From positions 1 to 33,371 of the forward strand of contig JASHSV010000110.1 of assembly GCA_030038535.1 (NCBI GenBank): a stretch of 33,371 nucleotides of DNA. Reading direction: 5' to 3'. Every line of letters starts with the position of its first letter. Position 1 is the stretch's first letter. This DNA comes from Candidatus Acidiferrales bacterium. GTDB lineage: Bacteria > Acidobacteriota > Terriglobia > Acidiferrales > UBA7541. Positions 1 through 33,371 of the stretch are shown piece by piece. The position numbers and the translations under genes were made by a program. Under the pieces are notes generated by a model. The model was not told the origin of the DNA. It saw only the letters and a list, made by a program, of their open reading frames with translations, and made no database searches.

Positions 1-429
1 TCGCCATTCAAAAACCTGACGATCGAGCTCCTCCGACCCCAGGGAACGCCCCGAAATCGCTGTGAAAAGGTGATGATCGACGAGCCGCTCGATTGCCCCG
101 TGGAGGCCGCCGGCAATCCCGTTGTGGAAACTCCTGTGTTTGAAACCGACGAGGTGCTCGTTCTGGCAGGCGCATTGGCGCAGGGAAGGTTTTACAATGC
201 GGGCGCTTCCCAATTTCCCCGGCTGATGGTTGTTCTTTCGGATTCGGAGTTGTCCGTGGAGATCCGCGGCGCTAAAGCCAAATCGCTCCACGACGGCGAT
301 CTCGGCTGGCTCCCCGCGGGTTCAAGCGCAGTAGTTACGGATGTTCGGAAAGAGAAGAGGGAGAGAGAATCTCGCACACGGGATGAGTTGAAACTCAGCC
401 GGTTTTACGTCCTCGCGTTCAAGGATTAA
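1..429 (+). CDS. Small cupin-like hypothetical protein, 5'-partial
   Basis: The reading frame is open from base 1 to the TAA at 427-429, giving 142 visible residues. A GTG at 70 and an ATG at 73 could serve as starts, but the codons before them read as ordinary protein (FKNLTIELLRPQG), so I take the gene to begin outside the window. The visible part looks beta-rich. The stretch GDLGWLPAGSS resembles the GD.....PAG strand motif of cupins, although the metal-binding histidines usual in cupins are not seen there. Two cysteines (about residues 21 and 32) lie before the barrel-like part. The last 25 residues before the final strand are very rich in Arg, Lys and Glu. No function can be assigned; the fold is a guess, while the reality of the gene is fairly secure. 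It converges on the PilZ gene with a 28-base gap. Confidence 0.6.
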   Translation, partial: SPFKNLTIELLRPQGTPRNRCEKVMIDEPLDCPVEAAGNPVVETPVFETDEVLVLAGALAQGRFYNAGASQFPRLMVVLSDSELSVEIRGAKAKSLHDGDLGWLPAGSSAVVTDVRKEKRERESRTRDELKLSRFYVLAFKD

Positions 430-457
430 AAGCGGGCGGGCCGGCGTGTTCAGCGGC

Positions 458-802
458 TTATGCCGGGATGGGAAACGAAATGTTCCAGAAGTTCGGCGCC
501 AGCGGCTCGAGAAATTCGAATCCTACCTGCCGCGCCTGCTGCTTATCGGGCGCCACGTACACCACACGGCACTCTTGCGTCTCCCGGGAGATCGCGTTTG
601 TCACCATAAGATTCTGACCGCAGGTGACATCCACATTCATGGTCATCAATCCGCCATGCCGGCTCACCGAAAGCGTGCGCGTCTTCTCGATCGGTTCCTG
701 GCGGTCGGACTCAGGCTCCCACACCACAACTGGCATGCTCAGCGCTACGCGCTGGCTGCGACGCCGGCCCAATCGCGAGTTGCTCTTGTATGCGATCGTC
801 AT
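458..802 (-). CDS. PilZ domain protein
   Basis: A 114-residue protein made up almost entirely of one PilZ domain, the family that binds cyclic di-GMP and passes the signal to motility, secretion or exopolysaccharide machinery. The N-terminal arginine motif is visible (RRRSQR, R14 to R18). The second motif, usually D/N-x-S-x-x-G, reads SVSRHG at 45-50, so the first position is Ser rather than Asp or Asn; ligand binding is therefore likely but not assured. The frame is open further upstream, to a TTG at 886 and an ATG at 826. I choose the ATG at 802 because AGAAGGAG lies about nine bases before it, and because a good promoter (848-876) overlaps the longer option. It is cytosolic, with no signal peptide or membrane segment. 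It stands alone, diverging from the aldehyde dehydrogenase gene. Confidence 0.8.
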   Translation of the reverse strand: MTIAYKSNSRLGRRRSQRVALSMPVVVWEPESDRQEPIEKTRTLSVSRHGGLMTMNVDVTCGQNLMVTNAISRETQECRVVYVAPDKQQARQVGFEFLEPLAPNFWNISFPIPA

Positions 803-847
803 GGCGATGATGCTCCTTCTGTACATGGTTTCCGGCTCGTACTTAAA

Positions 848-876
848 TAAATAGCTCCGTGCGGGCCGCCCGTCAA
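848..876 (-). promoter_or_regulatory. Sigma70-type promoter of the PilZ gene
   Basis: Reading the reverse strand, TTGACG (876-871) is followed after exactly 17 bases by TATTTA (853-848). Transcription would begin near 841, leaving a leader of about 40 bases before the ATG at 802, with a clear ribosome binding site inside it. Confidence 0.55.
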
Positions 877-976
877 TAGGGAACAATCTCCCTAGGCTGT
901 CGATTTTCCGCTTCCCGTGCGCCGGGGACCGTCAGAAGGCACCAACACGCCCTCGGCAATAAAGTCTCGCGGAAAA

Positions 977-1025
977 GGCCATCCAGATGGGGTGGCCCTT
1001 AAGGCTGGATAACAAAATCCTAGCC
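977..1025. other. Two tandem inverted repeats in the PilZ/ALDH intergenic region
   Basis: The 462 bases between the PilZ and aldehyde dehydrogenase starts hold no convincing gene. Within them, GGCCATCC (977-984) pairs with GGGTGGCC (990-997) around a 5-base loop, with one G-T pair. Five bases later GGCTGGAT (1003-1010) pairs with ATCC-T-AGCC (1017-1025), with one bulged T and an AACAAA loop. No T-run follows on either strand, so this is not a standard terminator. Whether it is transcribed is unknown; the predicted promoters on both sides face away from it. Confidence 0.4.
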
Positions 1026-1113
1026 CCGGGCCCCGGCCGAGTCAAGAGGGGTAACAGAAATTAAATGTATGGCATGACCGCCGGGCCGGAAGAGAACCAG
1101 TGTCCCCTACGCG

Positions 1114-1143
1114 TTGACGCCCGCCGAGCCCTTTTGCTACAGT
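1114..1143 (+). promoter_or_regulatory. Sigma70-type promoter of the aldehyde dehydrogenase gene
   Basis: TTGACG (1114-1119) is followed after 18 bases by TACAGT (1138-1143), which is preceded by TGC, an extended -10 element. Transcription would begin near 1150, leaving a leader of about 115 bases before the ATG at 1265. Confidence 0.5.
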
Positions 1144-1264
1144 CACGTTTTCCGCGCTCCGCTTTGTTTCCGCAAGTGTCCAGATTTGCGGCACTTGGCG
1201 CGCGGCCGATTACTTTCCGGAGGGGCACCCGAGTTTCCGGCCGCCTTCGGACGGAGACCAGCCC

Positions 1265-2779
1265 ATGGCCACTGCAGTCGCTCCCAGACTCTATAAGAAC
1301 TACATCGATGGGGATTGGACCGAACCGCGCGGTTCGGGCGCCATCGAAAACCGTAATCCCGCGAATTCCGATGAACTGGTGGGCATGTTTCCCGCCTCGA
1401 ACGCCGAGGACGTTGCGCAAGCCGTGCAGGCCGCCGCCCAGGCATACAGAAATTGGCGCCTCGTGCCCGCCCCCAAGCGCGCCGAAATTATTTTTCGCGC
1501 CGCTGAACTTCTCGTCCGGCGGAAGGAAGAATTCGCGCGTGATATGACCCGCGAAATGGGCAAAGTCCTGGCAGAAACGCGTGGGGACGTGCAAGAAGCT
1601 ATCGATATGACCTATTACATGGCCGGTGAAGGCCGCCGCCAGTTCGGCAAGACCACGCCTTCTGAACTCCCGGACAAGGCCGCCATGTGCGTCCGCCAGC
1701 CGCTCGGCCCCTGCGGCCTGATTACTCCCTGGAATTTCCCCATGGCCATCCCTTCGTGGAAGCTGATGCCCGCTCTCGTGCTCGGCAATACCGCGGTGGT
1801 CAAGCCCGCCCAAGAGACGCCGCTCTCCGTTTACAACCTGCTCGAAGTCCTGAACGAGGCCGGGATCCCGCGCGGCGTCGTCAACCTTGTCTCCGGAGCA
1901 GGCAGCGTGTGCGGCCAAGCCCTGCTTGAGAATCCAGGCATAAAGGCGTTGAGTTTTACCGGCTCTACCGAGGTGGGCATAAGAGTCAGCGAGGTATGCG
2001 CCCCGCTGCTGCGCCCCTGCCATCTGGAGCTCGGCGGCAAGAACATTATCGTGGTGATGGACGACGCCAACCTTGATCTCGCCGTGGATGGCTGCATCTG
2101 GGGAGGTTTTGGCACCACCGGCCAGCGCTGCACCGCCGCCAGCCGGGTAGGCGTGCACAAGAGGATCTACCGCGAGTTCCTGGATCGGTTTGTCGCGCGC
2201 GCCAATGCTCTCAGCGTCGGCGACGGGCTGGACCCCTTGACGGACATGGGTCCCGCGATTAGCAGAAAACAACTGGAGACGGTCATCAAGTATGTCGAAA
2301 TCGGAAAGGCAGAGGGTGCGCGACTCGTCGCGGGCGGCCACCGGCTCGAAGGCGGCAAGTACGCCAAGGGCTGGTTCCACCAGCCCACTATCTTCGCCGA
2401 CGTCACTCCTGGCATGCGCATCGCCCAGGAAGAAATCTTCGGCCCCGTAGTTTCCGTCATCCCCATCGACGGCCTCGCAGAAGGCATCGAGGTTGCCAAC
2501 GGCGTTCCGTATGGACTCAGCTCGGCCATATACACGCGCGACGTCAACGCCGCTTTCTCCGCCATGCGCGACCTGCACACGGGCATTGTGTATGTGAACG
2601 CACCCACCATCGGTGCCGAAACGCATTTGCCCTTCGGCGGCACCAAGCAAACCGGAAACGGTCACCGCGAGTCCGGCGATGCCGCCCTTGATTTCTATTC
2701 GGAATGGAAGACCATCTATGTGGATTATTCTGACCGGCTCCAGCGCGCCCAGATTGACACGGCTGGACAAATCAACTGA
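1265..2779 (+). CDS. NAD(P)-dependent aldehyde dehydrogenase
   Basis: A 504-residue, full-length cytosolic member of the aldehyde dehydrogenase superfamily, which oxidises aldehydes to carboxylic acids with NAD or NADP. All core signatures are visible: PWNFP with Asn157 (oxyanion hole), VVKPA with Lys180 (cofactor binding), FTGSTEVG at 231-238 (dinucleotide binding), LELGG with Glu255 (general base), GQRCTA with catalytic Cys289, and EEIFGP with Glu390. The substrate cannot be read from the sequence. The overall look is closest to semialdehyde dehydrogenases, such as the 2-oxoglutarate-semialdehyde or aminoadipate-semialdehyde types, but that is a guess. The ATG at 1265 has GGAG eight bases upstream. 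A promoter is predicted at 1114-1143. The first PPK2-type gene starts 29 bases after its stop, so the three genes may be co-transcribed. Confidence 0.92.
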
Positions 2780-2808
2780 GTGTCCGCTTCGGGACGGCGC
2801 GCGCTGCC

Positions 2809-3654
2809 ATGCTCTCCGATCTTGATCTTTCGAAATCGCTTTCCAAATCCGCCGCGGCTCCGCGCCTAAAGGCCCTAGAGAGCCGGCTGCGCTTGCTTCA
2901 ATACGCCGTGCAGGAAGCGAATGTCCCCATCGTCATCTGTCTCGAAGGCTGGAACGCCTGCGGCCGCGGGGAAGTGATTAAACGGCTCTCTGAGCTTCTT
3001 GACCCGCGCCTGTATCAAGTGAGCAGGGGCCGTCCGCCTTCTCCGCTCGAACTCCGTTATCACTTTCTGTGGCGCTACCAACTGGCCCTCCCGCGGAAGG
3101 GCGAAATGCTCATCTTCGACCATTCCTGGTATTCGCGGGTGCTCGAAGACCGCTGTCACCGCCTGATCAAGAAGAAACTGTGGCGTCAGGCGTATTCCCA
3201 GATCAACGAGTTCGAGCGCTGGCTCGTGGACGACGGCACGGTACTCGTCAAGTTCTGGCTGCACATTTCCCGTAAGGAACAGCGTTGTCGCTTCCACGCC
3301 TATCGCAAGGATCCTCTGCTGCGCTGGAAGGTCACCAAGGCGTATTGGCGTCAGAACAAGCACTACAAGCGCTGGTTAAGAGCCGCGGACGAAATGATAG
3401 CCAGGTGCGGCACTGCCTATGCGCCTTGGACTGCGGTCGAAGCCGAGGACCCCCAGTGGGCGCGTGTCCGTGCGCTGGAAACTGTGGCTGCGCGCATGGA
3501 AGCCGCGCTCCAATTCCAGTTGCCGAACCTCAAGCCGGGCGGGGCGGAGGCCCGCGTCTCGAATCAGGCGCTGGTGGAAGGCAAGAAGCGCGTCCCGCGC
3601 CGCAAGGCAGAGGAGAAATCAGTGGAGATCGAAGCCGGTGACCAAGCACGCTAA
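2809..3654 (+). CDS. PPK2-family protein with degenerate P-loop, likely non-catalytic partner
   Basis: A 281-residue protein with a single polyphosphate kinase 2 fold (about residues 15-235) and a basic tail. PPK2 enzymes move phosphate from polyphosphate to nucleotides. Here the key motifs are changed: the Walker A stretch that normally reads GxDAAGKG is GWNACGRG at 47-54, with Arg53 in place of the lysine and Asn49 in place of the aspartate. The lid motif, usually FDRSWY, reads FDHSWYSR at 103-110. The later part (KFWLHIS, DPLLRWK, APW) matches what I recall of the N-terminal half of two-domain polyphosphate:AMP phosphotransferases, where the first domain is also substituted. The next gene, overlapping by 17 bases, encodes an intact PPK2 domain. 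I infer that the pair forms one enzyme. An alternative is a regulatory or structural paralogue. Confidence 0.82.
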   Translation: MLSDLDLSKSLSKSAAAPRLKALESRLRLLQYAVQEANVPIVICLEGWNACGRGEVIKRLSELLDPRLYQVSRGRPPSPLELRYHFLWRYQLALPRKGEMLIFDHSWYSRVLEDRCHRLIKKKLWRQAYSQINEFERWLVDDGTVLVKFWLHISRKEQRCRFHAYRKDPLLRWKVTKAYWRQNKHYKRWLRAADEMIARCGTAYAPWTAVEAEDPQWARVRALETVAARMEAALQFQLPNLKPGGAEARVSNQALVEGKKRVPRRKAEEKSVEIEAGDQAR

Positions 3655-4453
3655 AAACGGCCGCGGAAACGGTTCGGTCCATAGTGACGCCGAATCCACG
3701 CTCGGCGAACGCGCTGCCGCTGCGCGGCTCATCGGGGCATCCGGCAACCGCCTCGCGGCCCTCAGCATGTCGCAAAAACTCACTCCCGTCCGCTATAAGG
3801 CTCAGATCACGGATCTCCAGGTAAGATTGCTGAAAGCGGAATACGAAATTTTCCACCAGCAGGTGCCGGTCCTGTGCGTCATGGAGGGGTGGGATGCGGC
3901 AGGGAAGGGCGGGGCAATTAAACGGATCGCCGCTCCGCTGGATCCCCGTGGTTTCTCCGTGGTCAGCTTTGCGGCTCCTCGCGATGAAGAAAAGGCGCAC
4001 CATTATCTCTGGCGCTTCTGGCGCAACCTTCCGCGCGCCGGCCATCTCACCATTTTCGACCGCAGCTATTACGGTCGCGTCCTGGTGGAGAGGGTGGAAG
4101 GCTTCGCCAAAGAGCCCGAGTGGCGCCGGGCCTACCAGGAGATTTGCGAGTTTGAGAGCCACCAACTCTCCTTCGGAATGGCCATCGTCAAATTCTGGCT
4201 GCATATCACTCCCGGCGAACAGCTCAAGCGGTTCCGCGCCCGGGAGCTCGATCCCTATCGTTCCTACAAACTCACTGAAGAAGACTGGCGCAACCGCCAG
4301 AAATGGGATGCCTATACTGCCGCCACGGAGGAAATGTTCGCCCGGACCTCCTCCACCGGTGCGCCTTGGACGATCGTTCCGGCCAACGACAAATATTTCG
4401 CCCGCGTCGCGGTCATTCGCACTCTGGTCGAATCCATGGAGCGCGCGCTGTAG
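3638..4453 (+). CDS. ppk2: PPK2-family polyphosphate:nucleotide phosphotransferase, catalytic subunit
   Basis: A 271-residue PPK2 enzyme, expected to phosphorylate a nucleotide (probably AMP, the class II activity) using polyphosphate. The Walker A motif is intact, EGWDAAGKGG at 83-92 with Lys90, as is the lid/Walker B motif IFDRSYYGRVLVERVEG starting at 139. EEDWRNRQKWDAY and APWTIVPANDKYFARV are family signatures. The frame stays open far back into the previous gene, but that part is a shadow. I place the start at the GTG at 3638, which overlaps the preceding stop by 17 bases and has GGAGA about nine bases upstream. The ATG at 3767, just before the conserved domain, is the alternative; it would remove a 43-residue basic, polar N-terminus. 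The overlap suggests coupled translation and equal amounts of the two PPK2 proteins. AMP specificity is inferred, not shown. Confidence 0.88.
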   Translation: MTKHAKNGRGNGSVHSDAESTLGERAAAARLIGASGNRLAALSMSQKLTPVRYKAQITDLQVRLLKAEYEIFHQQVPVLCVMEGWDAAGKGGAIKRIAAPLDPRGFSVVSFAAPRDEEKAHHYLWRFWRNLPRAGHLTIFDRSYYGRVLVERVEGFAKEPEWRRAYQEICEFESHQLSFGMAIVKFWLHITPGEQLKRFRARELDPYRSYKLTEEDWRNRQKWDAYTAATEEMFARTSSTGAPWTIVPANDKYFARVAVIRTLVESMERAL

Positions 4454-4555
4454 GGCTGGAGTCCCCCGGCCTTCAGGGGAATGAGGCCGCATGGCGTTCT
4501 CTCCGCACACATCGTTTTCATGGGCGAAGGTAGTTTCTTTCCCGTCCAACCCAAG

Positions 4556-4584
4556 TTGACGCCCTCCTCATCCGCCTCTAAAAT
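4556..4584 (+). promoter_or_regulatory. Sigma70-type promoter of hrcA-grpE-dnaJ
   Basis: TTGACG (4556-4561) is followed after exactly 17 bases by TAAAAT (4579-4584), 45 bases before the hrcA start codon. I looked for a CIRCE operator (TTAGCACTC, nine bases, GAGTGCTAA) between 4454 and 4628 and did not find one or a recognisable half. Confidence 0.6.
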
Positions 4585-4628
4585 TGCTTTGAGACGCTTG
4601 CACGCGATCGGGCTGGCTATTCAACATC

Positions 4629-5669
4629 ATGATTGACCGTCGCCATGCTGAAATTCTCGCCGATGTGGTGCGAACCTACATCGAAACCGGCGAGCCAGTC
4701 TCGTCACGCTCCATTTCGCGACGGCACGCGGAGCAGCTCAGCCCGGCCACGGTTCGCAACGTGATGGCCGACCTCGAAGACGAGGGCCTTCTGGCCCAGC
4801 CGCACACCTCGGCGGGCCGCGTCCCCACCACCGCCGGTTTTCGCTTTTTCGTGCATCACATCGCCGATCAACCGTCGCAGCTTTCGGAAAAGGACCGCGA
4901 GCGCATCCATCGCGAGCTCTCGTCTGCGCGCACTCCCGAAGAGGTCATGGAACGGGCCAGCCACGTGCTCGCTTCCGTTACCCAGGGGCTCGGCATCGTT
5001 ATTTCTCCTTCGGTATCCAATATGGCCATCGAACACGTGCGCTTTATTCCGCTTCCCGATGGCCGCATCGTCGTCGTCCTTCTCAGCGCGGGAGGCATTA
5101 CGCGGGACAAAGTGGTTCGCGTTCCACGCAGCATCCCGGCTGACGAGCTCGATCGCACTGCTGCAATGGTCAACTCCGAGTTCCGCGGCTGGACGCTTCA
5201 GGCCGTTCGCGCGGATCTGCGCGCTCGTCTGGCTCGCGACCGCGAACGCTACGACCAGCTCTCTACGAACGCGCTGCTTCTCTGCGACCCCAAACTCCTG
5301 GCGGAAGACACGCCGCGCGAGGTTTACGTGGAGGGGGCTGCCCAAATTGCCACCGCTCCCGGCCTCGCCGCTCCCGATGAGGTTCGCGAGCTTCTCGAAG
5401 CCATCGAAGAGCGCACGCGCCTGGTCGAGCTGCTCACCAGTTGCATCGAAGCTCCCGAGCCCGTCCACGTGGAAATCGGCGTTGCCGGGATGGACCGCGC
5501 CGGCCAGCGCCTGGCTCTCGTTACCGCGCCCTACGCCTGGAGCGAACCGCTCCAGGGTTCTCTGGGCATTCTCGGGCCCATGCGCATGCAATACGAGCGC
5601 GCGATCACCACGGTGGCGTGCGTTGCGCAGTACTTCAACACCTATCTTTCCGGGAGCCGTTCGTCGTGA
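4629..5669 (+). CDS. hrcA: Heat-inducible transcription repressor HrcA
   Basis: A 346-residue protein of normal HrcA length. HrcA represses chaperone genes by binding CIRCE operators, and GroEL helps it fold, so it lets go when unfolded protein draws GroEL away. The N-terminal winged helix is clear: MIDRRHAEILADVVRTYIET, then SSRSISRR, SPATVRNVMADLEDEGLL and HTSAGRVPTTAGFRFFV, within about residues 1-75. The rest is the GAF-like and insert regions that form the dimer. It is the first gene of an operon with grpE (4-base GTGA overlap) and dnaJ. No obvious ribosome binding site precedes the ATG at 4629. No CIRCE element is visible upstream, so self-regulation cannot be claimed from this sequence; its targets, such as groESL, must lie elsewhere. 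Confidence 0.95.
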   Translation: MIDRRHAEILADVVRTYIETGEPVSSRSISRRHAEQLSPATVRNVMADLEDEGLLAQPHTSAGRVPTTAGFRFFVHHIADQPSQLSEKDRERIHRELSSARTPEEVMERASHVLASVTQGLGIVISPSVSNMAIEHVRFIPLPDGRIVVVLLSAGGITRDKVVRVPRSIPADELDRTAAMVNSEFRGWTLQAVRADLRARLARDRERYDQLSTNALLLCDPKLLAEDTPREVYVEGAAQIATAPGLAAPDEVRELLEAIEERTRLVELLTSCIEAPEPVHVEIGVAGMDRAGQRLALVTAPYAWSEPLQGSLGILGPMRMQYERAITTVACVAQYFNTYLSGSRSS

Positions 5670-6256
5670 GCGACTTGGTTGAAAAATCGCGCGCCGGCTC
5701 GCCTGCGGAAAGCAACTCGCCTGCCGCCGCGCCCAGTCCCGCGGAGGAACTGCCCGTTGCCGGCCCGCCTGCGGTCGTTCCTCGCGAGGATTTCGACGCT
5801 CTGCGCGCCGAACGCGACGACCTGTTGAATTCTCTCGTCCGGCTTCAGGCCGATTTTGAGAACTATCGCAAACGCATCGAACGCGACCGTGCCGCGGAGC
5901 ACTATCGCGCCGTCGGCGCGGCCATCGAGCCGATCCTGCCCGTTCTCGATGATTTCGAGCGGGCCCTCGAAACTCACCGTGATCCCGGTTATGAGAAATT
6001 TCGCGCGGGCTTCGACCTCATTTACCGCCGCCTTTGGGCCGCTCTCTCCAAGCTCGGCCTCAAGCGCATTGAATCGGAAGGCCGTCAGTTCGATCCGCAC
6101 GAGCACCAGGCCGTCGAGCGCGTCGAATCGAGGGAGCACCCCGATGGCGTGGTTCTCGCCGAGCTCGCTGCCGGATATAAATTCCACGACCGCGTTCTCC
6201 GGCCCGCCATGGTTCGCGTAGCCGTCCATCCGCCGGCCCCGCGGAACGATGCCTAA
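5666..6256 (+). CDS. grpE: Nucleotide exchange factor GrpE
   Basis: A 196-residue cochaperone that speeds ADP release from DnaK. The order of parts is typical: an Ala/Pro/Glu-rich, probably disordered N-terminus (1-45), a long helix with [15 protein letters not shown], then [12 protein letters not shown] and the C-terminal beta domain containing [17 protein letters not shown] and [17 protein letters not shown]. The frame is open back into hrcA, but the start is the GTG at 5666, which shares four bases with the hrcA stop and has GGGAG nine bases upstream. Its partner dnaK is not in this window, so it must be encoded elsewhere. Confidence 0.95.
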
Positions 6257-7415
6257 GGCCCCCCGTCCGATGGCTACCGCCAAGCGCGATTTCTACGAGG
6301 TTTTGAGCGTTTCCCGCGAGGCTTCCGGGGAGGAAATCAAGAGCGCCTACCGCAAAGCCGCTCTCCGCTGGCATCCCGACCGCAATCCCGACAATAAACA
6401 CGAGGCCGGGGAAAAGTTCCGCGAGGCCACGGAAGCCTATAGCGTGCTCTCCGACGCGCAAAAACGCCAGATCTACGACACCTACGGCCATGCCGGCCTT
6501 TCCAGCGCTGCCGGCGGGCAGACCGTCGATTTCTCCATATTCGAGGGCCTCCAGGATATCCTCGGCGATTTTTTCCAAATGGACGACGTGTTTGGTTTTG
6601 GCGGCGGGCGTCGCGGCCGTGGCAGCCGCCGGCCCCAGCGCGGCGCCGATTTGCGCTACGACGTCACTCTCTCATTCGAGGAAGCCGCCGCCGGCAAGAA
6701 GCTCCGCATCCGCGTTCCCCGCGCCGAAATGTGCGACGTCTGCAGCGGGTCCGGCGCCAAACCGGGCACCTCCCCGGTCACCTGCATGATGTGCGAGGGG
6801 CGCGGACAGGTACGCCACCAGCAGAGTTTCCTCGTCATCGCTCGCACCTGCCCGCAATGCTTAGGCTCCGGTCGCGTCCTGCGCGATCCCTGCCCGAACT
6901 GCCGTGGGGCCGGGCGCACGGAGCGGGATCGTTCCCTCGATGTGGAGATCCCTGCGGGGGTCGAGACCGGGATGCGCGTGCGCCTTCCCGGCGAGGGCGA
7001 AGCCGGTATCAACGCCGGCCCGCGCGGCGATCTCTACGTCCTCGTTGAAGTCCGCGAACATCCCTTCTTCGATCGCAAGGGCACTGAAATGTTCTGCACC
7101 GTCCCCATAACCATCACCCAGGCCGCTCTCGGCGCCGAAATTCGCGTGCCCACCATGTCCGGCGAAGAAAAACTCAAGATTCCGGAAGGCACGCAGTCCG
7201 GCCATGTCTTCCGGTTGAAAGGGAAGGGCCTGCCCAGCCCCCACGGACACGGCAGAGGCTCGCTTCACGTCCGCGTTGCTGTCGTCACTCCCGACAAGCT
7301 GAGCCGCGAGCAAAAACGCCTGTTGGAAGAATTGGCCGCCACCTTCGACCACGACAATCGTCCCGCCGAACGCAATTCCTCTCTCTTCGAGAAGGTAAAA
7401 GACATTTTCGGCTAG
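6249..7415 (+). CDS. dnaJ: Chaperone DnaJ
   Basis: A 388-residue, full-length DnaJ, the cochaperone that delivers substrates to DnaK and triggers its ATPase. The J domain spans about 12-80 with the HPD motif at 42-44. The Gly/Phe region is short and Arg-rich ([13 protein letters not shown], 116-128). The zinc-binding domain has all four CxxCxGxG repeats, with cysteines at 162/165, 179/182, 201/204 and 215/218, followed by the C-terminal substrate-binding domain. The ATG at 6249 overlaps the end of grpE by eight bases. The ATG at 6270, closer to the J domain, is possible but has no better ribosome binding site. The stop lies six bases from the stop of the reverse-strand HEAT-repeat gene. Confidence 0.95.
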
Positions 7416-7421
7416 CGGCTC

Positions 7422-8369
7422 TTACTTATCGCCACTCCCCGCCGGGCTCAACCTCACCACGGCCGCCGCCGACGCCAGTCGCACCACCTGTTTTCGGTCA
7501 TGCAACAGGGGCCCGAGCTGCGTAATTTCCGCCGGCCGTTCGCTTTTCCCCAGCGCAATCGCCGCCGCGGCTCTCACCACTGCCGACGGATCCACCAATC
7601 CGATCTCGAGTGCGGCCACTGCCTCGTCCGTATGCCTTTCCCCCAGCAGGGCGGCCACTGCGGCACGGCCCGGCGCCGTTCTATCCGTGGAAAGGTAGGT
7701 GTACACGGGGATGACGAGCGCGTACGGCCCCAGGAACGCTCCTGCTCCTTCGTGCAATCCCATCACAAACACGTAGCTGGGATCCGAGGCTCGGGCCATT
7801 GCCCGGTGCATTTCCTCATGCATCCCCTTTTCTTCCGAAGGTGCTTTTCCGCTCAAGATCCGCTCGAAGAGCCCGCTCCCCGAATAATCTTTCATCTGCC
7901 ACAACGACCGGGCCGCAGCCACTCGCACGCTCGCCGACGGGTCGTCCAGCGCCTTTTGAAGCCGGGGAATCATCGAGTGCATTCGTCCCAACCCCAGCGC
8001 CGCTGCCGCCGCCCTGCGTACTTCCGGATGCGTATCCTCCAGCGCCTTTGCCAGCAGGTGCACTACGTCCGGACGATCTCCCGCATTCCCGAGCGCCAGC
8101 AGTGCCGCCGTGCGCCTCTGCATCACACGCTCGGCCTCGGAATCGGTGAATACCTTCCAGGCTTGTGCCACGGTCGCCTGATTCTCCGTGGGGGCGGCCG
8201 TATTCGATGTCGCCGGCGGCGCTTGCCGTTTCGCAGGCGCTTTTGCCGGTGGAGAGGTTTGCGTAGTTTGCGCCCAACTCGACTGAGTTCGCGTTACGGC
8301 CCATGCGACCGCTGCCCCCGCCGCTCCTGCCACAGCCGCCCGGATCAACCACCGTCTTGAGTGTGTCAT
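7422..8369 (-). CDS. Exported HEAT-repeat protein
   Basis: A 315-residue protein. The N-terminus reads SRRWLIRAAVAGAAGAAVAWA, which looks like a twin-arginine (Tat) signal or at least a signal peptide, with possible cleavage near SSWAQ. A Pro/Ala/Thr-rich linker follows (about 37-65), then four to five HEAT or PBS-lyase-type helical repeats: ALEDTHPEVRRAAAAALGLG, LDDPSASVRVAAARSLW, LVDPSAVVRAAAAIALGKS and HDRKQVVRLASAAAVVRL. These build a protein-binding solenoid; the partner is unknown. The frame is open upstream to 8477, but the ATG at 8369 puts the signal peptide at the very N-terminus and is preceded by GAGGG. Export is inferred from the signal-like start. The gene diverges from rsmE (160-base gap) and converges on dnaJ. 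Confidence 0.8.
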   Translation of the reverse strand: MTHSRRWLIRAAVAGAAGAAVAWAVTRTQSSWAQTTQTSPPAKAPAKRQAPPATSNTAAPTENQATVAQAWKVFTDSEAERVMQRRTAALLALGNAGDRPDVVHLLAKALEDTHPEVRRAAAAALGLGRMHSMIPRLQKALDDPSASVRVAAARSLWQMKDYSGSGLFERILSGKAPSEEKGMHEEMHRAMARASDPSYVFVMGLHEGAGAFLGPYALVIPVYTYLSTDRTAPGRAAVAALLGERHTDEAVAALEIGLVDPSAVVRAAAAIALGKSERPAEITQLGPLLHDRKQVVRLASAAAVVRLSPAGSGDK

Positions 8370-8529
8370 TTCACCCTCGTGCGGACTCGCTTCTTGCCTG
8401 CCACCGAAATCGGGGGCCCAGATCTGGGATTGCTCGTGCATCCCTCTCACCAGATGGGCCCAGGGAGTGATTCTCACATCTCTTCCTGTTTTTGATTTTC
8501 GTTTTTCCCGTTTTCGGTTTCAATAGGTC

Positions 8530-9264
8530 ATGCGCCGCCGCTTCTTCGTCGAGCGCTTCGACGGGCGCCGGGCCACGCTCACGGGCGAAGCCGCCCACCA
8601 CGCCGGCCGGGTGCTGCGCGCATCCGCCGGTCAGCTCTACGAGTTGAGCGACGGCCAAACCCTATGGCTCGCCCGCGTCGACGCGGCAAAGCGGGATGCC
8701 GTCGAATTCTCTCTGCTCGAGCCGCTCCTCGTAACCGAATCGGCACTCACCACCGCCCTCCTGCTCAGCATCGTCAAATTCGACCGCTTCGAGTGGGCCC
8801 TCGAAAAAGCCACCGAACTCGGCGTCTCAGAAATTACACCGGTCGCCGCTGCCCGTTCCGAGAAAGCTCTTGTGGCCGCAGCGGCAAAGCGCGCCGGCCG
8901 CTGGCAGAAAATCCTGGCGGAATCTGCGCAGCAATCACGTCGCCTTCGCGCTCCAGTCCTCCATCCGCTGGCACGGCCCGCGGAAGCGCTGCGGTCTGCC
9001 ACGCCCGGTAGTCCCCGCGCCGTTTTGCTCTTTCTCTCGGACTCCCTGGGAGCGCCTCCGCTTCGCTCCCTCCTCGAACCACGCCGCCCATGCCCTCATG
9101 CCGTTCTGGCAATTGGACCCGAAGGCGGGTGGACCGAGGAGGAGCGCGCCGCAGCCCTCGCTGCCGACTTTGCCGAAGTCTCTTTGGGCTCGACAATTCT
9201 TCGCACTGAGACCGCCGTCATTGCTGCCCTCGCTGTCATCCAATACGCCTTTCTGGAGTCCTGA
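8530..9264 (+). CDS. rsmE: 16S rRNA (uracil-1498-N3)-methyltransferase RsmE
   Basis: A 244-residue SPOUT-class methyltransferase that methylates N3 of U1498 in 16S rRNA near the decoding site. The N-terminal PUA-like domain starts with MRRRFFVERF and includes EAAHHAGRVLR. The C-terminal knotted domain shows the family signatures: ALEKATELGVSEITPV (90-105), AIGPEGGWTEEE (194-205) and LGSTILRTETA (219-229), the last two forming the S-adenosylmethionine pocket in the knot. Length is normal. The start ATG follows TAGGTC, a weak ribosome binding site. lepB starts 106 bases downstream with its own predicted promoter. Confidence 0.93.
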   Translation: MRRRFFVERFDGRRATLTGEAAHHAGRVLRASAGQLYELSDGQTLWLARVDAAKRDAVEFSLLEPLLVTESALTTALLLSIVKFDRFEWALEKATELGVSEITPVAAARSEKALVAAAAKRAGRWQKILAESAQQSRRLRAPVLHPLARPAEALRSATPGSPRAVLLFLSDSLGAPPLRSLLEPRRPCPHAVLAIGPEGGWTEEERAAALAADFAEVSLGSTILRTETAVIAALAVIQYAFLES

Positions 9265-9352
9265 AGCAATAGTCCCGCCTCAGCCGTGAGGCCGCGCGCG
9301 TCGCAACGTGCTCCAGTTGCACGTTTCGCATTTCAATTTACCGCCCTCGATA

Positions 9353-9361
9353 TGCTATAAA
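9353..9361 (+). promoter_or_regulatory. Extended -10 promoter of lepB
   Basis: TGC followed by TATAAA (9356-9361), an extended -10 element without a good -35. The predicted first transcribed base is near 9368, only about three bases before the ATG at 9371, so the mRNA would be almost leaderless. Confidence 0.45.
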
Positions 9362-9370
9362 AGTATGACT

Positions 9371-9967
9371 ATGGACCAGCAGGCCCCCGCCGGGGACGAA
9401 AAGGAACGCACCCACCCGGCGTTTCGCGACGAACTGCGCTCCTGGGCGCGCGATCTCCTCATCGCCGTCGGCCTTGCCGCGGTCATCATTGTTTTCCTCT
9501 ATCAGCCCGTGAAGGTCGAAGGCACCAGTATGGTGCCCCTGCTCTCCGACCAGGAACGCATCTTCGTCAACAAATTCGTATATCGCTTCGAGCCCATCCA
9601 GCGCGGCGACGTGGTCGTCTTCTGGTATCCGCTGGACCGCTCGAAATCCTTCATCAAGCGCGTTGTGGCTCTCCCGGGCGAACTGGTGGAGATGCGCGAC
9701 GGCAAACTCTACGTCAACAGCCGTCTGCTCCCCGAGCAGTTCGTGCCCCGCGAGTATCTCGATTCGTCGTCGTTCGGACCCTACACGATTCCCGACGATC
9801 AGTATTTCGTCATGGGCGACCACCGTTCCAGTTCGAACGATTCGCGCGTCTTCGGCCCGGTGCCTCGCGAGGCTATCTACGGTAAGGCCGTCTTTGCGTA
9901 TTGGCCGTTCGACCGCTTCGGCGTGATTTCGGAAACCTTGACGCACGCGCAGAACAGCTCAAAATGA
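9371..9967 (+). CDS. lepB: Signal peptidase I
   Basis: A 198-residue membrane serine protease that cleaves signal peptides from exported proteins. One membrane segment spans about 28-44 (DLLIAVGLAAVIIVFLY). The catalytic Ser53 sits in GTSMVPLL and the general base Lys96 in SFIKRVVALPGE. Box E, FVMGDHRSSSNDSRVFGPVP, is also clear. The frame is open back to 9308, but the upstream part reads as non-coding and contains the predicted -10 element, so I use the ATG at 9371 (the ATG at 9365 is two codons longer). No ribosome binding site is visible, in line with a near-leaderless mRNA. Its TGA stop is in the same frame as carA, which begins 18 bases later, so lepB-carA-carB may be one transcript. Confidence 0.93.
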   Translation: MDQQAPAGDEKERTHPAFRDELRSWARDLLIAVGLAAVIIVFLYQPVKVEGTSMVPLLSDQERIFVNKFVYRFEPIQRGDVVVFWYPLDRSKSFIKRVVALPGELVEMRDGKLYVNSRLLPEQFVPREYLDSSSFGPYTIPDDQYFVMGDHRSSSNDSRVFGPVPREAIYGKAVFAYWPFDRFGVISETLTHAQNSSK

Positions 9968-9972
9968 CTCCC

Positions 9973-9988
9973 GGAGGGCACACGACTG
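9973..9988 (+). promoter_or_regulatory. carA: Ribosome binding site and CTG start codon of carA
   Basis: GGAGG at 9973-9977 lies eight bases before the CTG at 9986-9988. This spacing is optimal, and it is the best ribosome binding site near the conserved CarA N-terminus. It is the main evidence that carA starts at CTG. Confidence 0.6.
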
Positions 9989-11137
9989 ATCCCGCCACCC
10001 GCAGAAGCAATACTTGCGCTCGAGGACGGGCGCGTATTTAAGGGCCGCCCCGCCGGCGCCCGAGCGCGCCGCGGCGGCGAAGTCGTTTTCAATACTTCTC
10101 TCACCGGCTATCAGGAGGTTTTCACCGATCCGAGTTACGCCGGCCAGATCGTCTGCCTCACCTATCCCCACATCGGAAATGTCGGAACCAACGGCTTCGA
10201 TGAGGAATCCTCCCATCCCTACATCGAATCCCTGGTCGTTCGCGAATTCTCCGCCATCGCCTCCAACTGGCGCTCCGGAGAATCCGCCCAGCAATATCTC
10301 GAGCGCTGGAACGTTCCCGTCATCTGGGATATCGACACGCGCGCTCTGGTCCGCCATCTTTGCACCGTGGGCGCCCTTCGCGGCGTAGTCTCGACGGACG
10401 GCTCCTCGGCCGACCGGCTGGTCGAAGAAGCACGAGGGCTTCCTACTATGGCCGGTCAGGAGCTGGCCAGCCGCGTCAGTTGCGCCGAACGCTACGCCTG
10501 GCGTCATGGCGCCGTCAATGTGGACGCTCCGCCATCCCGCTGCCAGTCCGCCCCCGATGGCCCGCCGAAATTCCGCGTGGTCGCCTACGATTACGGAATC
10601 AAGCGCAACATTCTGCGCCTGCTCGTTGCCCACAACTGTGAAGTCACCGTTGTCCCCGCGCAAACCTCCTCAGCCGACGTTCTGGCGCTCAAGCCCAGCG
10701 GCGTTTTCCTCTCGAACGGCCCGGGCGACCCCGAACCCATCGGCTATGCCATCGAGAACATTCGCCGCCTCGCCGGACGCGTACCCATCTTCGGCATCTG
10801 CCTCGGCCATCAGCTTTGTGGTCTTGCGCTTGGCGGCAAGACCTACAAACTCAAATTCGGCCATCACGGCTCGAATCATCCGGTCAAGAATCTGCGCACG
10901 GAGAAAGTGGAAATCACCGCCCAGAACCACGGATTTGCCGTGGACCCCGGCTCGCTTCCCTCAAGCGACGTCGAGATTACTCACCTCAACCTGAACGATC
11001 ACACGAATGAGGGCCTGCGGCATCGCTCGCTCCCTCTCTTCAGCGTCCAATACCATCCCGAGGCCTCTCCCGGCCCTCACGATTCGCAATACCTCTTCGA
11101 CGATTTCGTTCACATGATGTCGGAGTTCAACGGGTGA
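9986..11137 (+). CDS. carA: Carbamoyl-phosphate synthase small subunit, CTG start
   Basis: The glutaminase subunit, which releases ammonia from glutamine and channels it to CarB for carbamoyl phosphate, the precursor of pyrimidines and arginine. The N-terminal domain begins ILALEDGRVFKG and continues EVVFNTSLTGYQEVFTDPSYAGQ; the class I glutamine amidotransferase domain carries Cys272 in GICLGHQ and His357/Glu359 in YHPEASPGPHDS. Length (383) is normal. No ATG, GTG or TTG lies in frame between the lepB stop (9965-9967) and an ATG at 10367, which would delete the whole first domain. A CTG at 9986 has GGAGG (9973-9977) eight bases upstream, so I take it as the start. The alternative is an ATG at 9964 in the neighbouring frame plus a one-base error. 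carB follows three bases after the stop. Confidence 0.9.
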   Translation: MIPPPAEAILALEDGRVFKGRPAGARARRGGEVVFNTSLTGYQEVFTDPSYAGQIVCLTYPHIGNVGTNGFDEESSHPYIESLVVREFSAIASNWRSGESAQQYLERWNVPVIWDIDTRALVRHLCTVGALRGVVSTDGSSADRLVEEARGLPTMAGQELASRVSCAERYAWRHGAVNVDAPPSRCQSAPDGPPKFRVVAYDYGIKRNILRLLVAHNCEVTVVPAQTSSADVLALKPSGVFLSNGPGDPEPIGYAIENIRRLAGRVPIFGICLGHQLCGLALGGKTYKLKFGHHGSNHPVKNLRTEKVEITAQNHGFAVDPGSLPSSDVEITHLNLNDHTNEGLRHRSLPLFSVQYHPEASPGPHDSQYLFDDFVHMMSEFNG

Positions 11138-11140
11138 GCG

Positions 11141-14470
<3,330 letters not shown>

Positions 14471-14499
14471 TGGCCGCGGGGCACATCCTTCGGCCAGCC

Positions 14500-14517
14500 T
14501 GCTATAATTGAAGTGTG
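14500..14517 (+). promoter_or_regulatory. Extended -10 promoter giving a leaderless lyase mRNA
   Basis: TGC-TATAAT (14500-14508) is a perfect extended -10. Counting seven bases on from its last T places the first transcribed base at 14515, which is the G of the GTG start codon. No ribosome binding site precedes that codon and no -35 is visible, both fitting a leaderless message from an extended -10 promoter. Confidence 0.6.
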
Positions 14518-15426
14518 AAACCGGCACAGCCCACTTTGCGTGGCGTCTTCGCGCCCCTCACCACTCCATTCGCCTCCGAGGGCTCCCTTGCGCTCGACCG
14601 TCTCTCCTCGAATGTCGCGCGCTACAACCAGACTCCTCTTGCCGGTTACGTCCTCACCGGCTCGACCGGCGAAGCCGTCATGCTCTCGCGCGAAGAAACC
14701 GAGCTCGTCTGGGTCGTCGCGCGCGAGGCCGCCGCGCCGGGGAAAATCCTTATCGCGGGTACGGGCGTTGACTCCACCGCGGAAACCATCTCCCGCACTC
14801 GCCGCGCCGCCGAGCTGGGCTATGCCCTGGCTCTGGTGAAGACCCCCTACTACTACAAATCCCAGATGACTCCCGCCGCGCTCGAAACCCACTATTTGTG
14901 CGTTGCCGACGCTTCTCCCATCCCGCTCCTGATCTATTCCGTTCCCATGTTCACGGGGGTCACCGTCGAGGCGGATCTCTGCGCTCGTCTTTCACGCCAT
15001 CCGAACATCGCAGGGATCAAGGACAGTTCCGGCAGCCCCGACCGCGCCGGCCAGATCGTCCGCCAGACCCCTCTCGAGTTTCAAACCGTCGTGGGGTCAG
15101 CTCAGAACTTTGCGGCCTCGCTCGCTGCCGGTGCCCGTGGCGGAATTCTTGCTCTGGCCTGCGTGCTTTCTGAATTCTGCGTCGAACTTTGCGAGGCGCA
15201 CATGCGCCACGACGCCGCGCGCGTCCAGGAATTGCAGCGCATCATCGCCGAACCAGGCAAGCTCATCGTATCCAAGTACGGCCCTGCAGGCGTCAAGTAT
15301 GCGATGGACAAGCGGGGTTACTACGGCGGGCCCCCGCGCGCCGCGCTCCAGCCCGTCACCGCCGCCGCGGCCGCGGAAATTGACTCCGTTCTCGCAGCCA
15401 TCCCTGCACTTACTCTTACGCGCTAG
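14515..15426 (+). CDS. DapA-family aldolase, resembling 4-hydroxy-2-oxoglutarate aldolase
   Basis: A 303-residue (beta/alpha)8 lyase of the dihydrodipicolinate synthase/N-acetylneuraminate lyase family, which forms a Schiff base between a lysine and a 2-oxo acid. Visible sites are GSTGE (49-53, binding the carboxylate), Tyr141 in LIYSVP, and the Schiff-base Lys169 in AGIKDSSG. True DapA normally reads GTTGE and YNVPGRT; here these are GSTGE and YSVPMFTG. The C-terminal part, with EPG, GPAGVKYAMD and GYYGGPPRAALQ, recalls the human mitochondrial enzyme HOGA1. I therefore favour 4-hydroxy-2-oxoglutarate aldolase or a similar 2-oxo acid lyase over lysine synthesis, from memory of that family. 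GTG is the start, apparently on a leaderless mRNA. It converges on the VWA gene. Confidence 0.82.
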   Translation: MKPAQPTLRGVFAPLTTPFASEGSLALDRLSSNVARYNQTPLAGYVLTGSTGEAVMLSREETELVWVVAREAAAPGKILIAGTGVDSTAETISRTRRAAELGYALALVKTPYYYKSQMTPAALETHYLCVADASPIPLLIYSVPMFTGVTVEADLCARLSRHPNIAGIKDSSGSPDRAGQIVRQTPLEFQTVVGSAQNFAASLAAGARGGILALACVLSEFCVELCEAHMRHDAARVQELQRIIAEPGKLIVSKYGPAGVKYAMDKRGYYGGPPRAALQPVTAAAAAEIDSVLAAIPALTLTR

Positions 15427-15452
15427 CGGGGCCGCTCCCCTCTTGCCGTGCG

Positions 15453-17219
15453 CTACGGCTTCGCCGGCGCAGCAGGCGCCGCAACCGCTGTCGGCGGCAA
15501 GGTGACTCCAAGTTTTGCCACAGGAACATGGACGCTTCCCAGCCGTCCGGTTCCCAGGTCCAGCAGCACAATTCGAAACTCTGTCGCGGCCGGATCAATC
15601 GCCTGCGAGCCCAGCATCTTCAGTCCCGCGGCCCTCACCGCTTTGTAGTTCTCGTCTTTCAGCCGCAGGTTCACCGTTTTGGTTTCTTCGTACAGCAGGT
15701 GCCCGTCGGCCGCCTTTTGTCCCAGCGTCAAGGCCAGGTCCGCCGCGTGGGTTCCATCCGCATCTGTAAATTGCAGTCCCGCCGGGTCCGCCGTAATTGC
15801 GAATCGCACGCCCGGCTTTCCTGCGACCATGGCTCCGGCCTGCGCCTGGAACTTCAGCCCTATCTCCGCCGCCTCGATAGGACTCCACTGCGCTTCGGCC
15901 AGCACGTGGTCCTTCTGCCGCGCGTCGAGCGGCGTGTACGGCGTGGCCAGATAGCCGCTGCGGTAGCGCAGGTGCACCCCGGATCGCTTCACTTCCACCT
16001 TGATTTTCCGGTATTCGTTGTTCCATTCCCCGTGTCCCGGCGTGTAGGCCAGCATGTAGACCAGTTGCGAATCGTCCATCGCCGAGCGGATCGCTCCGCT
16101 GATGTCGTTGTTGTCGTGATACGCCACTCCGCCGGTCAGCGACGCGAACTCTTCCATTGTGCTTGTGTGCTGGCTTCCCGCGATTGTAGGCGTCAGGCTG
16201 CCCGCGCTCGGGCGCTGGCCGGGGCGCGGTCCCGGCGTGCTCACGGCCGCAAGGTTTGTCGTCACGCCACGCGGGTCTACTGGATAGACGGCTACGTTTG
16301 CATCGTTCAGCGCACGCGTGGCCCGCTGGATGTTTTCGCTGAACTCCCAGTTGCCCACCGTGCCGGTCATGAAGCTCAATTGCAGCGGGAAACTGTCGGA
16401 TACCCATACCAGGTTCTTCCGCCCGGGCAGGGGAGCGACGTGCGCGGCAATCGCCTCCAGCGCGTCCGTCGTCCTCAGCACTCGGTCCTGCGTCTGATAG
16501 GACGCAAACACCGCGTCCTGGCCCGCGAAGAATGCATCCAGATCGGGGTCGTCCGTCGTCGCCTGGTCCGTCACCGGCGGCTCGTTCTCAGGAGAGTTTG
16601 TGCCGCTGTAGTTTCCCTTCTTTTTCATGGCTGCCAGCAACGAGCTCGCGTCACTCGTAAAATCGTGCAGCACCCGAAGGTCGTCGCCAAGCGCATAGAG
16701 CGCAATCCGGTCTTCGGGGTGGATGTTGCCCAGGAACTTGATGATTTCTTTCCGTCCGATCGACTGGTCCGAGGGTTTCGTGTTCAGCCCGTCCCACAAC
16801 AGGACCGTCAGGTTGATCGGCGTGCCTGCCCGCATCTCGCGGTTCGACCAGATGGGCGGCGCTCCCGGCGTTGCCACCTCGGGAGCAGTCGCCCGGATTC
16901 CTGAAGCCTCCTTTTCAAAGAATTCCACCTTCACTTCCTGCCCGTTGTCGAAGACCCGAAAATCGTCCTGAGTCAGGTCGCCGACTGGCCTCCCGTGCCC
17001 GTCATGCGCCACTACGCTCACTTGCACGAGTCGCGTCGTCAGCCTCAGGACAGGATTTGCGGCGGGCGCGGCGCCTGCCTGGCCGGTGGAGGGAGCCGCT
17101 GCGGGCGCGGAAGGTGGTTGCTGCCCTGCGGCCGGTGCCGGAGCGCTCGAGATCGCCCACGCAAGCGCCAGGGCCATCCCGCCCGTCGGCGCAAGCCATC
17201 CACGGTCTCGATTGCGCAT
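15453..17219 (-). CDS. Secreted VWFA-related acidobacterial protein
   Basis: A 588-residue protein of the VWFA-related acidobacterial domain family, very abundant in Acidobacteriota and of unknown role. A signal peptide spans about 1-32 (TGGMALALAWAISSAPAPAAG), followed by a Pro/Ala/Gln linker. The family's N-terminal motif is at about 60-104 (RLVQVSVVAHDGHGRPVGDLT, DDFRVFDNGQEVKVEFF). The von Willebrand factor A domain covers about 135-360, where the metal-site motif DxSxS is reduced to DGLNT (143-147), so metal binding may be lost. A beta-rich domain fills the C-terminus. AAAGGAG lies eight bases before the ATG at 17219, a strong ribosome binding site. It probably acts outside the cytoplasmic membrane in protein contacts; that is inference. 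Confidence 0.88.
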   Translation of the reverse strand: MRNRDRGWLAPTGGMALALAWAISSAPAPAAGQQPPSAPAAAPSTGQAGAAPAANPVLRLTTRLVQVSVVAHDGHGRPVGDLTQDDFRVFDNGQEVKVEFFEKEASGIRATAPEVATPGAPPIWSNREMRAGTPINLTVLLWDGLNTKPSDQSIGRKEIIKFLGNIHPEDRIALYALGDDLRVLHDFTSDASSLLAAMKKKGNYSGTNSPENEPPVTDQATTDDPDLDAFFAGQDAVFASYQTQDRVLRTTDALEAIAAHVAPLPGRKNLVWVSDSFPLQLSFMTGTVGNWEFSENIQRATRALNDANVAVYPVDPRGVTTNLAAVSTPGPRPGQRPSAGSLTPTIAGSQHTSTMEEFASLTGGVAYHDNNDISGAIRSAMDDSQLVYMLAYTPGHGEWNNEYRKIKVEVKRSGVHLRYRSGYLATPYTPLDARQKDHVLAEAQWSPIEAAEIGLKFQAQAGAMVAGKPGVRFAITADPAGLQFTDADGTHAADLALTLGQKAADGHLLYEETKTVNLRLKDENYKAVRAAGLKMLGSQAIDPAATEFRIVLLDLGTGRLGSVHVPVAKLGVTLPPTAVAAPAAPAKP

Positions 17220-17502
17220 ATTACTGACTCCTTTACGCCAAATCGTAGATTACGCTGCTTCCCGGCCTTCCACCATTACATTCTGGCTCGCGAATCTGGC
17301 CAATCGGGGACGGTTGATTGCATCGTTCGGTAATGGCTCTGTCTTGCGCAAAATGCTTCACCTGCACTCGACCAGACGAAACGGATTTCGCTCCTCGGAA
17401 TCGAATCCCTGAATGAACACGCCGCGCCTGCTCGCATTCCCGGATCTGCGCTGCCCCTGCATCTATGGCATGCTCGCATTTGCCTCGTGCCGCCGGGCTG
17501 GC

Positions 17503-17508
17503 TAAGAT
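17503..17508 (+). promoter_or_regulatory. Possible -10 element of bshC
   Basis: TAAGAT at 17503-17508 would start transcription near 17515, one base before the ATG at 17516. No ribosome binding site is visible. It lacks the TG extension and a good -35. The remaining bases back to 17220 hold no gene that I can see. Confidence 0.3.
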
Positions 17509-17515
17509 GCACACG

Positions 17516-19138
17516 ATGCGCTTCGAGTGCCTCGGCCCGCACGAGATTCCCCGCCTCAGCCGTCTCACCACTTCTTACTTCAACGATTTTCCCAGCGTGC
17601 GCAAATATTTCGATCATCCGCCCACCCTCGACGGCCTTCGGGCTTCTGCCGCCGCTGCGCGGAAGGCCAGTGCATCCCGGACGCCCATCGTATCCGCGCT
17701 CCGTGAGCTCAACGCGCGGCTAGGCTCAGACGATTCCGTCTCCCGCAGTCTCGACCGGCTCGCCGCTGGCGCCGTCGCCGTCGTCGCCGGCCAGCAGACC
17801 GGTCTGTTTTCCGGCCCTGCCTACACCATCTACAAGGTCCTCACTGCCATCCGGGTGGCCGGCGAACTTTCCACGCATGGCGTGGATGCGGCGCCCGTTT
17901 TCTGGCTTGCCAGTGAAGACCACGACCTGGCCGAAGTCGATCACTGCGACTGGCCTACGCGCGCCGGCATCGAACACATCGAGCTGCCGCATGCGCCGGA
18001 AATCGAAGGCCGCCCTGTTGCCGACATTCCTCTCGGGCCCGCCGTCGAATTCGCCCTCCAATCCGCCCTCGCCTCGCTGGACGGCCCGGACTCCGGCGCT
18101 ATCGCCTCCGCTCTCCGTTCTTCCTATATGCCGGCGGACTCGTACTCCTCCGCCTGCGGCAAGCTGCTTGCCCGGCTCCTCGCCGGCCGTGGCCTCATCC
18201 TTTTCGACCCCCACGAGCCCGCCATCGCCGCTCTCGCCGCCCCGGTTCTCGCCTCTGCGCTGCGCGAGAATTCCGGCCTCATTTCGGGCCTGATCAAGCG
18301 TGGCCGCGACCTCGAACACTCCGGCTTTCACGCCCAGGTGAAAGTCACTGACTCCGCCACTCTGCTCTTCGCAAAGATCGAAGGTCGCCGCGTCCCCGTT
18401 CGCACCCGCAACAGCTCATTCCAAGCCGGCTCGCGGTCCTTCACCCTCGACGAACTCCTCGCGCTCCTCGACCGCGATCCCCGCAATCTCTCTCCCAGTG
18501 CGCTGCTTCGCCCCGTCGTTCAGGATTCACTTCTTCCCACGGCTGCTTGCATCGTCGGTCCGGCTGAGCTGGCCTATTTCGCGCAGTCCGAGGTCGTCTA
18601 TCGCCGTCTTCTCGGGCGCATGCCTGCCGCGCTGCCTCGCGCCGGCTTCACCCTCATCGAGCCCCACGTCGCCCGCATTCTCCGCAAGTATTCGCTTACT
18701 GTGCCCGACGTCCTCCGCGGCCGCCAGCACCTTCGCCGCAAGCTCGAGCGCGAATCCGTTCCCCGCGCCCTCGCCCGCCAGATGTCGCTTGGCGAACGCA
18801 ACCTGCGTCGCTATCTCACCCGCATCCGCAAGCCTCTCCGGAAGCTCGATCCCACCCTCACCGCCGCTCTCGACATTTCCGAGCGCAAAATGCTCTATCA
18901 GCTCGAAAAGCTTCGCACCCGCGCCGGACGTGCCGCCGACCGCCGCACCGAACTCCTCGACCACCACGAGCGCATCCTTCGCGAAGCCCTGGCCCCGCAC
19001 CACGACCTTCAGGAGCGCACCCTTTGCGCCCTCCCCATCCTCGCCCGCCACGGCCTGTCTGTCCTGGATTCTCTGGTCGAAGGTTCTGCCACTCTCGCCA
19101 ACCTGACCGCCGCCTGCCACCACCTGGCCTATCTGTAG
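17516..19138 (+). CDS. bshC: Putative cysteine ligase BshC, bacillithiol synthesis
   Basis: A 540-residue protein, the normal length for BshC, the enzyme thought to add cysteine to glucosaminyl-malate in the last step of bacillithiol synthesis. Family signatures are clear: VAGQQTGLFSGPAYTIYKVL (90-109) and PVFWLASEDHDLAEVDH (127-143) in the Rossmann-like core, and a long coiled-coil-like C-terminus rich in Arg and Leu (about 380-510). The frame is open to 17465, but I choose the ATG at 17516 (MRFECLGPHEIPRL); the ATG at 17507 lies inside the possible -10. Neither bshA nor bshB is in the window. The stop overlaps the end of the rhomboid gene on the other strand by ten bases. Confidence 0.9.
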   Translation: MRFECLGPHEIPRLSRLTTSYFNDFPSVRKYFDHPPTLDGLRASAAAARKASASRTPIVSALRELNARLGSDDSVSRSLDRLAAGAVAVVAGQQTGLFSGPAYTIYKVLTAIRVAGELSTHGVDAAPVFWLASEDHDLAEVDHCDWPTRAGIEHIELPHAPEIEGRPVADIPLGPAVEFALQSALASLDGPDSGAIASALRSSYMPADSYSSACGKLLARLLAGRGLILFDPHEPAIAALAAPVLASALRENSGLISGLIKRGRDLEHSGFHAQVKVTDSATLLFAKIEGRRVPVRTRNSSFQAGSRSFTLDELLALLDRDPRNLSPSALLRPVVQDSLLPTAACIVGPAELAYFAQSEVVYRRLLGRMPAALPRAGFTLIEPHVARILRKYSLTVPDVLRGRQHLRRKLERESVPRALARQMSLGERNLRRYLTRIRKPLRKLDPTLTAALDISERKMLYQLEKLRTRAGRAADRRTELLDHHERILREALAPHHDLQERTLCALPILARHGLSVLDSLVEGSATLANLTAACHHLAYL

Positions 19139-19854
19139 CGCCCGCCCCCTTCGTCCGTATCCCAATAGGCCATCCTTCGCGGCCGCTCCGGCCACACGCG
19201 CACCAGTATGACTCCCAGCACGAATCCTCCGATGTGCGCCCAGTACGCAACGCCGCCACTCGCCGTCGCTCTCGCGCCCACGGTGCTGATCCCGCTGAAA
19301 AACTGGATCACAAACCAGTACCCCAGAATCAAAAACGCCGGCAAATCCACGGTGAACCAGAAAATCAGGAGCGGAACCAGAGTTAGTATCTTCGCCCTCG
19401 GATACAGCACGATATACGCTCCCAGGATTCCGCTGATTGCTCCGCTCGCTCCCACGGTTGGCGCCGTCGAGCTCGGATTCATCACCACGTGTGCCAGCGC
19501 CGATCCGCATCCGCACACCAGATAGAAAAAGAGGTAGCTCGTGTGCCCCAGCCGGTCTTCCACGTTCTCCCCAAACACCCATAGAAACAGCATGTTCCCG
19601 AGCAGGTGCAGCCATCCCCCGTGCAGAAACATGCTGGTCAGGATGGGCAGCGTCGCCGCCTTGAGCGTTAAATGTGAGCCGGCCAGAAAATGGGTCAAAT
19701 TCCTCGGCACAAGCGCGTAGCTCGCCAAAAATACGTTCTCCGCCCGCTCCGGAAGCGTCAGCTCGTAAAGGAACGCCGCCGTGTTGGCCGCAATCAGAGC
19801 CACCGTCGCCACCGGGGTCGTCTGGCTCGGAACCCTGGCTTTCAGTGGGATCAT
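19129..19854 (-). CDS. Rhomboid-family intramembrane serine protease
   Basis: A 241-residue membrane protein with about six hydrophobic segments. Rhomboids cut other membrane proteins inside the bilayer. The catalytic dyad is present: Ser137 in GASGAISG and His207 in AHIGGFVLG. The supporting HGGWLHLLGN motif (78-87), with its oxyanion-stabilising Asn87 and histidines, is also intact, so the enzyme should be active. A hydrophilic tail rich in Arg and Gly ends the protein. The ATG at 19854 has AGGGG about six bases upstream and lies 25 bases after the pfkB stop, so the two are probably one transcript. Natural substrates cannot be deduced. Confidence 0.92.
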   Translation of the reverse strand: MIPLKARVPSQTTPVATVALIAANTAAFLYELTLPERAENVFLASYALVPRNLTHFLAGSHLTLKAATLPILTSMFLHGGWLHLLGNMLFLWVFGENVEDRLGHTSYLFFYLVCGCGSALAHVVMNPSSTAPTVGASGAISGILGAYIVLYPRAKILTLVPLLIFWFTVDLPAFLILGYWFVIQFFSGISTVGARATASGGVAYWAHIGGFVLGVILVRVWPERPRRMAYWDTDEGGGRYR

Positions 19855-19879
19855 TCGAGCCCCTGGCCTTTTCTCGTGG

Positions 19880-20833
19880 TCATTTCAACGCGCTTCTCGG
19901 AAACGCTTCCGCCGATCTCGTGCCTGTCCTCATCAGCTCTTCGATCTCTTCGATCCTGCCGATTTTCCCCCGCGCCCCGGAAGCCGTGCAATCGAGCGCC
20001 GCCGCTGCGCATCCGAACTCCAGTATCCTCTCGAGATCCCATCCCCGCCACAAACCAAACAGGAAAGCCCCGTGAAATATATCGCCCGCCCCTGTCGTGT
20101 CCCGTACGTTCACCTGGAATCCCGGTGAGTAGCTGAACTCCCGCCCATCCCAAGCGAGTACGCCGTCGCTGCCCAGCGTCGCCGCGGCGACCTTGCACCG
20201 GTACTTCCTCACCAGCGAGGGCAGGGAATTGCGCAGGTCCGCCTCACCGGTCACCCGCTCCGGAAACTGCCGCGACGCGATTATGTAATCCACGTTCGGC
20301 AGCAGCGCCTCCACACCCGGATACACGGAATCGACGTCTGCCGTCACCGGGATCCCCGCCAGCCGCGCCCATTTCGCCGCGGTTGTTGCCGCCGCCGTGT
20401 CGTGGCCGTCCACGTGTAGGGCCCGAGCCTGCGTGATCCACTCCGTCCGCAGCTCCTCGGGCCGCAGCGCTATCGCTGAGTCCCGCTTCCACAGGATCGT
20501 GCGTTCCCCCGAGTCCTCGTCCACCAGGATGTACGCCGCTTGGCTGGACGCTCCGTCCGCGACGATCACCTCCGCTTCGACTCCCTCGCGCTCCAGAGTC
20601 GCCCGTTGCATCCGTCCCGCGTCGTCGCCGCCGACTTTTCCCACATAGCGCGTCTTCATCCCCCACCGCTGGCAGGCTACCATCGCGCTCGCTACCTGCC
20701 CGCCGGGTTGCACCTCCACGCTCAGAATCTCAACCTTTGAATTAAATTCCGGGAATCGCGGCAACCGAATGATCGTGTCCGTGGCGTTGATTCCCACGCC
20801 GACTACGTCCACCGTCGCTGGAAGCGCTGTCAT
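19880..20833 (-). CDS. PfkB-family carbohydrate/nucleoside kinase
   Basis: A 317-residue kinase of the ribokinase/PfkB family, which phosphorylates sugars or nucleosides with ATP. The N-terminal Gly-rich signature PGGQVASAMVACQRWG (43-58) and GKVGGDDAG are visible. The C-terminal signature is DTTGAGDIFHGAF (245-257), with catalytic base Asp251 in the GAGD anion hole. Substrate residues do not point to a clear sugar; ribose, fructose-like sugars and nucleosides all remain possible. The ATG at 20833 is preceded by TTGAGGAGAG, a strong ribosome binding site. It diverges from recO (258 bases, no promoter I would assert) and leads the two-gene unit with the rhomboid gene. Confidence 0.9.
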   Translation of the reverse strand: MTALPATVDVVGVGINATDTIIRLPRFPEFNSKVEILSVEVQPGGQVASAMVACQRWGMKTRYVGKVGGDDAGRMQRATLEREGVEAEVIVADGASSQAAYILVDEDSGERTILWKRDSAIALRPEELRTEWITQARALHVDGHDTAAATTAAKWARLAGIPVTADVDSVYPGVEALLPNVDYIIASRQFPERVTGEADLRNSLPSLVRKYRCKVAAATLGSDGVLAWDGREFSYSPGFQVNVRDTTGAGDIFHGAFLFGLWRGWDLERILEFGCAAAALDCTASGARGKIGRIEEIEELMRTGTRSAEAFPRSALK

Positions 20834-21091
20834 ACTCTCCTCAACGTTGGGCTACGCCAATATCGCCCTGATCTCGAAAACCCATTCCCGCGGCAAGGGT
20901 TTGGGACCATCATCGCTCAGCTTTGCCCCGTCGTCCGTTGGCCGGGAAGCTTTCCACTTATTGTTAACTAGCGCCAACGCCCCTGTCCTGTGCACCATTC
21001 CGCGCTGGCACGCCTGCTCCCTTACTCTTTTACTCCTCTTCCCGGGATTTGCTCTCCTCTTTCACCTGTGATACGAAAACGAATCCTTCCC

Positions 21092-21868
21092 ATGCCGCTC
21101 CACGACTCCGAAGCCATTGTCCTGCGCACGTATCCTCTTGGCGATGCGGATCGTCTCGTCTCGGTCCTCACTCGCACCGACGGACGCCTCCGCGGCGTCG
21201 CTCAGGGTGCCCGCCGTCCCAAGAGCCGCTTCGGCGCCGCGCTGGAACCCCTCACCTATCTTCGCCTCTGGTTCTACCAGACCGAGACCCGCGACTTGGT
21301 GCGCATCCGCCAGTGCGAAATCCTCGAATCATTCCTCGATGTTCACAGCGACTATCGCTCCTCGCTCGTCATGTCGCTGGCCGCCGAGATTACCGACGCC
21401 GTCATCCCCGAACGCGAGCCCCAGGACGCCGCCTTTCGTCTTCTCCTTCACGTTGTTCGCGGCCTGCGCCAGACGCATCAGGCTTCGCTCGCCCTCGGCT
21501 ACTTCCTCGTCTGGACCATTCGACTTGCGGGCTGGCTGCCGGACCTCGACCGCTGCTCATCCTGCGGCCGCCCGGTTATTCCGGGTCCCCCTTTTGCCGC
21601 CTCCAGCGTCTCACCAGAGCCGATGTATTGGTCGCTCTCGCAGCCCGGCCTCTGCTGCTCCCAATGCCGCCGTCCCGGCATGCACGAACTGACCGCCGAT
21701 ACCCTCGCCGCTGCTCGTCGCATGCTGTCCGCACCCCTCTACCAGCTCGCCTCGGATGCAAATTCGCCCCGCGTTTCTCCTGAATTCGAGGCATACTTTC
21801 TCGACATGATCGAACATCACATCGAGCGCCGCCTGGCTTCCCGCCGCCTCTACGAGGAATCCCGATGA
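21092..21868 (+). CDS. recO: DNA repair protein RecO
   Basis: A 258-residue recombination mediator that, with RecR, helps load RecA onto SSB-coated single strands in RecF-pathway repair. The N-terminal OB fold is recognisable from [20 protein letters not shown] and [21 protein letters not shown]. Further on, CSSCGR (155-160) and CSQCRR (189-194) give the zinc-binding CxxC pairs seen in many RecO proteins. The frame is open to 20990. I prefer the ATG at 21092 because it puts [14 protein letters not shown] at the usual distance; a GTG at 21068 is possible. No strong ribosome binding site is visible. The TGA stop overlaps the glyQ ATG by four bases. Confidence 0.93.
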
Positions 21869-22776
21869 AGTCCTCTCCTCCCACGCTTCAGGATCTTCTC
21901 TTCCGGCTCCAGCAGTTCTGGTCCGCCTGCGGCTGCGTGATCGGGCAGCCCTACGACGTCGAGGTCGGCGCCGGAACCATGCACCCCGAGACCTTTCTTC
22001 GCGTTCTCGGCCCCGAGCCCTATCGCGTGGCCTACATCCAACCGAGCCGCCGTCCCGCCGATGGACGCTACGGTGAGAATCCCAACCGCCTCTACAAGCA
22101 TCTCCAACTTCAAGTGATTCTTAAACCTTCTCCGGCCGATGCCCAGGAACTCTACCTCGCCAGCCTCGCCATGATCGGTGTCCCTCTTCGCGACCACGAC
22201 ATCCGCTTCGAAGAAGACAATTGGGAGTCCCCCACGCTGGGCGCCTGGGGAATCGGCTGGCAAGTCCTGCTCGATGGACTAGAAATCACTCAGTTTACTT
22301 ACTTCCAGCAATGCGGTGGCCTTGACCTCGATCCCGTTTCCGTTGAGCTCACCTACGGCCTCGAACGAATCGCCGCCTTCCTCCAGGGCGTGGACAACGT
22401 CTTCGACATCCGCTGGTCCGACGACGTCCTCTACCGCCGCGTCCGTTGGGCAGAAGAGCAACAGTTCTCCGCCTACAGTTTCGACCACGCCGATCCCCAG
22501 CGCACCCGCCAGATGTTCGACCTCGCCGAGCTCGAGGCCAAATCCCTCCTCGACGGCTACGATGAGACCTCCGAGGCTGACCGGCCGCGATATCCTGTCC
22601 TCGCCGCCTATGACCTTTGCTTGAACTGCTCGCACCTCTTCAATCTGCTTGACTCCCGCGGCGTCATTTCGGTTACCGAGCGCGCCACTCTGATAGCGCG
22701 CATCCGAGCGCTCGCCTGTCGCGTGGCCGCCGATCACGTCGAACAGAATCGTATCCGCTCGCAGGTCACCGCATGA
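21865..22776 (+). CDS. glyQ: Glycyl-tRNA synthetase alpha subunit
   Basis: A 303-residue class II synthetase subunit that binds glycine and ATP and forms glycyl-adenylate; with GlyS it makes the alpha2beta2 enzyme. Length equals the E. coli protein. Diagnostic stretches include [53 protein letters not shown], and [19 protein letters not shown] with [13 protein letters not shown]. The ATG overlaps the recO stop and its own stop overlaps the glyS ATG, both as ATGA, so the three genes form a tightly coupled operon. Confidence 0.97.
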
Positions 22777-24953
22777 CCCCAAAGGGCCACCCGCGCCGTT
22801 CCGCCGCGCAGGCCGAACTCCTTGTGGAACTCGGCTGCGAGGAGATTCCCGCCTGGATGATTGAACGCGCGGCGGACGAATGGAAAGCTTCACTTCAGAA
22901 ATACCTCTCCGAGGCTTCGCTTCTCCAAGGCTCCTCGGTCGAAACCTTCGGCGGGCCGCGCCGTCTCACCGCCATGATTCCCTCGCTCCGCCTCAAACAA
23001 CCGGATGTCGCCCGCCAAGTCACTGGCCCGGCGAAGGCCGCCGCCTACGACGCCGCGGGCAATCCCACGCGTGCCGCCGAGGGCTTCGCCGCGAGCAAAG
23101 GCGTTGGCGTTAAGGATCTTTTTGTGGTCAAACTTCCCAAAGGAGAGTTCATCGCCGCCCGTCAAATCGTGCTCGGCCGGTCTGCTGCCTCCGTTCTTGC
23201 GGAGATTCTCCCCCGCGCATTCTCTGAGCTTGCCTGGCCAAAGACCATGCGCTGGCCCGCTCCGGGCAATCCACGCTTTATTCGCCCCGTTCGGTGGCTG
23301 CTCGCCATTCTTGGCGGACGCGTCGTTTCGTTCGAATTCGCCGGGCTCCGATCCGGCAACGTCACGCGGGGCCATCACACTCTCGGCAAGTCCGGCATCC
23401 CCGTCCATGACTCGAAGCAATACCGCACTGTCCTGAACCGGAATTTTGTTCTCGTTGATCCGGCCGGGCGCCGCCGCAAGATCGAACGCGAACTCTCCTC
23501 ACTCGCGGCCCGGAAGGGCCTGCGCATCCACGCCGACCTGGATCTGCTCGGCCGTGTCGTCTACCTCAATGAATATCCCACGGCCATCCTTGGCGGTTTC
23601 GACCCGGCCTTCCTCGCTCTCCCGGAGGAAATCCTCATTACCGTCATGCGCGACCATCAAAAATATTTCGCCCTCGAGAAAAAAACGGGCGGCCTTGCTC
23701 CTCATTTCCTTGCCGTCATCAACTCGGACCGCGACAGGGCAGGGAAGATGCGCGCGGGCCACGAACGCGTCCTCCGCGCCCGTTTCGCCGATGCCCAGTT
23801 CTTTTGGAATTCCGATCAGAAATGTCGGCTCGCCGACAATTTGCCACGGCTCGACTCGGTCACCTATGAAGTTTCGCTCGGCTCGTACGGCCTCAAGGTC
23901 AAACGCCTGCGGAGGCTCTGTGAGGCTCTTCTTCCTCACCTCGCCGTCCCTGAATCGTCGTCCGTCTCAGTTGAACTAAAACTGGAACTTCTGGACCGTG
24001 CCGCTTCGCTCGCCAAGTGCGACCTCGTCACTGAAATGGTCCGCGAGTTTCCCGAGCTCCAGGGCATTGTCGGCGGCCTCTACGCGCGCGCCCAGGGCGA
24101 ATCCAAACTCGTCGCCGACTCCGTTTACGACCACTATCGACCCACGAGTCTCGATGACGATCTCCCGCGCAATCTCGTCGGCTCAGTCGTCGCCATCGCC
24201 GACAAACTCGACACGCTCGTCGGCTGCTTCGCTGTCGGCAAGATTCCTTCCGGCTCCAGCGACCCCTTTGCCCTCCGCCGAGCTGCCGCTGGCATCGTTC
24301 GCATCATCGTCGAACGCCGGCTCACCATTTCCCTGAATGCCGCCATTCAGTCCGCCATCAGCTCTTTGGCTGCGGTCAACCCCAAGCTCCCCTTGCCAAC
24401 TGGTCTCCGCGACCAGGTCCGTGATTTTCTGGAGGATCGCGCCCGCTTTTATTTCGAAGAGCGGCGCAACTTTGCCTTCGACGAAGTCAAGGCCGCCATG
24501 GCCGCCGGCTCTGACGACCTCGTGGACCTCGCTGACCGTCTCGCAGCGCTTCGCCATGTGCGTTCCACTGAGAATTTCCCGCCGCTCGCCGCCGCCTTCA
24601 AACGCATCCGCAACATCCTCGCTAAGTCCGCGGCCACGGAATTGATTCCCGACCACGTTGACCTGTCCAAGTTTGCGGCCGAAGAAGAGCGCGCCCTTCA
24701 TCGGCACGCGGAAGATGCTGCTCGCGCTTCCGCACAGCTCAAAAAAGAACGGCAATACAACGAAGCCCTCGAACGCATTGCTCAGCTGCGTCCCGCCGTC
24801 GACCGGTTCTTCGACAAGGTCCTGGTCATGGCTGAGGACCTTGCAGTCCGCGCCAATCGCCTCGCACTCCTTCGGGGCCTGCTTCGCGAGTTTTCCACCA
24901 TCGCGGATTTCTCTGAGATTGTGACGGACAGCACAGCGCCGCCAAAAACTTGA
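22773..24953 (+). CDS. glyS: Glycyl-tRNA synthetase beta subunit
   Basis: A 726-residue subunit that recognises tRNA-Gly and carries the anticodon-binding region of the tetrameric enzyme. The start [18 protein letters not shown], the middle motifs [44 protein letters not shown] and [10 protein letters not shown], and the HD-like region [20 protein letters not shown] with [11 protein letters not shown] are all typical. The C-terminus (about 560-700) is the DALR-like anticodon domain. It is about 40 residues longer than the E. coli protein, without obvious insertion breaks. It is the last gene of recO-glyQ-glyS; ppdK follows after 209 bases with a promoter of its own. Confidence 0.97.
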
Positions 24954-25042
24954 AGCTATGGTTGAGCACCCGTGAGAGAAACTCCAATCCTTTTCGCGCT
25001 CGTTCCCGGTCGCGCCCATGCCGGAAAATCATCCTCCTGCGC

Positions 25043-25066
25043 TACAATTCTGTCGGCGCGCCGACA
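25043..25066 (+). promoter_or_regulatory. ppdK -10 element overlapped by a 16-bp perfect palindrome
   Basis: TACAAT (25043-25048) looks like a -10 box, with transcription expected near 25055. The perfect palindrome TGTCGGCGCGCCGACA occupies 25051-25066 and so sits on the predicted first base, a position typical of a repressor operator. The leader to ppdK would be about 108 bases. No clear -35 is present, so the promoter call is weaker than the palindrome itself. Confidence 0.45.
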
Positions 25067-25162
25067 TTCGATTTTGATACTCTGGCCCGTGAGTGGTCGC
25101 CGCTCGTCATTCGTTCTCCCTGACGATACAAGGGTCACTCGCCACAGACACTGTGAGGCAAA

Positions 25163-27856
25163 ATGAAATACGTCTATTTCTTCGGTGCTGGAAGAGCGGA
25201 AGGTCACGGCGACCAGAAGGATCTCCTCGGCGGCAAGGGTGCCGGCCTGCATGAAATGACCCGCATCGGCCTTCCCGTTCCCGCGGGCTTCACCATCTCC
25301 ACTGAAGCCTGCGACCAGTACTTCAAACTCGGCAAGAAGTATCCGCGAGGGCTCGATCGCGAGGTTTCGCGCCATCTCGCCAGGCTCGAAAAAGTCACTC
25401 GTAAGAAGCTTGGGGACCCAAAGGATCCGCTGCTCGTTAGCGTCCGGTCCGGCTCCGCCCGCTCCATGCCCGGAATGATGGAGACCATCCTCAATCTCGG
25501 CCTCAACGACCGCTCTGTCGAGGCCCTCGCCCAACGCACGCGCAACGACCGTTTCGCCTGGGATGCGTATCGCCGCTTCGTACAGATGTATTCCTCCGTC
25601 GTCATCGGCCTCCCCAAGGAGGAGCTGGAGCAGCGCCTGCGCGATATGAAAAAGCGCCGGGGAACCGCCCTCGATACCGACGTGACCGCCGAAGGCTGGC
25701 GTGAACTGGTGGATGCTTATAAAAAATTCTTCCGCGAGCGCACCGCAAAGGATTTTCCCCAGGATCCCGTCCTGCAAATGTGGGGCGCCATCGGGGCCGT
25801 CTTCGGCTCCTGGATGGCGGAGAAGGCTGTTACCTACCGGCGCGTCGAAAAAATCACCGGCCTGCTCGGTACCGCCGTCAATGTGGTCCAGATGGTCTTC
25901 GGCAACAAGGGCGAGAGCTCCGGCACCGGCGTCTGCTTTACCCGCGATCCCTCTTCAGGTGAAAAAACCTTCTTCGGCGATTTTCTCCTTAATGCGCAGG
26001 GCGAAGACGTGGTCGCCGGCATTCGCACCCCCATGCACCTCTCCGACATGCGCAAGCGCATGCCCAAGCTGTACGCCCAGCTCGAACGCGTCCGGGGCAT
26101 TCTGGAGAAGCACTATAGCGACATGCAGGACATTGAATTCACAGTCGAAGAAGGGAAGCTCTATATCCTCCAAACCCGCACGGGGAAGCGCACCCCTGCC
26201 GCCACGTTTCGCATTGCCGTCGACATGGTAAAGGAACACTTGATATCCAAAGAAGAGGCCATCGAACGCATCAAGGGCGAAGATATCGAGCGTCTCTTTT
26301 ATCCGATCCTCGATCCCGACCTTCCGCGCGCCGAGATTTCCAAGCACCGCCTCGCCACCGGCGTCAATGCCGTTCCAGGCGCCGCCGTCGGCCAGGCAGT
26401 CTTCAGCGCGCACGAGGCCGAAAATCTTGCCGCTGCCGGTAACAAAGTCATTCTGGTTCGCCGCGAGACCAGCCCGGAGGACGTTGGCGGCATGGCCGTC
26501 GCGCAAGGAATCCTGACTGCCACCGGAGGCAAGACCTCTCATGCCGCCGTGGTCGCCCGCGGCTGGGGCAAGTGCTGCGTGGTCGGCTGCGAGGCTCTCG
26601 ACGTGGACTACTCCCAGAAGCTCTTCCGCGCCAACGGCCGCGTCGTCCGTCAGGGCGAATGGATTACGCTCGACGGCAACGAAGGTGCCGTTTATGAGGG
26701 CCAATTGAAACTCACGTCTCCGCAGCTCCCCCCGGATTACGAAACTCTGCTCTCCTGGTGCGACAAAATCCGCAAAATTGGCGTCCGCGCCAATGCCGAC
26801 ACGCCTCACGATGCCCGCAAAGCCCGCGAAATGGGCGCCGAAGGCATTGGCCTGGTCCGCACCGAGCACATGTTCTTCAAGGATTTCGATCATCCGGAGA
26901 AGAGCATCGAGCGCCAGCGCGCCATTCAGGAAATGATCATCGCCGAGGATCCCCAGCGCCGCAAAAAGGCCCTCGACCGCCTGCTCCCCTTCCAGCGCCA
27001 GGATTTCATCGGCATTTTTCGCGCCATGGAAGGCCTGCCGGTCGTGATCCGGCTCATCGACCCGCCCCTCCACGAATTCGTCCCTCACGACCGCGTCAAG
27101 CAAGAGGAGCTCGCTCGCGATCTCGGTGTCAGCGCCGACTCCATTGCCCGCCGCGTCGCCCAGCTCCACGAAGCCAACCCCATGCTCGGCCATCGCGGAT
27201 GCCGCCTCTGCATCACCTACCCGGAAATCCTCGAGATGCAGGTGCGCGCCATCATTGAAGCCGCCATCGCCTGCCAGCGCGAAGGCCTCCACGTTCATCC
27301 CGAAATCATGCATCCCCTCACTCTCGACAAAAAAGAAATGCGCATCCTCGAACAGGCCACTCGCCGCGTTGCCGACGAGATCATCCGCCAGCAAAAAGTG
27401 AAGATTCACTATCTCGTCGGGACCATGATCGAGCTCCCCCGCGCCGCGCTTCTCGCCGGAGAGATTGCCGAGGTCGCTGAATTCTTTTCCTTCGGCACCA
27501 ACGATCTCACCCAGACCACCATGGGCCTCTCGCGTGACGATGCCGGCCGTTTCCTCCCCGACTACGTGGACGAAAAAAAGGCAGGGATCTTCAAACACGA
27601 TCCCTTCCAGGTGCTCGATATCGAGGGGGTGGGGAAGTTGGTCGAATGGGGAATCCAGCAGGGGCGCAAGGTCCGGCCCAAACTCGAGGTCGGCATTTGC
27701 GGTGAGCACGGTGGCGAACCGGAGTCCGTCAAATTTTGCCACCGCGTCGGCATGAACTACGTCAGCGCCTCTCCTTTCATGGTTCCCATCGCGCGCCTCG
27801 CCGCCGCACAGGCCGTGATAGAAGAGGCCAAGAAGCCGCGCAAGTCCAAGCGCTGA
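25163..27856 (+). CDS. ppdK: Pyruvate, phosphate dikinase
   Basis: An 897-residue enzyme interconverting pyruvate, ATP and phosphate with phosphoenolpyruvate, AMP and diphosphate. All three parts are present: the N-terminal ATP-grasp domain (GGKGAGLHEMTRIGLPVPAG, then VRSGSARSMPGMMETILNLG), the central swivelling domain with phospho-carrier His460 in GGKTSHAAVVARG, and the C-terminal PEP/pyruvate barrel with RTEHMFF, LVGTMIELPRAAL, FFSFGTNDLTQTT and Cys846 in GICGEHGGEP. Thr458, two residues before the histidine, is the site used in plant and some bacterial enzymes for control by phosphorylation; no such regulator gene is visible here. TGAGG precedes the ATG at 25163. The product links glycolysis and gluconeogenesis. 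Placement after glyQS recurs in other phyla, as far as I recall. Confidence 0.97.
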   Translation: MKYVYFFGAGRAEGHGDQKDLLGGKGAGLHEMTRIGLPVPAGFTISTEACDQYFKLGKKYPRGLDREVSRHLARLEKVTRKKLGDPKDPLLVSVRSGSARSMPGMMETILNLGLNDRSVEALAQRTRNDRFAWDAYRRFVQMYSSVVIGLPKEELEQRLRDMKKRRGTALDTDVTAEGWRELVDAYKKFFRERTAKDFPQDPVLQMWGAIGAVFGSWMAEKAVTYRRVEKITGLLGTAVNVVQMVFGNKGESSGTGVCFTRDPSSGEKTFFGDFLLNAQGEDVVAGIRTPMHLSDMRKRMPKLYAQLERVRGILEKHYSDMQDIEFTVEEGKLYILQTRTGKRTPAATFRIAVDMVKEHLISKEEAIERIKGEDIERLFYPILDPDLPRAEISKHRLATGVNAVPGAAVGQAVFSAHEAENLAAAGNKVILVRRETSPEDVGGMAVAQGILTATGGKTSHAAVVARGWGKCCVVGCEALDVDYSQKLFRANGRVVRQGEWITLDGNEGAVYEGQLKLTSPQLPPDYETLLSWCDKIRKIGVRANADTPHDARKAREMGAEGIGLVRTEHMFFKDFDHPEKSIERQRAIQEMIIAEDPQRRKKALDRLLPFQRQDFIGIFRAMEGLPVVIRLIDPPLHEFVPHDRVKQEELARDLGVSADSIARRVAQLHEANPMLGHRGCRLCITYPEILEMQVRAIIEAAIACQREGLHVHPEIMHPLTLDKKEMRILEQATRRVADEIIRQQKVKIHYLVGTMIELPRAALLAGEIAEVAEFFSFGTNDLTQTTMGLSRDDAGRFLPDYVDEKKAGIFKHDPFQVLDIEGVGKLVEWGIQQGRKVRPKLEVGICGEHGGEPESVKFCHRVGMNYVSASPFMVPIARLAAAQAVIEEAKKPRKSKR

Positions 27857-27869
27857 CGCGGTCTTCGTT

Positions 27870-27892
27870 GCTTCCGCTAAACCAGAGGAAGC
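27870..27892 (+). terminator. Weak hairpin after ppdK
   Basis: GCTTCC (27870-27875) pairs with GGAAGC (27887-27892) around an 11-base loop, 13 bases past the ppdK stop. No T-run follows, so this is only a tentative terminator between the convergent ppdK and LptF-LptG genes. Confidence 0.25.
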
Positions 27893-27961
27893 TGCGCCGA
27901 GGTCCCTCGAAGGACTTCAACTGTTACGTGATATTCCTGTATCCCTCTGAAAACATGAGCG

Positions 27962-30277
27962 TTATGTTCTCATCCTGAGGAAGAAATACAACCCCGTGAA
28001 CCCAAACACCACCGCCGCTCCCCATCCCGCCAACACGGGCGGCAACTGTCCCGCCGCTCCGATTGCCTCCGCCAGTGCCGACGCCGCCCAATACACGATC
28101 CCGATCGCCACTCCCAGCGCCAGCCCGCCTACCGCCCCTCTCGTCCCCACCAGGAACGCAAACGGTATCGCCAGCAACATGATGATCGGCGCCAGCATGG
28201 GGTACGCAAATTTCTTGTGCCATTGCACCGACAGCCGGGACACGTCGAACCCCGCCTGATGCAGGTCTCGGATGTAGGCGCCCAGCTCCGCCCAACTCAT
28301 CTGCGTGTACGCCCGCACTTCGCGGTTAAAGTAGGCGGGCTGCTCCGTAAACTCCGGCAATTCCGTCACACGAAACTGCGCGTACGAGGCCACCCGCCCC
28401 TGCTCGAAGCTGCGCACCCACCCGTCCTCCAACACCCATCCGTGCAGGTTGTCCTCGTATTTGGCGCGGGAGAAAAAGGCCCGCTTCCGCAGTTGAAAGG
28501 TCGCCCCGTCCAGCTCAAATATGCTCAGCCCCGCGAACAGGTTATGCTGCGGGTCGAAGTAGTCGTAGTTGTACAGCCGGTCGCCCTCGCCGAAGATCCA
28601 CTGCCGCCGCGGCTGGAAAAACGTCTGCGCCGGATGCCCCTTGATCTGGTTCCGCAGCGCGTCCTGCCTCTGGTTGCATTCGGGCAAAATCGTATCGTCC
28701 AGCGAGAACATTATTGCCGCCAGCGCCATCCCCGCCAACAGCAGCGGCAACGACAACCGGTAGAGGCTCACTCCGCACGTTTTGAACGCGGTCACCTCGT
28801 TGTTTTTCGAAAGCACCCCCAGCGTCACCAGTACGCCAATCAGGGCAGCCACAGGCGTCAACTGGTAAAACATGTAGGGCGTCAAAAACACGAAGTACTG
28901 GATCACCACCGACGCCGGGATGTGGTGCTTCCCGATATCCTCCAGAAGCTCGAAAAATGTGAAGGAGTGAAAAATAAAAATGAACGCCGCCAGAAACAGC
29001 AGCGTGTAGAAAAAAAACGCCCGCAAAAGATACAAATCCATCAGCAGAGGGAACGCATATCCCCGCGCCGCCCGCGGCCCGGGCAAATGTCCCGGACGCG
29101 CCGTCGCCAGCCGTCCCGACGCGCGTCTCCGCGGCCCCTTCTTCGGCCGCAGCCATTCCCGCATCCGGTCCAGCCATCCCTGCTCGCTCCGGATCTGGTC
29201 CATTCCCGGCACCAGTGCTAGCCCGCACAGCGCCGTCAGGATGTTTGCCGCCCACATCCCCAGCCCTGCCGACACCACCCCGCGCCGTGCCAGTCCCGCT
29301 CCGGTCACAAACAGCAGGTAGTAGCCGCTCACCATCAGCAGCGTCACCACAAACCCCGACGCCCGTCCTCCGCGCTGCGGCCGGATTCCCACGGGCACTC
29401 CCAGCAACGCAAACACCAGGCATGCCGCTGGGAACGCGATCCGCCGGTGGAACTCCACTCGCGCCTGCGCGTCGCCGTCCCGGTACATCTGCAACACGTC
29501 TGCAAACGGAAGTTCGGCGAGCGTTGGTACCGCCCGCGTCTGTTCGCCGCTCTCCGTTAAGGCCACCGGCAGGTCTTCCCGCCCAAACGTGGATACCGAA
29601 TAATTTCGCGGATCGCTCCGCATATACTCATGCGTCGTCCCGTCGACCAAATGAAATTGCAGCCTCTCGTGTTCCGGGTCCGGCAGCACAATCCCGCTCG
29701 ATGCCAGCGTAATCTGCGACGTCGCATCCTCTCCCGTCTGCGCCAGCAGGATTCCCCGCCATCGCGTTCCCCCCGCGGCCACGTCAGAGACGTACAGAAC
29801 CATGTGCGGGAATTGTTCCACGAACACTCGCGGCTGCACCTCGAACGACGCCTGGCTCGTCGCCACGTCCTCTTCCGTTTGGTGCAGCTTTGCCAGTGCC
29901 GGCGCCCCCACCCAGATCGTGATCCACAGCGTCAGCGCTGCCGTTCCCACTGCCAGCAGCCCCACGGGATACAAAATTCCCCGCCGGTCGAATCCCAGCG
30001 ACTGCAGCGCGATCAGTTCGCTGTCGGCCGAAAGCCGTCCCAGCCCGATCAGCACTCCCACCAGCACTCCCATCGGCAGCGTAAACGTGAAGATCCCCGG
30101 CAGCGTGCATCCCACCAGCACCGCAATCGTTCCCAGCCCCGCCGAATGGCTCACCACCAGGTCCATCAAGCGAACGAGTTGCGGTACGAAGAAGATGAAG
30201 GTAAAAACACAGAGGCCCAGCAGCGCATACGAGCCGATCTCGCGGAAGATATAGCGGTCAATCAGGCGCAATCGCAT
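27962..30277 (-). CDS. LptF-LptG fusion, LPS export ABC transporter permease
   Basis: A 771-residue membrane protein with two YjgP/YjgQ-type permease units in one chain. In most Gram-negative bacteria LptF and LptG are separate proteins that pair with the ATPase LptB to pull lipopolysaccharide out of the inner membrane. The first unit is about residues 1-357 (DRYIFREIGSYALLGL, GRLSADSELIALQSLGF), with three membrane segments, a periplasmic jellyroll-like part (about 130-275) and three more segments. A linker of about 55 residues rich in Arg, Lys and Pro follows (358-412). The second unit begins LMDLYLLRAFFF and contains GVLSKNNEVTAFKTCGVSLYRL and a second periplasmic domain. Such fusions are known in Acidobacteriota. 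It starts at the ATG at 30277, just downstream of an extended -10 element. Confidence 0.92.
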   Translation of the reverse strand: MRLRLIDRYIFREIGSYALLGLCVFTFIFFVPQLVRLMDLVVSHSAGLGTIAVLVGCTLPGIFTFTLPMGVLVGVLIGLGRLSADSELIALQSLGFDRRGILYPVGLLAVGTAALTLWITIWVGAPALAKLHQTEEDVATSQASFEVQPRVFVEQFPHMVLYVSDVAAGGTRWRGILLAQTGEDATSQITLASSGIVLPDPEHERLQFHLVDGTTHEYMRSDPRNYSVSTFGREDLPVALTESGEQTRAVPTLAELPFADVLQMYRDGDAQARVEFHRRIAFPAACLVFALLGVPVGIRPQRGGRASGFVVTLLMVSGYYLLFVTGAGLARRGVVSAGLGMWAANILTALCGLALVPGMDQIRSEQGWLDRMREWLRPKKGPRRRASGRLATARPGHLPGPRAARGYAFPLLMDLYLLRAFFFYTLLFLAAFIFIFHSFTFFELLEDIGKHHIPASVVIQYFVFLTPYMFYQLTPVAALIGVLVTLGVLSKNNEVTAFKTCGVSLYRLSLPLLLAGMALAAIMFSLDDTILPECNQRQDALRNQIKGHPAQTFFQPRRQWIFGEGDRLYNYDYFDPQHNLFAGLSIFELDGATFQLRKRAFFSRAKYEDNLHGWVLEDGWVRSFEQGRVASYAQFRVTELPEFTEQPAYFNREVRAYTQMSWAELGAYIRDLHQAGFDVSRLSVQWHKKFAYPMLAPIIMLLAIPFAFLVGTRGAVGGLALGVAIGIVYWAASALAEAIGAAGQLPPVLAGWGAAVVFGFTGLYFFLRMRT

Positions 30278-30291
30278 GTACCGAACCTGTC

Positions 30292-30300
30292 ATTCTAACA
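30292..30300 (-). promoter_or_regulatory. Extended -10 promoter of the LptF-LptG gene
   Basis: On the reverse strand TGT-TAGAAT (30300-30292) forms an extended -10. The first transcribed base would be near 30285, giving a leader of only about eight bases before the ATG at 30277. No good -35 is seen. Confidence 0.45.
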
Positions 30301-30394
30301 CGCCGCCGTCAGAGCACTTTTCCAGGTGCCCCGGCGTTCACGTGTCATCGTTTTTCTCCCGCCTGGCGTCGGCCCGGAGTCCTTGGGGGGCCGC

Positions 30395-32578
30395 ATGAAG
30401 CCGATCCACCTCGTCATCCTCTGGCACATGCACCAGCCGGAATACCGCGACCCTGCCTCCGGCCGCTATCTGCTCCCCTGGACGCGCCTCCACGCCCTCA
30501 AGGACTACTTCGGGATGGTCAAACTCCTCGAGGAATTTCCCGGTGTCCACGCCACTTTCAACCTCGTCCCCGCGCTCGGCCAGCAGCTCGATGAGTACGC
30601 AACCGGCCAGTTCCACGAGGTTTGGCTCGACGCCGCCCTGGCCCCCGCCGACGCCCTCACCGACGAGGAAAAAAACGAAATCCTCGTCCGCGCCTTTCAG
30701 CTCAACCACGAACGCATGACCTCCCGCTGGCCGCGTTTCGTCGAGCTCCACCAGCACGTTGTCGCCGCCGGCCGCGAAGCCGCTCAGGGCATGAGCATCC
30801 GCGATTGGCGCGATCTCCAGCTCCTTTCCCAGCTCGCCTGGATGGACGAGGAATATCTCGCTCACGACCCCGTCGTGCACGAGCTCTCCCTGCAGGGCGC
30901 CAATTTCACCGAAGCCGACAAGGTGTCTCTCCGCGACAAGCAACTCGAGCTTCTCCGCCGCGTCCTTCCCGAATACGCCATCGCCGCACAGCGCGGCCAG
31001 ATCGAAATCTCCACCACGCCCTTCTACCACCCTATTCTTCCCCTCCTGTGTGACACCCGTGCCGCCCAAGAATCCAATCCCCGCTCTCCGCAAATTTCGC
31101 CCCCCTTCGTCCATCCCGAGGACGCCCGCGAACAGCTCGTCCGCGCGCGCCGCTTCCATATCGCCCATTTCGGCAAGACCCCGGCAGGCCTCTGGCCCTC
31201 GGAAGGTTCCGTCTCCGATTCCGCTCTCGGCATCGCCGCCGAGCTCGGCTTCCGTTGGTTCGCCAGCGACGAAGGTGTCCTCGGCCGCACGCTCCAGATT
31301 GGTTTCGGCCGCGACGCCGCCGGAGTTCCCGATAATCCCGAGCGCCTCTACTCCCCCTGGCGCCTCCGCCTTCCCACCGGCGATATCGTCGGCCTCTTCC
31401 GCGACCACTATCTCTCCGACCTCGTCGGCTTCGTTTACAGCCGCATGTCCGCCGACTCTGCCGCAGAGGACCTTCATCGCCGCATCCGTTCCATCGGCGA
31501 AGGCGTTTCGTCCGCTCAGCCCCTCACCGTTCCTCTCATCCTCGATGGCGAAAACGCCTGGGAGTATTTCCCGGCCAACGGCCGCGAATTTCTCCGCCGT
31601 TTCTATTCCCGCATCCAGGCCGACCCCGATATCCGCCCGCTCACCGCCTCCGAAGCCATCGCGGCCGCAGGCCAGCTCCCCACCTTCGCCCACATCGCTC
31701 CCGGCTCTTGGATCAACGCCAACTTCGACATCTGGGCCGGCCATGCCGAGGACGTCCGCGCCTGGGATCTCCTCCGCGACACCCACGAGGTTTACGACCG
31801 CGCGCTGCGCATCAATCCCTCCCTCGGCGCCGCCGCCCTTTCGCCCGAGCGCATCGCCCACGCCTACGAATCCCTGCTCACCGCCGAGGGCAGTGACTGG
31901 TGCTGGTGGTATGGTCCCGAACACAGCTCCGCCAACGATGCCGAATTCGATTCCATGTACCGCAACCACCTCACGGAGGTTCATCTCGCCCTCGGCGCCG
32001 AGCCCCCCGAGGCGCTCGCCCAACCCATCAAACGCCCGCCCGAGCGCGCCCTCGTGCTTCCCCCCTCCGATTTCCTCCGCGTCACTGTGGATGGCCGCGA
32101 GACCAGCTATTTCGAATGGCTCGGCGCCGGAATTTACTCCGCCGACCTCCAGGAATCCGCGATGCACGGCCGCACGCATCACCTGCATGAGTTCCGCTAC
32201 GGTTTTAGCCCCGACTCCCTCTTCCTCCGCGTCGACTGGGTCGCTGGCGCCCTCCAGGAACTGCGCGAGTGCGAATTTCATCTCCGCGTCAAATACTCCG
32301 ACGCCGAACTCGTCGTCATCGTCCACGTGGAAGGCGGTCGCATCACCGAGCACTCCATCGAGCAGGCAGGCGTCTGTCTTCTAGTCGGAAAAGAAAAAGC
32401 CCAGGTCGCCCTGGGCAATCTCCTCGAGGTCTCCCTCGCCCGCGATTTAATCCCTCTGGCCGGAATCTCCTCGCTGGAGATGGGCGTGGCCCTCTGGCAT
32501 GGCGGTCTTCCCGTCGACGTGCTTCCGGCTCAGGGCACTCTCACCGCCCCTCTCGGCCCCGACAACTTCTCCTGGTAG
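30395..32578 (+). CDS. Glycoside hydrolase family 57 protein
   Basis: A 727-residue member of GH57, a family of retaining alpha-glucan enzymes (amylases, pullulanases, 4-alpha-glucanotransferases, branching enzymes). Visible motifs are ILWHMHQPEY (9-17) with the HQP signature, FNLVPAL, GQIEISTTPFYHPILPLL (201-218), GLWPSEGSVSD (265-275) with Glu270 as the likely nucleophile, GFRWFASDEGVL, and LILDGENAWEYF (381-392) with Asp384 as the likely acid/base. A beta-rich C-terminal domain follows from about 560. There is no signal peptide, so it should act on cytoplasmic glycogen or maltodextrin. The frame is open to 30326; I choose the ATG at 30395 because MKPIHLVILWHMHQP is the natural GH57 start and a G-rich stretch lies five bases before it. 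The exact activity is unknown. Confidence 0.88.
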   Translation: MKPIHLVILWHMHQPEYRDPASGRYLLPWTRLHALKDYFGMVKLLEEFPGVHATFNLVPALGQQLDEYATGQFHEVWLDAALAPADALTDEEKNEILVRAFQLNHERMTSRWPRFVELHQHVVAAGREAAQGMSIRDWRDLQLLSQLAWMDEEYLAHDPVVHELSLQGANFTEADKVSLRDKQLELLRRVLPEYAIAAQRGQIEISTTPFYHPILPLLCDTRAAQESNPRSPQISPPFVHPEDAREQLVRARRFHIAHFGKTPAGLWPSEGSVSDSALGIAAELGFRWFASDEGVLGRTLQIGFGRDAAGVPDNPERLYSPWRLRLPTGDIVGLFRDHYLSDLVGFVYSRMSADSAAEDLHRRIRSIGEGVSSAQPLTVPLILDGENAWEYFPANGREFLRRFYSRIQADPDIRPLTASEAIAAAGQLPTFAHIAPGSWINANFDIWAGHAEDVRAWDLLRDTHEVYDRALRINPSLGAAALSPERIAHAYESLLTAEGSDWCWWYGPEHSSANDAEFDSMYRNHLTEVHLALGAEPPEALAQPIKRPPERALVLPPSDFLRVTVDGRETSYFEWLGAGIYSADLQESAMHGRTHHLHEFRYGFSPDSLFLRVDWVAGALQELRECEFHLRVKYSDAELVVIVHVEGGRITEHSIEQAGVCLLVGKEKAQVALGNLLEVSLARDLIPLAGISSLEMGVALWHGGLPVDVLPAQGTLTAPLGPDNFSW

Positions 32579-32631
32579 GGACCGCGTCCCGCCGCCGCCG
32601 CTTGGGCGAAGGTGGGCCACTCGCCGCTTGT

Positions 32632-33371
32632 TCAAAACATCTTCACCGCCACATCTCTCGGTCTCAGCCCCACAGGAACCAACGTCACCAGGCTCTTCGT
32701 CCTCGTCCTGATTACCGCCACATCGTTCGACCCTTCGTTCACCACCAGCAACAAATTCCCCTCCGGCGTTATTGCCGCCGCCAGCGGCCGCTGTCCCACC
32801 GAGATCGGACTCAGCACGTGCCTGTAGCCCACTTCCACCGGCGCCACTCTCCCCGACGCCGTATCCGTCACATAGAGCACTGCCCCGTCCCGCGACAGCA
32901 CCCCCAGCGCTGGCGTACTTCCCACCGTTACATGGTCTCCCGTCTCGTTTCTCCACGTGTCGATCACGTCCAGCCCATGCGACTCCATCGACAGCACATA
33001 CAACTCGCCACCGTCCGCCGAAAGCAACAGCGCTCCCGGCCGTCCCCCAACCGCGAGGTTCGCCAGCAGTTTCTTCCGCCTCAAATCCACCACCGACACC
33101 GTATTCCCGCTCCCCGACGCCACAAATGCCTTCGACGCATCGGGTAGCACCGCTATCTGTTCCGGCGCCGATGTCACCCTGATTTTGTCAACCGTCCCCA
33201 GCGTCTCCGCGTCCAATAGCGAAAGCGTGCTCTCCCCTCGGTTCCCCGCCAGCACATATCTCCCGTCCGGCGTAGCTCGCACCAGCCACGGACGGTCTCC
33301 CGCCCTCGCCCGCGCCACCACGCGCCGCGTCGCGCAATCGATCGCAACCACCTCGCCAGTATTCGCCGCCG
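32632..33371 (-). CDS. YVTN-type beta-propeller protein, 5'-partial
   Basis: The last 245 residues of a protein built of YVTN/lactonase-like beta-propeller blades, cut by the right edge. A GTG at 33351 could be a start, but the frame stays open to the edge and its codons read ANTGEVVAID, a natural blade strand, so the gene starts outside. Repeats of about 42 residues are visible: RPWLVRATPDGRYVLAGNRG, APEQIAVLPDASKAFVASG, RPGALLLSADGGELYVLSM, GVLSRDGAVLYVTDT and RPLAAAITPEGNLLLVVNEG. Such proteins are often exported and bind partners or ligands, or act as lactonases; none of this can be told here because the N-terminus is missing. It converges on the GH57 gene with a 53-base gap. Confidence 0.82.
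   Translation of the reverse strand, partial: AANTGEVVAIDCATRRVVARARAGDRPWLVRATPDGRYVLAGNRGESTLSLLDAETLGTVDKIRVTSAPEQIAVLPDASKAFVASGSGNTVSVVDLRRKKLLANLAVGGRPGALLLSADGGELYVLSMESHGLDVIDTWRNETGDHVTVGSTPALGVLSRDGAVLYVTDTASGRVAPVEVGYRHVLSPISVGQRPLAAAITPEGNLLLVVNEGSNDVAVIRTRTKSLVTLVPVGLRPRDVAVKMF

Follow-up and report, generated by a model that had tools for sequence, protein, structure and literature searches.

Two overlapping genes in the window (the whole stretch of 33,371 nucleotides that was analysed) probably encode a translationally coupled, heteromeric polyP:AMP phosphotransferase, that is, an unfused class II PPK2 in which the first protein (P1) would be non-catalytic and the second (P2) would carry the activity. 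Many bacteria make this polyphosphate-driven enzyme, which converts AMP to ADP, as one chain, whereas here, in a soil Acidobacterium, the halves are separate proteins. The arrangement is real, old, and common in Acidobacteriota, and it is best regarded as a little-described variant of an enzyme already known, not as an enzyme new in kind. Our search of the open-access literature found no description of a class II PPK2 in the form of two coupled, separate subunits, nor any statement of the role of the inactive half in the two-domain enzymes. Since the two proteins are naturally separate, the inactive half can be added to an assay or omitted from it without cutting a protein, which makes its role directly testable. 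PPK2s are employed for ATP regeneration, so the two-part form is also of some practical interest.

Class II enzymes produce ADP from AMP and polyP, and in the fused enzyme PA3455 of Pseudomonas the N-terminal half is inactive and the C-terminal half active (PMC8776046). P1 and P2 would share one message, on which the end of P1 overlaps the start of P2, and would hence be produced together; most likely they would assemble as the halves do inside fused PA3455-like enzymes. P2 would then transfer phosphate from polyP to AMP, giving ADP. P1, in which the PPK2 fold is retained along with the first lid arginine, on the polyP side, is expected to perform no chemistry and is probably a structural or polyP-holding partner.

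Layout, selection and predicted structure of the two genes

The sequence-only reading had described two PPK2 genes with a 17-base overlap, and this layout was borne out (Table 1). Both products score well above the gathering score of 22.3 bits for Pfam PPK2 (PF03976), with 198.6 bits for P1 and 288.3 bits for P2, and they are the only PPK2 matches in the source genome. This genome is a fragmented 3.38 Mb draft with 79% completeness, and it also carries PPK1 and Ppx. The assignment of P1 draws on this match, its position in the N-half clade of the trees, its dN/dS and a confident PPK2 fold; that of P2 draws on Pfam, 51% identity to the C-half of PA3455, retention of all catalytic residues, and the fold. 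The start chosen for P2 is backed by the same-genus relative L019/L032, where a homologous GTG is preceded by GGAGG and the overlap is 8 bases.

Table 1. Positions in the window of the two genes and of the motifs and segments discussed in the text.
Feature	Position	Strand	Details and basis
P1, non-catalytic PPK2 subunit (putative), N-half counterpart	2809..3654	+	281 aa, ATG to TAA
P1 degenerate Walker A, GWNACGRG	2947..2970	+	D to N, K to R; alignment
P1 degenerate DRSWY motif, FDHSWY	3115..3132	+	R to H; alignment; His near-invariant in aligned relatives
P1 lid motif, RFHAY	3289..3303	+	first lid Arg kept, second replaced by Tyr165
P1 disordered C-terminal tail (predicted)	3529..3651	+	aa 241-281, place of the interdomain linker; pLDDT mostly below 50
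GGAG, ribosome-binding-like	3624..3627	+	10 bases before the P2 GTG; sequence
P1/P2 overlap	3638..3654	+	17 bases; P2 start inside P1 end
P2, catalytic class II PPK2 subunit (putative), C-half counterpart	3638..4453	+	271 aa, GTG to TAG
P2 disordered N-terminal extension (predicted)	3638..3742	+	aa 1-35, place of the interdomain linker; pLDDT below 50
P2 intact Walker A, GWDAAGKGG	3887..3913	+	alignment
P2 intact DRSYYG with class II glycine	4058..4075	+	alignment
P2 intact lid, RFRAR	4229..4243	+	alignment

Except in its tail, P1 is confidently predicted to adopt the fold of a PPK2 domain (mean pLDDT 84.8), the best PDB matches being PPK2-II structures, and P2 is predicted to fold confidently except for its first 35 residues. 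In PA3455 the flexible linker spans residues 238-258 (PMC3163519), and as the tail of P1 and the head of P2 are both disordered in the models, the boundary between the genes sits in what corresponds to this linker region. Compared with the same-genus relative, P1 has a dN/dS of about 0.11 and P2 one of about 0.08 (Nei-Gojobori), values that are rough given that synonymous sites are near saturation. P1 is thus under strong purifying selection and accordingly not in decay. The loss of catalytic motifs in P1 and the fragmented state of the genome could suggest a decaying pseudogene, or a fused gene broken by an assembly frameshift. However, besides the low dN/dS and the confident fold, the same two-gene layout occurs in the same-genus genome and in 33 other loci, with differing relative frames, which speaks against an assembly frameshift and makes this explanation very improbable. 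We also considered a programmed frameshift yielding a fused product and rejected it: the relative frame varies between loci (0, 1, 2), so there is no conserved frameshift site.

Directly downstream of the pair lies an hrcA-grpE-dnaJ like cluster (4629-7415), with a promoter-like site at 4556-4584 ahead of hrcA. The gene order ALDH, P1, P2, HrcA, GrpE, DnaJ is also found in the same-genus locus L032 and is not seen around more distant pairs. Elsewhere in the window, an open reading frame on the reverse strand (458-886) has a translation that, by eye only, resembles a PilZ-type domain (RRRSQRV...SRHGG).

Kinship with the halves of fused class II enzymes

The fused two-domain class II enzymes (PA3455, PDB 3CZP; the PAP of Acinetobacter johnsonii; TIGR03708) have the same two domains as P1 and P2 in the same order, with a degenerate N-half and a catalytic C-half that carries the class II glycine. 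They differ in being one chain of about 500 aa with a linker, whereas P1 and P2 are encoded by two genes in different frames. Neither protein reaches the TIGR03708 cut-off of 547.65 bits on its own (238.7 bits for P1, 369.1 for P2), so annotation by this family misses such enzymes.

Plain similarity is a poor guide to the identity of P1, which is 36.9% identical to the C-half of PA3455 and 34.6% to the N-half, and which matches TIGR03708 at positions 260-493. Assignment by best hit or by profile position favours the C-half, is misleading, and was discarded; the N-half identity of P1 rests on trees, in which the N domains evolve faster. A quick tree built from 144 domains recovered a single N clade (support 98) and a single C clade (92). 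Both persisted when motif columns and long rows were removed (N clade 89/88, C clade 98/87), and when all columns were used with only slow-evolving fused enzymes (N clade 100/99, C clade 99/93). P1 lies in the clade of N-terminal halves of fused class II PPK2s, that of PA3455 among them, and P2 lies in the clade of C-terminal halves. Long-branch attraction was discarded as the source of the N clade, which survives the removal of motif columns and long rows and then the omission of the long-branched fused N group.

The AU tests, in which the groups were set by gene layout and not chosen from the tree, agree with this placement. A clade uniting separate N and separate C domains was rejected (p = 0.0017; p = 0.0025 with the long-branched fused N-halves omitted), and with it the origin of P1 by local duplication of P2-like genes. 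The sequence-only reading had proposed that P1 is a degenerate N-half and P2 a catalytic C-half, in the order of the fused enzymes, and had named a grouping of P1 with single-domain PPK2s as the result that would speak against this. We ran that comparison, and a clade of separate N domains with single-domain class II enzymes was rejected (p = 0.0085). Hence, by trees and AU tests, P1 is placed as the orthologous counterpart of the N-half of fused class II PPK2s and P2 as that of the C-half. One fused enzyme, L103 (G440), has an N-half with FDHSWYGRV, of the type seen in separate N subunits, and is basal in the fused N group; it is possibly a link between the fused and separate forms.

Single-domain class II enzymes, such as those of Bacillus cereus (9GIA) and Lysinibacillus fusiformis (9H8J), share fold, size and residues with P2, which is 50% identical to 9GIA; the genes examined have no N partner gene and cluster apart from the clade of P2. 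Class I and class III PPK2s share the fold and Walker motifs with P1 and P2, but carry Asn or Glu instead of Gly as the signature residue following Walker B, and they form separate clades.

Since single-domain class II enzymes exist (PMC8776046; 9gia, 9h8j), P2 might work alone. It could be a self-sufficient homodimer of this kind, having every catalytic residue, with P1 as a separate polyP- or nucleotide-binding regulator for which a stable complex is not required, or with P1 in some other role. We consider this the main rival, but a clearly less likely explanation. P2 falls with the C-halves of two-domain enzymes and not with single-domain class II, both in the tree without motif columns and in that with all columns. 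Moreover, 16 of the 17 class II C-like genes examined in short frames have an N gene directly upstream, and the exception (L085) clusters with single-domain class II.

Catalytic residues of P1 and P2

The reading of P1 as a non-catalytic subunit and P2 as the catalytic one was examined residue by residue in an alignment of 36 separate N domains, 33 fused N-halves, the C domains that match them (35 and 33, respectively) and 46 single-domain PPK2s. In PA3455, the Walker A lysine and the lid arginine are named as conserved active-site residues, G367 is the class II signature, and the second lid arginine is by position Arg423 (PMC3163519). The equivalent of the latter in FtPPK2 is R178, while the first lid arginine, R174, is proposed to line the polyP pocket (PMC4748334).

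P1 lacks four catalytic residues: the Walker A Asp (N in P1), the Walker A Lys (R), the Arg of the DRS motif (H) and the second lid Arg, where its Tyr165 occupies the position of FtPPK2 R178 and PA3455 R423. It also lacks the class II glycine, having Ser there (FDHSWYS), and retains the Walker B Asp and the first lid Arg. P2 reads DRSYYGR at the same motif, carries the class II glycine after Walker B as Gly146, equivalent to PA3455 G367, and keeps every catalytic residue. These results confirm the earlier observations that P1 has lost the Walker A lysine and the DRSWY arginine and that the motifs of P2 are intact, and add to them the losses of the second lid arginine and of the class II glycine. 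The earlier view of P1 as a dedicated, non-catalytic protein is well supported at this level.

The same division holds across the alignment. In all 68 C domains the Asp and Lys of Walker A, the Asp and Arg of Walker B, the two lid arginines and the class II glycine are present, while in each of the 69 N domains one or more of four residues is missing: the Asp or Lys of Walker A, the Arg of Walker B, or the second lid Arg. The most consistent loss is that of the second lid Arg, missing in 68 of 69 N domains (35/36 separate, 33/33 fused), whereas the first is retained in 68 of 69. The only N subunit with the second lid Arg, L087, has Glu in place of the Walker A Asp. Walker losses are patchy: the Walker A Lys is retained in 30 of the 36 separate N domains, and eleven N domains retain all four Walker residues. 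The lost Walker residues of P1 are therefore real but no hallmark, P1 having gone further than most. The N-half of PA3455 has followed another course, since it keeps the Walker A Lys and has lost the Asp and Arg of the DRS motif (FGN), whereas P1 has lost the Lys and kept the Asp. As judged from the alignment, the hallmark of the N-half is the loss of the lid arginine, and the Walker losses are lineage-specific. The histidine that replaces the DRS arginine is at least 90% conserved among 15 aligned N subunits, a pattern that looks unlike random decay.

This near-invariant histidine, together with two residues that P1 retains, the Asp of Walker B and the first lid Arg, could also suit a P1 that has kept phosphotransferase activity, on a different substrate and with altered residues, in which case the pair would be two enzymes in an operon; other separate N subunits even keep both Walker motifs (L082, L086, L088, L090, L091, L093). 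However, P1 has lost four residues, among them the Lys of Walker A and the lid Arg, that are kept in 46 of 46 single-domain PPK2s examined, from all three classes, and we regard an active P1 as improbable.

Distribution and ancestry of separate and fused forms

Among 396 genomes of Acidobacteriota, we counted about 68 with the fused form (some 35 genera) and about 20 with the separate form (some 16 genera), approximate figures from a hand count of the listing. In the family of the source genome the pair is separate in all six genomes found to have it; fused forms come from different families within its class. The sequence-only reading took the arrangement to be uncommon, whereas in Acidobacteriota it is a minority form but a frequent one, and the sole form seen in the family of the source genome. 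Beyond this phylum, eight plasmid records were sampled, with six fused and two single genes.

The organization of the pair is well conserved. The N gene precedes the C gene in 35 of 35 separate pairs, and the N domain comes first in all fused enzymes. Overlaps occur in 19 of the 35 pairs, 13 of them by exactly 8 bases, and the rest lie within 102 bases of each other. Pairs of the P1/P2 type stay intact where neighbouring genes change. N domains change somewhat more quickly than C domains, with mean differences of 0.51 and 0.40 in separate pairs. The N and C distances rise together (r = 0.86 for separate pairs, 0.82 for fused ones), a correlation that vertical descent alone could yield.

The earlier reading spoke of an enzyme split into two genes, a direction for which the trees give no sign: they show no fission, and the separate genes may be ancestral. 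In the N tree, the separate and fused forms are each monophyletic; in the C tree, two separate-gene groups surround the fused ones. Both forms are ancient. Their history may have been one fusion of separate genes, or equally one or two fissions, so that "split" is better read as "unfused". A more complete scenario, to which we give somewhat less than even credence, is that Acidobacteriota have a heteromeric PPK2 of ancient origin, whose dead subunit, maintained by selection and produced together with the active one, would be needed for polyP:AMP phosphotransfer or would tune it. The separate genes would be ancestral, one fusion would have led to PA3455-like enzymes, and the loss of the lid arginine would mark the non-catalytic half in both.

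In three loci (L083, L088, L094) the N and C genes share a frame, and only a single TAG and a few bases lie between them, such that one base change would join or separate them. Readthrough of this TAG was considered and set aside: each stop is followed by a start codon at most 13 bases away, which makes ordinary re-initiation a sufficient explanation. Finally, other Acidobacteriota (L062, L071, L073) carry tandem PPK2 genes of class I type, with the Asn signature and with motifs intact in both copies; in L062 the two genes are in frame and directly contiguous.
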